A stretch of 64,000 bases of DNA from Gracilimonas sp. (GTDB lineage: Bacteria; Bacteroidota; Rhodothermia; Balneolales; Balneolaceae). This document shows, piece by piece, positions 1 to 64,000 of this stretch (its first letter is position 1; each line of letters opens with the position of its first letter). The notes under the pieces were generated by a model that was given only the letters and a program-made list of their open reading frames with translations, was not told where the DNA came from and searched no databases. Location: the NCBI RefSeq assembly GCF_040218225.1, contig NZ_JAVJQO010000002.1, positions 186,001 through 250,000 of the forward strand, in the 5' to 3' direction. A program made the translations under genes and the position numbers.

Positions 1-273
1 CCTTCTTGCATCATAGAGAATGGCAAGCTTTATAAAAACAGCTTCGGTCTGGATCGTAAAATTGTAAATAAGGTGCTTGACGAAGCCGTTAAATGCCGCA
101 GAGATCAAATTACCATTACCACCTTTATGATTGCTCAAGATCCTTATTTGCAAAGTTTTGTGCGCGAAATGACTGAAGCCAATAAAGGAAAAGCTTATTT
201 TGCCTCTCTGGATAATTTAGGGGGCTATATTTTTGAAGATTACATCCAGAACCGTAAAAAGAATGTGAAATAA
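1..273 (+). CDS. VWA-domain protein, C-terminal fragment
   Basis: The open frame runs in from the left edge and ends in TAA, so only about 90 C-terminal residues are visible. The readable part contains CRRDQITITTFMIAQDP, then a stretch ending KGKAYFASLDNLG and a basic tail, IQNRKKN. This matches my recollection of the end of large von Willebrand A-domain proteins, in which the final beta strand and helix of the VWA fold are followed by a YxQNRKK-like terminus. Such proteins are often encoded beside MoxR-type AAA ATPases, but the partner gene would lie outside the window. A GTG at 73 could be read as a start, but the frame is open and protein-like upstream of it, so it is more likely internal. 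The metal-binding DxSxS motif would be upstream and cannot be checked. The family call is good; the exact role is unknown. Confidence 0.7.
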   Translation, partial: PSCIIENGKLYKNSFGLDRKIVNKVLDEAVKCRRDQITITTFMIAQDPYLQSFVREMTEANKGKAYFASLDNLGGYIFEDYIQNRKKNVK

Positions 274-300
274 AAAAAGCCGCTCATCTCTGAACGGCTT
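272..300 (-). terminator. Rho-independent terminator of the bamA/ompH operon
   Basis: AAGCCG (277-282) pairs with CGGCTT (295-300) around a 12-base loop. Read on the minus strand the stem is followed by a run of seven T (A-run at 272-278 on the plus strand), so it is a strong terminator for the leftward operon. It overlaps the stop codon of the rightward VWA gene, for which it is a weaker terminator. Confidence 0.75.
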
Positions 301-331
301 TAAGTTCTTATCTAAAGAAAGGTACTACCTG

Positions 332-880
332 CTAGTTGAAAACACCCAGTTCCTGCATTACAGCATCAGTAATGTCATACTTTGACTGATATTCATCAGA
401 AGCATACAAGATGATAAGATCGCCGCTTGAAGTAGTAGTATTCAACACATAGCTGAGACCTTTCTCTCTGGCAACTGCGTCAATAGCTGTCCCAATTTGA
501 GTAAACATAGGACCGAGCAATTCCTGACGTCGTTGTTGTAGTGCTTGCTCTGCTTCCTGTTGTGCAGTACTCAGATCTTGCTGCAGCTGTGCCAGACGCT
601 CCTGTTCTTTTTGGTTTGCTTCCTGAGAGATAACACCAGCCTTTTGCTCATAAGCCGCTACCTGCTGCTGGAAGTCTTGTTCTTTTTTCAATAGTTCTTG
701 CTGCTTCTGCTCTGCAAAATTTTGCAGTCTTTTTTGAATAGCAGCCATTTCAGGCATTTTTGCTAGTACAGCTTGCGGATTTACGTACCCGATTTTCATT
801 TCTGCATCCTGAGCCTTGGCAACATCCATTGTTGAAAAGGCAATCAAAAATGAAACAAGTAATAAGCTTAATTTCTTCAT
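332..880 (-). CDS. OmpH/Skp-family periplasmic chaperone (third copy)
   Basis: A 182-residue secreted protein with a clear signal peptide (about residues 1-23, MKKLSLLLVSFLIAFSTMDV, cleavage near AKAQ). The mature start KIGYVNPQAVLAKMPEM is the beta strand and first helix of the Skp/OmpH fold. A long Gln/Glu/Lys-rich coiled coil follows (about 45-125), then a return helix and the closing strand GLSYVLNTTT, where the trimer body forms. Skp-type proteins bind unfolded outer-membrane proteins in the periplasm and deliver them to the BAM complex. It is the last gene of the long leftward operon, 23 bases after a paralogue, and is followed by a terminator. Of the three copies, this one and the middle one share the shorter KIGY-NP start, suggesting local duplication. 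Confidence 0.88.
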   Translation of the reverse strand: MKKLSLLLVSFLIAFSTMDVAKAQDAEMKIGYVNPQAVLAKMPEMAAIQKRLQNFAEQKQQELLKKEQDFQQQVAAYEQKAGVISQEANQKEQERLAQLQQDLSTAQQEAEQALQQRRQELLGPMFTQIGTAIDAVAREKGLSYVLNTTTSSGDLIILYASDEYQSKYDITDAVMQELGVFN

Positions 881-903
881 TTGTATCGTTTTATTGGCTT
901 TGA

Positions 904-1422
904 TTATTTTAATTTTGCTATAATTTTATCAGTTATATCAAGACCCTCATTATCTGCAAAAAAGATAATGGCGTCACCGTAAGAGGTACCTTCGTTGAGT
1001 ACGAGATCAAGACCCATTTCCTGGGCAACCTCCTCCATGGCTGTATTCATTCTTTCTATAATCGGAGCCATCAACTCATTTCGCTTTTGACGAATTTCAT
1101 TCATCATAGACTCCCGGTCTTGCTCAAATTGATCATTTAATTCCATTAACTCCTGCTCTTTATTAGCTCGTTCCTGTTGAGACAGGTTGGCCATTGAAGA
1201 TTCGTAGTTTGAGAAAATCTGTTGAAGGTCAGTAGCTTTAGCAGCAAGCTCCTGATCTCTTTGTTCAATTAGTGTGTTTATTTGTTGATCAACCTCCTCT
1301 ACTTCAGGAAGCTCGTTAAGAACTCGGGCAGGATTAGTGTATCCAATTTTGACCTGCGCCAGAGCATCCTGGAGTGCAAAAACGCTCAGGAAAAGGATAA
1401 TGGCAGTAGTTCTTTTACTCAT
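904..1422 (-). CDS. OmpH/Skp-family periplasmic chaperone (second copy)
   Basis: 172 residues with a signal peptide (about 1-22, ending QDALAQ) and the OmpH hallmarks: opening strand VKIGYTNPARVLNELPE, a charged coiled coil (about 40-125) and a closing segment MGLDLVLNEGTSYGDAIIFF. Family role: a trimeric holdase for unfolded outer-membrane proteins. It lies 53 bases downstream of the first ompH copy and 23 bases upstream of the third. Sequence divergence between the copies is substantial, so they are old duplicates and may prefer different clients; that is inference. The ATG start is supported by the signal peptide directly behind it. Confidence 0.88.
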   Translation of the reverse strand: MSKRTTAIILFLSVFALQDALAQVKIGYTNPARVLNELPEVEEVDQQINTLIEQRDQELAAKATDLQQIFSNYESSMANLSQQERANKEQELMELNDQFEQDRESMMNEIRQKRNELMAPIIERMNTAMEEVAQEMGLDLVLNEGTSYGDAIIFFADNEGLDITDKIIAKLK

Positions 1423-1475
1423 ATTTATAAATCTATCGTTTTTTCTAATTTAAAAGTTTTTTCTAACAATTGTCG

Positions 1476-2015
1476 TTACTGTTCTTCTATCTCGATGCCC
1501 AGTTCTAACAAAATGTCGTCGTTTAAATTGTATTCATTATTAGCGTAAACCATATAAATGTCGCCTGAGCGGTCAAATACAAAGTCAAAAGATTGCTTTT
1601 GAGCTACAGCCCTTACAGCTGTGAAAATCTGACGCTGAATGGGTTCCAACAATTCGCGTTGTCTTGAAAAATATTCACCTTCAGGACCAAATTTTTGAGC
1701 AAGAAATTGTTCTTTTTCTCTTTTCTTTTGCGCTATTTCCTGCCTCTTCTGATTACGAATTTCATCGGTATATAGTATTTCTTTAGCCTCATAATCTTCC
1801 TGAAGCTGTTGAATCTCATTCTCGAGCTCTTCAACCTGTTCTTTCCATTGGCTGCTCAATAGATCCAGTTGTTGCTGAATACCTTCATATTCCGGAATCT
1901 GCTGTAGAATGTAGTCAGACTCGTAGAACCCAATTTTTTGTTCCTGGGCCCATAAAGTCTGAGATAGACCTGCAAACAGTACAGTAATAATCAAATACTT
2001 GTGTAGTTGCTGCAT
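1476..2015 (-). CDS. OmpH/Skp-family periplasmic chaperone (first copy, coupled to bamA)
   Basis: 179 residues: signal peptide (about 1-23, ending QTLWAQ), then QKIGFYESDYILQQIPEYE, which is the OmpH opening motif, a long Gln/Glu/Lys-rich coiled coil (about 50-130) and the closing strand SFDFVFDRSGDIYMVYA. Its start codon overlaps the bamA stop by one base (TAATG), so translation is probably coupled to BamA. That placement directly after bamA is the usual one for skp/ompH and fits a chaperone feeding the beta-barrel assembly machine. It is the most divergent of the three copies here. Confidence 0.9.
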   Translation of the reverse strand: MQQLHKYLIITVLFAGLSQTLWAQEQKIGFYESDYILQQIPEYEGIQQQLDLLSSQWKEQVEELENEIQQLQEDYEAKEILYTDEIRNQKRQEIAQKKREKEQFLAQKFGPEGEYFSRQRELLEPIQRQIFTAVRAVAQKQSFDFVFDRSGDIYMVYANNEYNLNDDILLELGIEIEEQ

Positions 2016-4492
2016 TAGAACGGTGCTCCTATGTTAAATAAGAATTCCCAGTTACCCGGTTGTATATCATTTCCATTAGGTACAGTTACACCATCAAGCC
2101 TGTAACCATAACTTAGATCAATCAAACCTAATATTGGAAGATACAATCTAACACCAAAACCAGCTGATCTTTTTACACGGAATGGATCGAAGTCGTTAAA
2201 ATCCAGATAGGAATTACCCGCATCAGTAAAAGCATATGGAATTATCTGTACCTGCTCATTTGAAACAGCCGGATATCTCATCTCCATAGAGTACTTACTA
2301 AAGATTGTACCTGCAACTTTACGCCCGTCAACGATAGGGGAAATACTTGTGGTTGTGCCCCCCGGGTAACCACGCAGGTCGATATTATCATACAAGAAGC
2401 TTTGCCGCTGCTGTAGCTGAGTTCCACCAACCAGGAATTTATTAAGCTCACTTCGTTTATCCTGAGTAAAATATCCTATATAACCGTATTGCACCTGGCT
2501 TGTTAACACCAATTTATCAACAATTGGCACATGATGCTGGTACTCCGTTCGGAGTTTGTAATATTCTGAGAATCCAGGCAATGGAGGCGCAGCTTCAAAA
2601 GAAAGTGTAAATTTTGATCCTGTTATTGGGGAAATAGGATTATCAACAGAGTTTCTTTCCAGTACCTGCTCGAATGTTAAAAGGCTGGATGTTCCGTCAG
2701 CAAGAAAAGAAGAATTTCCTTCAATATTGTACAACTGGTATCCAATAATTGACCGGGTTGAGAAATAATCATCTGGCCATTTCAGTCGCTTACCCATCGA
2801 TACTGAACTTGAAAACAGCTCATTTCTTTCCGTAGATCCACTGTAGTTCAATAAATTATAAGAAACATTGACACCTACAGAAGTCGGTTTTCCCCGAAAC
2901 CAAGGCTCCTGAAATCCAAAACTGTAACTCTGATATCCTGTTCCGGTAACCTGAACTCCCAATGATAAATTTTGACCATCTCCTGAAGGGATAGGCGTCC
3001 ACCCTCCTTTTTCAAATGCTCTTTTTAAAGAAAAGTTATTAAAGTTCACCCTTGCTGACAGAATTACCCCGATAGTTGGGCCGCCGTACCCACCTGAAAA
3101 CTCGAAATTACTTGTGCTTTGACTGTCATCTAATCGATAATTTATATCAACAGTTTTGTCTTGCTGATTAGGTAACACATCAGGTTCAATATTTTGCGGG
3201 TCAAAGAATCCCAGTGTTCCCAGTTCCCGAATAGTTCTGATGATCGCATCTCTGCTATAGCGGTTTCCAGGAGTGGTTCTAAGTGTCCGGCGAACGACGT
3301 CGTCGTGAGTTCGTGTATTTCCAGAGAAACTGACGTGCCTTATCGTTGCAATCTCGTCTTCATATATATCGAAATGAATGTCAAGGGAGTCATCTGCCAC
3401 TTTTGTTATGGTAGGAATAGCCTGGAAGAATAAGTACCCTATATTCTGATAGAGGCTGTTAATATCGGTGTTCTTTTGGTTGATATTTACATTCTGATCA
3501 AACTTTTGCTGATTAAATATATCTCCTCTTTGAAAACCAAGCGCCTCAGATAACCGCTCATCGCTATACACAGTATTGCCATCCCAGGTAACATTTCGAA
3601 CCTTATATTGTGGACCTTCTTCGATGGTTACTACAACTCTAAGCCCTGTTTTATCCTTAAATAAGCCATCATGTTTATAAGTATAAACTGAGTCTTCGAT
3701 AATCCGGACATCTGTAAATCCATTTTGGCGATAGAAACTCAGAACGCTCTCTTTCCCTTCTTCAAATTCTTCTTCTTTGTATACTTTTTTACCGAATATT
3801 TTCCACCATGCATCTTCTTTAAGCGGTTTTATCTTTCTGCGGAGCTTCCTGTCTTTAAACTCTTCGGCACCCTGAAAAACAATATCCTTAACCTCTAAGC
3901 GCTTACCCGGCTTTATGTCAAAAATCAACCTAACACGGTCTTCTACGTTTTCTACTTCTTTGGTACTTGTTTCTATTTCAGTGTACCAAAACCCTTTATT
4001 CTCATAAAACCGTCGAATGGTATTCTTTGCCTGCCCAATTGCAGATTCTGTTATAACTGTTCCGGGTGTTAGTACTAATAAGTCTTCCAGATCACGACGT
4101 TCAGAGCGCTTTATTCCCTTTAATTTGTACTCCAGGATTCTCGCTTGTTCTTCTACTTTGATAAGAAAACTAATGCCTGTGGAAGTACGTTCTGTGACAT
4201 AGATCTTTACATCAGAAAAAAGACCTGAACGATACAAACGACTTATTGCTCGGGTCAGCTTCTCCCCACCCGGATAGGTAATAGAGCTTCCTTCAACGAG
4301 TGTACTCGCATTTTTTATAAATTGCTCTCGGGTGTTTTTATTCCCTTCTACTGTAACCTCCATAATTTGATATTCAACAGGGGTTAGTTCAGTTGGGTCT
4401 GTTAATTCAATATCCTGAGCCTGTAAAAGATGAGATGTGAAGCCGAATGTCAATAAAGTTGCAAAAAGTAATCTTTTCAAAAGTAACAACAC
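2015..4492 (-). CDS. bamA: Outer-membrane protein assembly factor BamA
   Basis: 825 residues. A signal peptide (about 1-25) is followed by a run of POTRA domains (about 45-430), recognisable by repeated segments such as VEGNKNTREQFIKN, FQGAEEFKDRKLRRKI and FSGNTRTHDDVVRRTL. The C-terminal half (about 465-825) is the Omp85 barrel, with GGYGGPTIGVILSARVNFNN near its start, the conserved LRGYPGG loop and the ending WEFLFNIGAPF with terminal Phe. BamA is the membrane core of the machine that folds and inserts beta-barrel proteins. The gene sits between uppS (16 bases upstream) and the first ompH (one-base overlap). Length and domain order are normal for the family, and nothing in it looks broken. 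Confidence 0.95.
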   Translation of the reverse strand: MLLLLKRLLFATLLTFGFTSHLLQAQDIELTDPTELTPVEYQIMEVTVEGNKNTREQFIKNASTLVEGSSITYPGGEKLTRAISRLYRSGLFSDVKIYVTERTSTGISFLIKVEEQARILEYKLKGIKRSERRDLEDLLVLTPGTVITESAIGQAKNTIRRFYENKGFWYTEIETSTKEVENVEDRVRLIFDIKPGKRLEVKDIVFQGAEEFKDRKLRRKIKPLKEDAWWKIFGKKVYKEEEFEEGKESVLSFYRQNGFTDVRIIEDSVYTYKHDGLFKDKTGLRVVVTIEEGPQYKVRNVTWDGNTVYSDERLSEALGFQRGDIFNQQKFDQNVNINQKNTDINSLYQNIGYLFFQAIPTITKVADDSLDIHFDIYEDEIATIRHVSFSGNTRTHDDVVRRTLRTTPGNRYSRDAIIRTIRELGTLGFFDPQNIEPDVLPNQQDKTVDINYRLDDSQSTSNFEFSGGYGGPTIGVILSARVNFNNFSLKRAFEKGGWTPIPSGDGQNLSLGVQVTGTGYQSYSFGFQEPWFRGKPTSVGVNVSYNLLNYSGSTERNELFSSSVSMGKRLKWPDDYFSTRSIIGYQLYNIEGNSSFLADGTSSLLTFEQVLERNSVDNPISPITGSKFTLSFEAAPPLPGFSEYYKLRTEYQHHVPIVDKLVLTSQVQYGYIGYFTQDKRSELNKFLVGGTQLQQRQSFLYDNIDLRGYPGGTTTSISPIVDGRKVAGTIFSKYSMEMRYPAVSNEQVQIIPYAFTDAGNSYLDFNDFDPFRVKRSAGFGVRLYLPILGLIDLSYGYRLDGVTVPNGNDIQPGNWEFLFNIGAPF

Positions 4493-4508
4493 GCCTTTTG
4501 GTTAATGC

Positions 4509-5396
4509 TTATGATTTTTTGTTTACTAAACGAGATGAATATGATTTTTCGTCTTTAGATGATTGAATTTTTCCAAACCTTCGATCTCTTTGTTGATAGG
4601 AACGAATGGCTTCATATAATTCATCTCTTCTGAAGTCTGGCCAATAGGTTTTTGTAATGTAAAGTTCTGAATACGCCAATTGCCATAATAAAAAGTTACT
4701 GATACGATACTCTCCACTGGTTCGGATAATTAAATCCGGGTCCGGTACATCTGCGGTAGAAAGGTGATCGCTTATCATCTGATCGTTAATAAGTTCCGGA
4801 TCTAAACGGCCTTCCTTTACATGATTGGCTATTTTCTTAACTGCCTCAGTAATATCCCAACGACCTGAATAACTCAGTGCCAAGCACAATTCCAATAGTT
4901 TATTGTCTTTAGTGAGTTCAATTGCCTCCTGAAGCTCATTTTGACAATTTTTAGGAAATCGATTCATCTGACCTATTGTTGCCAAACGGATGTCATTCTT
5001 ATTGAGGTTTTCCGCTTCTTTTCTGAGAGAGGACACCAATAACCTCATCAAACCCTGAACTTCCGCTGACGGACGGCCCCAGTTCTCCGTTGAAAATGCA
5101 TAGAGCGTCAGGTATTTGACGCCTAATTGGGCACAAGATTCTGTGATATCACGAACTGAGTCGACCCCCACTTTATGACCGTGAAGACGAATACTGCCTT
5201 TGCTTTTAGCCCAGCGCCCGTTTCCATCCATAATGATGGCTATATGAAGAGGAATCTCACCCGAGTTCTTCAGGTTCTCCTGGTTCTTCTTATCGTCTTC
5301 AGTCTGTATGGTGTTTGTTAAAGTAAGCTCTTTCAAGTGATTTTTAGGGCTGTTTTTGAAGCTTTGAAAATTAGAGCTTTGCTTGTCCTTTATCAA
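4509..5396 (-). CDS. uppS: Isoprenyl transferase (undecaprenyl diphosphate synthase)
   Basis: The cis-prenyltransferase makes the undecaprenyl diphosphate carrier for peptidoglycan and O-antigen. Seen: the family signature HIAIIMDGNGRWAKSKG with the catalytic Asp at about residue 57, GHKVGVDSVRDI, LTLYAFSTENW, and near the end the substrate-binding RTSGEYRISNFLLWQLAYSE and WPDF. The usual length is about 230-255 residues; this frame gives 295 because about 47 polar residues precede IPLHIAIIMD. Either that is a genuine N-terminal extension or translation begins further in, for example at a TTG near 5336. The core is intact. The gene lies 14 bases after ribH and 16 before bamA, inside the envelope operon. 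Confidence 0.93.
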   Translation of the reverse strand: MIKDKQSSNFQSFKNSPKNHLKELTLTNTIQTEDDKKNQENLKNSGEIPLHIAIIMDGNGRWAKSKGSIRLHGHKVGVDSVRDITESCAQLGVKYLTLYAFSTENWGRPSAEVQGLMRLLVSSLRKEAENLNKNDIRLATIGQMNRFPKNCQNELQEAIELTKDNKLLELCLALSYSGRWDITEAVKKIANHVKEGRLDPELINDQMISDHLSTADVPDPDLIIRTSGEYRISNFLLWQLAYSELYITKTYWPDFRRDELYEAIRSYQQRDRRFGKIQSSKDEKSYSSRLVNKKS

Positions 5397-5410
5397 GGTA
5401 AATAATCTTT

Positions 5411-5881
5411 TCAGGAAGTTAGTTTTTGTTCCATTGATATCATCTCCAAAAGGGCTAACGCGGCTTCTCCGCCCTTATTCCCTTTTTCGCCGGCTCGTTC
5501 CATAGCTTGCTTAACATCATCGGTAGTTAAAACTCCAAACGCCACGGGTTTATTATGTTTTAAAATTAAATCGGTTATTCCCCTGTTTACAGCGTCACAA
5601 ACGTATTCAAAATGAGGAGTTCCTCCCCTGATTACTACTCCAAGAGCTACCACTCCAGCTACATCGCGATTTTCTATCACTTTCTGTACCGTCAAAGGTA
5701 TTTCGTAAGAACCAGGACATTTCACTATGGTGATATCTGTCTCATCAATTCCATTTCCTTTCAGTGCTTTTAAGGCTCCTTCAAGCATCTTGTCGGTAAT
5801 CATTGAATTCCACCTGGATACCACAATACCAATCTTCACTTTTCCGGGGTTTGTATCTCCTTCTATCAACTCTGCAGCCAT
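5411..5881 (-). CDS. ribH: 6,7-dimethyl-8-ribityllumazine synthase
   Basis: The penultimate enzyme of riboflavin synthesis condenses 5-amino-6-ribitylaminouracil with 3,4-dihydroxy-2-butanone 4-phosphate. The 156-residue length is typical. Motifs seen: VSRWNSMITDKMLEGA near the start, CPGSYEIPLTVQ, ALGVVIRGGTPHFEYVC with the catalytic His at about 90, and FGVLTTDD followed by GNKGGEAALALLEM. No other riboflavin genes are in the window, so this is an isolated rib gene lodged in an envelope operon. It starts one base after the PHP gene stops and ends 14 bases before uppS. The close spacing leaves no room for an FMN riboswitch. Confidence 0.95.
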   Translation of the reverse strand: MAAELIEGDTNPGKVKIGIVVSRWNSMITDKMLEGALKALKGNGIDETDITIVKCPGSYEIPLTVQKVIENRDVAGVVALGVVIRGGTPHFEYVCDAVNRGITDLILKHNKPVAFGVLTTDDVKQAMERAGEKGNKGGEAALALLEMISMEQKLTS

Positions 5882-5882
5882 A

Positions 5883-6734
5883 CTAATTCTTTATTTCGGT
5901 GATATTTTTTCGTTGTTCTGTCATTTTTTTCATCTTCTCAACATGCTTGTAAGCAATAGTGACTACTCCCATATTTGTATATCCGGCTTCCGCACCCTCA
6001 TGTGTATCACTTCCTCCTGTCATCAATAACCCGTGCTCCTCACAAAATTCTGTGTATTTTTTTTGAAGCTTGAAGTTATGACTGGGATGAATACATTCAA
6101 TTCCATCAATGCCTGCCCCTACAAATGACTCTAGTTCATCCGAAGAATAAAGCTTGCCCGGATGAGCCACCACACTTGCGCCACCTACATTTCTGATAAT
6201 CTCAATTACTTCACGGTAATCAGGGTATGTACTTTCGATGGAACCTAATTTCTGATTGCTAAGGTATCGGATAAAAGCTTCTTTAGGACTACTTACATAT
6301 CCTTTTTGTGCAAGCACTCTTGCCAGATGGGGTCTGCCAATATTAGCTCCATTTGCTTCAGCCCAAACCTCATCATAATCTACATCAATACCTGATTTTT
6401 TTACAGTTTTGATAATTCCTTTTATGCGGTTTTTACGGGCTTTTTTTTGCTCGTTAAGAAATTCTTCAAGGTAATTTGTGTCCGGATCAAAATAGTACGC
6501 AAGTATATGTACTTCCTTATCTCCCAGCACAGATGTAATCTCTACCCCCGGGATTAGCTCGATATCCAGTTCACCAGCCTTTTCAATAGCCTGAAAATAC
6601 CCTTTACACGTATCATGATCTGTAATAGAAAGGCTGACAAGCTTTTTATCCTTTGCCACCTGTACAGCCTCCTCAGGCGATAAACGGCCATCAGAGCAAG
6701 TGGTGTGGATATGTAAATCCGCTTTAGGGAGCAT
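5883..6734 (-). CDS. PHP-domain phosphoesterase (YciV/RNase AM-like)
   Basis: 283 residues covering a complete PHP metallo-phosphoesterase. Metal-binding motifs in order are DLHIHTTCSDG (residues 6-16), SITDHDTCKGY, IPGVEITS, VVAHPGKL and GGSDTHEG. The arrangement, with a middle domain carrying NIGRPHLARVL, matches the YciV/TrpH-type family; characterised members hydrolyse 3',5'-nucleoside bisphosphates or trim 5' ends of RNA. The exact substrate cannot be told from sequence. The gene is packed between the processing protease (3 bases) and ribH (1 base), so it is co-transcribed with envelope genes without an obvious functional tie. Confidence 0.85.
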   Translation of the reverse strand: MLPKADLHIHTTCSDGRLSPEEAVQVAKDKKLVSLSITDHDTCKGYFQAIEKAGELDIELIPGVEITSVLGDKEVHILAYYFDPDTNYLEEFLNEQKKARKNRIKGIIKTVKKSGIDVDYDEVWAEANGANIGRPHLARVLAQKGYVSSPKEAFIRYLSNQKLGSIESTYPDYREVIEIIRNVGGASVVAHPGKLYSSDELESFVGAGIDGIECIHPSHNFKLQKKYTEFCEEHGLLMTGGSDTHEGAEAGYTNMGVVTIAYKHVEKMKKMTEQRKNITEIKN

Positions 6735-6737
6735 TCT

Positions 6738-8381
6738 CTATTCCCCTGAAAGCAGCTTGTTTAATTCCGCTTCGTTTGCAATAAATTCCAGGGCCTTAAG
6801 CACATCGGGGTCAGATTTAAGCCCGGCCTCTACTCTTCCTGACTGCCCCGCATAACGTGAAATTAACTCCAGGTAAAGCGTTCTGCGAATATCGGCTTCA
6901 TCCTTGTTGAACTGCGTTTCTTTCTCATTCGATATTGCTGTTCTCAATCCATTTAATTGGTTTTCTGCCCCCTCTACTCCTGAAAGTTCCTGGGATAAAT
7001 CATCAAGTAATTTTTCTGAGTCAGTCGTAAAATTAAACTCCTGTTCAGTAAGATAATCCCTGAATTCTGAATAAACTTCATCAGGCAACTCACCATATTC
7101 AAATGAATTATGTGTGGCCTCATATTCTGTTGCAAAATCGAAATACATTCCCTGTTGAAGTAATGCTATCTCAAGAATGCTCAGCTCACCTGTACCAGAC
7201 TCTATATCGGGCTCAATACCTCTTCCCTCATATACCGTTCTGCCATTTCTGGTTTTAAACTCTCTTTTGGATGAATCCGCATTCATAACAGCAGAGTTGC
7301 GCCCCTGATGAGTGTACTGAATAGATTGTATACTTCTTCCACTCGGAATATAGTAACGGGAAATAGTGATCTTCAGAGAGGTGTTATAAGGCAAGGGTTT
7401 AACAACCTGAACCAAACCCTTTCCAAAACTTTGCTCACCTACTATTAAAGCACGATCTAAGTCCTGAAGCGCACCAGCAACCACTTCTGAGGCACTGGCA
7501 CTACCTTCATTCATCAAAACTACCACAGGTTTTTCAAACATTATAGGTTCGCGGGTCGCAAAAGTCTGGTTGTATTCAGCTACTCGTCCGCGGATATCGA
7601 CAACAGTGATACCGGGTTCAATAAATTTATCAATAATACCAACCGCTTCCTGTAATATTCCGCCCGGATTATCCCGCAAATCAATAACCAAGCCATTTAA
7701 GTCAGTACTTTCAGTCAAACTAATCATGGCTTCTCTGACTTCTTCCGCGGAGTTACTGCCAAATTGGGTTAACCGTACATATCCTGTTTTCTTTTCATTT
7801 CCAATCAATCCGGAATATGAAATATTACTCACTTCAATGCGCTGGCGGGTCAGTGTGAAATCGAGCGTTTGATCTAATCCAAACCGTTCAATAGAAATGG
7901 TAACTTCAGAACCCACCTCACCACTTGTGAGTGCGTTTACTTCTTCAGGTTGAAGTCTTTCGGTAGAAACACCATCAACAGCAACAATGACATCACCAGC
8001 CCGAATGCCTACCTGCTCAGCCGGACCTCCTTCCGCAGGTGCAATCACCACGACTTCGCCGTCCCGATATCCAGCTTCAATACCAATGCCAGCATAATTT
8101 CCCCGTGACATAATCTCAGCCTGCTCATTCTGAGATTCATTGAACATGACCGTGTAAGGATCAAGAGTCTCTAGCATCGCGTCGAGACCGTTTCGCATTA
8201 ATACCTCGGGATCTACTTCATCCACATATTCGAGCGCAACGTTTTCATATGCCTTGCTAAAAATGCTGAAGTTCTTTTTTATCAGGAAATAGATATCCGA
8301 CTGTTGTGCAGCAATGCCAACCGAAGCCAGCACAATCAGTGCAGTCGCAAAACCTGCTTTATATTTCCCTTTCCTCGTCAT
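6738..8381 (-). CDS. S41-family C-terminal processing peptidase
   Basis: 547 residues. An N-terminal membrane anchor or signal segment (about 8-25) is followed by a helical region, a PDZ domain (about 90-180, with YAGIGIEAGYRDGEVVVIAP) and the tail-specific protease core. Catalytic features are the serine in NEGSASASEV (about 296) and the general-base lysine in QSFGKGLVQ (K321). A C-terminal helical extension of roughly 130 residues follows. Members of this family cleave periplasmic proteins near their C-termini and control peptidoglycan hydrolases. The neighbour upstream is a lytic transglycosylase (6 bases away), which makes control of wall hydrolysis an attractive but unproven role. Confidence 0.92.
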   Translation of the reverse strand: MTRKGKYKAGFATALIVLASVGIAAQQSDIYFLIKKNFSIFSKAYENVALEYVDEVDPEVLMRNGLDAMLETLDPYTVMFNESQNEQAEIMSRGNYAGIGIEAGYRDGEVVVIAPAEGGPAEQVGIRAGDVIVAVDGVSTERLQPEEVNALTSGEVGSEVTISIERFGLDQTLDFTLTRQRIEVSNISYSGLIGNEKKTGYVRLTQFGSNSAEEVREAMISLTESTDLNGLVIDLRDNPGGILQEAVGIIDKFIEPGITVVDIRGRVAEYNQTFATREPIMFEKPVVVLMNEGSASASEVVAGALQDLDRALIVGEQSFGKGLVQVVKPLPYNTSLKITISRYYIPSGRSIQSIQYTHQGRNSAVMNADSSKREFKTRNGRTVYEGRGIEPDIESGTGELSILEIALLQQGMYFDFATEYEATHNSFEYGELPDEVYSEFRDYLTEQEFNFTTDSEKLLDDLSQELSGVEGAENQLNGLRTAISNEKETQFNKDEADIRRTLYLELISRYAGQSGRVEAGLKSDPDVLKALEFIANEAELNKLLSGE

Positions 8382-8387
8382 GCTTAA

Positions 8388-10394
8388 TTAGTTGGCAGAA
8401 ATTCTAAGTGTCTGACCTACATAAATGCGGTTTCCGGAAATGTTATTCAGACTTCTCAATTGACTTAATCCTACGCCAAAACTTTCAGCAATTTCACTCA
8501 GTGTATCATTCTGTTTAACGGTGTAGGTAGTATAATTGTCACTATCTGTAGAGGTTGCTGAAGCAATAAATATGTCCTCGCCGCGTCTTTGCTTACGTTC
8601 AATGGCTTGCTTTTCTGCATAGCTCATTTCATTAACTTTTTCATAGTGATTCTTACGGCTATTTGGGACATGAATAGTGAGTGATTGCCCAACACGGATG
8701 GTATTTCCGATTCCATTCCATGTACGAATATTCCATGCCCTGACATCATACCATTCAGCGATATGTCCAACGGTATCACCTGTCTTCACTTTGTAAGTAA
8801 CGGCAGTAGAATTTGCTGGAGCACTGACCTGAGAAGAAGATGTTCTTCTGGTAGTTACGCTTCGTTGCTGATTTGTGGGTTTGTTAGCTGAAATTTGTGT
8901 AGCACTTCCCTGAGGCAGCGGAACAACGATTTTCTGTCCTGGATAAATAGTGCTCGATAAATTCTCATTGGAACCATATAAACCTGCTACAGTAGTTCCA
9001 TATTTCCGTGCGATAATACCCAAAGATTCCCCTCTTTGAACCGTGTGCATAGTAATATTCTGACTGCGGCTTTCTTTTGGAATCTCCTTGTAATTAGCCA
9101 AAAACTCTTCCTGATCTGTATCCACAGGAATTTTTAGAGGATACTTACCGCCCGGAGGTGTAGCCCATCGCAGTAATTCAGGGTTATATTCTTTCAATTC
9201 TTCGGTAGTGATTCCAGCTGCAGCAGCTAAATCAGCCAGTTCCATCAAACCGTCCACTTCCACTACTTTATAGGAATAAGGCTCTCCGGGATAAGACTTC
9301 TGGAAACCAAACTCTTCCGGATTCATCCCAATAAGTGTCGTAGCTATAAATCCTGGTACATAACCACGGGTTTCTCTTGGGAGATACGGATATGCAGCCC
9401 AGTAATCTTCCACTCCACCTGCTCTGTTTATGGCTCGTTTCAGGCCCCGTGGACTGATGTTGTAATTTGCCATGGCCAGGTGCCAGTCACCCCAAATGTT
9501 GTACAGATCTCTTAGATGGCGTGCAGCTGCACGAGTAGCTTTTTCAGGGTCACGGCGTTCGTCAATCCACCAGTTTGCCTCCAACCCATAAACGGAGCCG
9601 GTTGCACGGATAAACTGCCACATTCCAACTGCTGCGGCCCAACTTCTAGCACTTGGGTTCAAGCCACTTTCAATAAATGCGAGATAGGTAAGTTCTTCTG
9701 GTACACCTTCTTCTCTGAAAATTTTGCGCATCATTGGCTGATATTTAACCGCACGCTGAAGCCATGTTTCCATTACTTCCGGCCGGCGAAGTGTGTAATA
9801 TACCAGGTGGCGATTAACCTTATCATTTTGGATAAGCGGAACGTCTGTTTTATTCAATGGCAGATCGTCAGGGAAGTCATAATCTTCTTTCATCCAGCTA
9901 TCATCTTCCGAGAATAATTCTTCCTGGATCGCAAAAATTTCACCTTCCGGCTCATTACCAACCTCTGTGATACCATAAAACTGGCGATATTCTGAGATTA
10001 CGGAGCGATACAATTCTGTGAAGCGCCGGTCCCCCCGAATTTCAGGATAGTCATCCAAAAGACCCTGAGTAGCAGCCACAGCATCATTTATTTGAGCTTC
10101 AGCTTCCAATGGATCGTTACTTACCTGTGCTTCCATAGCCTTAATATGGATACGATAGATATCCGAAATTCGGCTCATAATGTCTTTCTGGAAGTTATCC
10201 AGTTCCTGCATAGCTGGCTGCTGGATAACACCATCACCATCCTCTATACCTTGCATTGGGCTTTTATAGTCTAAAAGCCGGAGAGGCATGTCTTTCAAAT
10301 CAAGTGTTGCAGTTGTGTCCTGAGCAGAAATGCCCGGAGCGATAAACATACAACAGGTTATGGCAATAGCCGTTTTTCGTAACTTCTTAAGCAT
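8388..10394 (-). CDS. MltD-like lytic transglycosylase with three LysM domains
   Basis: 668 residues: a signal peptide (about 1-25, ending GISAQ), a helical N-terminal region, then an SLT lysozyme-like domain (about 220-340) with the catalytic Glu in AFIESGLNPSARSWAAAVG (E242) and the later AMANYNISPRGLKRA. Three LysM peptidoglycan-binding modules follow at about 450-495, 533-579 and 622-667, with openings HTVQRGESL, YKVKTGDTV and YTVKQNDTL. It cleaves the MurNAc-GlcNAc bond to form 1,6-anhydro ends. As the first gene of the leftward operon it probably carries the operon promoter in the 99-base gap before it, but I see no convincing promoter boxes there. Confidence 0.92.
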   Translation of the reverse strand: MLKKLRKTAIAITCCMFIAPGISAQDTTATLDLKDMPLRLLDYKSPMQGIEDGDGVIQQPAMQELDNFQKDIMSRISDIYRIHIKAMEAQVSNDPLEAEAQINDAVAATQGLLDDYPEIRGDRRFTELYRSVISEYRQFYGITEVGNEPEGEIFAIQEELFSEDDSWMKEDYDFPDDLPLNKTDVPLIQNDKVNRHLVYYTLRRPEVMETWLQRAVKYQPMMRKIFREEGVPEELTYLAFIESGLNPSARSWAAAVGMWQFIRATGSVYGLEANWWIDERRDPEKATRAAARHLRDLYNIWGDWHLAMANYNISPRGLKRAINRAGGVEDYWAAYPYLPRETRGYVPGFIATTLIGMNPEEFGFQKSYPGEPYSYKVVEVDGLMELADLAAAAGITTEELKEYNPELLRWATPPGGKYPLKIPVDTDQEEFLANYKEIPKESRSQNITMHTVQRGESLGIIARKYGTTVAGLYGSNENLSSTIYPGQKIVVPLPQGSATQISANKPTNQQRSVTTRRTSSSQVSAPANSTAVTYKVKTGDTVGHIAEWYDVRAWNIRTWNGIGNTIRVGQSLTIHVPNSRKNHYEKVNEMSYAEKQAIERKQRRGEDIFIASATSTDSDNYTTYTVKQNDTLSEIAESFGVGLSQLRSLNNISGNRIYVGQTLRISAN

Positions 10395-10493
10395 GTAGTT
10401 GGAGATGATTTTAAATTTTTATCTAAAGTACTAATTATTGCATAGAATTGGGAGAGTTGAACTCACGGCATGAACAACGCAAAAAATACCAAA

Positions 10494-12215
10494 TTAGCGC
10501 TCTTCTTTCTGAATTTTTCCAGATTCGATGATTTGCTTTTCCTGACCGGTCCATCGCTGTACCAAGGGCCACCTGCGCCCGGTTCCAAATGCCTTAGCCG
10601 AAACTTTTAGCCCCGGGGGTGCCTGAAACCGCTTGTGTTCATTTAAATCTACTAATCGGAGGGTTTTATCTACGATTTGCTCTTCAATTCCGCTGCTGAT
10701 GATTTCTTCTCTTGATCGCTGCTCTTCCAGATAGTATTTCAAAATGGCATCTAAAGTTCCGTAATCTGGTAAAGAATCTGAATCTTTTTGATCAGGGCGT
10801 AATTCAGCACTTGGAGCTTTTGTCAAAATGGCGTTCGGGATCACTTCTTCCCTATAATACTCTTCGTTCAACCAGCGACAAATATCATACACTTCAGTTT
10901 TATAAATATCTGAAATTACAGATAGTCCACCCGCCATATCACCATAAAGAGTGCAATACCCAACAGCCATTTCAGATTTATTACCCGTATTGAGGAGCAT
11001 ATATCCAAACTTATTGGCAATCGCCATCAACAAATCTCCGCGGGAACGACTCTGCAGATTCTCTTCTGCTACATTGAATTCTGCACCTTCAAAAACCAGA
11101 GAAAGTGCCTTTAAATATTCATCATATATATTTTTGATTGGGATTTGAAGCAGTTCAACACCCAGATTTTGAGCCAGTTTTTCAGAGTCGAATACACTGC
11201 CTTCGGATGAAAACTCTGAAGGCATCGTCACAGCTTTTACATTTTCAGCACCGAGGGCTTCCCTCGCGATCGTGCAAACAAGAGCAGAATCAATTCCTCC
11301 GCTCAATCCCAGAATAACTTTTTCGGCTGCCTTCGATTTTTTCAGGTAATCCCGAACACCCATTACCAGCCCCTCAAACATTACCTGTTCTTTGGATGGG
11401 GTTTCTAGATTCTTTTCAACATCAGTAATTGCTTCAACTACTTCAGTCTCTTCATTAAAAATGAGATCCATAAAATGTGGCTCAAATCGCTTTGAACGGG
11501 CAATCATTTTTCCTGAGCCATCAAATGCCAAGGAATCGCCATCAAACAGTAGTTCCGTTTGTGCTCCAACCTGATTCACATAAAACAATGGAATCCCAAG
11601 CTGCCGGGCATGGTTCTGGAGCATATTCTTCCGGGTTACCGGCTTATCTTTATTGAAAGGAGATGCTGAAATATTAATGATCGCTTTCGCTCCTTTTTTT
11701 GCAAGCACCTCGGCTGGATTCACATCATAAATGTGGTACTGAATATCGTTATCGTTAAACCATATATCTTCGCAAACCGTAATCCCGAACGGAAATCCTT
11801 TGATAACCACCGGCTCAAATTCATTGCCAGGCTCAAAATATCGCAAGTCATCAAACACATCATACGTTGGAAGTAGTGCTTTATGAACCCTTTCAAACTC
11901 TTCTCCATGTTGAGCAACAATAGCTGAATTATAACATCGGCGGCCTTTTCCGGTCAGGTTATCCGTAATAGAACCGAACACAACCGTTGTTTCTCCCGTT
12001 GAATCAATAATTTCGTTGTTCATCTTGTAGATCAGTTCCCGAAAAACTTTACGCTCCATCAAATCCATTGGAGGATAGCCACAGGTTACCAATTCAGGCA
12101 GTAGTAACAGTTCTATTCCGTCTTCCTCAGCCTGTTGTATAGCCGATAGAATCAGTTCTTTATTTCCGCTCAAATCCCCGATTATGGGGTTCAGTTGTTG
12201 AAGTCGTATGCGCAC
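10494..12215 (-). CDS. nadE: Glutamine-dependent NAD+ synthetase
   Basis: The last step of NAD synthesis amidates nicotinate adenine dinucleotide with ammonia released from glutamine. The 573-residue protein has both domains. The nitrilase-type glutaminase carries the E-K-C triad in LLLPELVTCGYPPMD (E41), HKALLPTYD (K112) and ITVCEDIWF (C148). The C-terminal synthetase has the ATP loop GLSGGIDSALVC and later LNTGNKSEMAVGYCTLYGD. Length fits the two-domain form. It is transcribed leftward as its own unit. The 99-base upstream spacer carries one copy of the dispersed GTTGAGAGTTGATA repeat. Confidence 0.95.
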   Translation of the reverse strand: MRIRLQQLNPIIGDLSGNKELILSAIQQAEEDGIELLLLPELVTCGYPPMDLMERKVFRELIYKMNNEIIDSTGETTVVFGSITDNLTGKGRRCYNSAIVAQHGEEFERVHKALLPTYDVFDDLRYFEPGNEFEPVVIKGFPFGITVCEDIWFNDNDIQYHIYDVNPAEVLAKKGAKAIINISASPFNKDKPVTRKNMLQNHARQLGIPLFYVNQVGAQTELLFDGDSLAFDGSGKMIARSKRFEPHFMDLIFNEETEVVEAITDVEKNLETPSKEQVMFEGLVMGVRDYLKKSKAAEKVILGLSGGIDSALVCTIAREALGAENVKAVTMPSEFSSEGSVFDSEKLAQNLGVELLQIPIKNIYDEYLKALSLVFEGAEFNVAEENLQSRSRGDLLMAIANKFGYMLLNTGNKSEMAVGYCTLYGDMAGGLSVISDIYKTEVYDICRWLNEEYYREEVIPNAILTKAPSAELRPDQKDSDSLPDYGTLDAILKYYLEEQRSREEIISSGIEEQIVDKTLRLVDLNEHKRFQAPPGLKVSAKAFGTGRRWPLVQRWTGQEKQIIESGKIQKEER

Positions 12216-12259
12216 AATCCCTTAATTAATTCGATTTAAGATAAGTAGATAACATGAAA

Positions 12260-12302
12260 GTTGAGAGTTGATAAAGTGTTGAAAAGAGTAATCACTTTAT
12301 CA
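12260..12302. repeat. Dispersed inverted repeat, copy 1
   Basis: GTTGAGAGTTGATA at 12260-12273 runs into AAAGTG. The segment TGATAAAGTG (12269-12278) pairs perfectly with CACTTTATCA (12293-12302) across a 14-base loop. The same 14-mer recurs at 18016-18029 and, inverted, at 18106-18119. It lies between the stop of the aldehyde dehydrogenase gene and nadE, so it could act as a transcript-end hairpin. Confidence 0.7.
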
Positions 12303-12314
12303 CCCTATCAAGCA

Positions 12315-13676
12315 TTATTTTACGTACACCGTTTTGGTATTTACGAATTCACGAATGCCATACAAACCAAGCTCTCGTCCATATCCGGAATTTTTGATTC
12401 CACCGAATGGAAGTCTTGGGTCTGATTTAACAAAGTCGTTGACAAAACAACAACCGGCTTCCAGTTTTGCAGCTGCAATTTCTTCAGCACGATCCACATC
12501 CTGAGAGTAAACAGAAGCTCCCAACCCGTAATTTGTATCATTGGCTACTCTGATGGCTTCTTCCTCATCTTTCACTTTTATGATGCTAGCTACCGGTCCA
12601 AAAAGTTCCTCTGAATAAGCTGGCATTCCGGGTTTTACATTCGTCAATATAGAGACCGGGTAAAACGCCCCTTCTCCTTCTGGCTTTTCCCCTCCAAGTA
12701 CTAACCGGGCCCCATGTTTAACACTCTCCTGAACCTGTTTATGAAGCTGGTCTCTAAGGTCAACCCGTGCTTGTGGACCCACATCTGTGTGTTCATCAAA
12801 TGGATCCCCCACTTTTCTGTTCTCCATCAACCTGGTGAATTCATCCAGAAATTCATCATAAACCTCTTCCACAACCACAAATCTCTTAGCAGCAATACAG
12901 CTTTGTCCACTATTCAAAAGCCGAGAGTTGACACAAGACTCTGCACTGGCTTCTATATCAGCGTCCTTCAGGATGATAGAAGGATCGCTGCCACCAAGCT
13001 CGAGAACGGTTTTCTTAAGCATTTCACCAGCCTGAGCGGCAACGGCTTTGCCTGCACGGGTACTGCCCGTTAAAGTCACTGCGGCAATTCCTTCATGCTG
13101 TATAACTTTTTTCATACCTGATTTATCCCGGATAATACTTCGAAATAAATCTTTGGGAACACCAGCCTCATGAATAATCTCTTCGATCTTTAATGCGCAA
13201 CCCGTGGTATTTTCTGAATGCTTTAGAATAGCACCGTTTCCAGCCATTAAAGCGGGAGCTGCAAACCTGAAAAGTTGCCAGAACGGAAAATTCCAGGGCA
13301 TGATTGCCAGCACAACTCCCAATGCATTGAAGGTTACATAGCTTTTGGAAGCACCGGTTTTCACAGCATCATTCGCTAAAAAAGCCTCCGCATGTTCGGC
13401 ATAATATTCACAAACCCATGCACATTTCTCAGCTTCTCCTATTCCCTGATTCAGCGGCTTCCCCATTTCTTCAGCCATTAACCGACCAAGTTCTTCTTTC
13501 CGTGTTTTTAGTATTTCAGCAATTTTATTCAGATAAGAGGCCCTTTCTTCAAAGGATTTTAGTTTCCAATCACTTTGAACCACATTCGCCTTTTTTATAA
13601 TCGTATCCACTTCATCAAAGCTCATCTCTTTATAGTCTTTGATGACTTTTCCGGTTGCCGGATTAATAGTTTTCAT
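12315..13676 (-). CDS. NAD(P)-dependent aldehyde dehydrogenase, succinate-semialdehyde type
   Basis: 453 residues of the ALDH superfamily. Seen: MPWNFPFWQLFRFAAPALMAG, the cofactor stretch VTLTGSTRAGKAVA, general-base Glu in VLELGGSDP (E226) and nucleophilic Cys in LNSGQSCIAAKRF (C260). The overall pattern, a short N-terminus starting MKTINPATGK and the ending PFGGIKNSGYGRELG, resembles the single-domain succinate-semialdehyde dehydrogenase group (Sad/GabD-like). The start is well supported by AAGGAG 6-7 bases before ATG. A class III aminotransferase lies directly upstream in the same direction (54-base gap), which would suit a GABA-to-succinate route. Substrate remains uncertain. Confidence 0.85.
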   Translation of the reverse strand: MKTINPATGKVIKDYKEMSFDEVDTIIKKANVVQSDWKLKSFEERASYLNKIAEILKTRKEELGRLMAEEMGKPLNQGIGEAEKCAWVCEYYAEHAEAFLANDAVKTGASKSYVTFNALGVVLAIMPWNFPFWQLFRFAAPALMAGNGAILKHSENTTGCALKIEEIIHEAGVPKDLFRSIIRDKSGMKKVIQHEGIAAVTLTGSTRAGKAVAAQAGEMLKKTVLELGGSDPSIILKDADIEASAESCVNSRLLNSGQSCIAAKRFVVVEEVYDEFLDEFTRLMENRKVGDPFDEHTDVGPQARVDLRDQLHKQVQESVKHGARLVLGGEKPEGEGAFYPVSILTNVKPGMPAYSEELFGPVASIIKVKDEEEAIRVANDTNYGLGASVYSQDVDRAEEIAAAKLEAGCCFVNDFVKSDPRLPFGGIKNSGYGRELGLYGIREFVNTKTVYVK

Positions 13677-13730
13677 AATATTCTCCTTTTATCACCCTTA
13701 ACAAAAAGGGACTTAATCGAATTCAAAGTT

Positions 13731-14909
13731 TCAGGCGTGCTTCTGTACCGCAGATAGAATGATATGAAGTACTTCTTCCAAAAGTTCATCTTCAATAATC
13801 AGAGGCGGAGCTAAACGAATAAGCGTATTGGAGTGAAGAGTCCAGCCCAGCAAAATGCCATTCTCAAAACAGTCTTCAACAACTTTTTTAGTCAGATCCC
13901 AGCTTTCCAGCTGAAGCCCCAGCATAGCTCCTTTACCACGGACTTCTACAATACCTTTTCCGGTAAGTGTTTGCTTGATCAACTTTTCAATTTCTTTAGC
14001 ACGCTGAAGGTAATTTCCAGATAGCAGTTCTCTGAGATTGGCAAAAGCAGCTGCGGCCGAAACAGGGTGACCGCCAAAAGTAGTCACATGATTAAGCGGT
14101 GGGTCGTATTTAAACGTCTGAAAAATTTCTAAGGATGAAACAAAAGCTCCCATAGGCATCCCTCCGGCCATTGCTTTGGCCAGGCAAAGGATATCCGGAA
14201 CGACCTGGTATTCTTCAAACGCAAATAGGTTTCCTGTACGGCCGAAGCCGCTTTGAATTTCATCAAAGATCAAAAGAGCACCTGCTTCATCGCATTTAGT
14301 CCTCACTTTTTTCAACCACTCTTTTCGGGCAGGGATAATGCCACCTTCCCCCTGAATGGGCTCCATAATAACCGCAGCTGTTTTATCATCGATAAGATCT
14401 AATCCTTCATCCGAATTAAAGTCTAGAAAATGGACATCCGGCAACAGCGGTAAATATGGATCCCGATACACATCGCGGCCGGTTACGCTTAGAGAACCAT
14501 GAGTATCTCCGTGATAACTGTTTTTAAAACCGATCAGTTTTGAACGACCCGTGAATTTTTTGGCGAGCTTTAAAGCCCCTTCTGTAGCTTCTGTACCGCT
14601 ATTTACAAAATATACCTGATTTAATTTTTCAGGCAGATTTGAAGTCAATAATTCGGCAAAATCTACCTGCGGTTTCTGGACAAACTCTCCATATACCATC
14701 ACATGAAGATGTTTATCTACCTGTTCATGAATGGCCTGAATTACTTTAGGGTGACGATGTCCGAGGCTGCTGACGGCTATTCCAGATATAAAATCAACGA
14801 AGCGCTTATTATCTGTTGTGAATAAATATGGGCCCTCCGCGTGAGATATTTCCAATCCCATGGGGGCATCACTGGTTTGAGCTATGTGCTTAAGGAATTT
14901 ATCTAACAC
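13731..14909 (-). CDS. Class III PLP aminotransferase (acetylornithine/GABA type)
   Basis: 392 residues of fold-type I omega-aminotransferase. Seen: [30 protein letters not shown] for phosphate binding, the Asp of [15 protein letters not shown] that contacts the pyridine nitrogen, and the PLP lysine in [15 protein letters not shown] (K245), followed by [12 protein letters not shown]-like residues ([15 protein letters not shown]). Acetylornithine, ornithine and GABA aminotransferases share these features. The adjacent semialdehyde dehydrogenase favours a GabT-like catabolic role, but no arginine-synthesis genes are nearby to decide. The spacer upstream holds a second copy of the dispersed repeat. 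Confidence 0.85.
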
Positions 14910-14955
14910 TGAATTGGCCGAATTTTTTCCTTAAGGTAATAATTCTTGCCGGATA

Positions 14956-14994
14956 GTTGAGGGCTGATAAAGTGATTTTGGCTCTATCAACTTC
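14956..14994. repeat. Dispersed inverted repeat, copy 2 (degenerate)
   Basis: GTTGAGGGCTGATAAAGTGA begins at 14956 and is followed by TATCAACTTC at 14985-14994. The start matches the copy at 12260 with two changes in the first 14 bases, and the end is the partly complementary return arm. It sits between the aminotransferase start and the thioredoxin-like gene stop. Confidence 0.6.
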
Positions 14995-15005
14995 AAATTC
15001 CAAAC

Positions 15006-15626
15006 TTAATCATCCCATTCATCAAGGAGCTTTAGAAATTCTTCTTGCATGGCTTTCCCTTTATTGCGGGCATACCAAAGATGCAGATTTTCAGTTGCCG
15101 CCTTATTTTCTATATCAGGATTTGCCCGTTCGCTCATGTATATATCCTGAATCTGTTTTGGCCGGGGCCCCCAGGTTCCCAAAACATTCAGGGTTTCGGT
15201 ATCCAATGCAATCAGTTTGGGAATGGAGCGCGAACTATTGGTTAAAAACTCATCCATCACTTCAGGGTACTGGTCTCGGAGAATGAGCTTCAACTCGATG
15301 TTATGTGAAAGCGAAGACATTTTATAAATAAACGGTAAAGATTGTGCTGCATCCCCACACCAGCCCTCCGTTATAACCAGCCAGGTCATCTTCTTTGAGA
15401 AGTTGTTAAGTTGATTGGCAAGTTCGTCTGATATGTTCGCCCTCTTCTCCCATTTAGAAGATCGGTGAATGTTCAGCTTTGTGTATTCCAGCATATCGGG
15501 GCGGTTATCTTCGTTAGTAGTCCGGCCTTCATTAAATAACTTATTTACCAGATCTGTGTATTCGCCAAATGAATATGCTTTTTCAAGAAGACTTTTTGTA
15601 ATAATTGAATCTACAGCTGTTTCCAT
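15006..15626 (-). CDS. Thioredoxin-fold protein with a WCGDA active site
   Basis: 206 residues. The core WLVITEGWCGDAAQSLPFI carries a single active-site cysteine (C90) instead of CxxC, and RSIPKLIALD supplies the cis-proline loop. About 75 N-terminal helical residues precede the fold. There is no signal peptide, so it is cytoplasmic. I recognise this as a common Bacteroidota thioredoxin-family protein of unassigned role. With one cysteine it cannot act as a classical dithiol reductase by itself; a monothiol or peroxidatic function is possible. It is divergent from the receiver gene to its right (about 135 bases between starts). Confidence 0.75.
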   Translation of the reverse strand: METAVDSIITKSLLEKAYSFGEYTDLVNKLFNEGRTTNEDNRPDMLEYTKLNIHRSSKWEKRANISDELANQLNNFSKKMTWLVITEGWCGDAAQSLPFIYKMSSLSHNIELKLILRDQYPEVMDEFLTNSSRSIPKLIALDTETLNVLGTWGPRPKQIQDIYMSERANPDIENKAATENLHLWYARNKGKAMQEEFLKLLDEWDD

Positions 15627-15761
15627 AAATGATATTTAGCTCAAAAAGTTAATAGTGCGTCTTTCGATGAAAATTTTAAGTAACCGACTATATGGAAGTC
15701 TTAACAATCTGATTTCTTACCTCTTTCGTAGTCCATGAAAACAAATTTATTTGGAGATTTC

Positions 15762-16190
15762 ATGAAGAAGATAAAATCAGCGTTGGTTATAAGTGATAAT
15801 ATTATTGTGCTTCAGGAAATGAAGCGAATGCTTGCTAATCTGGAAATCAAACATGTTTTTGAAGCTTATGATTCGGACTCAGGATTAAAATCAGCAAAAA
15901 AATACCAGCCCGATTATACATTTATTGATATGGATTTGGGAAAGAATTCTTCATTAAAAACACTTGAGTTGATAGAATCAAAAACCAGTACTCGTATTAT
16001 CCTCATGGAGAAAAAGTGTGTCTTGAAAAATGAAATCTTAACCAATTCAAAATATACCCTTCTTGAAAAACCAGTGACATTAAACAGACTGAACGATATT
16101 GTACACCCAAATCTTAGTTTTGCTGCTTTATTACAGGAAGCACGTAAGCTGGTTAAAGAAGAATCTGTAGCAACAATGTTCCAGATATAA
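15762..16190 (+). CDS. Stand-alone receiver-like protein
   Basis: 142 residues from an ATG at 15762, preferred to the ATG 27 bases upstream because GGAG (15753-15756) lies 5 bases before it and the product then opens with the receiver strand KKIKSALVISDN. Receiver features: the phospho-acceptor Asp in YTFIDMDLG (D56) and the conserved lysine in LLEKPVTLNRL (K103). The acidic pocket is reduced, since the usual pair of acidic residues is SD here. There is no output domain, only a short helix (about 112-142). No histidine kinase is nearby. The final 38 bases overlap the 3' end of the oppositely oriented UbiA gene. It may be a degenerate or phosphorylation-independent receiver. Confidence 0.65.
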   Translation: MKKIKSALVISDNIIVLQEMKRMLANLEIKHVFEAYDSDSGLKSAKKYQPDYTFIDMDLGKNSSLKTLELIESKTSTRIILMEKKCVLKNEILTNSKYTLLEKPVTLNRLNDIVHPNLSFAALLQEARKLVKEESVATMFQI

Positions 16191-17013
16191 AGATGACAAA
16201 ACTTAAAGAAGCGAAGAACTTTATACGCATCACAATGTCATATTCAGCTTGCTTGCCTTCCAGTTTCCAGACGAATACACTTAGTGCCAAGTAAGCTATA
16301 AATGTAACAACCCCAAAAATAGTCCCCAGCAGCTGGTTTTGAAGGTAAAGCATTATAGTTATTAACATGGCACCACCGATAAACAGAATCGCGAAAAACC
16401 ACTGAACGCCCTTTAACCCGAATTGAACAGCAAAAGTATGATCACCTCTTTCCAAATCTTCCTCTGTTTGATAGACCTGAGAAACCGGATATAAGCTTAG
16501 GATAATAGCAGCTACCCCTATCGCAATTATATCCTGAGTAAAAGTGATTGGATAACCTCCCGCTGCAAGATATCCAAGGAAAAATGAATTTGTACCGGTG
16601 CTGATTCCAATGGCAATGATACTACGAACAGGCCTTCCTTTCCATCGTGCCAGCGGAGTTGAATACAGCCAGAAAAAGATCATGCTCACCCCATAAATTA
16701 TAGCATAATTCCAACCAACCATAGAAGCCCACCCTAATCCCGCGAACTGAATAATCAAAGAGGCTGGCCACATCCATTTGTTCATTTTTGGCGGCGATTT
16801 TAACCCACCAATAGGTCCTTCATCTTTATCCCACCAAGAGTTGTAGGCTGTAGCGCCTCCGAAAAGCAGTACATGTACATTTAAGAACTGAAGCCAAAAC
16901 TGCCGCCAGTTGATATCTTCAACAAATAACGCAGCCAGTAAATACCCTCCGGAAAGGATAAAAAACTGGTAGTGCAAACGAAGATGTATAATGAATTTCA
17001 GTAACTGTTTCAA
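16153..17013 (-). CDS. UbiA-family prenyltransferase
   Basis: 286 residues with eight to nine predicted membrane helices. The first Asp-rich motif is in AYNSWWDKDEGPIGGLK (about residues 56-72) and the second in YQTEEDLERGDHTFAVQFG (about 181-199), the pair that binds Mg2+ and the prenyl diphosphate in UbiA enzymes. Members make quinone, haem or chlorophyll-type precursors, or digeranylgeranylglyceryl phosphate; I cannot choose among them here. The start is a TTG preceded by AGGTG about 9 bases upstream; a second TTG at residue 13 is also possible because the first helix begins soon after. The 3' end overlaps the receiver gene by 38 bases. Confidence 0.82.
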   Translation of the reverse strand: MKQLLKFIIHLRLHYQFFILSGGYLLAALFVEDINWRQFWLQFLNVHVLLFGGATAYNSWWDKDEGPIGGLKSPPKMNKWMWPASLIIQFAGLGWASMVGWNYAIIYGVSMIFFWLYSTPLARWKGRPVRSIIAIGISTGTNSFFLGYLAAGGYPITFTQDIIAIGVAAIILSLYPVSQVYQTEEDLERGDHTFAVQFGLKGVQWFFAILFIGGAMLITIMLYLQNQLLGTIFGVVTFIAYLALSVFVWKLEGKQAEYDIVMRIKFFASLSFVIFISGTLLLQILL

Positions 17014-17115
17014 AATTACTACACCTGATTGTTCAACATTAAAGAGCGCCTCTTCACGCCCAATCTAAACTTTAAATTTAAACTTTGAATTTTTAATTCC
17101 TGAATAATCATTCCT

Positions 17116-17123
17116 TATCTTTG
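17116..17123 (+). promoter_or_regulatory. Possible -7 box TATCTTTG
   Basis: TATCTTTG matches the Bacteroidota TAnnTTTG -7 consensus and ends 4 bases before the ATG at 17128. If used, transcription would begin at or within a few bases of the start codon, giving a leaderless or nearly leaderless message. No Shine-Dalgarno sequence lies in front of this ATG. I find no clean TTTG at the expected -33 distance. Confidence 0.35.
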
Positions 17124-17127
17124 TGTC

Positions 17128-18027
17128 ATGTTATTAGAAAGAGAACAAACTGAGACAGAAAATCTTGTGGCTGAGCACGAATGGCTTCATGAAAAACAGA
17201 ATCATGAGGAGCGTGTAGATGCCTTGCTGAATGACTACCTGGAAGCACGATCACGCCAGGAGAAGAATCCAGTCATGGATTTCATGTTTGAGTATTATGC
17301 ATTCCGCCCATCTGGTTTAAGAAGATGGTCTCCGGGAATGGGCCTGGCATTGTCCTTTTCTGATTTTGATCAACTTCCCGAAATAAGTGAACTCACCATT
17401 CAGGAGGATATCGCATTTGTTGATCCTGCTTTGTTTCCTGAGAAGCGGATATCTTCGTTAAAATGGATGCTGAAGATGCTGGAGAATACACAATCCAGCC
17501 GGCCCTCTTTTGGGTGTTTTGGAATGCACGAATGGGCCATGGTTTATAAAACGGATAACCCACGCCATCAGCAGGTTCCTATGCGAATGGAACGGGATGA
17601 ACTAGCAGAATTTGTGGAATCAAGACCGCTTTTGTGTACTCATTTTGATGCTTTCCGTTTTTTTACCAAACCTGCCAGGCCCATGAATCGGTTTGAATTA
17701 TCCCGGGAAAAATTTCACGAAATGGAGCAACCCGGCTGTATCCATTCCAATATGGATTTATACAAATGGGCGTTTAAAATGTATCCGTGGATTCCCAGCT
17801 CTTTAATTCTGGATGCTTTTGAATTGGCCGTCGAAGCACGCTACATTGATATGCAGGCCAGTCCCTATGATCTAAGAGCGCAGGGATTGGAACCCATCAA
17901 AATTGAGACCGAAGCAGGACGGAAAGAATACAAGCAGAAGCAGGAAATGATTTTCCAAAAAGGCCTGCCTATTCGCGAGCAAATTATTGAAAATATGAGG
18001 GGTATTTTAGAGAGAGTTGAGAGTTGA
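17128..18027 (+). CDS. Conserved protein often labelled 3-methyladenine DNA glycosylase
   Basis: 299 residues, cytoplasmic, no membrane segments. Striking conserved-looking blocks are FGCFGMHEWAMVYK (about 130-143), LCTHFDAFRFFTKPA (about 168-182), EQPGCIHSNMDLYKWAFKM (about 200-218) and the Met-Gln-Ala-Ser-Pro-Tyr-Asp-Leu stretch near 248. From memory, proteins with exactly these blocks are widespread and carry an automatic 3-methyladenine glycosylase label, but I see no helix-hairpin-helix or other known glycosylase motif, so the label should not be trusted. The His/Cys/Asp-rich blocks suggest a metal or ligand site. The last codons and the TGA stop lie within a copy of the dispersed repeat. 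Confidence 0.6.
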   Translation: MLLEREQTETENLVAEHEWLHEKQNHEERVDALLNDYLEARSRQEKNPVMDFMFEYYAFRPSGLRRWSPGMGLALSFSDFDQLPEISELTIQEDIAFVDPALFPEKRISSLKWMLKMLENTQSSRPSFGCFGMHEWAMVYKTDNPRHQQVPMRMERDELAEFVESRPLLCTHFDAFRFFTKPARPMNRFELSREKFHEMEQPGCIHSNMDLYKWAFKMYPWIPSSLILDAFELAVEARYIDMQASPYDLRAQGLEPIKIETEAGRKEYKQKQEMIFQKGLPIREQIIENMRGILERVES

Positions 18028-18119
18028 TAGGGTGATTGGAGTTATATTTTCTATTTAGTCCTTATCTAAAACAGGGGCAAATTTAAGAGTCATTATGCAT
18101 CACTGTATCAACTCTCAAC
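18016..18119. repeat. Dispersed inverted repeat, copy 3 (paired ends)
   Basis: The left end GTTGAGAGTTGATA (18016-18029) and the right end TATCAACTCTCAAC (18106-18119) are perfect inverted repeats. Continuing inward past a two-base mismatch, GTGAT pairs with ATCAC, so 19 of the first 21 positions match. The 104-base unit resembles a small mobile miniature element, but there is no recognisable target-site duplication. The left end lies inside the preceding coding sequence. Confidence 0.75.
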
Positions 18120-18141
18120 GCTCAACGCTCAACTCTCAATC
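18114..18141. repeat. Four tandem heptamers (CTCAACG-like)
   Basis: CTCAACG, CTCAACG, CTCAACT and CTCAATC follow one another without gaps. They extend the right end of the inverted repeat into the spacer next to the NTF2-like gene, whose stop codon comes directly after. Probably slippage growth of the repeat end. Confidence 0.7.
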
Positions 18142-18142
18142 C

Positions 18143-18601
18143 TTACTGATGCCGGTAATATACTTTTGCAACTACTTTCCAGCCGCTTTCGAACTTCAAC
18201 AACGAAAGATAATCAGTAAACACATGCTTACCCTCATGGTGTAGTTCTAGTTCAACAGAAGCTGCATTTCCGGTAACACTTATGCTAGTAAACTTGGATT
18301 CCCAGACATTCTTTTCAGGATCAAAATCGGGACTTTCTTTTCGGTTCTTAGTGCTTTCAATCCAGTTTGAGATGGGATACCTGCCAATTTCTTCTCCATT
18401 CACAGAAAAGATCGCAAAGTCTTTATGAAAGGCTTCAGCCATCGCTTCCGGATTCAATTCATTAAAAGCTCCATGAACGTAGCCATTCATAATTACTTTT
18501 TTAACGGCTTCTTCTTCCTTTGGAATGTACTCGGTGGCATTCATTCCCACGAGTAGAAAGACAAATACAAAAACAGAACTTAATAGTACAGATCGCTTCA
18601 T
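18143..18601 (-). CDS. Secreted NTF2-like protein (putative lumazine-binding type)
   Basis: 152 residues: a signal peptide (about 1-23, MKRSVLLSSVFVFVFLLVG) and then a single NTF2/SnoaL-like cone domain. Its opening helix EEAVKKVIMNGYVHGAFNE, the middle IFSVNGEEIGRYP and closing strands LSLLKFESGWKVVAKVYYR match the group automatically named putative lumazine-binding proteins. No catalytic role can be read from the sequence. The domain commonly binds small hydrophobic ligands. The gene appears monocistronic. A flanking repeat abuts its stop codon. Confidence 0.75.
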   Translation of the reverse strand: MKRSVLLSSVFVFVFLLVGMNATEYIPKEEEAVKKVIMNGYVHGAFNELNPEAMAEAFHKDFAIFSVNGEEIGRYPISNWIESTKNRKESPDFDPEKNVWESKFTSISVTGNAASVELELHHEGKHVFTDYLSLLKFESGWKVVAKVYYRHQ

Positions 18602-18678
18602 AATGTAATCGGTTTGGTGAGTATTGATACTGACTTATCACGTTAATGAATTTAATTAGTTACAAGATGGCGTTGAAA

Positions 18679-18692
18679 GTTGTGAGTTGATA
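18679..18692. repeat. Dispersed repeat, copy 4 (half site)
   Basis: GTTGTGAGTTGATA differs from the 14-mer at 12260 by one base and is followed by TAGTG, as in the other copies. Only one arm is recognisable. It lies between the threonine aldolase stop and the NTF2-like gene. Confidence 0.6.
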
Positions 18693-18703
18693 TAGTGCGC
18701 TCA

Positions 18704-19744
18704 CTAACTGAATAATTTCTTTAGAGCCTGATTCACTTTTCTGACTTCTTCATCGCCAATTTCAAAATAGAATGTAGCACGAATAGTTTTGGGACCAAAC
18801 GGAATCATCACAATGCCTTCATTTTCCAATTTCTTTAAAGCAGAAGCAGCATCTGCCTCCAACACATCAAAAATCAGGATATTGGTTTGTAGGCTATCCA
18901 TATCTACTGAAAGCTTACTGCATTCGGAAATTACTTCAGCTACTTCCCGGGCTCTGCGGTGATCTTCTTTTAACAAATCCCAATGATAATCTACCGCATA
19001 TTCGGCCGCCGCCGCAAGCAGGCCAACCTGTCGCATCCCCCCGCCCCACATTTTGCGGTACCGGCGCGCTTTGGCAATATTCTCTTTTGAAGAAAGCAAC
19101 ATAGAGCCGACCGGAGCTCCCAGCCCTTTGGAGAAACAAATTGAAATAGTATCAGCGATCTTTCCGAAATACTCAGATTCTATACCGGTGGCTGTCATAG
19201 CATTCCAGATACGAGCTCCGTCCAGGTGAACCATCAGGTTATGATCATCAGCAAACTCTTTGATCTCGCTCAATTCTTCTTTTGAATAGCACACACCTCC
19301 GCCTTTATTCGTCGTATTTTCGATGCATACTACTTTGGTTTTGGGCTCCCAATCAAAATTTCCACGGACATTATTTTCCAAAACACCGCGATTTAATTTC
19401 CCTTTGCTTCCCTGTAAAGTCTTTACCTGAACACCGGAAAGTGCCGGTGTTGCCGACGTCTCATAATTGAAAATGTGTCCCTTTTCATCAATCAGGATTT
19501 CATCTCCGGGTTCGGTTAATACCTTAATGCTCAACTGGTTACTCATGGTTCCGCTTGGCACAAACAGCCCGGCTTCCATCCCAAACATTGCCGCCATTTT
19601 ATCCTGAAATTTATTCACGGTCGGGTCAGACTCAAATACATCATCCCCTACTTCAGCCGATATCATGGCCTTTAGCATTTCAGAAGTTGGACGGGTTACA
19701 GTATCGCTTCGTAAATCAATCATACTTTCATTTTGCTTTTTCAT
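18704..19744 (-). CDS. Low-specificity L-threonine aldolase
   Basis: 346 residues from the ATG at 19744; a TTG two codons earlier and an ATG at 19723 (giving the common MIDLRSDTVTRP start) are alternatives. It is a PLP enzyme that splits threonine or allo-threonine to glycine and acetaldehyde. Seen: DLRSDTVTRPT, FVPSGTMSNQLS, the ring-stacking/aspartate segment VHLDGARIWNA and the Schiff-base lysine in ISICFSKGLGAPVGS (K206). Length and motif order are standard for the GLY1/LtaE group. It is the only gene of its transcription unit. Confidence 0.92.
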   Translation of the reverse strand: MKKQNESMIDLRSDTVTRPTSEMLKAMISAEVGDDVFESDPTVNKFQDKMAAMFGMEAGLFVPSGTMSNQLSIKVLTEPGDEILIDEKGHIFNYETSATPALSGVQVKTLQGSKGKLNRGVLENNVRGNFDWEPKTKVVCIENTTNKGGGVCYSKEELSEIKEFADDHNLMVHLDGARIWNAMTATGIESEYFGKIADTISICFSKGLGAPVGSMLLSSKENIAKARRYRKMWGGGMRQVGLLAAAAEYAVDYHWDLLKEDHRRAREVAEVISECSKLSVDMDSLQTNILIFDVLEADAASALKKLENEGIVMIPFGPKTIRATFYFEIGDEEVRKVNQALKKLFS

Positions 19745-19866
19745 TTTCAAGGAATATAATCAATACCTGATGCGAACATAAGTCACGCTTTCTCAGCACA
19801 TGAAAAAATGTTTAAAAGTTTACCACGCTCTTTTGGGGTATTCTGTCTTTCCGGAGGTTTGTTGTA

Positions 19867-21021
19867 TTGAAGATTGAGGCCAAATACGATGTAATTATAG
19901 CAGGTGGTGGATTGTCGGGACTAAGCCTGGCCTGGTACTTAGCCAAAGGTGGTTACAAGGGTGAGGTACTTGTAGCAGATTCAACCTTTGCCCCAACCAA
20001 CGACAAAACCTGGTGTTTCTGGACCAATAAAGAGCCTCCTTTTCGGGACATCGTTTATAAAAGATGGAAAAAGACCTGGGTTTCAGTTCTGGACTACAGC
20101 ACATTCCGCTATTTGAATGAGTACAGCTATTACTGTATTCGAAGCGGAGATTTCAGGGAATATGTGCTTCGTGAACTGAAGAAGTATAAAAACTTTGACC
20201 TGTTGGAAGACAACATCCTCGACTTTTCATCCAGCAATACCAAGGCTGTGATGCTCACCAAAGGGGGCGACAGCTATATTGCCAATCACATTTTCCAAAG
20301 TGTGATGAAGCCAAAAAACCTGGACAGGTCTCAAATTAAATATCCTCTCATTCAACATTTTTTGGGATGGGAGATAAAAGCTATTGAACCTGCTTTTGAT
20401 CCAGAGACATTCACCATCATGGATTTTGACAGCGAGTTCTCGCCGGGAGTTGGGTTTATGTATGTGCTTCCCTTCACCCCGGAAAAAGCACTGCTGGAAT
20501 TCACCGTATTTTCAGGGGAGCCTATGGAGAAGAAAAAATATAAAAAGAAAATCAGGCATTACCTGTTGCATGAACTTGGGCTTGACAAGGATCACTATGA
20601 AATTGAACGAAAGGAATATGGGGAGATCCCAATGGAGGACCGGCCTCACATTCCTTTTTATGATAAAAACATATTCAACTTAGGAGCTGTGGGTGGGCAG
20701 ACCAAGCCCAGTACCGGTTACACCTTCACGCGTATACAAGACTACACCCAGAAGCTTGCCCAGAATCTCATTCAGGGATTTGATCCACTTCCGCCTCAGC
20801 AATCGAAATTTAAGTACCGGTATTATGACCTGCTTTTGCTGCATATCTTAACCAATTCGACGGAAGACAGCCTCCGGGTATTCCGGTCACTCTTCAAAAA
20901 AAATAACTTTGACGAGCTTTTCAGGTTTCTTGGGGAAGAGACCAGTTTTAAACAAGACTTAAAGATCATGTCATCTGTGCCCTACATCCCTTTCTTCAAG
21001 GCGATATGGAAGAACTTATGA
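19867..21021 (+). CDS. Lycopene cyclase (CrtY/CrtL-type)
   Basis: 384 residues. The FAD-binding dinucleotide motif IIAGGGLSGLSLAWYLAKGG lies at about 9-28. The downstream segments KTWCFWTNKEPPF, FLGWEIKA and NLGAVGGQTKPSTGYTFTRI are diagnostic of the lycopene beta-cyclase family, which closes the ends of lycopene to form beta-ionone rings in the membrane. The start is a TTG with a strong GGAGG (19853-19857) at the right distance; no ATG fits. No other carotenoid genes are in the window, so the pathway is split. The product predicts a pigmented (beta-carotene-derived) organism. Confidence 0.9.
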   Translation: MKIEAKYDVIIAGGGLSGLSLAWYLAKGGYKGEVLVADSTFAPTNDKTWCFWTNKEPPFRDIVYKRWKKTWVSVLDYSTFRYLNEYSYYCIRSGDFREYVLRELKKYKNFDLLEDNILDFSSSNTKAVMLTKGGDSYIANHIFQSVMKPKNLDRSQIKYPLIQHFLGWEIKAIEPAFDPETFTIMDFDSEFSPGVGFMYVLPFTPEKALLEFTVFSGEPMEKKKYKKKIRHYLLHELGLDKDHYEIERKEYGEIPMEDRPHIPFYDKNIFNLGAVGGQTKPSTGYTFTRIQDYTQKLAQNLIQGFDPLPPQQSKFKYRYYDLLLLHILTNSTEDSLRVFRSLFKKNNFDELFRFLGEETSFKQDLKIMSSVPYIPFFKAIWKNL

Positions 21022-21081
21022 AACGATAATAGCTGCATATCCATTTTATGAAGTGAATTTTCAAAAAAGGAACAATGTATT

Positions 21082-21633
21082 ATGGAAACTGAGAAGCTCC
21101 AAGATTATACAACCGACCTTTATGCACTTCTTAAACACACTCAGAAAGTTGTAAAAACGCAAAAGAGTTCAAATAAAGTAAGTCATTCAAAAGCTGTTGA
21201 TTTACTCCACGATATTGATGTGGCATTATCCGAACAGCTGACCGATTTTGATGCAATGGAAGATCTGCTGAATGACGATACCGCTTCAACCATCAAAGAA
21301 AAAATGGCTACGGTCTCTGGTTCATTGGCTGGTTTAATGAATACACAGCGCGAAGATCCTGTTTCAAAAATGTTGCGTGATGATTACACCGCGTTGAGCA
21401 TGATTGCATCAGGCTATACCATGTTACATACCGTAGCATTAGGAGCTGGTGAAGACAACCTGGCTGAATTTACCAAATCCAGCCTGACAACCATCGCTGC
21501 TCTGATTACAGAAACAAGCCGTGTAATGCCCCATATTGTTGCAAGTGAACTTGATGTGGAACAAATAGCGGAAGCGGCAGAGACTAATACACAGGAATGC
21601 TGGAATCCAGAGACTATGATGGCTGAAGCCTGA
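21082..21633 (+). CDS. Helical protein of unknown function
   Basis: 183 residues, almost wholly alpha-helical, no signal peptide, acidic. The middle block LRDDYTALSMIASGYTMLHTVALGAGEDN (positions about 99-127, given here as two readable parts LRDDYTALSMIASGYTML and HTVALGAGEDN) followed by SRVMPHIVASELD looks like a four-helix bundle of the ferritin-like/DUF892 kind, but the ExxH metal ligands of ferritins are not evident. It is 60 bases after the lycopene cyclase with AAAAAAGGAAC before the ATG, and a terminator follows, so the two may form one transcript. Role unknown. Confidence 0.6.
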   Translation: METEKLQDYTTDLYALLKHTQKVVKTQKSSNKVSHSKAVDLLHDIDVALSEQLTDFDAMEDLLNDDTASTIKEKMATVSGSLAGLMNTQREDPVSKMLRDDYTALSMIASGYTMLHTVALGAGEDNLAEFTKSSLTTIAALITETSRVMPHIVASELDVEQIAEAAETNTQECWNPETMMAEA

Positions 21634-21662
21634 TATTAATTTTGATTTACTCGTGCTACAGA

Positions 21663-21684
21663 GCCCGGTTAGCGCCGGGCTTTT
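21663..21684 (+). terminator. Rho-independent terminator
   Basis: GCCCGG (21663-21668) pairs with CCGGGC (21675-21680) around TTAGCG and is followed by TTTTC. It lies between the helical-protein gene and the convergent rsmE gene. Confidence 0.75.
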
Positions 21685-22380
21685 CTATTCTGTAAACAGG
21701 TATTGAGAAAGCATTGTTAGCGCAGCGGTCTCAGCTCTCAGTCTGTTCTTTCCAAGGGAAATCATATGTGCTCCTTTATCTTTCGCCAGCTCTATTTCCC
21801 TATCCGAGAAACCTCCTTCTGGTCCTACCAGCAATAAATTCTTTTCGTGCTTCAGAGGTTCAGGCCTTTGGACTTCCGCCTCAACATGGGCCATCACCGA
21901 ATGATACCCTTGATACTGCTTGAATACATCATCCAGTGAGCTTAAATACTTTACTTCGGGCAGCCATCTTCTTTTACTCTGTTTAAATGCACTTATAACA
22001 ATCGATTGCAGGCGATCTTCATTTATTTTTGAACGCTCTGAATGATCAGCATTAAACACACAAATTTCCCAGGCTCCCAACTCTACAGCTTTCTCAACAG
22101 CAAATTCCAGCCGATCTCGTTTTTTTATAGCTCCAAACACCATCACTTTTTTTGTCTTCGGTTCCGGCTCTTGATCGGTTTCCAGGATATCAGCAAATAC
22201 CGATTTTTTTGATATAGATGAGACCTTCGTTTTATATAAACTTCCCTTCCCATCAGAGGCGTACAATTCGTCACCTACATTAAAACGCAATACTTTGGAT
22301 GCATGAGCCGCTTCCTGATCAACCAGTTCCAGATGATTTCCGATAATATGTTCAGGATGTGTAAAAAAGATATTATCCAT
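21685..22380 (-). CDS. rsmE: 16S rRNA (uracil-1498-N3)-methyltransferase
   Basis: 231 residues. An N-terminal PUA-like domain (about 1-75, with AAHASKVLRFNVGDELYASDG) precedes a SPOUT methyltransferase domain with the knotted C-terminus: LLLVGPEGGFSDREIELAK, then ISLGKNRLRAETAAL. The family methylates N3 of U1498 in the decoding-site region of 16S rRNA. Length is normal. It is the last gene of the dcd-bfd-rsmE operon, starting 20 bases after the ferredoxin-like gene. Confidence 0.94.
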   Translation of the reverse strand: MDNIFFTHPEHIIGNHLELVDQEAAHASKVLRFNVGDELYASDGKGSLYKTKVSSISKKSVFADILETDQEPEPKTKKVMVFGAIKKRDRLEFAVEKAVELGAWEICVFNADHSERSKINEDRLQSIVISAFKQSKRRWLPEVKYLSSLDDVFKQYQGYHSVMAHVEAEVQRPEPLKHEKNLLLVGPEGGFSDREIELAKDKGAHMISLGKNRLRAETAALTMLSQYLFTE

Positions 22381-22400
22381 AAACCAGCTATTAAATTAAG

Positions 22401-22628
22401 CTATTCGGTATTCGATTTTCTCTTGTAATAAACTCCGGGCTCAAATTCAGTTTCGCCGGTTTCAAACATTAGTTCTATGTAGGGAATGCAGAGTCCGCAC
22501 CCGCAGCTGCAAAAATCCTCTGCCTGAAGTTCTCCTACAGATGTAATGTCTTTCTCTTTAGCAAAGGCTTTTACTTCTTTGAAGCTCCGGCTGTGACAAA
22601 TACATCTGTTGACCAAGTATCGACTCAT
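22401..22628 (-). CDS. BFD-like [2Fe-2S] protein
   Basis: 75 residues with cysteines at 9 and 11 (NRCICH) and 40, 42, 44 and 47 (FCSCGCGLCIPYI). The CxC near the start plus CxxC about 33 residues later is the bacterioferritin-associated ferredoxin (BFD) cluster pattern. BFD proteins deliver electrons to release iron from bacterioferritin, and related domains occur in nitrite reductases and NifU. Two additional cysteines (40, 42) precede the standard CxxC. Its start overlaps the stop of the deaminase gene by 4 bases (ATGA), so translation is coupled. No bacterioferritin gene is visible in this window. Confidence 0.8.
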   Translation of the reverse strand: MSRYLVNRCICHSRSFKEVKAFAKEKDITSVGELQAEDFCSCGCGLCIPYIELMFETGETEFEPGVYYKRKSNTE

Positions 22629-23845
22629 GGTTGCTTGAAATGCTTTCCGAGCTTTAAGTCCTGTCCCTGGTAATTGCTATCAATTTCTTCACCGTATACA
22701 AAGTCAGGTTTTTCGGCATTCGGCTCAAACTGCATGCTAAACATCGTCTGTCCATCTTCGATCATAAAGGGAACATCGTGCGAACGTACTTCAAGTACGG
22801 CCCGGGCCCCCTGATCTTCCACCGATCCCCCAAAACCACTATCGAAGAAGCCCGCGTAATGCGTACGAAGTTCACCTGACCCGGTGTCGTAAGCCATCAT
22901 TTCACAAGCAAGGTGGGCAGGAACCCTGATTCGTTCTTTGGATGCAAAAATATAGAAAGCCTCCGGCTCCAGAATAAGCTGATCGTTTTGCTGAGCATAG
23001 ATTGGTTCCCAAAATTCTTCAACGGCATAATGATCTATATTCTCCAAATCGATATAATTATTATGCTTCTTGGCTTTATAGCCAATAATGTCACCCTTCT
23101 TTCCTTTCAGGTCCACACTCATGAAGAGTCCCTGTTTTACCTTGATCTTCTCCATAGAAACAGGCTTTCTTTTCTCATTAAAAAGAAGCGGATCAGCAGC
23201 ATGTATCCTGAGCAGGTCCTGATCCGGGAGTACCTCAAAACCATGGCGAACACGGAGCTGATTTAACCGCTGTCCGGTTTTCACTTTTATGGAGAATGAT
23301 TTAGGAACAACCTCAAGGTACATTTTACCGCGGTACCCGGGAGTGATTTCTTCAAAACGATGGGAATAATCAGTAATGACTCTGGTGAATACATCCAGTC
23401 GACCCGTAGAACTTTTCGGATTTGCCTTAGCGGAAAGATTTTCAACAGTTCCTAATTTCACCTCACTCTCTTCCTGGTTCCCATTAAAAAGTCCCTTTTG
23501 AATCGTATTATTTGATTCCGGAAGCTTGAGCTCTTCCAGCAGGGGAATGATGTATACACAATTTTGCTCCAGCACGGCCCCGCCTGTAATCGGCACTTCA
23601 TACATTTTCAGCTTTTCCACTTTCTCTTCTACCGTATCATTTTCTGGCAGGAAACTACAACGAACACGATATGCAACTTCTCCAAGACGTAAATCAATAG
23701 AATTGGGCTGAAACTGATCGTCCTGAATCGGATGGCTTGGATCAGAGGTTATAATACCAAGAGCATGAAGCAACTTGAGTTTTTGAACCGGTAAAATTCC
23801 TTTTGTGCGAAGCTGAACTTCTTTCAGAGTCTCGGGCATATTCAA
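22625..23845 (-). CDS. Long-form 2'-deoxycytidine 5'-triphosphate deaminase
   Basis: 406 residues, about twice the length of ordinary Dcd. Two dUTPase/Dcd-fold halves are visible: residues about 30-210, with FQPNSIDLRLGEVAYRVRC and RLNQLRVRHG, and about 225-400, with FYIFASKERIRVPAHLACEM and HYAGFFDSGFGG, then ARAVLEVRSHDVPFMIEDGQ. The second half keeps the Dcd-type catalytic Glu region. This internally duplicated form is known in alphaproteobacteria and some Bacteroidota. It converts dCTP to dUTP for thymidylate supply. It leads a three-gene operon with the BFD-like protein and rsmE. Confidence 0.88.
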   Translation of the reverse strand: MNMPETLKEVQLRTKGILPVQKLKLLHALGIITSDPSHPIQDDQFQPNSIDLRLGEVAYRVRCSFLPENDTVEEKVEKLKMYEVPITGGAVLEQNCVYIIPLLEELKLPESNNTIQKGLFNGNQEESEVKLGTVENLSAKANPKSSTGRLDVFTRVITDYSHRFEEITPGYRGKMYLEVVPKSFSIKVKTGQRLNQLRVRHGFEVLPDQDLLRIHAADPLLFNEKRKPVSMEKIKVKQGLFMSVDLKGKKGDIIGYKAKKHNNYIDLENIDHYAVEEFWEPIYAQQNDQLILEPEAFYIFASKERIRVPAHLACEMMAYDTGSGELRTHYAGFFDSGFGGSVEDQGARAVLEVRSHDVPFMIEDGQTMFSMQFEPNAEKPDFVYGEEIDSNYQGQDLKLGKHFKQP

Positions 23846-23886
23846 ATAGCGTGCTTATTTTCGACTGAAGATAACGACCACGTTCC

Positions 23887-23939
23887 AATATTCAATATTG
23901 AATATTGAATAGTGATTATTCATTTTTGATTCAATATTC
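23887..23939. repeat. 20-base palindrome plus 11-base inverted repeat
   Basis: AATATTCAATATTGAATATT (23887-23906) is a perfect palindrome. Overlapping it, GAATATTGAAT (23900-23910) pairs with ATTCAATATTC (23929-23939) across an 18-base loop. It lies between the deaminase start and the stop of the endonuclease I gene. It could be an operator for dcd, a weak transcript-end hairpin, or a dispersed element unrelated to the GTTGAG repeat. Confidence 0.6.
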
Positions 23940-23942
23940 ACG

Positions 23943-26603
23943 TCATTTTATAAGACTCATCTTTCTGATAGAAACCTGATTACCAGCTTTAAGCCTATAA
24001 TAATACACTCCGCTTGCTAATTCACCGGCATTCCATGATACCAGATAGGCGCCTGCTAACTTCCTTCCATCCACTAACTTTTCAACTTGCTGCCCCATAA
24101 CGTTATATATAGTCAGCGAAACATCGGCTGCTTGTTTTAATGTGTATTTTATAGTTGTGACTGGATTAAATGGATTTGGATAATTTTGCTCCAAACTGAA
24201 TCGGTCAGCTTTCCCGTCATCTTCATTATTCACCATCTCGGAATGGGTTAAACGGATACCAAGCCGCGGCATTAATTCTGTATTAACTGATTTAAACACC
24301 GGTTTTTTGAGTTCACTTACATGCTGTTTTTTCTGACGAGCTTCAATTTGAAATGAATAGGAATCTCCTTCTTCCATATGTATGGTTTCGCCGGTTTCGT
24401 AATCCGTAATTATGAAAGACCAGCTTTCGGGAATATTATGGAAATCAGGCCAGCTGAGTATATACGTTCCGCTTATACCTGCATCAAAGATAGCAAGTTC
24501 ATACTTTTGATTCTCAATGGGATTCTCGGCCCTTGCATCCTGTACCAGCAATTCAGTTTTTGAATTATCATTTGTATGCAAGAAGCCCAGATATGGAGTT
24601 CCATCGAAGGGATACATTTTACTTCCATCATAAGCATCGAGTTGTTCTGAGGAATGCGGGCTAAAGAAAAGTTTATTTGATATGTCTTTCTGACCCGTTG
24701 GTGCTTCCAGATGCAATTCAATGAGCCTGTAAGCATCATTTTTCTGTTTTGAAAAATAGTATACTTCTGCTTCATCAGAAGTTTGTGCAGACATCGGAAT
24801 AGTCAATCTGGTTGTTTCATTGTCATCTCTTTCAATAAAAAAACCAGACCAGGTACTAACTACGGCCCCGGTTCCAAAATTAACTGTGTTCAATCCATTT
24901 GAATCATAAAAATAAAGCGGACTCTTCAATCCCCCGTTAATCCCACCGCTGCCATTTCCCTGAATATCATCAAGGGTTATGTTGCTCAAAAAAGGATTCC
25001 CAATGAGCGTAAATTTTTCTGAGATATCAATATTAACATCTGATGCAGGTTCCTGGCCTGAGGCATCCAGTTTTAAAGGAAGTTCGGTGCTGCCATTCAG
25101 ATTATTATCAAAAAAGTAGGCCAGAAACCCCAAACCATCTCCCCAGGATGAATAAATATCATCCGGTGACAGATACCCGTTTCCTGCCGAACCATCTGAT
25201 GCCGGATTAATGTATATGTTTGGATCTGCTGTTGCATTGTTTCCACCCGCGATACCCTGAACCGCCATATCGTCTGCGATTTCTGTTACAGAAGCATTTG
25301 TTACCGGAAAAGAGAGCACTCTCCATCCTGCTTCACCCGAAATTTCTACTTGTGAGGCAATGGGTTCAATTTTGATCTTAAAATTTCGGCTGGTTGTAAA
25401 CGTATAGGTCGAATCCTCTGCCATGGCTATGATTGAATCTTCATCCTCATCAATGAAATCCAGCTTCCACAAATTTGAAATGTTTTTAAAATCAGTCCAG
25501 CTAATCGTCAGTTCCCCAAAAAAATCGGCATGTTCCACTTCAAGACTATAAACCTGAACAGTATCAGGGAATAAATGGCGGGCATCCTGAACTAATTGTA
25601 CTTCTCCAGCCCCAAAATTTTGCACAAAATACATATAGGGATTTCCAGGAGTGATTGAAGCCAGTTTTGAGCCATCGTATCCATCCTGATCTTCAGTTCC
25701 ATTGTCATGGAAATACAACTTGTTGCTATAATCCTTTGTGCCGTTATCAGCATCCAGTTGAAAAGAGATTTCTCTAAAGCTGAACTCAGCTTCCGGATCA
25801 GATACCGGAGATGCAAGCGTGTCAAAATAGGCCCTGCGGATGAGTGTGGTATCATGAATAAAGGGATTTTTGTTTCCCTGGATACTTTCGATTCTCAAAC
25901 TTCGGGCTACTTCATCTGCATTAACAGGATCCTGGGCATGCCATTCGTAAAGCGTCTCTTTCATATCCGAGAAAAATGCATCATTGGTGCCTTCAGAAAC
26001 TACATCAGAATTATCTTGGTAAAGAGTCCAAAAATAGAAAATGGCACGGGCAATATTTCCTTTAAAATCTTCCCTTGGCTCAAACGCTGTAGTTGTAGCT
26101 TCACTGTATAAATTAATATTGGAAACGGGAATACTGGACGATTGTGTCCCATTATAGAGCCAGGTATCCGTTTCCGCATCCGAAATCTCCGCAAACTTAA
26201 GGCTGCCCCGAATTGAATTAACGGTCTGCCAAGTTGGGAAAAGATGATGAATATCACTGACCATCGGTGAGGCCGAATCAAAAAAGCCCTGAGGCCATAC
26301 ATGCTCGGTGTTGAATTCCGAACCGGATGAACCGGGAGTTCTGGAGCCATCTGCCGTTACCTCAAGCCCGGTATATACACAATAGATTTTCCCACTTGAA
26401 GTCACATCCAGCGAGATAAACATAGAATCTCTGGCAGTGTTGTAGCTTTTGATGGTGGTGGGATAGTAATCCTCTTTTATTGATGAAATAAGTTCTGAAC
26501 CATACTCATCTGGAAGTATATCTTCAGTTTGTGCTTTAAGAAGTGAATGAAATCCACAAAAAAACAGGGTGATAAATAGGAGATTAAATTTTTTGCTGAT
26601 CAA
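23943..26603 (-). CDS. Secreted endonuclease I with type IX sorting tail
   Basis: 886 residues. Signal peptide (about 1-25), then an endonuclease I domain (about 30-270) with the His-containing motif NTEHVWPQGFF, SDIHHLFPTWQTVNSIRGS and YFWTLYQ. A beta module (about 270-415) follows, then a second kind of module opening ISGEAGWRVLSFPV (about 420-600), then another copy of the first kind (about 625-765). The C-terminus is LEQNYPNPFNPVTTIKYTL plus the usual strands ending RKMSLIK, the type IX secretion/anchoring tail. It likely degrades extracellular DNA or RNA for nutrition. The modules after the nuclease are shared with the 1042-residue protein nearby. A terminator at 26628-26660 separates it from the upstream small gene. 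Confidence 0.88.
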   Translation of the reverse strand: MISKKFNLLFITLFFCGFHSLLKAQTEDILPDEYGSELISSIKEDYYPTTIKSYNTARDSMFISLDVTSSGKIYCVYTGLEVTADGSRTPGSSGSEFNTEHVWPQGFFDSASPMVSDIHHLFPTWQTVNSIRGSLKFAEISDAETDTWLYNGTQSSSIPVSNINLYSEATTTAFEPREDFKGNIARAIFYFWTLYQDNSDVVSEGTNDAFFSDMKETLYEWHAQDPVNADEVARSLRIESIQGNKNPFIHDTTLIRRAYFDTLASPVSDPEAEFSFREISFQLDADNGTKDYSNKLYFHDNGTEDQDGYDGSKLASITPGNPYMYFVQNFGAGEVQLVQDARHLFPDTVQVYSLEVEHADFFGELTISWTDFKNISNLWKLDFIDEDEDSIIAMAEDSTYTFTTSRNFKIKIEPIASQVEISGEAGWRVLSFPVTNASVTEIADDMAVQGIAGGNNATADPNIYINPASDGSAGNGYLSPDDIYSSWGDGLGFLAYFFDNNLNGSTELPLKLDASGQEPASDVNIDISEKFTLIGNPFLSNITLDDIQGNGSGGINGGLKSPLYFYDSNGLNTVNFGTGAVVSTWSGFFIERDDNETTRLTIPMSAQTSDEAEVYYFSKQKNDAYRLIELHLEAPTGQKDISNKLFFSPHSSEQLDAYDGSKMYPFDGTPYLGFLHTNDNSKTELLVQDARAENPIENQKYELAIFDAGISGTYILSWPDFHNIPESWSFIITDYETGETIHMEEGDSYSFQIEARQKKQHVSELKKPVFKSVNTELMPRLGIRLTHSEMVNNEDDGKADRFSLEQNYPNPFNPVTTIKYTLKQAADVSLTIYNVMGQQVEKLVDGRKLAGAYLVSWNAGELASGVYYYRLKAGNQVSIRKMSLIK

Positions 26604-26621
26604 AAAGACACCTGAATCAAA

Positions 26622-26660
26622 TTAAAAAATGGTACCTGAGTTTATTAATCAGGTACCATT
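26622..26660 (-). terminator. Rho-independent terminator after the PID-CTERM-like gene
   Basis: AATGGTACCTGA (26628-26639) pairs perfectly with TCAGGTACCATT (26649-26660) over a 9-base loop. On the minus strand the hairpin is followed by a run of six T. It ends the transcript of the 71-residue gene (and possibly of the large gene upstream). Confidence 0.85.
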
Positions 26661-26686
26661 CAGTGAACAATAACTTATCAATGCTG

Positions 26687-26902
26687 TTATAAATCAATGT
26701 CATTCATTTCAGCATCTTTTGCTTTTTTCCGATCCCGTAACTTTTTGATGGCATATCCTCCGCCAGCCGCTGCAAGCAAGCTTAATCCCCCATCAATAGG
26801 AGCCTGAGATGGAGCCGATGGCAAGCCCGGCTGAGCCACTGCAATTGTTGAAAGTAACAGGATGAACGCGAGTGCAATAATAATATAAATCAGTGTTTTC
26901 AT
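26687..26902 (-). CDS. PID-CTERM-like small sorting-signal protein
   Basis: 71 residues. An N-terminal hydrophobic signal (about 4-23, LIYIIIALAFILLLSTIAVA) is followed by a short Pro/Ser linker (QPGLPSAPSQ), then APIDGGLSLLAAAGGGYAIK and a basic Lys/Arg-rich end (KLRDRKKAKD). The order PIDGGL motif, short transmembrane helix, basic cluster is that of the PID-CTERM tail described in Bacteroidota, a proposed protein-sorting signal analogous to PEP-CTERM. Here nearly the entire protein is signal peptide plus tail, with no functional domain between. It lies between two type IX cargo genes and is followed by a strong terminator. No processing enzyme is encoded in this window. Confidence 0.72.
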   Translation of the reverse strand: MKTLIYIIIALAFILLLSTIAVAQPGLPSAPSQAPIDGGLSLLAAAGGGYAIKKLRDRKKAKDAEMNDIDL

Positions 26903-26947
26903 AGTCTTTATTTTTTAAAAAGCTATCAGCTTTCAGATCTAAATTTC

Positions 26948-29900
26948 TTATTTAATTAATGTCATTTGTCGGGTCAATACCTGATTGCCAGCCTGCAAGC
27001 GGTAGTAATAAATACCACTGGCATTATTAGCTGCATTCCAGTTTACACGGTATGTACCTGCCGACTTATTTTCACCAACAAGCGTTGCTACTTTTTGTCC
27101 CATCAAATTATAGATGGTCAATGACACCAGCCCGGCCTCAGTCACACTGTACTGAATTTGTGTAGTCGGATTAAATGGATTTGGATAATTCTGTTCCAGA
27201 GCAAAGCTTTCCGGAGTGGCATCGGGCTCATTGCCCGTCGTTGTGTTAGTTGAAAGTGCAATGCCAAACCTTGGTGTTGCTTGCTCAGCTGAAGCTTCCA
27301 CAGCAGCGGGATTCAGAACACTGGTTGCCCGTACTTTCTGTACTGCATCCACATCAAATTCATAGGTACTACCCGGAATCATATTTTTAGTATTTCCGGT
27401 TTCAAAGTCCGTTAGCGTAAATGACCAGTCATCGGGGATATTGGTCATCTCTGGCCAGCTTAGTGTATACGTGCCACTAACTCCTGCATCACTTAAAACA
27501 AGTTCATAGGTTTGTTCTGTTTCCGGATTTAGTGACCGAGCATCCTGTACCAATAATTCATTGCCTTTACCGAAATCGTTTACGAATGAGATAAATGGTG
27601 ATCCGTTTAGAGGTGTAAGTTTACCTCCATCAAAACCATCACGACCTTCTGCAGACTGATCAGAAAAATATAATTTCCCGGATCGGTCAACCTGATTATT
27701 CGGCGCTTCCAATAACAATTCAATTTCTCTGAACTCTTGTGGCTTTTCTTTAGAGAAATAAGAAGCCGTGGCGGCATCTGAAGTTTTACCAGCCTCAGGG
27801 AAAGTTAACTGAGTAGTAGAACTGCTGTTTCTCTGAATAAAGAATCCCTGCCAAGTGCTTATCACTTCTCCGTTAGCAGAGCCGAAGTTTTCAGTTATCC
27901 AGCTTCCACTGCCATCAGTAGCCACTCCGTCATCCCAGAAACTCGCCGGACTTATCAGTCCATCATTTACACCCTGACCTGAATCATTTCCTGTTAGCTG
28001 ATCAAGTGCAAAGTTACTGGCAAATGGGTTTCCAACCAATGTCCAGGTATCAGAAAGGGTAACATCCACATCTCCGGAAGGCTCGGTTCCGGAAGCATCC
28101 AAAGTGATAGGCAGTTCTGAACTTCCATTTGAACTATTGTCGAAGAAGTACATAATGAAACCCAATCCGTCGCCCCAGGGTGTCGTAACATTTGTTGGGG
28201 TAGTATATCCATTCTGGGCAGTACCATCGGATGCGGTATTGATGTAAAAGTTAGCATCATCGCCAGTGTCAGCTCCTCCTGTAATTCCCTGAACGGCAGC
28301 ATCGTCAGAGACATCTGCTACGGTTCCGTCTTCAATAGGCAGAGAAAGCATGCGCCACCCGGCGTTGCCTGAGATTTCGATGCTGCCATCCAACTCCCCG
28401 GGAGTGGCTTCTGATCTTTCACCTTCCACAAAAGCCTGGCTGCCTAATGGAAATTGAAAATGTCGGGTTCCATCTCCAACCGAAATAGTTGTTGAGTCTA
28501 TGTTCGTACTATTGTATTCAAGCACCCATCTTCTTCCTGTACCAAAGAACAAATTTGTATTACCTTCATTATAATTTACTCCAGAAATAATTGTCCCCCA
28601 TTCGGTTTCAAATTCAGCTTCAGTAGCCCCCCTGGTTATAATTAAAAACCCATTGCCTGGAATGATGGCTGAACCTGATCCATCACTGCCAATATCAAAA
28701 GTATATTCGCTGCTTACACCATCAGAAGAATATCTTATAAGATTACTTGAAGTAAGATCAACCGGGTCCGGACCAGTATTATATAGTTCAATAAATTCTG
28801 AATTGAAGTCAGAAGCCGCATCTGATACTTCAGTAATAAAAACACTGCCATTTGAAGGATTCACAATATTCTCAATAGAAATTGCACCCGATGTTGCCCC
28901 TGTCAAACCTGTTGAAGTAACTGAAACTGTATAATCATCGACAGCATCAAACTCGACATCACTAAAAGTTGCAATCCCATTTACAGCTGTAACAGGAGTG
29001 GTAGCAGAAAGTGCTCCTGAGCCACTTGCTTTGCTAATGGCAACAGAAGCTGAACTATTTTCATCAACCGAATTGTCTTCTCTTTGAACTTCTACAGTAA
29101 ATGAACTAATAGCTGCATCTACAGCACCAGAAGAAGGAAAATTTTTTATCACGAGTTTAGTCGGAGCTGCAAGAACCTCAAAAGCAGAACTTGTTCCAGA
29201 GGTTAATCCAGAAGCATCATCAGAAGCCGTTATAGACACTCCGCTTTCAGCTTCATCATAGGTTACTCCTGATATTGTCACTGTATTAGAGCCATTTGCC
29301 ATTACTCCAGTAACAGTATCTCCTAAACTACCAGTTCCTGTTGCCAGAGTCAGTGTAATATCCGTCTCAGAATCTACGTTTGCAGGATTATCATCCGAAT
29401 CTTGAGCCTGTACAGTAACGCTAAAACCAGTTACTTCAGTTGGTGAATCTCCATTATTAATGGTAGTAATAACTAATTTTGTTGCTGCATCGCCTGAAGG
29501 AGGAGCAATTCCGAATCCTGTTAAATCTGTACCTCCGGCTACTTGTGAGAACCTTGTACTTGGATCAGTAAATCCCGTAGATCCAGTTGTTATACCTTCA
29601 TTCAATTCAATATTCTGATTATATGTTTGTACTCCATTACCACTCCATCCCGAACCAGGGTCACCTGTACCAGGATCACCAAATACATCTGTCTCTACCC
29701 CGCCATACTCTACAGAAAGAGCATCATCACCATTAAAAGTGAAGCTTTTCTCTTCAAAAAGTATAGAGGTTAATCCTTCATTTGTTAAATATGTTTCTAT
29801 GTCAGAAGTCCCAATCACCATCACATCACCAGGAGCCAGTGTCCCAGAAGAAACTGTATAATCCTCTTCTAAAGGATCTCCATTGGTACCTTTTTTTATC

Positions 29901-30076
29901 ACAAGGTTATCAACTGAAAAATCTAATGTAGAACTGGTATTATTCCAGATTTCAATTCCCTTAGGAGTAGTACCTGAACTCGTTTCTATATACTGTGAAA
30001 TAATTTGCCCCTGTACCCCCAAAGAGAAACTTAAAAGCATTAAAAGCGAAAAAAGGAACGTAGTAATCTTCTTCAT
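26948..30076 (-). CDS. Secreted lamin-tail/Ig-domain protein with type IX sorting tail
   Basis: 1042 residues. Signal peptide (about 1-24, ending LGVQGQ). Lamin-tail domain 1 (about 25-190; ISQYIETSSGTTPKGIEIWN). Two Ig-like domains (about 195-300 and 303-405), each opening KLVI and containing TGSLGDTVTGVMANGSNTV-like or ALSATTPVTAVNGIATFS strands. Lamin-tail domain 2 (about 408-550; VFITEVSDAASDFNSEFIEL). Then the module opening ISGNAGWRMLSLPIEDGTV (about 570-770), the beta module that ends YTLSWPEMTNIPDDWSF (about 775-910), and the tail LEQNYPNPFNPTTQIQY ending MTLIK. It is a surface or secreted adhesin-like protein; no catalytic site is visible. The last 470 residues are paralogous to the endonuclease I protein. 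Confidence 0.82.
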   Translation of the reverse strand: MKKITTFLFSLLMLLSFSLGVQGQIISQYIETSSGTTPKGIEIWNNTSSTLDFSVDNLVIKKGTNGDPLEEDYTVSSGTLAPGDVMVIGTSDIETYLTNEGLTSILFEEKSFTFNGDDALSVEYGGVETDVFGDPGTGDPGSGWSGNGVQTYNQNIELNEGITTGSTGFTDPSTRFSQVAGGTDLTGFGIAPPSGDAATKLVITTINNGDSPTEVTGFSVTVQAQDSDDNPANVDSETDITLTLATGTGSLGDTVTGVMANGSNTVTISGVTYDEAESGVSITASDDASGLTSGTSSAFEVLAAPTKLVIKNFPSSGAVDAAISSFTVEVQREDNSVDENSSASVAISKASGSGALSATTPVTAVNGIATFSDVEFDAVDDYTVSVTSTGLTGATSGAISIENIVNPSNGSVFITEVSDAASDFNSEFIELYNTGPDPVDLTSSNLIRYSSDGVSSEYTFDIGSDGSGSAIIPGNGFLIITRGATEAEFETEWGTIISGVNYNEGNTNLFFGTGRRWVLEYNSTNIDSTTISVGDGTRHFQFPLGSQAFVEGERSEATPGELDGSIEISGNAGWRMLSLPIEDGTVADVSDDAAVQGITGGADTGDDANFYINTASDGTAQNGYTTPTNVTTPWGDGLGFIMYFFDNSSNGSSELPITLDASGTEPSGDVDVTLSDTWTLVGNPFASNFALDQLTGNDSGQGVNDGLISPASFWDDGVATDGSGSWITENFGSANGEVISTWQGFFIQRNSSSTTQLTFPEAGKTSDAATASYFSKEKPQEFREIELLLEAPNNQVDRSGKLYFSDQSAEGRDGFDGGKLTPLNGSPFISFVNDFGKGNELLVQDARSLNPETEQTYELVLSDAGVSGTYTLSWPEMTNIPDDWSFTLTDFETGNTKNMIPGSTYEFDVDAVQKVRATSVLNPAAVEASAEQATPRFGIALSTNTTTGNEPDATPESFALEQNYPNPFNPTTQIQYSVTEAGLVSLTIYNLMGQKVATLVGENKSAGTYRVNWNAANNASGIYYYRLQAGNQVLTRQMTLIK

Positions 30077-30295
30077 AAATAGTCTTTTTTGTATTGTGAT
30101 TGCTATTTGTACCCTTCGTTATTTTAAAGAGCGATTTAAAATGTGAAGCAAGAAAGACAATCTCTGTTATTAAATTGTTTCTATTTCTTAACCCCTTTCT
30201 TAAAAAAACACTATTCGGGGATATAATCCCCTCCGCGGACAAACATTAAAGACTTCTAATAAACTTTGTGTGCATGTAAAGCTCATCTTCCCAAA

Positions 30296-30330
30296 AAAAG
30301 AAAAGCCGGATAAGAAATCTTATCCGGCTT
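30296..30330 (-). terminator. Rho-independent terminator
   Basis: AAGCCGGATAAG (30303-30314) pairs perfectly with CTTATCCGGCTT (30319-30330) over AAAT. On the minus strand it is followed by TTCTTTTTTT. It is the second of two terminators behind the COX24-type/HU genes. Confidence 0.85.
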
Positions 30331-30349
30331 GAGTTGCAAATCCTGTAAA

Positions 30350-30376
30350 TAAAAAAGGCCCCAAATCGGAGCCTTA
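30350..30376 (-). terminator. Rho-independent terminator
   Basis: AAGGCCCC (30355-30362) pairs with GGAGCCTT (30368-30375), with one mismatch in the stem, and is followed on the minus strand by a run of T. It starts 8 bases beyond the stop of the COX24-type gene. Confidence 0.7.
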
Positions 30377-30383
30377 TAAAATC

Positions 30384-30476
30384 TTACTTTTTCTTCTTGT
30401 GTCTGTTTTTTCTCAGACGTTTTTTACGCTTATGCTTAGCTATTTTCGCGCGCTTTCTTTTTTTACCGCTTGGCAT
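30384..30476 (-). CDS. AURKAIP1/COX24-type small basic ribosomal protein
   Basis: A 30-codon gene, MPSGKKRKRAKIAKHKRKKR followed by ten further residues rich in Lys, Arg, Asn and His. More than half of the residues are Lys or Arg. This is the Bacteroidota form of the AURKAIP1/COX24 domain, related to the mitochondrial small-subunit protein mS38 and found as a tiny extra ribosomal protein. The start is supported by TAGGTGAG about 8 bases upstream of ATG, and the gene is followed by two terminators. It is too short for most gene callers. It lies 83 bases downstream of the HU gene and may share its transcript. Confidence 0.85.
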   Translation of the reverse strand: MPSGKKRKRAKIAKHKRKKRLRKNRHKKKK

Positions 30477-30559
30477 AAATACTCACCTACATGTGTTTTA
30501 TAGAAATTACTGTTGTTCGAACAGCTTTGAAAATAAGAAGTTTTATCAGGTTTTCTAAA

Positions 30560-30853
30560 TCAATTTTCAACCATATGTGCTTCATTCACTGCTTCTTTAA
30601 AATCTTTAGACATTTTAAGCACAGGTGCAAACTGCTCCGGCACAATCACTTCTTCGTTTGTTTTTGGATTACGGGCTACTCTTTGAGCTCGTTTAACAAC
30701 TTTAAAACTGCCAAATCCTCTAAGCTCAATGTTCTCCCCTCTCTTCATAGCGTCAATAACAGTTTCCATAAAACCGTTAACAACAGCTTCAGTTTCAACT
30801 TTTGTTAAACCTACAGATGAAGAAATTACATCTACAATATCTGCTTTAGTCAT
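30560..30853 (-). CDS. HU/IHF-family DNA-binding protein
   Basis: 97 residues with the full HU fold: MTKADIVDVISSSVGLTKVE helices, the beta-arm opening ENIELRGFGSFKVVKRAQRV, ARNPKTNEEVIVPEQFAPVL containing the DNA-intercalating proline arm (RNPKT), and KMSKDFKEAVN to finish. It bends and compacts DNA. It is divergent from the symporter gene with 310 bases between starts. A small ribosomal-protein gene follows in the same direction. Confidence 0.93.
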   Translation of the reverse strand: MTKADIVDVISSSVGLTKVETEAVVNGFMETVIDAMKRGENIELRGFGSFKVVKRAQRVARNPKTNEEVIVPEQFAPVLKMSKDFKEAVNEAHMVEN

Positions 30854-31163
30854 AATCTAAAAGGTTGTTTATAAGTTTGTCTATAGTTTCTTAAAAAATA
30901 CTATAATGAAAACAAAGCTTCCGAAAAATCGTTCACAAGATTGAAGAAATTACAAAGTTGGCTTTCATTGTTTTACATTCTATTCTTTCTTCACTAAAAG
31001 TCAACACCGCAATTCAAGCTTCCGTTTACTTTCTCAACATATTACTTATATAAGCTGAAACTACTCACATTGCTTTTGCAAATGTTAATCCTTTAATATT
31101 CCCAAATGTTTTTTACTTTCAGCCTGCCCTCGTATAACATTCTTAACCTATAATATTTTATTC
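30854..31163. other. Divergent intergenic region, 310 bases
   Basis: AT-rich spacer between the leftward HU gene and the rightward symporter gene. It must hold both promoters. I see no convincing TAnnTTTG box with a matching upstream element, no hairpin, and no extra gene. Confidence 0.4.
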
Positions 31164-32807
31164 ATGGAAGTATTTGAACAAATTGTAAACTGGCTGAATA
31201 ATCTGGTTTGGTCTACCCCGGAACAATTCCCACTCATGGTTGTGGTACTTTTGGGATTCGGAATCTTTATCACTCTTCGCCTTGGCTTTGTACAGATCAG
31301 ACGTTTTGCTCACGGTGTAAAATCTGTTATGGGAACCTATGACAACCCTGATGACACCGGAGACGTCAATCACTTCCAGGCTCTGACAACTGCGCTTTCT
31401 GCTACCGTTGGAATCGGTAATATTGCAGGTGTAGCCATCGCTATCCACTATGGTGGGCCCGGAGCTCTTTTCTGGATGTGGGTTACAGCCTTTTTCGGGA
31501 TGGCCATCAAATACACCGAGTGTACACTTGCGGTTAAATATCGTATTCAAAACGCCGATGGTTCTGTATCCGGTGGACCAATGTATTACATCGAAAAAGG
31601 ACTCGGCTCCAACTGGAAATGGCTGGCCGTCTTTTTTGCTGCAATGGCCGTTATTTGTTCTTTCCTGACCGGTAATGCTGTTCAGGCGAACACCGTTGCC
31701 GATACCATGTACAGTACTTTCCAAATCCCAAGCTGGGCATCTGGTCTGTTTACCGCCACTTTTGTGGGAATTGTAATTGTAGGTGGTATCAAGCGAATTG
31801 GCCAGGTTACTGCTCGCCTGATGCCGGTTATGGCTCTTATCTATGTGTTAGGAGCGCTTATTATTCTTGCCATCAACGCTGATGATGTGATTCCTGCTTT
31901 CGGAACCATTATTACTTCTGCTTTTACTCCTGAAGCCGGACTCTTTGGTGTGGGTTCAGGATTATTCCTGACCACTCTGGTTTGGGGTATTAAACGGGGT
32001 TTATTTTCTAATGAAGCCGGACAGGGGTCAGCCCCCATTGCCCACGGTGCAGCAAAAACAGAAGAGCCTGTACGTGAAGGGGTAGTAGCACTGCTCGAAC
32101 CTTTTATTGATACCATTGTTGTTTGTACAATGACCGGCCTTGTAATTGTAAGTACCGGAGTTTGGGAACAACGCCACAACATGGTTTATGAGCCTGGCAA
32201 CAGTAATAATGCTGTTGAAATCACTGACGGAAGCAATATGCTGATTATTGAAGATGGTGAACCAATTAATGGTACTGTTGAAAGAAATGACTTCCCTACC
32301 GGTAAGTTTTTCATTGATGAAGCTCAGAATACTACATTTTCCGGTACCCTTGAAATGGTAGATGGTGTTGGGGTATTCACAAATGAAGCCGGCGAACAAG
32401 TAGCCACAATCTATACCAATATTATTGAAAACGGAGCTCCGCTAACTTCCCTTGGATTTAAAAAAGGTCTCGCTCCTATTTTCCCGTATGGAGATTATAT
32501 CGTAACCATCTGTGTGCTTCTTTTCGGAGTCTCTACAGCAATCAGCTGGAGTTACTATGGTGACCGTTCTATTCAGTATCTGGCAGGTGATAGGTCCATT
32601 ATTTACTACAAAGTAGTTTACCTCGGGATGCACTTCCTTGGGGCTATATTCCCGCTTGCCACGGTTTGGGCTATTGGGGATATCGCACTTGGATTGATGA
32701 CATTCCCAAATATCATCGCATTATTTGCCCTTTCAGGCTCTGTTGCTGTAGCCAGTAAGAAATATTTCAACAAAATGGACGAGCTCGAAGCAAAAGGCGA
32801 AATTTAA
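31164..32807 (+). CDS. AGCS-family alanine/glycine:cation symporter with an external insert
   Basis: 547 residues, about ten membrane helices. Family motifs: LTTALSATVGIGNIAGVAIA (about 74-93) and GLFSNEAGQGSAPIAHGAAK (about 279-298). These proteins import alanine or glycine with Na+. The common length is 440-490. The excess is a soluble stretch of about 90-100 residues (about 336-432) between two helices, with beta-rich, acidic sequence such as YEPGNSNNAVEITDGSNM and FFIDEAQNTTFSGTLEM, placed where the loop should face outside. The stop is two bases before the ATG of upp. Confidence 0.9.
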   Translation: MEVFEQIVNWLNNLVWSTPEQFPLMVVVLLGFGIFITLRLGFVQIRRFAHGVKSVMGTYDNPDDTGDVNHFQALTTALSATVGIGNIAGVAIAIHYGGPGALFWMWVTAFFGMAIKYTECTLAVKYRIQNADGSVSGGPMYYIEKGLGSNWKWLAVFFAAMAVICSFLTGNAVQANTVADTMYSTFQIPSWASGLFTATFVGIVIVGGIKRIGQVTARLMPVMALIYVLGALIILAINADDVIPAFGTIITSAFTPEAGLFGVGSGLFLTTLVWGIKRGLFSNEAGQGSAPIAHGAAKTEEPVREGVVALLEPFIDTIVVCTMTGLVIVSTGVWEQRHNMVYEPGNSNNAVEITDGSNMLIIEDGEPINGTVERNDFPTGKFFIDEAQNTTFSGTLEMVDGVGVFTNEAGEQVATIYTNIIENGAPLTSLGFKKGLAPIFPYGDYIVTICVLLFGVSTAISWSYYGDRSIQYLAGDRSIIYYKVVYLGMHFLGAIFPLATVWAIGDIALGLMTFPNIIALFALSGSVAVASKKYFNKMDELEAKGEI

Positions 32808-32809
32808 TT

Positions 32810-33439
32810 ATGAATCGACCTGTAACTGAAATAGATCATCCGGTTGTAAAGCGGTATCTGAGTATCCTTCGGGATAAAAGAACAGAAACCGCTCCCTTCC
32901 GGCGGGCTATGGGTACAATTGGAACCATTCTCGCTGCTGAAGCTCTCGTTGATCTGCCACTTCAGGAGTATGAAGTTGAAACACCCATTCAAAAAACAAC
33001 CGGTTACAAGCCGGCTGCTGAAGTTTTTGTGATACCTATTCTCCGGGCGGGACTAAGCCTGGTGGATGGTATCATCAGTTTTATGCCCGATGCTAAAGTA
33101 GGCCATATTGGGGTTTATCGTGATGAAGAAAGTCATGAGCCGGTTAACTATTATCATAATTTTCCCGGAGGCTTAACAGGTGCTTACACACTCGTTGTTG
33201 ACCCCATGCTAGCCACCGGCGGTAGCGGATCTCATGCCATCAAGTTTCTTAAAGAGAATGGAGCGGATAATATCCGGTTCGTTTCCCTGATAGCTGCTCC
33301 GGAAGGTATTAAACGCCTGCAAGATGATCACCCCGATGTACCCATCATTACAGCTGCTATTGACGAGAAGCTGAATGAAAATGCATTTATTGTTCCCGGC
33401 CTTGGCGATGCCGGTGACCGGTATTTTGGAACCCTGTAA
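32810..33439 (+). CDS. upp: Uracil phosphoribosyltransferase
   Basis: The salvage enzyme forms UMP from uracil and PRPP. The 209-residue length is standard. Seen: RRAMGTIGTILAAEAL near the start, VIPILRAGLSLVDG, the PRPP-binding loop LVVDPMLATGGSGSHAIKFL, and the uracil-binding end FIVPGLGDAGDRYFGT. It starts two bases after the symporter stop, so the two are translationally coupled. The pairing with an amino-acid symporter has no obvious metabolic logic. Confidence 0.96.
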   Translation: MNRPVTEIDHPVVKRYLSILRDKRTETAPFRRAMGTIGTILAAEALVDLPLQEYEVETPIQKTTGYKPAAEVFVIPILRAGLSLVDGIISFMPDAKVGHIGVYRDEESHEPVNYYHNFPGGLTGAYTLVVDPMLATGGSGSHAIKFLKENGADNIRFVSLIAAPEGIKRLQDDHPDVPIITAAIDEKLNENAFIVPGLGDAGDRYFGTL

Positions 33440-33494
33440 CTTTTTAAGCGAACAGCTTTAAGAATACAACCGACGGCTAAACCGTTATCAGCAT

Positions 33495-34046
33495 ATGATG
33501 CTTAAATACCCTCTGATATTTTCCATTTTGCTGTTTATTGGCTTCGGCTGTGGTGAGCTTACCGAATATGAAAATAAACAGGTACAGGAAGCTTTAAGTG
33601 ACTCTCTGTTTACCACTACCGAAAGCTGGGGTATCAACATGGAGATCATGGAAGATGGTAAACTCACGCTGAAGCTGTCAGGCAGCTATGCATCTTCTAT
33701 TAAAAATGAGAACCAAAACATCACTAAAATCTCCGGACCGGTTTACATTGAAATTTTTGATACAGAAGGCGAACCTGATACATTTGTGTACACCGACAGT
33801 GCTATTCACCTTCCTGATAAAGCTGCTTTTGAGATGTTCGGAAATGTTCGTGTTAACGCCCCGGAAGGCAAAAAACTCCGGTCTGAATATCTGAAATGGG
33901 AACGCGAGAAAGATCGGGTAAGTACTCCTGAGTTTGTGATTTTCATCTCCCCGCCTGATAGTATTGCCGCTCAGGGTTTCTTTGGTAATTCTGATCTCAC
34001 CAATTACACATTGAATGAAGGCGGTGGACGTGCAGTCATTGATTAG
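33495..34046 (+). CDS. LptC-like LPS-export lipoprotein
   Basis: 183 residues. A lipoprotein signal (MLKYPLIFSILLFIGFGCG, lipobox Cys at about 19) precedes a beta-jellyroll-like domain. ITKISGPVYIEIFDTEGEP, then a strand series with SAIHLPDKAAFEMFGNVRVN and RSEYLKWEREKDRVSTPEFV, are typical of LptC, which bridges the inner-membrane LptBFG pump to LptA. Canonical LptC has a membrane helix anchor instead; in Bacteroidota it is usually a lipoprotein, as here. It is followed by the OstA-like gene. The lptB, lptF and lptG genes are not in this window. Confidence 0.85.
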   Translation: MMLKYPLIFSILLFIGFGCGELTEYENKQVQEALSDSLFTTTESWGINMEIMEDGKLTLKLSGSYASSIKNENQNITKISGPVYIEIFDTEGEPDTFVYTDSAIHLPDKAAFEMFGNVRVNAPEGKKLRSEYLKWEREKDRVSTPEFVIFISPPDSIAAQGFFGNSDLTNYTLNEGGGRAVID

Positions 34047-34082
34047 TTATAAACTAATTCATCGTAATTGTATATTCGGTTT

Positions 34083-35513
34083 ATGAATAGATTTCTTAGC
34101 TCATTTAAATCTGCCGGATTTGCATTACTGCTGATTGTGCTTTTCATCAAGCCATTTTCAGGGACAGCCCAAAGCGTTGTTAATATCGAGTCATTTAGCC
34201 GTGCCGTGGGAGCAACTTTAGATGGAGAGCAGGTTCAGAAACTATATAATGCGCGTCTTACTACCGGAAACATCGAAATGGTTTGTGATAGTGCGTGGCG
34301 TTTTATCAACCGAAGTGAAATAAGAGCTTTTGGGAATATTCAGATTGAAACCCCTGATGAAACGATCTGGAGTGACACCCTTTATTATTACACGAACAGA
34401 GATCTGAGCCTGCTCAGAGGCCGGGTCATAATTCAACAGGACAGCACTACTCTTTTTGGGAAACGGGTAGACTATAACTTCTTCACTAAAGTGGCCTACT
34501 TCGACAGCGGAATTAGGCTGGAAGATCAGGATGGCACACTCATAGCAGAAAGAGGAACTTATTTCCAAAATCAGGACAGTGCTATTTTCCGAGGAAATGT
34601 ACAGCTTTCCGACTCTGCCCAATATGCTGAAGGCGACAGTTTATTCATCAACCGAACCTCCAAATACCTGCAGCTTTACGATAATGTTTTTGTAGTTGAT
34701 AGTACCAACAATGGCACTCTAACCGGGGATTATCTGGAGGCTGATTCTACCGGGCGTCGTTTCGTGAATGGGAACGGTTATTTGCGAAGGGTAAGTGCCG
34801 ATACCACCGATACAACACACATCAATGCCAATCAGCTTTTGCTTCTGGATCAGGATTCAACTTCCCTTATTCGGGGCTACAAAAATGTCAGGGTGTGGTC
34901 GCCTAAATTTTCTTCTGTTTCAGATACTCTCTTTTATGATTCATCTACAGAAATCTTTGAACTGATTTCCAACCCCATTGCGTGGCATGATAATATTCAG
35001 CTTACCGGCCCTTATATCGCCGTTCAGATGGACAGCAGTGAAGTCCGGGAGCTTAAATCTTTCCATAAAACTATAGCTGTTCAGGAAGACAGTGCCACCG
35101 GCCGACTTCATCAGATTAAGGGCGATACGCTGATTGCTGATTTTACCGATGGGAGTATCTCACGCATCAAAATCTATCCGAAAAGCCAGGTTCTATATCA
35201 CACTCAAAATGAAGACGGCGATCCAGATGGAGCTGTTGAATACTCATCCCCGCAAACCATTATGTATTTTAGCAATGGAGATTTGAAACGGGTGGTTGCC
35301 GGTAAGAACGATGGGTATTTCTTTGAAGAGTTTCCAGGACTGGCTGATCGCCGACTCGATGGTTTTGCCTGGAATCCTGAGCGTCGTCCTACACGGCCCA
35401 AAACCGAAGTTGCCCCCCGCTTCCCTCCTGTTCCTCAAGAACGGCCTTTTGCACTCCCTCGAAGGTTTGTTGAATACATAAACTTGAATTCGCAAGATCC
35501 AGTCGGCGAATAG
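34083..35513 (+). CDS. OstA/LptA-like LPS transport protein
   Basis: 476 residues from the ATG at 34083; a TTG 15 bases earlier is possible but gives a poorer signal peptide. Signal peptide about 1-30 (SFKSAGFALLLIVLFIKPFS). The rest is a long OstA/LptA beta-jellyroll built of stacked strands with repeated phrases such as AYFDSGIRLEDQDGTLIAER, FRGNVQLSDSAQYAEGD and FVVDSTNNGTLTGDYLEADS. In the LPS-transport bridge these proteins shield lipid A while it crosses the periplasm. It is longer than LptA (about 180) and lacks the LptD barrel. The C-terminus is Pro/Arg-rich (PERRPTRPKTEVAPRFPP). It is 22-36 bases after the LptC-like gene. Confidence 0.82.
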   Translation: MNRFLSSFKSAGFALLLIVLFIKPFSGTAQSVVNIESFSRAVGATLDGEQVQKLYNARLTTGNIEMVCDSAWRFINRSEIRAFGNIQIETPDETIWSDTLYYYTNRDLSLLRGRVIIQQDSTTLFGKRVDYNFFTKVAYFDSGIRLEDQDGTLIAERGTYFQNQDSAIFRGNVQLSDSAQYAEGDSLFINRTSKYLQLYDNVFVVDSTNNGTLTGDYLEADSTGRRFVNGNGYLRRVSADTTDTTHINANQLLLLDQDSTSLIRGYKNVRVWSPKFSSVSDTLFYDSSTEIFELISNPIAWHDNIQLTGPYIAVQMDSSEVRELKSFHKTIAVQEDSATGRLHQIKGDTLIADFTDGSISRIKIYPKSQVLYHTQNEDGDPDGAVEYSSPQTIMYFSNGDLKRVVAGKNDGYFFEEFPGLADRRLDGFAWNPERRPTRPKTEVAPRFPPVPQERPFALPRRFVEYINLNSQDPVGE

Positions 35514-35589
35514 ATTACCTGATGTTCAATCATTTCCCTATTTAAAAGGAATCAATTACATTACTGACAGTCTTTACCCGAAACTAAAA

Positions 35590-36102
35590 ATGGGGGTACC
35601 CATGGATTGGTCAATCTTGGTAAGCATTTTTCTTTTTTATGCTATTCTTGTTGGTTTAAATATTCCAGCATCATTCCTTGGAATTGAATTTGAACGGGAT
35701 TCAAAACCAAAACTCTGGTATCAGCCACCCGGATTTGTGATACCTATCATTTGGTTTGTACTCTTTGCAATGTTGGCATTATCCCGTCATCACCTGCTTC
35801 AAATTGGGCACGACGAACTGCAATGGCCACTTTTTATACTTGCCTTTATCTGTGCAGCCTACGCCTACTATACCATCGGGCTGTCAAAAGTAACAGGCAT
35901 TTCGGTTTCCTGGCTTGGCCTTGCCGGAAATATGATCGTCATACTGTTTGCCGGCTATACAACTTATGTAATCTATCCCGAATCCATCTTTTCAGCTCTG
36001 CTTGTAGTGCCAACTATTCTATGGACAGCACTCGCAAGCCTGATTATTGTCGGTGAAATGAAGCTGAAGAAAGATACTCCACCTACAGCTGGACATCATT
36101 AA
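35590..36102 (+). CDS. TspO/MBR-like membrane protein
   Basis: 170 residues with five predicted membrane helices. The segment KLWYQPPGFVIPIIWFVLF (about 41-59) resembles the TspO signature WxPPGxxFxxxW in the first loop and second helix, and LWTALASLIIVGEM fits the last helix. TspO proteins bind tetrapyrroles and other hydrophobic ligands. The match is moderate; conserved Trp and Asn residues of the last helices are not all clear. It is followed by a strong bidirectional terminator. Confidence 0.6.
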   Translation: MGVPMDWSILVSIFLFYAILVGLNIPASFLGIEFERDSKPKLWYQPPGFVIPIIWFVLFAMLALSRHHLLQIGHDELQWPLFILAFICAAYAYYTIGLSKVTGISVSWLGLAGNMIVILFAGYTTYVIYPESIFSALLVVPTILWTALASLIIVGEMKLKKDTPPTAGHH

Positions 36103-36143
36103 AAAAGCCAGATCCCTGCTTTTACAAAGATCTGGCTTTCTAC
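36101..36143. terminator. Bidirectional Rho-independent terminator
   Basis: AAAGCCAGATC (36104-36114) pairs perfectly with GATCTGGCTTT (36129-36139). There is an A-run on the left and a T-run on the right, so it serves both the TspO-like gene and the convergent EF-G paralogue gene. Confidence 0.85.
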
Positions 36144-36168
36144 TTTCGATGTTCCTTGTTCAGTGTTC

Positions 36169-38295
36169 CTACGCTTCCTGAAGTTCCAGGTTCTGATCAA
36201 CCACGCGTTTTTGGACATCATGCGGAACTTGTGCATAATGTGAGAACGCACGCGTGTAAGTTGCACTGCCCTGAGTCATAGACTTCAGTCGGGTTGAATA
36301 ATGGTCCAGTTCTTCCAGTGGCACATGGGCTTTGATTTTCTGAATAGAACCTTCGCCATCCATGCCTTGGATTTGCCCGCGCCGGGTACTCAGATCGCTC
36401 ATCACATCTCCCATAAAGTCAGAAGGAACGGTAACTTCGATTTCATAAACAGGCTCCATTAGCTGAGGATTGGCTTGCATAAAACCATCCCGGAATGCCA
36501 TTCGTGCTGCTGTTTTGAAAGCCGCTTCGTTGGAATCCACCGAGTGCATCGAACCATCAAAAACAGAAACCCGGATATCACGGGCACGGCAACCGCTCAT
36601 CGGGCCGTTCTCCATTTTCTCCATTACTCCTTTAAGAATTGCAGGCATAAAGCGGTTGTCAATCACACCACCCACAATACAATTCTGGAACACCAGTTTA
36701 CCACCCCAGTCCAGTTCATGCACCTGCACATCCCGAACCTTCAGGTCATCCGGTGGCGACATACCTTCTGTATAAGGCTCTATCAAAAGATGAACTTCGG
36801 CAAACTGACCAGCTCCGCCTGATTGTTTTTTGTGTTTGTAATGAGATCGTACTCCTTTGGTAATCGTTTCCCGGTAAGGAATTTTAGGAGTGATGAACTC
36901 GACATCCAGCTTGAACCTGTTTTTCAGCTGATCCTCTATCACTGCCAAATGCTCTTCCCCCTGACCATGAATGATAACCTGCCGCAATTCCTGACTATGT
37001 TCAATAACCACCGAAGGATCTTCCCGATGTATCTGATGCAAGGCATGTCCAAGCTTATCTTCCTCACCTTCTTTCCTGAGTTTAACAGCCGTGCGGATAG
37101 TCGTTGGAGGGAATTCAATGCCCTGAAGTTTGATATCGTGTCCTTTTTCATGAAGCGTGTCGTTAACCTCCCCATCTTTCAGCTTCACTACGGCACCGAT
37201 ATCTCCGGTTTGAATTTCATTGATCTCGATGCGCTTATGGCCTTCTGTTAGAAACAAACTCCCCAAGCGAACCGAAGAATTATTCGAGCTATTGATCAAA
37301 TCCATTCCCGGCCGGATGGAACCGCCATAGGTCTTAAAATAGATCAAATCCCCTACATGAGATTCAGAATGGGTTTTAAATAAAAACATCACGGGTTTGC
37401 CGTCCGGATCAAGTTCAAACACTTCTCCGTCTTCGGTTTTAGGCGGATTTCCTTCCAGAGGATTCGGAGCCACATCATCCAGAAATCCCATTACCCGTCC
37501 GGTTCCCATATTTTTGGCTGCACAACTCACGAACAACGGATAAATCTGACCGTTTACCAACGAAATATGCAATCCTTTCTGCATTTGTTCTTCGTCCAGC
37601 TCCCCCTGTTCAAAATAGATGTCCATCAGGGTTTCATCATTCTCAGCGATGGTTTCCACTAATTCCTGGTGTAACTGCTGGGCCCGTGCCTGTTGTGATT
37701 CGGGAATAGGAAGTTTATCAGGCTTTCCTCCCTTCTCCAGGAATTCATACATCGTCATGCGAAGCACATCAATAATGGCATGAAAGTCGGGTCCTTCGCT
37801 GAATGGATACTGAACCACAGTTACCTGACGTCCAAAATGTTCTTTGGCTTCATCAACGGTTTTCCAGAAATCAGACTGATCCGTATCCGGTTTATTCACT
37901 ACAAACATAGACGGCACACTATACTTTTGCACATATTTCCAGAGTGAATCGGTAGCTGTTTCCACGCCTTGTTCAGAGTTCAATACAAAAATAGCGGTAT
38001 CAGCAATTCGGACAGCGCCTGCTACTTCCCCAATGTAGTCGGATGTTCCCGGCGTATCGATGAGATTAATTTTATGCCCCCGCCAATCCAGGTTCATGAA
38101 AGATGAAAAAATTGATTTTTGCTTTTCCTTCTCCAGGTTGTGGTAATCGGAAACGGTATTTTTTTCTTCGACCGATCCTCGTCGGTTAATGGCTCCGGCT
38201 TCGAAAAGCATCGTTTCGGCCAACGTTGTTTTTCCGGAGCCTGAATGCCCCAGCAGAACAACATTACGGATACGGGTAGGATTATATACTTTCAT
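36169..38295 (-). CDS. Elongation factor G paralogue
   Basis: 708 residues with the EF-G domain order. GTPase motifs: P-loop LLGHSGSGKTTLAE, NLIDTPGTSDYIGEV (G3) and FVVNKPDTDQSDF (G4, NKPD). Domains II-V follow, with YKHKKQSGGAGQFAEVHL in domain IV. The switch I region reads EKEKQKSIFSS where canonical EF-G has QEQERGITI, so the RGIT motif that couples GTP state to the ribosome is altered. This is therefore a FusA2-type paralogue and probably not the main translocase; such copies may act in ribosome recycling or hibernation. The start is supported by AAGGAG 6 bases before ATG. The gene appears monocistronic. Confidence 0.85.
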   Translation of the reverse strand: MKVYNPTRIRNVVLLGHSGSGKTTLAETMLFEAGAINRRGSVEEKNTVSDYHNLEKEKQKSIFSSFMNLDWRGHKINLIDTPGTSDYIGEVAGAVRIADTAIFVLNSEQGVETATDSLWKYVQKYSVPSMFVVNKPDTDQSDFWKTVDEAKEHFGRQVTVVQYPFSEGPDFHAIIDVLRMTMYEFLEKGGKPDKLPIPESQQARAQQLHQELVETIAENDETLMDIYFEQGELDEEQMQKGLHISLVNGQIYPLFVSCAAKNMGTGRVMGFLDDVAPNPLEGNPPKTEDGEVFELDPDGKPVMFLFKTHSESHVGDLIYFKTYGGSIRPGMDLINSSNNSSVRLGSLFLTEGHKRIEINEIQTGDIGAVVKLKDGEVNDTLHEKGHDIKLQGIEFPPTTIRTAVKLRKEGEEDKLGHALHQIHREDPSVVIEHSQELRQVIIHGQGEEHLAVIEDQLKNRFKLDVEFITPKIPYRETITKGVRSHYKHKKQSGGAGQFAEVHLLIEPYTEGMSPPDDLKVRDVQVHELDWGGKLVFQNCIVGGVIDNRFMPAILKGVMEKMENGPMSGCRARDIRVSVFDGSMHSVDSNEAAFKTAARMAFRDGFMQANPQLMEPVYEIEVTVPSDFMGDVMSDLSTRRGQIQGMDGEGSIQKIKAHVPLEELDHYSTRLKSMTQGSATYTRAFSHYAQVPHDVQKRVVDQNLELQEA

Positions 38296-38333
38296 GGTGT
38301 CTCCTTTTTTTCTCTTTTATCAACTGCCACAAA

Positions 38334-38398
38334 ATCTCTAAAACACGAAATAATTAATTACTTTTAGTGCTTCGGTGCTTTAATGGCGAAATTTCTGC
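38334..38398. repeat. Degenerate CCACnAA-type inverted repeat
   Basis: The left half, CCACAAAATCTCTAAAACAC, and the reverse complement of the right half (CCATTAAAGCACCGAAGCAC) match at most of the readable positions (about 16 of 25 overall). Similar CCACnAAGnCACnAAG repeats are scattered in many genomes. It lies between the divergent EF-G paralogue and asparaginase genes. Function unknown. Confidence 0.4.
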
Positions 38399-38406
38399 TA
38401 TGTTTG
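38399..38406 (+). promoter_or_regulatory. Possible -7 box TATGTTTG upstream of ansA
   Basis: TATGTTTG fits the TAnnTTTG consensus and lies about 126 bases before the asparaginase start. No clean -33 TTTG is visible, so this is a weak prediction. Confidence 0.25.
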
Positions 38407-38531
38407 TTGATAGCAGATTAACTTGTCAAAAAGCGCGACCAACTTTTGCGCCAAAAATTCAATGAACAGTACCCATTCTTTTTGAACAGAATGTGAAGAT
38501 CAAAAATAAACGGAGTCACGAATAAATCAAC

Positions 38532-39527
38532 ATGAAAAAGATTTTATTAATACAGACCGGGGGAACCATTGCCATGAACGCAAAAGGTGCGGGTGTTGAA
38601 CTGGATCCGGAGAGATGGTCGAAAGTACTGTATGAAGAAATTCCTGAGCTAAATGAAATTGCTGAGATCGTCACTTATCCTCTTTTCTTTGAAGACAGTT
38701 CTGATCTTAACGCCTGGCACTGGATAAAGCTGACCGGCTGTATTGAAGAGAAGTATGCCGAATTTGATGGTTTTGTGATTCTCCATGGAACCGACACCAT
38801 GGCCTATTCTGCATCCGCTCTTAGTTTTGGACTGAAAAATCTGGACAAACCCGTAATATTCACGGGCTCCCAATTGCCAATGAGCACCATCCGCAGTGAT
38901 GCTCGACGGAATCTCGTAAACGCGATCGAATTGGCTACGATGGATTTTAAGGAAGTCGGGATTTGTTTCAACGATGCGCTTTATCGGGGAAACCGGGCTA
39001 CCAAACTCAGCATTGGTGATTTTGATGCCTTTGGCTCCCCCAACTTCTCCCCTCTCGCTGATATCGGCATTCAGATTGAAGCCTTGGTTCAGGATCAATT
39101 CGGAAACGGTGATTTTGAGAACGCGGCTAAATATTCTGATGAGGTTTTTGTGCTTACGGCTCACCCCAATCTCAACCCTGAGCTGCTGATGGACCTGAAG
39201 CTGGAGAAAGTCAGAGCAGTTATTCTCAGAGCGTTCGGGAGCGGTAATTTTTGCGTGAAGGGTGAAAAGAGTCTCCTGCCTTTCCTTGATAAATGTCGTA
39301 AACAGGATGTGATTGTAGCTATTGTTTCCCAGGCCGATTATGACTCGGTTGATCTCACCCAATATTCAGCAGGAAGAGCCGCCTTAAAACATGGAGCCGT
39401 CAGCGGAAATGACCTTACCCTGGAAGCTGCTGTAACCAAACTCATGTTTTTATTAGCACATTACGATTCCAAAAGCGATATTGAGGAGCGTTTCCAGCAA
39501 TCGCTGGTCGGGGAACTTACACTTTAA
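38532..39527 (+). CDS. ansA: Type I L-asparaginase
   Basis: 331 residues, cytoplasmic, no signal peptide. First catalytic threonine in KKILLIQTGGTIAM (T12); second in the DGFVILHGTDTMAYSASAL block; then KPVIFTGSQLPMSTIRSDAR, which is the type I version of the third motif. The enzyme hydrolyses asparagine to aspartate and ammonia. Length matches the type I family (about 335). It is divergent from the EF-G paralogue gene with a 236-base spacer that contains a degenerate inverted repeat. Confidence 0.93.
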   Translation: MKKILLIQTGGTIAMNAKGAGVELDPERWSKVLYEEIPELNEIAEIVTYPLFFEDSSDLNAWHWIKLTGCIEEKYAEFDGFVILHGTDTMAYSASALSFGLKNLDKPVIFTGSQLPMSTIRSDARRNLVNAIELATMDFKEVGICFNDALYRGNRATKLSIGDFDAFGSPNFSPLADIGIQIEALVQDQFGNGDFENAAKYSDEVFVLTAHPNLNPELLMDLKLEKVRAVILRAFGSGNFCVKGEKSLLPFLDKCRKQDVIVAIVSQADYDSVDLTQYSAGRAALKHGAVSGNDLTLEAAVTKLMFLLAHYDSKSDIEERFQQSLVGELTL

Positions 39528-39536
39528 CAATTGAGA

Positions 39537-39627
39537 ATAGAACACGGATGATGCTGATTTGGCAGATCGTTACGGATTTGTGTTATTATCCTTCAGTGAT
39601 TATCTGTGTTATCCGCGTTTCTTGCCA
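39537..39627. repeat. Degenerate inverted repeat with ACGGAT/ATCCGCG ends
   Basis: GAACACGGATGATGCTGAT near 39537 is imperfectly complementary to ATCTGTGTTATCCGCGTTTC near 39604-39625. The spacer between asparaginase and the exonuclease gene consists almost wholly of this element. Repeats with CGCGGATnACACnGAT are, from memory, a widespread kind of intergenic filler. Confidence 0.4.
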
Positions 39628-39647
39628 ATATCACTAAATCTAATATT

Positions 39648-40367
39648 ATGTTTTTCATTTTTGATGTAGAGACTATTCCGGATTTTGATTTCATTCGCCG
39701 GGTACTTAATGACCCGGATTCTGACCAGGAGCTCTTGCTGGAAAAAGCCAGCGAAGAACTCGCCCGCAATGCTTCCGGGTTCCTTCCTCCCATGTATCAC
39801 CGAATGGTTTCCTGGGTTGGGCTTTGGATTGAAAACACCGGTGGGCCAAAACAGAAACTTGCCTGGAGCGGTGAGGACGAAAAAGAAGGCCTTAAACAGA
39901 TTTTTGATGCCATAGGCACCTACAAGGATTTTGGACTTATTCATCATAACGGTAAAGGCTTTGATATTCCGGTTCTCACCTATCGTGCTATGAAACATGG
40001 GCTCCAAATGCCGGTTCGTATGCATGATTATGACATCCGCTATCGCTACAGTCGCCACAATATTGACCTTGTTGATGAATTCAGTAACTACGGTGCAAGT
40101 TCCTGGCCCAAGCTTAAACATCTGGGACAGCTGATTGGCATTCCCTTCAAACAAACCGGAGAAGGTAACGAAGTGCTGGCCATGTTTCAGCGGGGGCAAC
40201 TCGACTTAATTGAACATTACTGCTACGAAGATGTGATGGCAACCTATATCGTTTGGCTCTATCACCAATTCACGGCTGGGCATATTCCCGAAGATCAGTT
40301 TAACAATTTAAAAGATAGGGCGATGAGTAAGCTGGAAGAGATTCAGAGTGGTTCTCCTAAACAATAA
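39648..40367 (+). CDS. PolB-type 3'-5' exonuclease
   Basis: 239 residues from the ATG at 39648; a GTG 42 bases earlier lies within the degenerate repeat and is not favoured. DEDD exonuclease features: FIFDVETIPDFDFI (Asp and Glu of Exo I), LIHHNGKGFDIPVLTYRA (Exo II Asp) and HYCYEDVMATYIVWLYHQ (Exo III-like Asp). It matches the family of stand-alone exonucleases related to the proofreading domain of B-family polymerases. Probable role: DNA repair or RNA/DNA end trimming. No polymerase is attached. Confidence 0.85.
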   Translation: MFFIFDVETIPDFDFIRRVLNDPDSDQELLLEKASEELARNASGFLPPMYHRMVSWVGLWIENTGGPKQKLAWSGEDEKEGLKQIFDAIGTYKDFGLIHHNGKGFDIPVLTYRAMKHGLQMPVRMHDYDIRYRYSRHNIDLVDEFSNYGASSWPKLKHLGQLIGIPFKQTGEGNEVLAMFQRGQLDLIEHYCYEDVMATYIVWLYHQFTAGHIPEDQFNNLKDRAMSKLEEIQSGSPKQ

Positions 40368-40394
40368 TTTTAACTGACATAAATACTCAACATT

Positions 40395-40895
40395 ATGAAA
40401 TATACATTATTAGTAATTTTACTTGCTTTCACTACCGCTTGTGGCAGTAAAAAACAAGAAGAAAACAATGTTCAAGCATCTGAACCGGAAGCAATGGCAG
40501 TTGAAGCAGCACCCTCAGAAAATCAATATTACGATTATTCAAAAATCGATGAGACTTTAGCCATAGATGTAAATAGCATCTCCTGTAAATATTTAATGAA
40601 TAGTATTGTTTCATGTGACTTTAATGTCACCAACCCAAATCAAAGAAATCTCTATGATTTGTTTGTAACATTTTATCCCATTAATGAAAATGGAGAAACC
40701 GGCGAATTAGGGATTTCACAAATGGATGCAGGAGATTATGCTGAGCTCAAAGCAGGCGAAACTGGCTCTTTTTCTGCAGTTTTGACCTCCTTCCCGCGAA
40801 GTACTGAATATTTGCGATTTACCATTGAAACCAATGAAAAACCATACGATTCAAACATTCAGGATTTTGATACGGATCAAATTCAAGGACTTTAG
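40395..40895 (+). CDS. Hypothetical lipoprotein
   Basis: 166 residues with a lipoprotein signal, MKYTLLVILLAFTTACGSKK (lipobox TTAC, Cys 16), a low-complexity acidic linker (about 20-45), and a small beta domain (about 55-165) containing ISCKYLMNSIVSCDFNVTNP with two cysteines that could form a disulfide. The pattern of alternating strands resembles an FxLYD/LEA-type domain that binds nothing obvious. No family is recognised with confidence. It is 27 bases after the exonuclease gene and may be co-transcribed. Confidence 0.65.
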   Translation: MKYTLLVILLAFTTACGSKKQEENNVQASEPEAMAVEAAPSENQYYDYSKIDETLAIDVNSISCKYLMNSIVSCDFNVTNPNQRNLYDLFVTFYPINENGETGELGISQMDAGDYAELKAGETGSFSAVLTSFPRSTEYLRFTIETNEKPYDSNIQDFDTDQIQGL

Positions 40896-40907
40896 ACTCT
40901 TTACAAC

Positions 40908-40938
40908 GGTATGCGGTGGAACTAAAAACCGCTATACC
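40908..40938. terminator. Possible bidirectional hairpin terminator
   Basis: GGTATGCGGT (40908-40917) pairs with ACCGCTATACC (40928-40938) with one bulged base; an A-run lies in the loop. It lies between convergent genes and overlaps the last codons of the oxidoreductase gene. The T-tract is weak on both sides. Confidence 0.5.
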
Positions 40939-42416
40939 ACCCGGTCCGGATCGCTGAAATCCGGTACTTCTCCGCGATAGCCAAAAATGGTTTTTATCAG
41001 CTTAACCGACCATTCGCTTTGGTTTTTGATATACCATTGATCAGCCGCGCGACGGGCTCCCAGTCCCCAGCTTGGATAAGGATGAATGGTATCGGCGATT
41101 CCACGAAGTGAAACTCCGTTCTTCATAGCAACCGCATATTCGGATATAAACTCTCCCGCATGGGCTCCCACTACGGTTGCTCCCAGTATCTTCCCGGATA
41201 ACTTCTTCGCAAATATTTTGACCAATCCTGTAGCTTCATTTTCTGCAAGCGCCCGGTCAATTTTGGAATAAGGGAAACGATATACTTCGTATTTTTCTCC
41301 TTCTTCTTTTAGCTGTTTTTCGGTTTTTCCAACATGAGCCAATTCCGGATCAGTAAAAGTAACCCAAGGAACCAGATCCTTTTCAATCTTCATGGGAACC
41401 ACTTTAAGCAATGCTTTAGTAGCAGCAATTTTGGCCATATGTTCACTCATGTGGGTGAATTGATAACGGCCGGTAACATCTCCCGCTGCATAAATATGAG
41501 ACTGATTGGTTCGGCAGGATTCATTAATAATTATATTTCCTTTTTCTGTGTTAACCCCGGCTGCTTCCAGATTCAATGTCGAAGTATTCGCCCTTCGTCC
41601 GGTAGCCATCAATAGCGCATCACCTTCAATTACTTTACTTGCCCCGTTAACTTGCACATGCACTTTAATGCGATTTCCCTCCTGTTCTGCTTTCTCTACA
41701 GAAGCTCCCAATTCATACTTTACTCCCTGCTTTGATAATTCACCCTGAAGAATACTGACCAACTCCGGATCATCATTAGCTAAAATGCGATCAGCCATAT
41801 CAATTACCGTAACCTCAGAGCCAAGGTTTACAAAAGCCTGAGACATCTCCGTACCAATCGGTCCGCCGCCTATAATCAATAACTCTTTGGGCAAATCACT
41901 AATCTCAAAAAGACTTTCATTAGTGAGGTAGTCAACACTTTCGAGTCTGGCGATGGGTGGGACAAATGCTTTGGCTCCGGTAGCTATAATAAAGTATTTG
42001 GATGATACGGTACGGACTCCGCCCTCATTGAGTTCAATATCTACTGTATGAGAATCTTTGAAGGAAGCTTTTCCTGAAACCACTTCAATACCCATGTCTT
42101 CAAAAATCTCCGGGCGGTCGGCATCGTGATAAACTTCTTTTCGCACCTCATCTACATGCTGCATCACTTTCTTGAAGTCGACCTTTGGCTCACCGTCAAT
42201 CAGCCCATATTTGCCGGCATCTTTGATTTGACGAGCTACTTTCCCGGCTTTGAGAAGGGTCTTGGACGGAATACAGCCGGTCCACGTGCAATCACCACCC
42301 AGACGATCCGCTTCTATCATCATGGTTTTAGCCCCGAAATTAGCCGCGATTCCCGAAGCCGTTAAGCCTGCAGCTCCACCTCCAATCACGATCATATCAA
42401 AATCATATCCAGCCAT
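40932..42416 (-). CDS. Class I pyridine nucleotide-disulfide oxidoreductase
   Basis: 494 residues of the lipoamide dehydrogenase/mercuric reductase family. FAD motif IVIGGGAAGLTASGIAAN; redox disulfide in GGDCTWTGCIPSKTL (C43, C48); NAD motif LIIGGGPIGTEMSQAF; later YAAGDVTGRYQFTHMSEH. The C-terminal motif reads DTIHPYPSWGLGARRAADQ where dihydrolipoyl dehydrogenase has HPTxxE; the catalytic Glu position appears to be Gly. It therefore may not reduce lipoamide. Start supported by AAGGAG about 10 bases before ATG. It is not next to 2-oxoacid dehydrogenase or mer genes. Function unassigned within the family. Confidence 0.85.
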   Translation of the reverse strand: MAGYDFDMIVIGGGAAGLTASGIAANFGAKTMMIEADRLGGDCTWTGCIPSKTLLKAGKVARQIKDAGKYGLIDGEPKVDFKKVMQHVDEVRKEVYHDADRPEIFEDMGIEVVSGKASFKDSHTVDIELNEGGVRTVSSKYFIIATGAKAFVPPIARLESVDYLTNESLFEISDLPKELLIIGGGPIGTEMSQAFVNLGSEVTVIDMADRILANDDPELVSILQGELSKQGVKYELGASVEKAEQEGNRIKVHVQVNGASKVIEGDALLMATGRRANTSTLNLEAAGVNTEKGNIIINESCRTNQSHIYAAGDVTGRYQFTHMSEHMAKIAATKALLKVVPMKIEKDLVPWVTFTDPELAHVGKTEKQLKEEGEKYEVYRFPYSKIDRALAENEATGLVKIFAKKLSGKILGATVVGAHAGEFISEYAVAMKNGVSLRGIADTIHPYPSWGLGARRAADQWYIKNQSEWSVKLIKTIFGYRGEVPDFSDPDRVV

Positions 42417-42549
42417 AAATCAATGTCTCCTTTTTAGATAGTGATGACTCAACCATCTGTGAGCTTACTTCATTTCAATAACTTTTTCGACTCCGAAAGT
42501 AAGCATTGAAGATCAATGATCTATGACTGGATTATCTGTTTGCTTGTTA

Positions 42550-45240
42550 TCAGGCTAATAATGAATTCACCTTCTCGTCTTCATCAGTATTCTCTTCCCT
42601 GTCTTTACGAAGCACAGCCTGTGCCGAAGCCAAATGCGCTACCGGTACGCGGAATGGAGAACAGGACACATAATCCAAGCCCGTGTTGTATGCAAAGTTG
42701 ATACTCTCAGGGTCGCCGCCATGCTCACCACAAATTCCGACTTTCAGGTTTTCATTTACCATCCGGCCAAGGCGGGTTCCTGCTTGCACAAACTGACCAA
42801 CGCCTTCTTCATCCAGCACCTGAAACGGATCTTGCTTCAGGATTCCCCTTTCGATATAAGTTGGAAGGAACTTAACGGCGTCGTCCCGGCTGAATCCATA
42901 CGTCAGCTGCGTGAGATCATTGGTCCCAAATGAGAAGAAATCGGCTTTTTCTGCGATTTGATCAGCCAGAATTGCAGCCCGGGGAATTTCAATCATGGTG
43001 CCAATTTTATAGTCAAGTTTTTCACCATGTTCTGCTAATATTTCGCGGGCTGTTTTGTCTACTAATGCCCGCTGGTGTTCGAATTCTTCCACGCTTCCCA
43101 CCAGCGGAATCATGATTTCCGGAAGAACTGTCTTTCCTTCTTTCACCAACTCAAGTGCGGCTTCTATGATGGCTTTGGTTTGCATTTCGGTTATCTCAGG
43201 ATAGGTAATACCCAGCCTGCATCCCCGGTGGCCCAGCATAGGATTGAATTCTTTCAGCTGATTCACTTTGTTCTCGAGAATATCAGTGGTAACTCCAAGT
43301 TCACTGGCTACCTTTTCGATCTCGTCTTTTTCCTGTGGGAGGAACTCATGCAGTGGTGGATCGAGCAAGCGTATGGTAACAGGGAGGCCTTCCATCGCTT
43401 CAAAGATCTCGATGAAGTCCTGTTTCTGGAAAGGAAGGAGGTTATTCAATGCCACGACCCTTTCTTCTTTGGTATTGGCAATGATCATCTTACGCATGAA
43501 ATTAACCCTTCCCGGCTTAAAGAACATATGTTCTGTCCTGGCAAGGCCTATTCCTTTGGCTCCATAGGAGCGAGCAAGCTCGGCATCTTCAGGTGTTTCA
43601 GCGTTTGTTCTCACTTTCATCACCTCGATGTCGCTTACCCAATCCATAAATACCCGGTACTCTTTACTGAATTCGGGCTTGGACAGTTCTTTTTTACCCA
43701 GAATCACTTTACCTGTATTTCCATTAAGTGAAATCCAGTCGCCTTCTTTAACCGTGATTTCTCCGTTAGTGAATGACTTGGTTTTGTAATTAATCACAAT
43801 ATCACTGCAACCAGCTACACAAGGTTTACCCCAGCCCCGGGCTACTACAGCAGCGTGACTGGTCATACCGCCACGTGAGGTAAGAATGCCTTCAGCTGAT
43901 GACATCCCTCCTACATCTTCAGGGCTTGTCTCAATGCGTACAAGGATAACTGTTTCTCCTTCTTTAGCCGCTTCTTCCGCTTTCTTCGAGTCAAAAACTA
44001 CCTTACCAACAGCTGCTCCAGGTGAAGCCGGAAGTCCGGTTCCCAATACTTTACTACCATTTAAAGCATCTTCCTTGAATTGTGGGTGCAGAAGCTGTTC
44101 TATGTGACCCGGATCTACCAAATCACGAATGGCTTCATTTTTAGTGAGAACTCCCTCATTCACCAAATCAACGGCAACTTTAACAGCGGCCGCTCCCGTT
44201 CGTTTTCCATTTCTTGTTTGGAGGATAAACAGGCTCCCATCCTGAATGGTAAATTCGATATCCTGCATATTTTTATAATGGGCTTCCAGCTTTCGGGTAT
44301 ACCCCACTAGTTCTTTATAAATCGCAGGATTACGGCTTTGAAGTTCAGCAATATGGCTCGGTGTTCTGATGCCTGCAACAACGTCTTCGCCTTGTGCATC
44401 AAGCAAGAACTCTCCGTACAGTTTAGACTCTCCGGTAGATGGATTCCGGGTGAAGCAAACACCGGTTCCGCTTTTCTCGCCCATATTCCCGAATACCATC
44501 GCCTGAACATTCACTGCCGTACCTATCAGCCCATGAATATTACTGATTTGACGATATTTGATAGCTCTTGCACTATTCCATGATTTAAATACCGCGTTAA
44601 TGGCAAACTTCAACTGCTCAACCGGGTCATCAGGAAACATATGCCCTGTCACTTTTCGGTAGATGGCTTTATATCTGTCTGTGAGTTCACGCAAATGAGA
44701 AGCATTTAGCTCGATATCATCTTCGACCCCGACTTCTTTTTTGAGCTTTCCGATAGCTTCTTCAAAGTAATCGTGGCCAACTCCCATTACCACATCTCCA
44801 AACATATCTATAAACCGGCGATAGCTATCATAAGCAAAACGTTCGTTTCCGGTTTTCTTTATGACAGCCTCAACCACTTTATCATTAATTCCCAAATTCA
44901 GGATGGTATCCATCATTCCCGGCATAGAAACGGCCGCTCCGGATCGTACCGAAATAAGTAAAGGATTCTTATCGTCCCCGAGCTTTAAACCCATTTCTGT
45001 TTCAATATGTTTGACACCTTCCATCACCTGACCAAAAAGTTCTTCAGGCCACTTCATGCTGTTTTTGATGGTGCTTCTGCACGCCTCTGTTGAAATCGTA
45101 AAACCCGGGGGAACCGGAATTCCTATTTTGCTCATTTCAGCAAGATTAGCTCCTTTTCCCCCCAACAGATGTTTCATTTTCCTGTTTCCATCCGTATTAA
45201 ATCTACCGAAGCGATATACATATTTATCTGGATTAGCCAT
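42550..45240 (-). CDS. ppdK: Pyruvate, phosphate dikinase
   Basis: 896 residues from the ATG at 45240, chosen over a GTG 18 bases upstream because AGAGG lies 7 bases before the ATG. It interconverts pyruvate, ATP and phosphate with phosphoenolpyruvate, AMP and diphosphate. ATP-grasp N-domain: LGGKGANLAEMSKIGIPVPP and GAAVSMPGMMDTILNLG. Phosphohistidine in LTSRGGMTSHAAVVARGWGK. The C-terminal TIM barrel has KVGICGEHGGDPESINFA with the catalytic Cys. Length is standard. Probably gluconeogenic or glycolytic in this organism. A short palindrome (45312-45326) lies upstream. Confidence 0.96.
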   Translation of the reverse strand: MANPDKYVYRFGRFNTDGNRKMKHLLGGKGANLAEMSKIGIPVPPGFTISTEACRSTIKNSMKWPEELFGQVMEGVKHIETEMGLKLGDDKNPLLISVRSGAAVSMPGMMDTILNLGINDKVVEAVIKKTGNERFAYDSYRRFIDMFGDVVMGVGHDYFEEAIGKLKKEVGVEDDIELNASHLRELTDRYKAIYRKVTGHMFPDDPVEQLKFAINAVFKSWNSARAIKYRQISNIHGLIGTAVNVQAMVFGNMGEKSGTGVCFTRNPSTGESKLYGEFLLDAQGEDVVAGIRTPSHIAELQSRNPAIYKELVGYTRKLEAHYKNMQDIEFTIQDGSLFILQTRNGKRTGAAAVKVAVDLVNEGVLTKNEAIRDLVDPGHIEQLLHPQFKEDALNGSKVLGTGLPASPGAAVGKVVFDSKKAEEAAKEGETVILVRIETSPEDVGGMSSAEGILTSRGGMTSHAAVVARGWGKPCVAGCSDIVINYKTKSFTNGEITVKEGDWISLNGNTGKVILGKKELSKPEFSKEYRVFMDWVSDIEVMKVRTNAETPEDAELARSYGAKGIGLARTEHMFFKPGRVNFMRKMIIANTKEERVVALNNLLPFQKQDFIEIFEAMEGLPVTIRLLDPPLHEFLPQEKDEIEKVASELGVTTDILENKVNQLKEFNPMLGHRGCRLGITYPEITEMQTKAIIEAALELVKEGKTVLPEIMIPLVGSVEEFEHQRALVDKTAREILAEHGEKLDYKIGTMIEIPRAAILADQIAEKADFFSFGTNDLTQLTYGFSRDDAVKFLPTYIERGILKQDPFQVLDEEGVGQFVQAGTRLGRMVNENLKVGICGEHGGDPESINFAYNTGLDYVSCSPFRVPVAHLASAQAVLRKDREENTDEDEKVNSLLA

Positions 45241-45311
45241 AACAATACCTCTCTGCACTTTTAGTTAAGAACAAGGTCTTTTGCCTGGCTGATATACCAA
45301 CTCTTTCAACC

Positions 45312-45326
45312 CGGTCTTAAAGACCG
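45312..45326. promoter_or_regulatory. 15-base palindrome upstream of ppdK
   Basis: CGGTCTT and AAGACCG flank a single A. It lies about 72 bases upstream of the ppdK start codon, a reasonable position for an operator. No regulator is identified. Confidence 0.35.
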
Positions 45327-45397
45327 AACAGTGGTAGTATTCAAAATAAATATGAAGTAATTATGTATATGGCTTAGAAAAGCGCTATCACAGATAT

Positions 45398-45751
45398 TTA
45401 GTCAGTTTCAGGAAGGCCAGAATCTGCCTCTTCAATTCTGTATTTAACTTTATTATATGTAGACCAAGCCCCATATGCGATCATCACCACGACCACCCCG
45501 TACACCCACCATGGCACATTCTCCCCTGCGATGATCAGATAAAGATAAGCTGAAATAAAAAAGAACGTAGAGCTCAAAGCAGGTATAACTATCGATTTTT
45601 TCTGGCGATAATTTCTAACCAACCATCCAATACTCAACGTGAAGAATGGAATTGCCCCAACATAGATGCTGCCAAAAATAATGGGATTCACGCCATAATC
45701 GTCTCCGAGACTAAAAAACCATTCTTTTGCTATTTCAATAAATTCGGCCAT
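45398..45751 (-). CDS. Small membrane protein
   Basis: 117 residues with three predicted membrane helices (about 22-45, 53-75 and 80-98), and a charged C-terminus (KVKYRIEEADSGLPETD). It opens with MAEFIEIAKEWFFSLGDDYG. I do not recognise the family; similar small proteins occur in Bacteroidota. It is isolated: 157 bases upstream of ppdK, transcribed the same way, and divergent from the metal-uptake-like cassette. Membrane location is the only safe statement. Confidence 0.65.
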   Translation of the reverse strand: MAEFIEIAKEWFFSLGDDYGVNPIIFGSIYVGAIPFFTLSIGWLVRNYRQKKSIVIPALSSTFFFISAYLYLIIAGENVPWWVYGVVVVMIAYGAWSTYNKVKYRIEEADSGLPETD

Positions 45752-45860
45752 ATGGGTAGTTTTTAAATTGTGTAATAGTTACGAACGAATATATACTAAT
45801 TAGCCTTGTTTTGATGATATTATGAGTTAAATTCTTACAAGTATAATACGGCAAACCTTT

Positions 45861-46169
45861 TTGAGCAGATTTAGAAATTACATATCTATTGCATTTCTGT
45901 TTCTGGCAGTTACAGGAACTCTTATTTCTATGGCTCACTACCATAGCGAAGGATTGGAATGTCTGCATCATGCCAATGAACAGCATTATGCTGAGACCGA
46001 CCCGGTTTGCCCCGTTTGTACTATTGTTACCTACACTCCGGTTACAGAGCCAAGCTCATCTATTCATATTTTGGAGTATCAGGAAAGCCTGATTTCAATA
46101 CCGGAATTTTTTATTTCTGATGAACCTTTTACTCCCCTTCTTGGCCGCGCCCCACCAGCCACGGTTTAA
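45861..46169 (+). CDS. Small His/Cys-rich secreted or membrane protein, DUF2946-like
   Basis: 102 residues from a TTG; no better start fits. One hydrophobic segment (about 8-24, SIAFLFLAVTGTLISMA) is followed by a His/Cys-rich patch: MAHYHSEGLECLHHANEQHY and DPVCPVCTIV. The C-terminus reads LGRAPPATV. The pattern (signal or anchor, His cluster, CxxC, RAPP end) recalls DUF2946-type proteins found beside copper or zinc uptake genes. It is first in a co-directional trio with a lipoprotein and a TonB receptor. Likely binds a transition metal; inference. Confidence 0.6.
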   Translation: MSRFRNYISIAFLFLAVTGTLISMAHYHSEGLECLHHANEQHYAETDPVCPVCTIVTYTPVTEPSSSIHILEYQESLISIPEFFISDEPFTPLLGRAPPATV

Positions 46170-46241
46170 ATAAGACTTATTTCCCTGCCTGTTTTTCAGG
46201 CTAATTATTCTTTTTATCAACTTATTTAAATCATTATATCC

Positions 46242-46712
46242 ATGAAAAAAGTAAATCTTTTATCAACGGCAAAGGCTGTATTAACTTTCATTATTTTCGC
46301 CGGAATTCTAACGGCTTGTTCAAACTCCACCTCTTCGGAGGAGGATGAGCATGAACCTGTTGGATTTGTCATTTATCAAGGCTCAGATCAAGTCATCTCT
46401 AAAAACCTGAATGACAATACTACAGCCAGCTTATCTATCAGTGCCAATGCTTCTATACAATATCGTGTAGCATTTCTTGATCTGGAGGGAGATGTATTCA
46501 CCCCAGAAAAAGATGAGCACAGCCTTCGGTTTGAAACCACCGATGGAACCGGCAGTATTTCAGTCCGTCAGGAAAATAGTGGTGAACCATTCCTTTTTAC
46601 CCTTTCAGGTAATAACGCCGGTGAAGCTTCCTTTAGTTTTGAGCTTTTGCATGTAGGATCAGCAGAATTCGGTCCTGCCACTGTTTCTGTAACCATTACT
46701 TCTTCTAATTAA
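46242..46712 (+). CDS. Lipoprotein of the TonB-receptor cassette
   Basis: 156 residues. Signal with lipobox near LTACSNSTSS (Cys about 27), then the acidic/His patch EEDEHEPVGFVIYQGSDQVI and an all-beta domain (about 45-155) with RVAFLDLEGDVFTPEKDEHS and FSFELLHVGSAEFGPATVSV. Its stop is immediately followed by the GTG of the receptor gene (TAAGTG), so translation is coupled. It resembles accessory surface lipoproteins that pass a ligand to a TonB-dependent receptor. No named family. Confidence 0.65.
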   Translation: MKKVNLLSTAKAVLTFIIFAGILTACSNSTSSEEDEHEPVGFVIYQGSDQVISKNLNDNTTASLSISANASIQYRVAFLDLEGDVFTPEKDEHSLRFETTDGTGSISVRQENSGEPFLFTLSGNNAGEASFSFELLHVGSAEFGPATVSVTITSSN

Positions 46713-48998
46713 GTGAAGAAGACAACCTTATTTCTGTTATTTCTAGCTCTAATAACCGGCTCAAGGTCGGTTATGGGGCAGAATAACAGTTTTTCAATAT
46801 CAGGAACTGTTACAGACGTGGAAACATCTGAACCTGTTCCTTTTGCTTATCTCCACATAGAAGAGCTGAACCGAACCATCACCACCAATGTGGATGGAAA
46901 GTTTGAAATTCGGAATATTCCAAAAGGCACGTTCACGCTAACCGCTCATCGCATTGGATTCCGAACCCAATCCAGAACTGTAATTGTGGAAGGTGAAGAT
47001 TTGGAACTTGAAATTCGACTCAGTTCAACCGTTTTGAGTACCCAGTCTATTGAAGTGGTTGGATTAAAGGATCAACTTAATGGTTCTGGGTTAGAACATG
47101 CTTCCAAAAATGTTTTTGGCAGTGATCTAAGGAGAAATCTTGGTTCTACATTATCTCAAACTCTTTCAAACCTTCCTGGCTTTGATCAGCGAACAAATGG
47201 ATCTGCACCCGGACGACCAGTAATCAGGGGGCTTGGTGACGAACGCGTTGTCATCCTTCAGGACGGAATGAGTACGGGCGATATTTCAGCACAATCATCA
47301 GATCATGCTGTAACTACCGATCCATCTTCAGCTAATGAAATTGAGATTGCACGTGGACCGGCCGCATTGGCTTATGGGTCTAATGCTATTGGTGGGGTAA
47401 TCAACATTGTTAAGAATCAGATTTCCACCTCCCTTCCCAATAATATCAATGGATCATTATCTTTGAGTGGTGAATCCGTTAACCGTGGAGCATCCGGAGC
47501 TCTGAGCGCTCAGATTCCATATAAAGATTTAGCTATACAAATGGACTTGAGTGGACGGTTGGCCAATAACACCCGAACTCCCATCGGCCCTACAGAAAAC
47601 ACCTTTTTCCGTACTACAAATGATGGTGTTGGAATAAGTTATATACAAACCTGGGGTTATATAGGGGCTTCAGGAACACTCTATCAAAGTAAATATGGTA
47701 TTCCACCAGATCCCAACGGTCATGAAAATGGAGTAGATATTGAGATGCAGAAATGGCAATACGACGCTAAGTCAGAAATTATTCTGCAAAATAATCTCTT
47801 TAAAGTGCTGGAAGCTGAGCTCTCCTTCAAAGATTATAATCATAAAGAAATTGAAGGTAAAGACGCTCAGGGTAGACAGGTTATCGGAACGGAGTTTGAT
47901 CTACTCACAGCCAATTTCAGTTTACGAACCAAGCATCGGGAGTGGGGTTTATTTGACCGTGGATCGATGGGAATTACTTCTGAATTTGAAGATTATCAGG
48001 TAATGGGAGCCGGAACGCCACCTTCCCAAAGTTTCAAGGTTGGTGCATACATTATTGAAGAAGCAGACTTTGATGCCCTTCACCTCGAGGCTGGTCTCCG
48101 GGTTGACTTCATACAAAACAACACGAATGAAAGAGACTTGTTTTATCCTGTTGGAGCAGTAAATGGTAACATCGATTCTACTTTTTATAAAGACCGGAGC
48201 TTTCCAGCGGTGGCTTCATCATTTGCAGCGATTTACCAGCTTGGCAGTGGGTTTTCTGTTGGAGGAAGTTTTATTCACTCGTTCAGAGCGCCCTCTCTTG
48301 AAGAACTCTACTCAGAAGGCCCGCACCTTGCCTCCTATTCTTTTGAAATTGGAAACCCAGATCTGGAGCCGGAGCGCGCTTTAGGCAAAGAAGTCTTTAT
48401 TAGGTTCAATGAAAATACACTTAATGCTGATTTTACGATCTTCCACAACGATTTCAGCAATTACCTGTATGCCCGAAATACCGGAAGACAAAATGCCCAG
48501 CGCCCTACCCTTCAGGATTATCAATTTGTAGGAACAGAGGCCTTACTTTACGGAGCTGAGTTTTCAGGTGAACTGCAATTTTTGAAAAATTTCGTTTTTG
48601 ATCTCTCCATGAGTTACACTATCGCAGAACGAAAGGTGTCGGAAGCAGAACAAGCTAATTCGGGAACGACCGGCAATACCCGCCCCCTTCCCCAAATTCC
48701 CCCTTTTAAAATTAAATCATCTCTTAAATACGCGAAAGATAGATTTGAAATAGGAAGCAGAGTGCGGTACTCAGCAGAACAGGATCGTACCGGGGAGTTC
48801 GAGACACCAACTGAAAGCTATGTGTTGCTGGATGTTTTTTCACAATACAGGCTGGAAGGAGATAATCTGATGCATACATTTTCACTTAATATTAATAACC
48901 TGCTGAATACAGAATATTATGATCATCTTTCCAGAATAAAAGATCTGAGACCTCAGCCAGGAATTAATGTGAGTCTTTTATACCGGATGTACTTTTAG
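46713..48998 (+). CDS. TonB-dependent receptor, possibly for zinc
   Basis: 761 residues starting at a GTG that abuts the previous stop. Signal peptide (about 1-22), a carboxypeptidase-regulatory-like domain (about 27-110, SISGTVTDVETSEPVPFAYL), a plug domain (about 130-235) and a 22-strand barrel ending LLYRMYF. In the plug, RPVIRGLGDERVVILQDG and SSDHAVTTDPSSANEIEIAR, then RGPAALAYGSNAIGGVINIV, are typical. The DHAV...DP phrase is like that of ZnuD-type zinc receptors, from memory. With the His-rich small protein this suggests transition-metal uptake, powered by TonB-ExbBD elsewhere. Confidence 0.85.
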   Translation: MKKTTLFLLFLALITGSRSVMGQNNSFSISGTVTDVETSEPVPFAYLHIEELNRTITTNVDGKFEIRNIPKGTFTLTAHRIGFRTQSRTVIVEGEDLELEIRLSSTVLSTQSIEVVGLKDQLNGSGLEHASKNVFGSDLRRNLGSTLSQTLSNLPGFDQRTNGSAPGRPVIRGLGDERVVILQDGMSTGDISAQSSDHAVTTDPSSANEIEIARGPAALAYGSNAIGGVINIVKNQISTSLPNNINGSLSLSGESVNRGASGALSAQIPYKDLAIQMDLSGRLANNTRTPIGPTENTFFRTTNDGVGISYIQTWGYIGASGTLYQSKYGIPPDPNGHENGVDIEMQKWQYDAKSEIILQNNLFKVLEAELSFKDYNHKEIEGKDAQGRQVIGTEFDLLTANFSLRTKHREWGLFDRGSMGITSEFEDYQVMGAGTPPSQSFKVGAYIIEEADFDALHLEAGLRVDFIQNNTNERDLFYPVGAVNGNIDSTFYKDRSFPAVASSFAAIYQLGSGFSVGGSFIHSFRAPSLEELYSEGPHLASYSFEIGNPDLEPERALGKEVFIRFNENTLNADFTIFHNDFSNYLYARNTGRQNAQRPTLQDYQFVGTEALLYGAEFSGELQFLKNFVFDLSMSYTIAERKVSEAEQANSGTTGNTRPLPQIPPFKIKSSLKYAKDRFEIGSRVRYSAEQDRTGEFETPTESYVLLDVFSQYRLEGDNLMHTFSLNINNLLNTEYYDHLSRIKDLRPQPGINVSLLYRMYF

Positions 48999-49027
48999 CC
49001 AATTCGATAGTCTCCCAAAATAAAAAA

Positions 49028-49056
49028 GCCCTGGAAGGTTCAGTTCCAGGGCCTTA
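49028..49056 (+). terminator. Rho-independent terminator
   Basis: GCCCTGGAA (49028-49036) pairs perfectly with TTCCAGGGC (49044-49052) over 7 bases. The T-tract is short (CTTAGC), so efficiency is moderate. It lies downstream of the TonB receptor gene. Confidence 0.7.
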
Positions 49057-49267
49057 GCTTTAGGTTTCAGCTTTAAGGAGTAAAAATCGACTAACTGTTA
49101 GGGTATAAACATTAATCTCACCTTTAAGCTGATTACAAGAGTATCACCAATCTCATTTGTTACACTTTTTTTTAAAAAAAATTTCCCTCTGCATAAAATT
49201 CGTCTTTTCAGCTATTTAAGAGGCAAATTTAAAGTCTGGAAAATCTTTTTTTTTAGATTTTGATAAA

Positions 49268-49275
49268 TACTTTTG
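49268..49275 (+). promoter_or_regulatory. Possible -7 box TACTTTTG upstream of ogt
   Basis: TACTTTTG fits TAnnTTTG. If used, transcription would begin near 49282, which would exclude the TTG at 49273 as a start and support the GTG at 49318. Confidence 0.35.
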
Positions 49276-49317
49276 AGTCAATATTCTCTATTGATCATTA
49301 CATTAAAAAAAGAACCT

Positions 49318-49776
49318 GTGACATACGTTAGCTTTTTAGAAACTCCTATTGGTCACCTCCGAATTTTATCGAACGGAGATGGCATTACTGAAATCAAATT
49401 CATGGACTTTGACGGACCGGAAGATCCTGACGTCCATACCGAATCGGCCAAAACTCAGCTCAGGGAATATTTTGAAGGTAACAGGGCAAGCTTTCATTTA
49501 GAGTTACAACCTCAGGGAACTAATTTTGAGCAAAAAGTATGGAGAGAACTGCTCGAAATTCCGCAAGGTTCAACCACTTCGTACGGAAGCATTGCCAAAA
49601 AACTGGGTGATGATAAAGCATCGCAAGCCATTGGTAAAGCAAATGGGAAAAACCCCATAGCCATAGTTATCCCCTGCCATCGTGTTGTCGGTTCTGATAA
49701 TAAATTAACAGGGTATGCAGGAGGTGCTCAACGTAAAGAGTGGTTGCTCAAACATGAGGGGGCCTTACTTATCTAA
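49318..49776 (+). CDS. ogt: Methylated-DNA-protein-cysteine methyltransferase
   Basis: 152 residues from the GTG at 49318, giving TYVSFLETPIGHLRILSNG, the normal opening of the family; a TTG at 49273 would add 15 residues of unlikely sequence. Active-site motif IVIPCHRVVGSDNKLTGYAGG with the acceptor Cys, preceded by the DNA-binding helix segment TTSYGSIAKKLG. It removes O6-alkyl groups from guanine in a one-turnover reaction. Standard length for the Ogt class. It stands alone. Confidence 0.92.
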   Translation: MTYVSFLETPIGHLRILSNGDGITEIKFMDFDGPEDPDVHTESAKTQLREYFEGNRASFHLELQPQGTNFEQKVWRELLEIPQGSTTSYGSIAKKLGDDKASQAIGKANGKNPIAIVIPCHRVVGSDNKLTGYAGGAQRKEWLLKHEGALLI

Positions 49777-49847
49777 CTAAATTTTACGGCGAACGACCTC
49801 CGTTTGTATTACATTCACTTCATCTTATCAGAAAACTATTCACTCGT

Positions 49848-51434
49848 ATGAAATTCACTATATCTCTGTTATCAATTCTAATTTTTTCAGCTTTATCGAT
49901 TCAGGCGCAAATGCCTGACGCCCCGCAACGAACAGAGGGTGATGGACCTTATGAACGACTGATTATCCGCGGTGTAAATCTCATTGATGGAACAGGATCT
50001 CCGGCTACCGGCCCAGTTGATATTGTAGTTGAAGGAAATAAAATAGCGTCCATTCAAACAGTAGGCTATCCTAATCTTCCAATCAACGAAAACAGACGAC
50101 CTAAAGCCGATGATAAAACAAAAGTAATTGATGCTGAAGGAATGTACCTACTCCCCGGTTTCTTTGATATGCATGCTCATACCGGAGGTGGTGCTCAGGG
50201 AACTACTCCTGAATATGTTTATAAACTTTGGCTGGCTCATGGAATTACTTCTATCCGTGAACCCGGGTCTTTCAATGGCATGGATTGGACACTTCGGCAT
50301 AAAGAATTGAGTAGAAAAAATGAAATTACTGCTCCACGCATATCTGCATGGATTGGTTTTGGGATGGGAAGTGATAAACCGATCACTACACCTGAACAAG
50401 CCCGAAAATGGGTCCAAATGATTCACAAAGAAGGAGCAGATGGAATCAAATTTTTTGGAGCTTCTCCGGAAGTATATGCAGCAGCTATTGATGAGGCCAA
50501 TAAATTAGGGCTTGGCACCATGACACATCATGCCCAAACCCGAGTAGTATATAATGATGCACTCAAATCCGCTCAGCTAGGGTTAACCTCCATGACACAT
50601 TGGTATGGCTTACCTGAATCTATGTTTGAGGATAAAATTATTCAGGATTATCCACTAGACTATAATTATAACGACGAACAACATCGTTTTGAGGAAGCCG
50701 GAAAGCTTTGGAAACAAGCTGCTGCTCCAGATTCAGAAAAGTGGGAATCGGTTATGGATGAGATGCTCGAACTTAATTTCACACTCAATCCTACATTCAC
50801 CATTTATGAAGCAAACCGCGATTTGAGTGCTCAGCGCCGAGCCGAATGGCATGAAAAATATACCTTGCCATCCCTGTGGAAATTTTATGCCCCAAGTCGC
50901 ATTTCTCATGGTTCTTATTGGATTGAGTGGGGAACAGAACAGGAAATAGCCTGGAAAGAAAACTTTGCCCTATGGATGCAGTTTGTGAACGAATATAAGA
51001 ATAAAGGCGGACGTGTTACTCTTGGCTCTGATGCAGGCTATATCTACAAGCTGTACGGATTTGGTTACATACAGGAAATGGAGCTCTTTCGGGAAGCAGG
51101 ATTTCATCCATTGGAAATCTTCCAATCAGCTTCATTAAAAGGAGCTGAAGTGCTTGGTGTTGATGACCAATTAGGTACTATTGAAGTGGGGAAACTTGCC
51201 GATATGGTAATTGTAGATGCCAACCCTATGAAAAACCTGAAAGTTTTATACGGAACCGGAGCCATTTACGTCAACGAGGATAATGAGCCTGTTCGCAGGG
51301 GCGGGATTCGATACACCATTAAAGACGGGATTGTATTCGATGCCAAAGAGCTACTGAAGGATGTAGCTGAGATGGTGGAAGCTGCCAAGTCGGAAGAGAC
51401 CTTTGAAATTACTCAACCCGGTTTAGACTATTAA
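49848..51434 (+). CDS. Secreted amidohydrolase
   Basis: 528 residues. Signal peptide (about 1-21, ending SALSIQAQ). Metal-dependent hydrolase of the amidohydrolase superfamily: LLPGFFDMHAHTGGG with the first two His, GADGIKFFGAS with a candidate carboxylated Lys, MTHHAQTRVVYN and MTHWYG with later His, and the metal Asp in VTLGSDAGYIYKLYGFG. A closing beta sandwich contains GKLADMVIVDANPMKNL, typical of imidazolonepropionase/dipeptidase-like members. Substrate unknown; periplasmic location inferred. It is followed by a small barrel-like gene 31 bases downstream. Confidence 0.87.
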   Translation: MKFTISLLSILIFSALSIQAQMPDAPQRTEGDGPYERLIIRGVNLIDGTGSPATGPVDIVVEGNKIASIQTVGYPNLPINENRRPKADDKTKVIDAEGMYLLPGFFDMHAHTGGGAQGTTPEYVYKLWLAHGITSIREPGSFNGMDWTLRHKELSRKNEITAPRISAWIGFGMGSDKPITTPEQARKWVQMIHKEGADGIKFFGASPEVYAAAIDEANKLGLGTMTHHAQTRVVYNDALKSAQLGLTSMTHWYGLPESMFEDKIIQDYPLDYNYNDEQHRFEEAGKLWKQAAAPDSEKWESVMDEMLELNFTLNPTFTIYEANRDLSAQRRAEWHEKYTLPSLWKFYAPSRISHGSYWIEWGTEQEIAWKENFALWMQFVNEYKNKGGRVTLGSDAGYIYKLYGFGYIQEMELFREAGFHPLEIFQSASLKGAEVLGVDDQLGTIEVGKLADMVIVDANPMKNLKVLYGTGAIYVNEDNEPVRRGGIRYTIKDGIVFDAKELLKDVAEMVEAAKSEETFEITQPGLDY

Positions 51435-51465
51435 TATTAATCACTAAAAAAATTACGAAACGATT

Positions 51466-51933
51466 ATGAAAAGCATACGCACCTTTTTGTTAATACTGAT
51501 TATCGGAATTTCAACTTCAGCTTATGCCCAGGAAAGCAAGACAGCTGTTGGTGGTTACCTTTCCGGAATCTCAGCTAAATTCACTATTTCTGAGTCTTCA
51601 GCAATTCGTACCGATCTGGGACTCACCTTGATCGATTTTACGCAAATCGATCTGACTGCTTATTATCAGATCTATAAAACCGAGAATTCTCTCGGTGTTG
51701 AGTCAGGCACGTTAACCCCTTATTACGCTCCGGGTATTCGTATCTCATATGTAGATGCAGGAGCAAATGTTGACGGTGATGTATCCTATGGCATAGAGTT
51801 TCCACTCGGGGTTGAGTATGGTTTTGAAGAAGCCCCTTTTGAAGTCTTCATAGATATGGGCCCCTATCTTACTATAAACCCCAATCAACTTTTCGGATTC
51901 ACCGGATCCATCGGATTCAGATATCAGCTATAG
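51466..51933 (+). CDS. Small outer-membrane beta-barrel-like protein
   Basis: 155 residues with a signal peptide (about 1-21, ending STSAYAQ) and alternating amphipathic strands (KTAVGGYLSGISAKFTIS, LIDFTQIDLTAYYQIYKT) ending with an aromatic/Leu C-terminus (SIGFRYQL). The pattern is that of an eight-stranded OmpA/OmpX-type barrel. Function unknown. It is co-directional with, and 31 bases after, the amidohydrolase gene, and is followed by a strong terminator. Confidence 0.65.
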   Translation: MKSIRTFLLILIIGISTSAYAQESKTAVGGYLSGISAKFTISESSAIRTDLGLTLIDFTQIDLTAYYQIYKTENSLGVESGTLTPYYAPGIRISYVDAGANVDGDVSYGIEFPLGVEYGFEEAPFEVFIDMGPYLTINPNQLFGFTGSIGFRYQL

Positions 51934-51937
51934 AAAT

Positions 51938-51967
51938 AAAAAGGCGCCTTTTTACAGGCGCCTTAAT
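51938..51967. terminator. Rho-independent terminator
   Basis: AAGGCGCC (51941-51948) pairs perfectly with GGCGCCTT (51957-51964) around TTTTTACA. It lies between the barrel gene and the convergent M14 peptidase gene; the A-rich left flank also lets it serve the minus strand. Confidence 0.8.
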
Positions 51968-51987
51968 TGTATCAATAAGATGTTCTT

Positions 51988-54585
51988 CTACATTCCGGGA
52001 AGCAACATTACCGCATTTTGAACCATCCGGCTTGGCCCTACCCAAAACATGCGATACTGGGTATTATCAAGCAAGAAAACCACTTTCCCGCTTCCCATAT
52101 TCTCAACAGCGGCAAAAGCCATTCCAGCAGCTTGCTCTTTATTTTCTTGGGAAGCATACCCCGAGGCCAGCACCTCATCTCCTTCTTTCACATAATAGCC
52201 CACCGTTTGAAATGAAGTTGAAGGGACAATACCATCATCGCCAAACTTCAGGGAATAAACTCGTTCCGGCATCCCGAAAGCCAGCGGATTAGTAGTATCC
52301 AGCATCCCCTTGAATGCAGATCCGGGAATGCGTTCAAGGCCAAATACATCTTCCCGGTTTGCATATTTAGTGTATGCCTTGGGATCTATCTCTGTGCTGT
52401 CCTCATCTTCCTCAGAAAAAAGTTCCACTCCGGTAAAACCTGACCGATCTTTCGTGAGCCAGCTTCCGCTGCCTTCTGTTCCGATCAAAACTCCGCCATT
52501 TCGGACCCAATTTTTCAAAACTTCCATCTCAGAATCATTCCAGACTCCATTCAAACCACCCCATGCGCCGGGCATCAGAATAACATCATAGTTATCAAGG
52601 TCATTGCTGGAAAAACTGCCTGATCTGATTCTGCTGATCCCAAACTCCGTCCACTGATCAAACAAAAACCAAAGCTGGCCGGCTGTATAGGAACTAAAGG
52701 GAGAGTCTATCATCAATGCTACGTTCGGCTTCTTAACCGGCTGAGAATCACCAGAAGCCAAATCCATACCTTTACTCATTCTTCCGGTGTTGAAGCCTTC
52801 TATCACAACATTCGCTTCTGTAGCCACCTTCTGCATATCGGCCGCAATTTGATCCCTCTTCTCATAGTTTCGGCCAACTAATACAATGAGTGAACCTTCC
52901 GAATAGGTTTTCTCTCCATTATTGAAACTTCGGCGCGCACTGCGAACATTGTATTCCATTTCCCAGAGTTTGGCTAATGCTTTGGGGGCATGACGCTGCT
53001 TCCAGTCTATTACATAGGCATATTGAGCTCCGGCATTTTTCAATCCTGAGTTGTAAGTCAATTCTTCTGTTACCATTTCAGTATTTGCATCAACTCCACG
53101 AGTAGTCCAGGTTGCATCCAGATTATAAGCAAGAGGCACCGACCAGGTCGCCATATCGTACATCACCGAATCCTCAATTTCCATCTGCTTTCTGAACAGT
53201 GTATTTATGAACAAGTGCTTAGGCTGATCTGTCTTAATAATGAAATCACCCGATTTGAAATTTCTGTTCGATGAACTTCCATCCCAATAACTAAAAGAAT
53301 TTCGCTGGCTGAAATCCTGAGTAGCCCGCTCTACTTTCACGCCATGCTTCATCAACATGTTAACTACCTGATAGGTGTAGTCGTTTTCATTATTCGGGAG
53401 AATATACGCTTCGGTGTTTCCCTTTTGGGCTGATTGTGAAACAGAGTTTTTGAAGTAGCTCAGAAGTCCTTGCTTATTCTCTACCGCCGTTTTCACAATT
53501 GACACACCATTCGTGTAATGATCAAACACGCGTTGCCGCAGAGTTAGTATATAGCCGTCATCGGTTTCTACCGCACGGCCACCGCGGCTATGTCCACCCT
53601 GTTCAGCCAGCATCCCTATACCGCCCATCACGCTGGGATAAGAAGAACCATACCCCGGGTAAAAGAAATCGAAAGCCTCACGTGTAGCATAATTCACTCC
53701 GGCCTCGTCAAATTCCTCAATCAAACCGCGACCAAAAGCATCTGCCCACTTGTCATATTCTGAAGGAAGCTCCAGGTTTCTCGGAGTAGTACCCGGCATG
53801 GCAAAATAGTTATTGTTGAAACCCTGCTCATGAAAATCCATATGCACCTGGGGCATCCATTGCTGGTAAGCGGCTATTCTTCCCTGAGATTCAGGATGAA
53901 CCAGCCACACCCAATCCCTGTTCAAGTCAAACCAATAGTGATTTGTGCGACCCCCGGGCCAAATTTCATCATGCTCAAGGTCTTCTGAATTCGTATTTAA
54001 AATATTGGCGCGGGATGATTTGTACCAATACACATAGCGGTCCCGGCCATCAGGGTTAATCATGGGATCGATGATAACCACCGAGTTTTCCAGCCATTTT
54101 AGTGTCTCCTGATCGGCACCGGCTACTAACCGATACGCCGTTTGCATAGCCGCCTCGCTGCTGGATGGCTCATTCCCATGCACATTATAACTAAGCCAAA
54201 CAACCACCGGCTTTTCTTCTATGCCGGAAGATTCAGGATTGTTTGCCAACTCCAGGTTAGCCTGCCGAATAGACTCAATATTGGCCTGATTTTCACCCGA
54301 ACTGATTACGGCATAATATAAATCACGTCCTTCATAGGTAGTCGCATACTTGTGAAAAGTAATTTTATCAGATTCCTGGTCAAGTTGTTTAAAATAGTCC
54401 ATCACCTGGTGGTGAAAGGTATACTCCTTTCCCAGCTCATAGCCAAGATAATCAGATGGAGAAGTTATTTCGGAGTCATAGGATAGTTCGGGATGAAATT
54501 GAAATCGTTCTAAAGCAAATTCATCCTGCCCGAAAATAGTATTGGTTATGAGTAGGAAAGCAAAGAGAGTCAGTATTTTTTTCAT
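51988..54585 (-). CDS. Secreted M14-family zinc carboxypeptidase
   Basis: 865 residues from the ATG at 54585; a TTG 30 bases upstream gives a worse signal sequence. Signal peptide (about 1-19). M14 domain (about 40-360): zinc ligands in WLSYNVHGNEPSSSEAAM (HxxE) and a later His in WMPQVHMDFHEQGFNNNYF, the substrate Arg in INPDGRDRYVYW, and the catalytic region GMLAEQGGHSRGGRAV. The C-terminal half has a DJ-1/GATase-like fold (YDVILMPGAWGGLNGVW, NGGVLIGTEGSGSW). Similar long proteins occur widely in Bacteroidota as secreted peptidases. Confidence 0.88.
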   Translation of the reverse strand: MKKILTLFAFLLITNTIFGQDEFALERFQFHPELSYDSEITSPSDYLGYELGKEYTFHHQVMDYFKQLDQESDKITFHKYATTYEGRDLYYAVISSGENQANIESIRQANLELANNPESSGIEEKPVVVWLSYNVHGNEPSSSEAAMQTAYRLVAGADQETLKWLENSVVIIDPMINPDGRDRYVYWYKSSRANILNTNSEDLEHDEIWPGGRTNHYWFDLNRDWVWLVHPESQGRIAAYQQWMPQVHMDFHEQGFNNNYFAMPGTTPRNLELPSEYDKWADAFGRGLIEEFDEAGVNYATREAFDFFYPGYGSSYPSVMGGIGMLAEQGGHSRGGRAVETDDGYILTLRQRVFDHYTNGVSIVKTAVENKQGLLSYFKNSVSQSAQKGNTEAYILPNNENDYTYQVVNMLMKHGVKVERATQDFSQRNSFSYWDGSSSNRNFKSGDFIIKTDQPKHLFINTLFRKQMEIEDSVMYDMATWSVPLAYNLDATWTTRGVDANTEMVTEELTYNSGLKNAGAQYAYVIDWKQRHAPKALAKLWEMEYNVRSARRSFNNGEKTYSEGSLIVLVGRNYEKRDQIAADMQKVATEANVVIEGFNTGRMSKGMDLASGDSQPVKKPNVALMIDSPFSSYTAGQLWFLFDQWTEFGISRIRSGSFSSNDLDNYDVILMPGAWGGLNGVWNDSEMEVLKNWVRNGGVLIGTEGSGSWLTKDRSGFTGVELFSEEDEDSTEIDPKAYTKYANREDVFGLERIPGSAFKGMLDTTNPLAFGMPERVYSLKFGDDGIVPSTSFQTVGYYVKEGDEVLASGYASQENKEQAAGMAFAAVENMGSGKVVFLLDNTQYRMFWVGPSRMVQNAVMLLPGM

Positions 54586-54674
54586 TTCAGATATTTTAAA
54601 ATTTGATTGAAGCAAAGCTTTTTCAAAATAGCGGTATTATGTTAACAAGAAAATCCTTTGCTTTTTGAGGATTT

Positions 54675-54690
54675 ATCTCAATTTTGAGAT
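54675..54690. promoter_or_regulatory. Inverted repeat abutting the start codon of the AsmA-like gene
   Basis: ATCTCAATTTTGAGAT, two 7-base arms around TT, ends at the base before the ATG at 54691, in the 105-base divergent region with the peptidase gene. It could be an operator or an mRNA hairpin hiding the ribosome site; no Shine-Dalgarno sequence is otherwise visible. Confidence 0.45.
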
Positions 54691-56277
54691 ATGAAAAAAG
54701 CACTAAAAGTTTTTTTAATATTTGTTATAACTGTTGTAATTCTTTCCGGAGCCGTGGCATTAATCGCTCCAACCTTTCTGACTGAACCTTTAAAAAAAGC
54801 TCTCACTGAAGAATTTAGTCGTCAAACCAATCGGGACTATACCCTTGATTTCTCCACTTTCCACATCGGTATCCTCCGACGTACTATAACTGTAGATTCT
54901 ATCGTCGTTCAACCCGATAGTGCCTCCCCACAAATAAAGAGAATTGCTGCATCCTCGATATCTATCGATGGTATTCAATGGTTCAGCTTAGTCAATAAAC
55001 CATTTCCCAACTTTAAAACCATCACAATTAATGAACCAGATGTAGAATTGATTAACCGAGGTTTTTCAGCTTCTGCATTCTCAAATTCCGGAGGCAATTC
55101 AACCAATGATATAGCTAAGAAACTTGCCACATTTGATCTGTTTATAAAAAGCGGAAAAGGCCGGATTATCCGCCCCAATAAACAGGAAGTCTTTCGTGTT
55201 GATGATATCTCTGTAGAAGCAAGAGATATAAACATAAACGAACTTCTGGATGGCTCTCAAATCGTTTTTATGGATAACTTAATCCTCAGTGGCTCTGGAC
55301 TGCGACTTTCAATGGAGAAGAAACTCTATGAAATAACAGCCGGGGATTTCAGCTTTAATAAAAAATCGGAGTATGCTTCACTGACCGATATTGCTCTTAA
55401 CCCGCTGGCTCCAAAGTATCGATTTTCCGAAATTAAAAACCGCCAAATAGATCGCATTGATCTGAAGGTGCCAAAAATAGAGTTTATAGGCTTTGAAATG
55501 GATTCTCTCGCATCCCAACATTTTGAGATGGATTCCATGCATATTTCTGGAGCCCGAATGGAGGTTTTCCGGGATAAGTACAAAGAACGTCCGACCAGTA
55601 TTCAGCGCAAACCACTGCTTTATGAGGTTGCTAACGCCATCGATTTCTCTTTTGGGTTAAACAAAGTTGCTATTTCAGAAACTGATATCACCTATGAAGA
55701 ACATAAACCGCCCTCTGAAAAACCCGGAAGTATTTCTTTTAACGATATAAATGCAACTATTGAAAACTTTCGCACAGAAAGTCATCCTCGATTTTATGAA
55801 GACTCTCTGAAATTAAATGTGGACGCATTATTCATGAATGTCGCAACATTGAATTTAGATGTGAGTTATGCCGTTTTTGATAAAAATAACACCCACACAG
55901 TAGACGTGACTCTTGGAAGTTTTGATCCTCAGGAAGCCGGAGAAATGCTTCAAAATGTGGGGTTCGTCAAAATTGAAGACGGACTAATTGAAAGTCTGTC
56001 TGCTAACTATACCTTGAACTCTTCATCGTCTTTCGGGGAAGTAAAAGTCTTGTATCGGAATTTAAAAGTTTCTTTTCTTAATAAAGATAACCCTGAAAAA
56101 ACAGGAGTGAAGCAGGTTCTCGGAGATTTTATCGCTAATACTTTTGTACTGAAATCTGATAATCTTGGCGAAAATGCCCGGATCGGAGAAATCAGTTTTG
56201 AACGGGAGGTTGAAAAATCTATTTTCGCTTATTGGTGGAAATCCCTGCTTGATGGAATTAAAGAAGTGATCAAATAA
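54691..56277 (+). CDS. AsmA-like inner-membrane-anchored protein
   Basis: 528 residues. One N-terminal membrane helix (about 6-28, VFLIFVITVVILSGAVALIA) then a long beta-strand-rich periplasmic part (about 40-500) with repeated LDLxxPxI-type segments, for example RIDLKVPKIEFIGFEM and KVAISETDITYEEHKPP. The opening, FLTEPLKKALTEEFSRQTNR, resembles the start of AsmA/DUF748-type proteins, which form bridge-like lipid conduits between membranes. It ends in an amphipathic helix (WWKSLLDGIKEVIK). Family match is by architecture, not clear motifs. It is followed by a dehydratase after 4 bases. Confidence 0.6.
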   Translation: MKKALKVFLIFVITVVILSGAVALIAPTFLTEPLKKALTEEFSRQTNRDYTLDFSTFHIGILRRTITVDSIVVQPDSASPQIKRIAASSISIDGIQWFSLVNKPFPNFKTITINEPDVELINRGFSASAFSNSGGNSTNDIAKKLATFDLFIKSGKGRIIRPNKQEVFRVDDISVEARDININELLDGSQIVFMDNLILSGSGLRLSMEKKLYEITAGDFSFNKKSEYASLTDIALNPLAPKYRFSEIKNRQIDRIDLKVPKIEFIGFEMDSLASQHFEMDSMHISGARMEVFRDKYKERPTSIQRKPLLYEVANAIDFSFGLNKVAISETDITYEEHKPPSEKPGSISFNDINATIENFRTESHPRFYEDSLKLNVDALFMNVATLNLDVSYAVFDKNNTHTVDVTLGSFDPQEAGEMLQNVGFVKIEDGLIESLSANYTLNSSSSFGEVKVLYRNLKVSFLNKDNPEKTGVKQVLGDFIANTFVLKSDNLGENARIGEISFEREVEKSIFAYWWKSLLDGIKEVIK

Positions 56278-56281
56278 ATTT

Positions 56282-57238
56282 ATGAAAACCGTACTCACCC
56301 CTCCTACCCTATCTGACATCCGGGAAGCACAACAAAGGATTTCAGAATATGCACACCGTACACCTGTGCTAAACAGCAAACAGGTTAATCAAAAAATGGG
56401 TGCCCAAATTTTCTTTAAATGTGAAAACTTTCAAAAGGTCGGCGCTTTCAAATTCCGTGGAGCAAGCAATGCTATTTTTTCTTTGACCGATGAAGAAGCC
56501 GCCAAGGGTGTAGCTACTCATTCTTCCGGAAATCATGCACAGGCGCTGGCTTTGGCAGCTAAGCTAAGGGGCATTCCGGCTTATGTTGTGATGCCTGAAA
56601 ATGCCCCAAAAGTAAAAGTGAAAGCCGTCCAAAACTATGGAGCTGAAATTACTTTTTGTGAGTCAACCTTACAAGCCCGCGAATCAACACTTGAGAAAGT
56701 AGTAGAGAAAACCGGCGCAACTTTCATTCATCCTTATAACGATGCCCGAATTATCGCCGGACAGGGAACAGCAGCCCTGGAACTGCTGGAAGATCATCCC
56801 GATCTGGATATGATAATGGCACCTGTAGGCGGCGGTGGGTTATTGAGCGGAACTGCATTGGCAGCTAAATCCATCAAGCCAGATATAAAAATTATTGGAG
56901 CAGAACCTGCTAATGCTGATGATGCCTACCGTTCTTTCCAAAAAGGTGAACTCATACCTGTTAGCAATCCTGATACCATTGCCGACGGATTACGTACTTC
57001 TTTAGGTGAACTGCCCTTCTCTTTAATCCGGGAATATGTTGATGATATTGTAACCGTTCCTGAAGAATCTATTATTGAAGCCATGCGTTACGTGTGGGAG
57101 CGCCTGAATATGATTATAGAAGCTTCCTGCGCCGTTCCCGTAGCAGCTGTTTTTGACGAAAAAGTAGAGGTAAAAGGAAAAAAAGTTGCCATTATCATTA
57201 CCGGTGGAAATGTGGATTTGGATAACCTTCCCTGGTAA
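56282..57238 (+). CDS. Threonine/serine dehydratase, fold-type II PLP enzyme
   Basis: 318 residues without a C-terminal ACT regulatory domain, so the catabolic/racemase-like type. PLP lysine in CENFQKVGAFKFRGASNAI, substrate loop THSSGNHAQALALAAK, the phosphate-binding Gly-rich loop MAPVGGGGLLSGTALA and the end VAIIITGGNVDL. Candidates are catabolic threonine dehydratase, serine racemase or 3-hydroxyaspartate dehydratase; residues to decide are not obvious. It starts 4 bases after the AsmA-like gene, so the two are likely co-transcribed though unrelated. Confidence 0.88.
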   Translation: MKTVLTPPTLSDIREAQQRISEYAHRTPVLNSKQVNQKMGAQIFFKCENFQKVGAFKFRGASNAIFSLTDEEAAKGVATHSSGNHAQALALAAKLRGIPAYVVMPENAPKVKVKAVQNYGAEITFCESTLQARESTLEKVVEKTGATFIHPYNDARIIAGQGTAALELLEDHPDLDMIMAPVGGGGLLSGTALAAKSIKPDIKIIGAEPANADDAYRSFQKGELIPVSNPDTIADGLRTSLGELPFSLIREYVDDIVTVPEESIIEAMRYVWERLNMIIEASCAVPVAAVFDEKVEVKGKKVAIIITGGNVDLDNLPW

Positions 57239-57359
57239 CAAATTACTTGACTCACACTATAATCAGGTTCAGATAAAAAAATAGCACCCTCACTATTCTT
57301 TTTCACATAGTGAAACAATTCCTTTCTTAAATTCGTCCTTAGGTAAACAATTTACTGCC

Positions 57360-58232
57360 ATGGGAAAAAAAGAAGATAATAAAACTCGCTCTTTCACTAA
57401 CGATCTGGACCGTCACTCTGATTTTGATCATGATCCCGATTTTGATTTAGATGAATATATCCGCAACCAAAGTCAGGAATCAGGAAACATTGTTATTGAA
57501 GAAGAAACCAAAGATCCTGATCGCTATCTTTTCAAGAATGCCATCCTCATTTTCATCGTTTTTGCTGCTGCTTTTTTGTGGTTTAATAATTGGAATCCAT
57601 CAGAAGCTTTTACCTTTGTTTTTGGAAATAATGAACAGGCAACTGAGGTAACTGCCGGAGCCCCAGATATTGATCGACTAGAAATTGAGATTCCGGAACC
57701 TCCTGAAATTCCAACTGTACCTGGTGTTGAAGCACCACCTGCACCAGCCAGTAATCTGGATATGAGCATCACTGAGTATCTATCTGTTTTACAAGACAAA
57801 GGCTACCTTGGAGATGAGATTTCAGGCTTTTCGGCCCGGCAGCTTTATGATGCAAATGTGCCCGTCTCTTACCTTGATGAACTTCAGAATGCAGGCTTTT
57901 TAGAAGACCTATCTTTCGTTTACATCACCAACTATTATCAAAACCAAATTCCATTATCCTATCTTGAAAGACTGCAGGATGCCGGTGTATATGAAGAATT
58001 ATCGTTTGTGGATGTAACGGCCTATTACAATGACGATATTCCTGTAGAGTATCTCGTTACACTAAATGAAGCTGGTTATCTAGAGGAATTATCGTTTGTG
58101 TATGTAACCAATTTCTATAATGCCGGTGTTACCGTAGAGTTTTTAGACCAGCTTAAAGAACAGGGTTTATATGACGACCTCAGCTTCCTGGATATTGTGG
58201 ATTTGTATCAAAGGGAAAATGGGGACGGTTAA
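57360..58232 (+). CDS. Repeat membrane protein A (30-residue repeats)
   Basis: 290 residues. An acidic cytoplasmic N-terminus (about 1-56) with DFDLDEYIRNQSQE is followed by a single membrane helix (about 57-76, FKNAILIFIVFAAAFLWFNN), a Pro/Glu-rich linker (PEPPEIPTVPGVEAPPAPA) and then about four repeats of exactly 30 residues, each of the form LSFVxVTxYYNxxIPVEYLx followed by xLxxAGYLEE. Two helices per repeat are predicted, so the outside part is a helical solenoid. The linker-helix-repeat plan is shared with the next gene. No catalytic residues are seen and I do not recognise a function. Confidence 0.7.
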   Translation: MGKKEDNKTRSFTNDLDRHSDFDHDPDFDLDEYIRNQSQESGNIVIEEETKDPDRYLFKNAILIFIVFAAAFLWFNNWNPSEAFTFVFGNNEQATEVTAGAPDIDRLEIEIPEPPEIPTVPGVEAPPAPASNLDMSITEYLSVLQDKGYLGDEISGFSARQLYDANVPVSYLDELQNAGFLEDLSFVYITNYYQNQIPLSYLERLQDAGVYEELSFVDVTAYYNDDIPVEYLVTLNEAGYLEELSFVYVTNFYNAGVTVEFLDQLKEQGLYDDLSFLDIVDLYQRENGDG

Positions 58233-58249
58233 ACTAATTGAACATCAAC

Positions 58250-59218
58250 ATGAAAACAAAATACAGAGACAGCAATAGCGATCCGGATTTTGATCTGGAT
58301 GAATACATCAGGGAGAAAAGTAAGGAGAACGATGAGATGTCCTACCAGCCTTTGCCTGAAGAAGATGACGGCTCGATGTTTAAAAATGCCGTCCTGATTT
58401 TCATGGTATTTGCTGCTTCTTTTCTTTGGTATCACGACTGGAGTCCTGCACAGGCATGGTCTTCTGTCTTTGGGAGTGATCAACAAAATGTGAATGTCAA
58501 TATTCCCGACATTAACATTAATATTCCTGACATTGATATTCCGGAGATGGCTCCTTTACCAGATTTCAGCTTTGAAGGAGGCTTTGCTGATTATTTAGTG
58601 GAAATCAATGATGCAGGTTTAGACAACCTTTTTTCAAATTCCGGATACCAGGCACTTTATCAGACCGGAGTTCCCATCGAATATTTAGAGCAGCTAAATA
58701 ATGCCGGATATCTGGAGGACGATTTTTCATATTCTGCAGTCATCGGACTTTATAACAGTGGAGTTCCTGTAGAATATATTGACGGACTGAATGAAATGAA
58801 CTTACTGGATGAATTCTCCTATTCTGCTATCATTGGGTTATATAATTCAGGGGTTTCCTTAGATTATGTTTCTTCTTTAAACGAAGCCGGTTACCTGGAT
58901 GTATTTTCCTACTCTGCCGTGATTGGATTGTATAATGGTGACGTAAGCATTGACTATCTGAATACTTTATTCGAAAATGGCTATCAGGATGTATTTTCAT
59001 ATTCAGGTATCATTGGCTTGTACAATGGCGGGGTAACTGTGGATTACCTGAATCAGCTCTCACAGAACGACCTGCTTAACGAGTTTTCTTATTCGGCAAT
59101 AATTGGGATGTATAATGGCGGAGTAACGGTAGATTACATAAATGGTTTAGCTGAACGGAACCTGCTTGGGAACCTTAGCTACTCAGATATCATCCGGATG
59201 TACAATACGGATCAATAA
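58250..59218 (+). CDS. Repeat membrane protein B (30-residue repeats)
   Basis: 322 residues from the ATG at 58250; a TTG 12 bases earlier is a weaker alternative. It has the same plan as its neighbour: DPDFDLDEYIREKSKEN near the start, a membrane helix (about 44-62, FKNAVLIFMVFAASFLWYHD), an Asn/Ile/Pro/Asp linker built of NIPDI units, and then at least six repeats of 30 residues (FSYSAIIGLYNSGVSLDYVS plus about ten more). Units start at 58724, 58814, 58904, 58994 and 59084, and a partial one at 59174, an exact 90-base period. It starts 17 bases after the first gene, in one operon. No homologous enzyme is recognised. Confidence 0.72.
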   Translation: MKTKYRDSNSDPDFDLDEYIREKSKENDEMSYQPLPEEDDGSMFKNAVLIFMVFAASFLWYHDWSPAQAWSSVFGSDQQNVNVNIPDININIPDIDIPEMAPLPDFSFEGGFADYLVEINDAGLDNLFSNSGYQALYQTGVPIEYLEQLNNAGYLEDDFSYSAVIGLYNSGVPVEYIDGLNEMNLLDEFSYSAIIGLYNSGVSLDYVSSLNEAGYLDVFSYSAVIGLYNGDVSIDYLNTLFENGYQDVFSYSGIIGLYNGGVTVDYLNQLSQNDLLNEFSYSAIIGMYNGGVTVDYINGLAERNLLGNLSYSDIIRMYNTDQ

Positions 59219-59239
59219 TCAAGCATTGAAATCTATAAT

Positions 59240-61027
59240 CTATAGAACTTTAGGCTCGTCTAAATCACGAAACTGTAATTCGTAAAGGTGACTATAGAGT
59301 CCATTCCGTCCAATTAATTCGATATGGGTTCCCTGCTCCACAATCTTTCCTTCGTCCAACACAAGTATTCTATCTGCATGCTGAACCGTTGATAAACGAT
59401 GAGCAATTACAAAAGTAGTACGATTTGTCATAAGCCGAACCAGGGCTTCCTGAACCTGGGCCTCTGATTCCGAATCCAGAGAAGATGTTGCCTCATCCAA
59501 TAACAGAATAGCGGGATTTTTGAGAATTGCTCTTGCTATGGCCAACCTTTGGCGCTGTCCACCACTCAGCTTAACTCCCTTCTCTCCGATTAAAGAATCA
59601 TATCCATTTTCCGTTTGCATGATGAAGTCGTGGGCATTTGCATCTTTAGCTGCCTGTATAACTTCCTCATCAGTAGCTTCCAGTTTCCCGTATGTAATGT
59701 TTTCCCGGATAGTAGTACCAAACAGATGAACTTCCTGAGGTACAATGGAAATATGTTCGCGAAGAGATTTAAACTTCAAATCCTGAATATTATTTCCATC
59801 TACAGAAATAGAACCTTTTTGAGGATCATAGAATCTTGGGATTAAATTTAACAGCGTGGTTTTCCCCGCCCCGCTAGGCCCTACCAGTGCTATCGTTTTT
59901 CCGGCTTCGGCTTTGAATGATATACCTTTCAATACATCTTTTTCTCCTTCGTAACTGAACCACAAATTCTCAACTTCCACTTCTCCATGCACTTCAGTTA
60001 TGGCTCTCGCATCAGGATTATTCTCTATTTCAGGGGTTTCTTCTAGAAGTTCAAAAATACGTTCCGAAGCTCCAGCTGCAGTATTTACAGCTGTATACAA
60101 TCTGGATGTCTGGCTGATTGATCGTGAAATGTTTAATGCATAAATAATGAACGCAACTAGATCTCCGGCAGTGAGCCGATCTGCAAGTACTTCTTTCCCG
60201 CCGTACCAAAATATGATAACCAAAGTGCTCATAAACATGATTCCCACACCCGACCAGAACAGCTGGGTTAGCACCATTTTTCGGCGGGCCGTCTTAAATA
60301 ATTTTTCTACTGCTGTTTGATAACGGCCCACTTCATAATCTTCCCGCACAAATGCTTTCACCAGGCGAACAGCTCCAAGGGCATCTTCTGCCACGGCGGT
60401 AGAGTCAGCAAGTTCGTCCTGAATATCTTTGGAAAGATGACGGATCTTCTGACCAAAATAGCGGGTTGCCAAAGTGACAAAAGGTACCGTAACAAAAATC
60501 ACCATGCTAAGCCGCCAGTTCAGAACTACCATCAATGAGACAGAACCAATCAGCGAAAAAGAAATAGTTAGTAACTGAGGAAGTGAATCCGTCAAAGCTG
60601 TTCTGATTGAGCCGACATCATTCGTAAGTCGTGAGGTAATTTCACCCAGTCTGCGCTCAGCAAAGAACTTAAACCCCAACCGGTGCAGATGCTCATATAC
60701 TTTTTTACGCAGATCAGTAACCACGCGTTCTCCCACCCACTCCAGGTGATAATTTCCGAAAAAGGAGAATGCTGCCTGAAGCACAAAAAGCCCGAACAGC
60801 CCCATTGCCAGCCAGTTTAATAACTCGTTATTACCCGATTCAAAAACCGCATCCAGTAATTCCCTCAACCCCAAAGGAACTGTAAGCCATACAGCTGATG
60901 CTAATATGGTGACTATTGTTGCTGCATAAAAGCGCACACGATACGGCTTGCTAAGAGCAAATATCTGCTTCAGCGTGAGCCAAAGCGACTTAATTGATTT
61001 ATTCTCTTTTTCGGGATTCTTACTCAT
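59240..61027 (-). CDS. MsbA-like ABC exporter (half-transporter)
   Basis: 595 residues, membrane domain first (six helices, about 20-330), then the nucleotide-binding domain: Walker A LVGPSGAGKTTLLN, signature KLSGGQRQRLAIA, Walker B ILLLDEATSSLDSE and switch His VIAHRLST. Such half-transporters work as homodimers and flip lipids, drugs or peptides outward; the closest general type is MsbA/BmrA. Substrate cannot be deduced. It converges on the repeat membrane proteins with only a 21-base gap and no hairpin, and is divergent from the NfeD operon. Confidence 0.9.
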   Translation of the reverse strand: MSKNPEKENKSIKSLWLTLKQIFALSKPYRVRFYAATIVTILASAVWLTVPLGLRELLDAVFESGNNELLNWLAMGLFGLFVLQAAFSFFGNYHLEWVGERVVTDLRKKVYEHLHRLGFKFFAERRLGEITSRLTNDVGSIRTALTDSLPQLLTISFSLIGSVSLMVVLNWRLSMVIFVTVPFVTLATRYFGQKIRHLSKDIQDELADSTAVAEDALGAVRLVKAFVREDYEVGRYQTAVEKLFKTARRKMVLTQLFWSGVGIMFMSTLVIIFWYGGKEVLADRLTAGDLVAFIIYALNISRSISQTSRLYTAVNTAAGASERIFELLEETPEIENNPDARAITEVHGEVEVENLWFSYEGEKDVLKGISFKAEAGKTIALVGPSGAGKTTLLNLIPRFYDPQKGSISVDGNNIQDLKFKSLREHISIVPQEVHLFGTTIRENITYGKLEATDEEVIQAAKDANAHDFIMQTENGYDSLIGEKGVKLSGGQRQRLAIARAILKNPAILLLDEATSSLDSESEAQVQEALVRLMTNRTTFVIAHRLSTVQHADRILVLDEGKIVEQGTHIELIGRNGLYSHLYELQFRDLDEPKVL

Positions 61028-61198
61028 CAGCTGTATTTAAATGCCACCAATAATAAAAGGCTTCATTTTGGTTTCTGCAATGGTATCCAAATACCGTGCC
61101 GCAGTTTAAAAGTCTGACATAAAATTAATCCAATTCAAATGAGATTTTTTGCACTCAAATCACTATCTATACTTAAACTTAAATCTAGTTTTCAGGTT

Positions 61199-61696
61199 AT
61201 GGATAGCGAAATTCTGACGTGGATTTTTTTAATCGGGGGTATTCTGTTAATGTTCCTGGAGGCAGTCCTTCCCGGAGGCGTGGCATTTCTTCTTGGGTTT
61301 AGCGGTTTGGGAGTGGGTATTCTCAGATACTTTGGCTTTCTGCAAGACCCGTTTACAGCAACATTTGTCTGGCTGATGTCGTCAACTATTCTAACCATTG
61401 CTATTCGTCCATTCATCAACAAATATTTTAAAGGAGAAACTTCCTACAAATTTGCCGACGAAGATTATGAAGCAATGGACCAAATCGCCGAAGTCACTGA
61501 ACCAATTAACGACCTGGATAATGAAGGCCGTATCAGGTTTCAGGGAATTTCCTGGCAGGCGCGTTCGCTGGAAGGTGAAATCCCAACCGGAGTGCAGGTT
61601 CGAATAAAATACCGGGATAACACAACCTGGATTGTAGAACCAGTAGATATTATAGAATCAAAGAAAAACCAACTTAAAGACTCAAACCAAAGCTAA
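61199..61696 (+). CDS. NfeD-family membrane protein
   Basis: 165 residues from the ATG at 61199; an ATG at 61139 would add 20 residues of poorer sequence before the first helix. Two to three membrane helices (about 5-65, IFLIGGILLMFLEAVLPGGV) then a soluble OB-fold domain (about 95-160, EGRIRFQGISWQARSLEGE) with the standard GxxWxA pattern. NfeD proteins pair with SPFH proteins to form membrane microdomain assemblies. It starts a three-gene operon with two SPFH genes: one base separates its stop from the next ATG. Confidence 0.87.
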   Translation: MDSEILTWIFLIGGILLMFLEAVLPGGVAFLLGFSGLGVGILRYFGFLQDPFTATFVWLMSSTILTIAIRPFINKYFKGETSYKFADEDYEAMDQIAEVTEPINDLDNEGRIRFQGISWQARSLEGEIPTGVQVRIKYRDNTTWIVEPVDIIESKKNQLKDSNQS

Positions 61697-61697
61697 T

Positions 61698-62648
61698 ATG
61701 TGGACCACAATTTTAGTAGTAATCGTTTTATCCTACTTCGTGCTGACACGGCTCTTTCAAATCGTGGAAATGCGTGAAGAAGTTATTCAGGAGCGACTAG
61801 GGAAATACAAAAAGACTCTTAAACCTGGGTTTCACTTCCTGATTCCGTTTGTAGACCGGCCCGCGTACAGCCAGGAAATGCGAGAGCAAGTGTTGGATGT
61901 ACCAAGCCAAACATGTATCACCAAAGACAATATTGAAGTTGCAGTAGATGGCCTCGTGTACCTGAAGGTAATGAACTCTCATAAAGCCAGCTATGGAATT
62001 TCGGATTACCAGGCAGCAGCTGTGAACCTTGCCCAAACCACAATGCGAAGTGAAATCGGTAAAATGACGCTGGATGATACCTTTTCAGAACGAGAAAAAA
62101 TGAATGAAAACATCGTTCGTGAGATTGATAAGGCTGCAGATCCATGGGGGATCAAAGTGATGCGATATGAAATAAAGAACATCCGCCCTTCCAGTGAAAT
62201 TGTGGATACTATGGAGCGGCAAATGGAAGCTGAGCGAGCCAAACGAGCTGAGATTACAAATTCCGAAGGTCATAGACAGGCACGCATCTATGAGTCTGAA
62301 GGTGAACAACAAAGCCAGGTTTTGATTTCTGAAGCTCAGCGTCAGCGAAGAATCAACGAAGCAAAGGGACGGGCTAAAGAGATAGAATTGGTTGCCAATG
62401 CAACAGCTAAAGGACTTAGGAGAGTAGCTGAAGCGATTCAAAAACCAGGCGGAGATATCGCAGTTAAAACCAAGCTTGTTGAACAATACATCAAACAGTT
62501 TGGTAATATTATACAAAACTCAAATGTGTCGGTTCTCCCTACCGAAACGGCAAATCTTAAAACCTTTTTTGAAGGTGTAAGTACTATCAGCGACCACACA
62601 AAAAATCCAACAAACAAAACCAAAACATCTAACCGAGGAGAGCAATAA
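61698..62648 (+). CDS. SPFH/band 7 protein (stomatin-like), first of two
   Basis: 316 residues: a membrane hairpin or helix (about 3-22), then an SPFH domain (about 25-190, EVIQERLGKYKKTLKPGFHF, FVDRPAYSQEMREQVLDVPS, GIKVMRYEIKNIRPS), a coiled coil (about 190-255, rich in EAxRQA patterns) and a polar tail ending KTSNRGEQ. SPFH proteins oligomerise in the membrane and scaffold protease or transport partners. It is closest to the QmcA/stomatin group. It lies between NfeD and a second SPFH gene. Confidence 0.88.
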   Translation: MWTTILVVIVLSYFVLTRLFQIVEMREEVIQERLGKYKKTLKPGFHFLIPFVDRPAYSQEMREQVLDVPSQTCITKDNIEVAVDGLVYLKVMNSHKASYGISDYQAAAVNLAQTTMRSEIGKMTLDDTFSEREKMNENIVREIDKAADPWGIKVMRYEIKNIRPSSEIVDTMERQMEAERAKRAEITNSEGHRQARIYESEGEQQSQVLISEAQRQRRINEAKGRAKEIELVANATAKGLRRVAEAIQKPGGDIAVKTKLVEQYIKQFGNIIQNSNVSVLPTETANLKTFFEGVSTISDHTKNPTNKTKTSNRGEQ

Positions 62649-62650
62649 TC

Positions 62651-63592
62651 ATGGAAATCATGGAGACAATTAGTCAGGTTTTATTAGGTGTATTTTCGGT
62701 TTTTGTAATGTATAAATTCATTCGCTCACTACGGTTGGTTCCCAACCAGTACGCATACATTGTTGAGCGTTTGGGGAATTATCAAAAGACATTAGGCCCC
62801 GGTTTTCATGCTCTTATCCCCTTTGTAGACAAGGTCGTTTATAAACAGGATTTGCGTGAGGAAACCATCGAGGTAGAACCACAGGAATGTTTCACCAAAG
62901 ACAATGTGAAAGTGGAGGTAGATGGCGTAATCTATCTGAGTGTGATGGATCCTGTTAACGCAAGTTATGGCGTCACCAACTACCGGTATGCTGCCGTACA
63001 ACTTGCCCAGACCACAACCCGTTCTGTTTTGGGTAATATGGAGCTGGATCAAACTTTTGAAGAGCGGGCTGCTATGAGCCGCGAAGTTGTAAGTGTGCTT
63101 AGTGAAGTTGAACAGCTATGGGGTATTAAGGTACATCGCTATGAGATTAAGAACATTCTGACCCCTCGTACCGTCCAAAAAGCCATGGAAAGACAAATGA
63201 CGGCGGAGCGCGACCGCAGGGCTATTATTGCTAAGTCTGAAGGTGTAAAAGGTTCTAAAGTAAATGATGCTGAAGGGATGAGAGCCGAAATCATTAATAT
63301 CTCCGAAGCCGAAATGCAGCGCCGTATTAATGAAGCTGAAGGTCAGGCCGAGGAAATTTTATCCATCGCAGAAGCAACGGCAAAATCTATTGAAGAAATA
63401 GCAGGAGCGCTCTCCCAGCCAAAGGGTAAAGAGGCAATGCAACTTCAACTTTCTGAGAAATATCTGACCGTTCTCTCGGGGCTTGGCAGAGATGAAAACA
63501 GCGTAATTCTGCCAAAGGATATTTCCAACTACGATGCTGTTATGAATGGCCTCTCGCTTGATGAACTGACAGTAAAGAAAAAGGAAAGTTGA
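62651..63592 (+). CDS. SPFH/band 7 protein (stomatin-like), second of two
   Basis: 313 residues, similar along its length to the preceding gene: N-terminal membrane segment (about 6-24), SPFH domain (NQYAYIVERLGNYQKTLGPG, YKQDLREETIEVEPQECFTK, HRYEIKNILTPRTV) and coiled coil (about 190-250), with a short tail. GAGGAG about 10 bases before ATG is a strong ribosome site. The two are old paralogues and might form a hetero-oligomer, as HflK/HflC do; that is inference. A terminator follows. Confidence 0.88.
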   Translation: MEIMETISQVLLGVFSVFVMYKFIRSLRLVPNQYAYIVERLGNYQKTLGPGFHALIPFVDKVVYKQDLREETIEVEPQECFTKDNVKVEVDGVIYLSVMDPVNASYGVTNYRYAAVQLAQTTTRSVLGNMELDQTFEERAAMSREVVSVLSEVEQLWGIKVHRYEIKNILTPRTVQKAMERQMTAERDRRAIIAKSEGVKGSKVNDAEGMRAEIINISEAEMQRRINEAEGQAEEILSIAEATAKSIEEIAGALSQPKGKEAMQLQLSEKYLTVLSGLGRDENSVILPKDISNYDAVMNGLSLDELTVKKKES

Positions 63593-63617
63593 GTCATAGA
63601 TCATATCTAACTATAGA

Positions 63618-63650
63618 GGGCAGTTCATAAATCATGAATTGCCCTTTTTT
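63618..63650 (+). terminator. Rho-independent terminator
   Basis: GGGCAGTTCAT (63618-63628) pairs with ATGAATTGCCC (63634-63644), with one G-T pair, followed by TTTTTTTA. It ends the NfeD/SPFH operon. Confidence 0.85.
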
Positions 63651-63723
63651 ATTATTTATATTCCTTCCTGCGGAAAAAAGCCGCCTGAAACCAACAGATT
63701 CACTTTTATAAAATTCCTTAGAA

Positions 63724-64000
63724 ATGAACGCATTAGATCCGGCTGTACAAGAAAAAATTGACAAATGGTTAAACGGAAGCTATGACAAGGAAACCAAATC
63801 AGCCATTCAACAAAAACTCGACGATAAGAAATTCGATGAGTTGACTGATGCATTTTATAAGGACCTGGAATTCGGCACTGGCGGACTTCGCGGGATCATG
63901 GGAATTGGTTCAAACCGTGTTAATAAATATACGTTTGGTATTGCCACCCAAGGCTTAAGTAATTTCCTGAAAAAAGAATATCCTGATCAGGATCTCAAAG
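63724..64000 (+). CDS. Phosphohexomutase, N-terminal fragment
   Basis: 92 complete codons, then the window ends. It opens MNALDPAVQEKIDKWLNGSY and includes DLEFGTGGLRGIMGIGSNRV, the N-terminal motif of alpha-D-phosphohexomutases (phosphoglucomutase/phosphomannomutase, PgcA-like), where the FGTGGLRG loop comes ahead of the active-site serine that lies further on and outside the window. The subgroup with a helical lead-in before FGTGGLR is the long PgcA-type enzyme. Interconverts glucose 1- and 6-phosphate or mannose equivalents. Confidence 0.88.
   Translation, partial: MNALDPAVQEKIDKWLNGSYDKETKSAIQQKLDDKKFDELTDAFYKDLEFGTGGLRGIMGIGSNRVNKYTFGIATQGLSNFLKKEYPDQDLK

Follow-up and report, generated by a model that had tools for sequence, protein, structure and literature searches.

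The described proteins closest to A and B, the two gene products analysed here, are the M56/BlaR1-like peptidases, which carry, like A and B, a homologous repeat of about 29-30 residues (GVTPEYI..L..AGY) beyond their membrane domain; this status was confirmed by Pfam for two of the three proteins compared (L095 and L097), and the third (L096) is alike by eye. A gene of 119-120 aa, BlaI-like by eye, is found just upstream at the M56 loci. TALE/BurrH and mTERF alpha-solenoids are, like A and B, built of short helices, with units some 30-35 residues long. TolA/TonB-type arms consist of an N-in single transmembrane (TM) helix and a periplasmic helical domain, a plan that A and B resemble.

A and B are encoded in a window of 64,000 nucleotides from Gracilimonas sp. 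(contig NZ_JAVJQO010000002.1, positions 186,001 to 250,000), the window being the whole stretch of DNA that was analysed. The features of the two genes are as follows.

57360..58232, + strand: gene A (group 1 paralogue), 290 aa, with a probable cytoplasmic tail, TM helix, linker and predicted solenoid of about 5 units
57432..57464, + strand: acidic, probably cytoplasmic motif DPDFDLDEYIR of A, read from the sequence; most of the family keeps the motif
57531..57587, + strand: single TM helix of A, residues ~58-76; its hydropathy is 2.2, and 57 of 65 relatives show a K/R bias on the N side
57594..57761, + strand: linker of A, low-complexity, acidic and proline-rich by sequence, with low pLDDT in the alignment-free model
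57819..58229, + strand: 30-residue repeats of A, starting at residues 154, 184, 214 and 244, with a partial unit at 274
58250..59218, + strand: gene B, 322 aa, starting with ATG; its position and repeat type make it a group 4 paralogue
58280..58312, + strand: acidic, probably cytoplasmic motif DPDFDLDEYIR of B, from the sequence and the orthologues; a short helix (16-24) in the model
58379..58435, + strand: single TM helix of B, residues ~44-62
58568..59215, + strand: predicted alpha-solenoid of B, residues 107-322; AlphaFold2 block-mean pLDDT 94-98 over 111-320
Within gene B: repeat starts at residues 128, 159, 189, 219, 249 and 279, then a C-terminal cap

Both same-strand reading frames, and the gap of 17 bases between the stop codon of A and the ATG of B, are as an earlier note on this DNA had given them. 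The ATG at 58250 is favoured because orthologues of B begin at an identical MKTKYR, which makes the TTG at 58238, the start given in the list of reading frames, unlikely. From N- to C-terminus, each protein is composed of an acidic tail of 40-56 residues with DPDFDLDEYIR, a TM helix, a low-complexity linker, and 30-residue repeats; the common motif, the near-identical helix FKNA(I/V)LIF(I/M)VFAA and the linker were all found again in both proteins, and this architecture is well supported. Upstream of A lies a gene for a PALP-family enzyme (56282-57238), and downstream of B, on the opposite strand, one for an ABC exporter (59240-61027), beyond which follow NfeD, an SPFH protein and a second SPFH-like reading frame (the last by eye). 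No outer-membrane protein (OMP) gene and no signalling gene was found as an operon partner of A and B, and the conservation of these neighbours may be a matter of synteny only.

The repeats had been described as exact 30-residue units forming a solenoid in the second gene. This holds for their length, spacing being exactly 30 in 256 of 261 spacings measured across 65 relatives, but not for their sequence: identity among the five central repeats of B is 53-66% at the protein level and 53-65% at the DNA level, and no DNA array is reported by Tandem Repeats Finder. Nor is the solenoid confined to B: A has one too, of four full repeats and a partial one. Against a profile built from the five central repeats of B (whose own scores of 74-77 bits are high by construction), the first repeat of B, independent of the profile, reaches 35.8 bits (shuffled maximum 18.4), and the repeats of A reach up to 31.2 bits (shuffled maximum 16.7). 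The AlphaFold2 model of B, computed with a family alignment, averages 84.7 in pLDDT, reaches means of 94-98 in the ten-residue blocks from residue 111 to 320, and places two helices in each 30-residue repeat. The model of A, folded without an alignment, is poor (pLDDT 54.7), and its last, C-terminal repeats still appear as paired helices. A predicted solenoid of two-helix, 30-residue units is strongly supported by sequence for both proteins.

Charge and composition indicate on which side of the membrane each part should lie. The N-terminal flank of the TM helix has a mean of 2.94 K+R vs 0.52 for the C-terminal flank and is the richer of the two in 57 of 65 members, cysteine is absent from the 14,400 residues located beyond the helix across the relatives, and the solenoid is acidic (D+E 15.4%, K+R 3.5%). 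By sequence rules (the K+R bias and the cysteine-free ectodomain), the tail is probably cytoplasmic and the solenoid periplasmic, and A and B are best read as bitopic inner-membrane proteins. This supports the earlier view of proteins that span the membrane once and probably carry their repeats outside the cytoplasm.

Profile comparison ties these repeats to a known class of sensors. A two-repeat profile, from which the CheY-linked members were left out, gives 48-89 bits on the three M56/BlaR1-like proteins and at most 8.2 bits on reversed controls; the full-length profile separates less cleanly, reversed controls reaching 26 bits and the weakest forward matches about 28-37. Going by these scores, M56/BlaR1-like sensors from other Bacteroidota carry uncatalogued repeats to which those of A and B are homologous, and this bears out the earlier note, which placed LxxxGVxxxYLxxLxxAGY repeats in some sensor proteins. 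A and B differ from the peptidases in having no M56 domain (no Pfam match), another N-terminal tail and a single TM helix, and no BlaI-like gene is found beside them, their neighbours being the PALP enzyme and the ABC exporter. In one other Bacteroidota genome (L096:255-5915), an M56-like gene is followed by two genes consisting largely of the same repeat.

The likeness to other solenoids is of a more general kind. The best VIA-align rows are TALE-like and mTERF solenoids with Z of at most 7.6, the usual range for helical repeats; identity is about 10%, rmsd mostly 8-12 Å and Foldseek E 0.07 or worse. BurrH, with a Foldseek E of 0.18 and a Z of 7.6 at an rmsd of 8.7 Å, stays within that generic range. 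Foldseek finds nothing among solved structures at E < 0.001, and the PDB contains no convincing sequence relative of A or B. TALE-like DNA binding would not be expected, since both proteins are membrane-anchored and very acidic with the solenoid beyond the TM helix, and no clear structural match suggests it. Several family matches were also set aside: the Pfam LED repeat (PF20854), with 14.2 bits for A vs a curated cut-off of 59 and no match in five genomes, the source included; Beta-APP and phage sheath, below cut-off or repeat noise; and FtsK_gamma, just under cut-off in one relative. An anti-phage role was rejected, PADLOC having no match for A or B. In a different Balneolaceae genome, a family member has a Zorya type II set (ZorA2, ZorB2, ZorE2 by PADLOC models; L105:565-3511) in its vicinity, which is probably unrelated.

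The combination of an acidic tail with an FDLD motif, a single TM helix and a 30-residue solenoid, found in both A and B, defines a family that was confined to Balneolaceae in these searches. At an E-value of no more than 1e-5, B has matches in 28 of the 92 Balneolaceae genomes, counting the source genome, and an alignment search of 198 genomes from across the phylum gives matches in 26. Three of these 26 genomes lie outside Balneolaceae and hold other repeat proteins, at least two of them M56/BlaR1-like by Pfam. A pattern scan with alignment A4 (84,980 species, one genome each) retrieved 15 loci, nearly all labelled Balneola, Gracilimonas, Balneolaceae or Balneolales; a genome contig scan with the B sequence alone found no relative. 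Searched alone in 19 genomes, the tail-TM module occurs only in front of 30-residue repeats and never before another C-terminal domain; further weak tail matches, among those read and named by eye (shikimate kinases, RelA-like, secretin-like, FtsH-like and Band-7-like proteins), are unrelated. Most groups retain the DPDFDLDxYI-type motif in their tails; it is degenerate in the CheY-linked group and in part of the GT-linked group. Scans of A, B, the M56-like proteins and the other repeat proteins gave no Pfam or NCBIfam model that covers the repeat, and literature searches returned no paper on the tail-TM-solenoid family, so that the supposition of a protein plan without a described family stands; conservation of the pair extends past this strain, and no search matched a characterised repeat family of known function.

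The search for conserved pairing and neighbours revealed that the pair belongs to a larger array. In other genera, up to four such genes stand in a row, and in a maximum-likelihood tree (quick method) the array genes sort by position into groups 1, 2, 3 and 4, the tree groups having been matched to gene order by reading the outputs without a script. Apart from losses, all 14 multi-gene clusters read, from several genera, follow the order 1-2-3-4, and the A-B pair is a reduced form of this ordered four-gene array, retaining members 1 and 4. Group 1, with A and its orthologues, has a tree support of 99. The Gracilimonas B genes occupy the last position and have the group 4 repeat type; position and repeat type thus assign B to group 4, and the tree neither shows nor rejects this placement (one clade, p 0.44). 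Recent tandem duplication does not account for the pair, as an AU test rejects a tree that keeps A and B together (p 2e-66), and orthologues of A occur at the position of A itself. A short third gene in L039 (207 aa), left out of the tree, was assigned from its position alone. Group 3 paralogues (L038:7429-8292 and L040:6752-7498) have most repeats replaced by a long leucine/glutamate-rich stretch (LEGLEGLEGLAEIEGL), and a B-like gene in a MAG contig (L047:6831-7603) is split into two reading frames by a frameshift or an assembly error. Group 4 is present in 19 of 19 array loci, and group 1 is missing in five Gracilimonas loci that carry B. B therefore does not need A, and the proposal of an A-B binding pair, as it had been put, finds no support in view of these five loci and of the arrays of up to four genes in other genera.

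Each paralogue has a repeat consensus of its own. Average inner-repeat identity is 0.38-0.59 among orthologues of one group vs 0.23-0.44 between groups, and the consensus is group-specific (LSFVxIteyY in group 1, FSYSAIIGLYN in group 4) and conserved across genera, in keeping with the earlier observation that the repeats of A and B have equal length and different consensus. The dN/dS of A is 0.07 vs L070 and 0.10 vs L041, both Gracilimonas orthologues; between L070 and L071, it is 0.21 for A and 0.08 for B. Synonymous sites are saturated between B and both L070 and L041, for which no ratio is given; wherever they are unsaturated, values of 0.07-0.21 indicate strong purifying selection.

Other paralogues of the family are found in settings of their own. 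The CheY-linked paralogue belongs to a same-strand run of CheY-like, repeat protein, OMP beta-barrel and NAD-binding oxidoreductase genes in several genera (L036, L061, L100-L102, L104), another group is found downstream of MotA/MotB-like genes of the same orientation in two genomes (L043, L072), and a third adjoins a glycosyltransferase (GT) gene in several genera, though not in the Gracilimonas loci read. Some relatives, from three genera, have a vWFA/CarboxypepD_reg gene upstream of the array and in the same orientation.

Because the tail is conserved, the faces have diverged and the gene order is fixed, the most economical reading is that A and B act as inner-membrane-anchored periplasmic scaffolds or tethers with a common cytoplasmic docking peptide. 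We give this reading about even weight, and "scaffold" is a generic term here, since solenoids serve many roles. The solenoid would bind a partner through its repeated, paralogue-specific face (this might be a protein of the envelope or a polymer of regular repeats), and the common peptide would dock on one shared cytoplasmic partner. A four-gene array could in this way connect a number of ectodomains, each with its own face, to a single partner in the cytoplasm. Of the array, the source strain has only members 1 (A) and 4 (B). Envelope links counted in favour come from relatives, namely the run of CheY, repeat protein and OMP genes around a distant paralogue and the MotA/MotB-linked paralogue. 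It is doubtful, at the same time, that the whole forms a Balneolaceae-specific, ordered multi-part envelope assembly, in which up to four collinear paralogues would share one docking peptide and each have its own periplasmic binding face.

The main rival is that A and B are envelope sensors, the repeat domain detecting stress or a ligand and signalling through the TM helix to the cytoplasmic peptide, which would recruit a regulator. The homology to the M56/BlaR1-like repeats, which may sense likewise, speaks for it, as does the paralogue group that comes directly after a CheY-like receiver gene of the same orientation; however, neither A nor B contains an enzymatic, kinase or peptidase domain, no regulator gene adjoins them, and the CheY link is missing for relatives in another genus (L098, L099), so that this role is considered rather unlikely. 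A surface- or matrix-facing function, with solenoids engaged in adhesion or cell-cell contact and diversified by array expansion, would suit an array of diverged paralogues and the vWFA genes mentioned above. Nevertheless, the membrane anchor sits behind a long acidic tail, no outer-membrane export signal was recognised, no vWFA gene was found next to the Gracilimonas clusters, and strong purifying selection with conserved faces is not what rapid diversification would leave, which makes such a function improbable. A further rival sees in A and B membrane-anchored periplasmic arms of the TolA kind, which would reach across the envelope and act together with a motor of the MotA/ExbB type. The TolA-like topology and the MotA/MotB-linked group speak for it, but that neighbourhood occurs in two genomes of a single genus, with another gene in between; A and B themselves have no MotA/MotB-like neighbours, no TolA or TonB family match, and no TolQ/R or ExbB/D genes beside them, and this is the least probable reading of all.

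Whichever role applies, A and B represent a conserved family, undescribed as far as the searches show, from a poorly studied group of bacteria. Its repeat links this Balneolaceae family to the uncatalogued repeat of M56/BlaR1-like sensors, and a ligand of the repeat, if found, could explain what those sensors detect. The fixed order of four paralogues, their specific faces and their one tail peptide together make a model that is directly testable.
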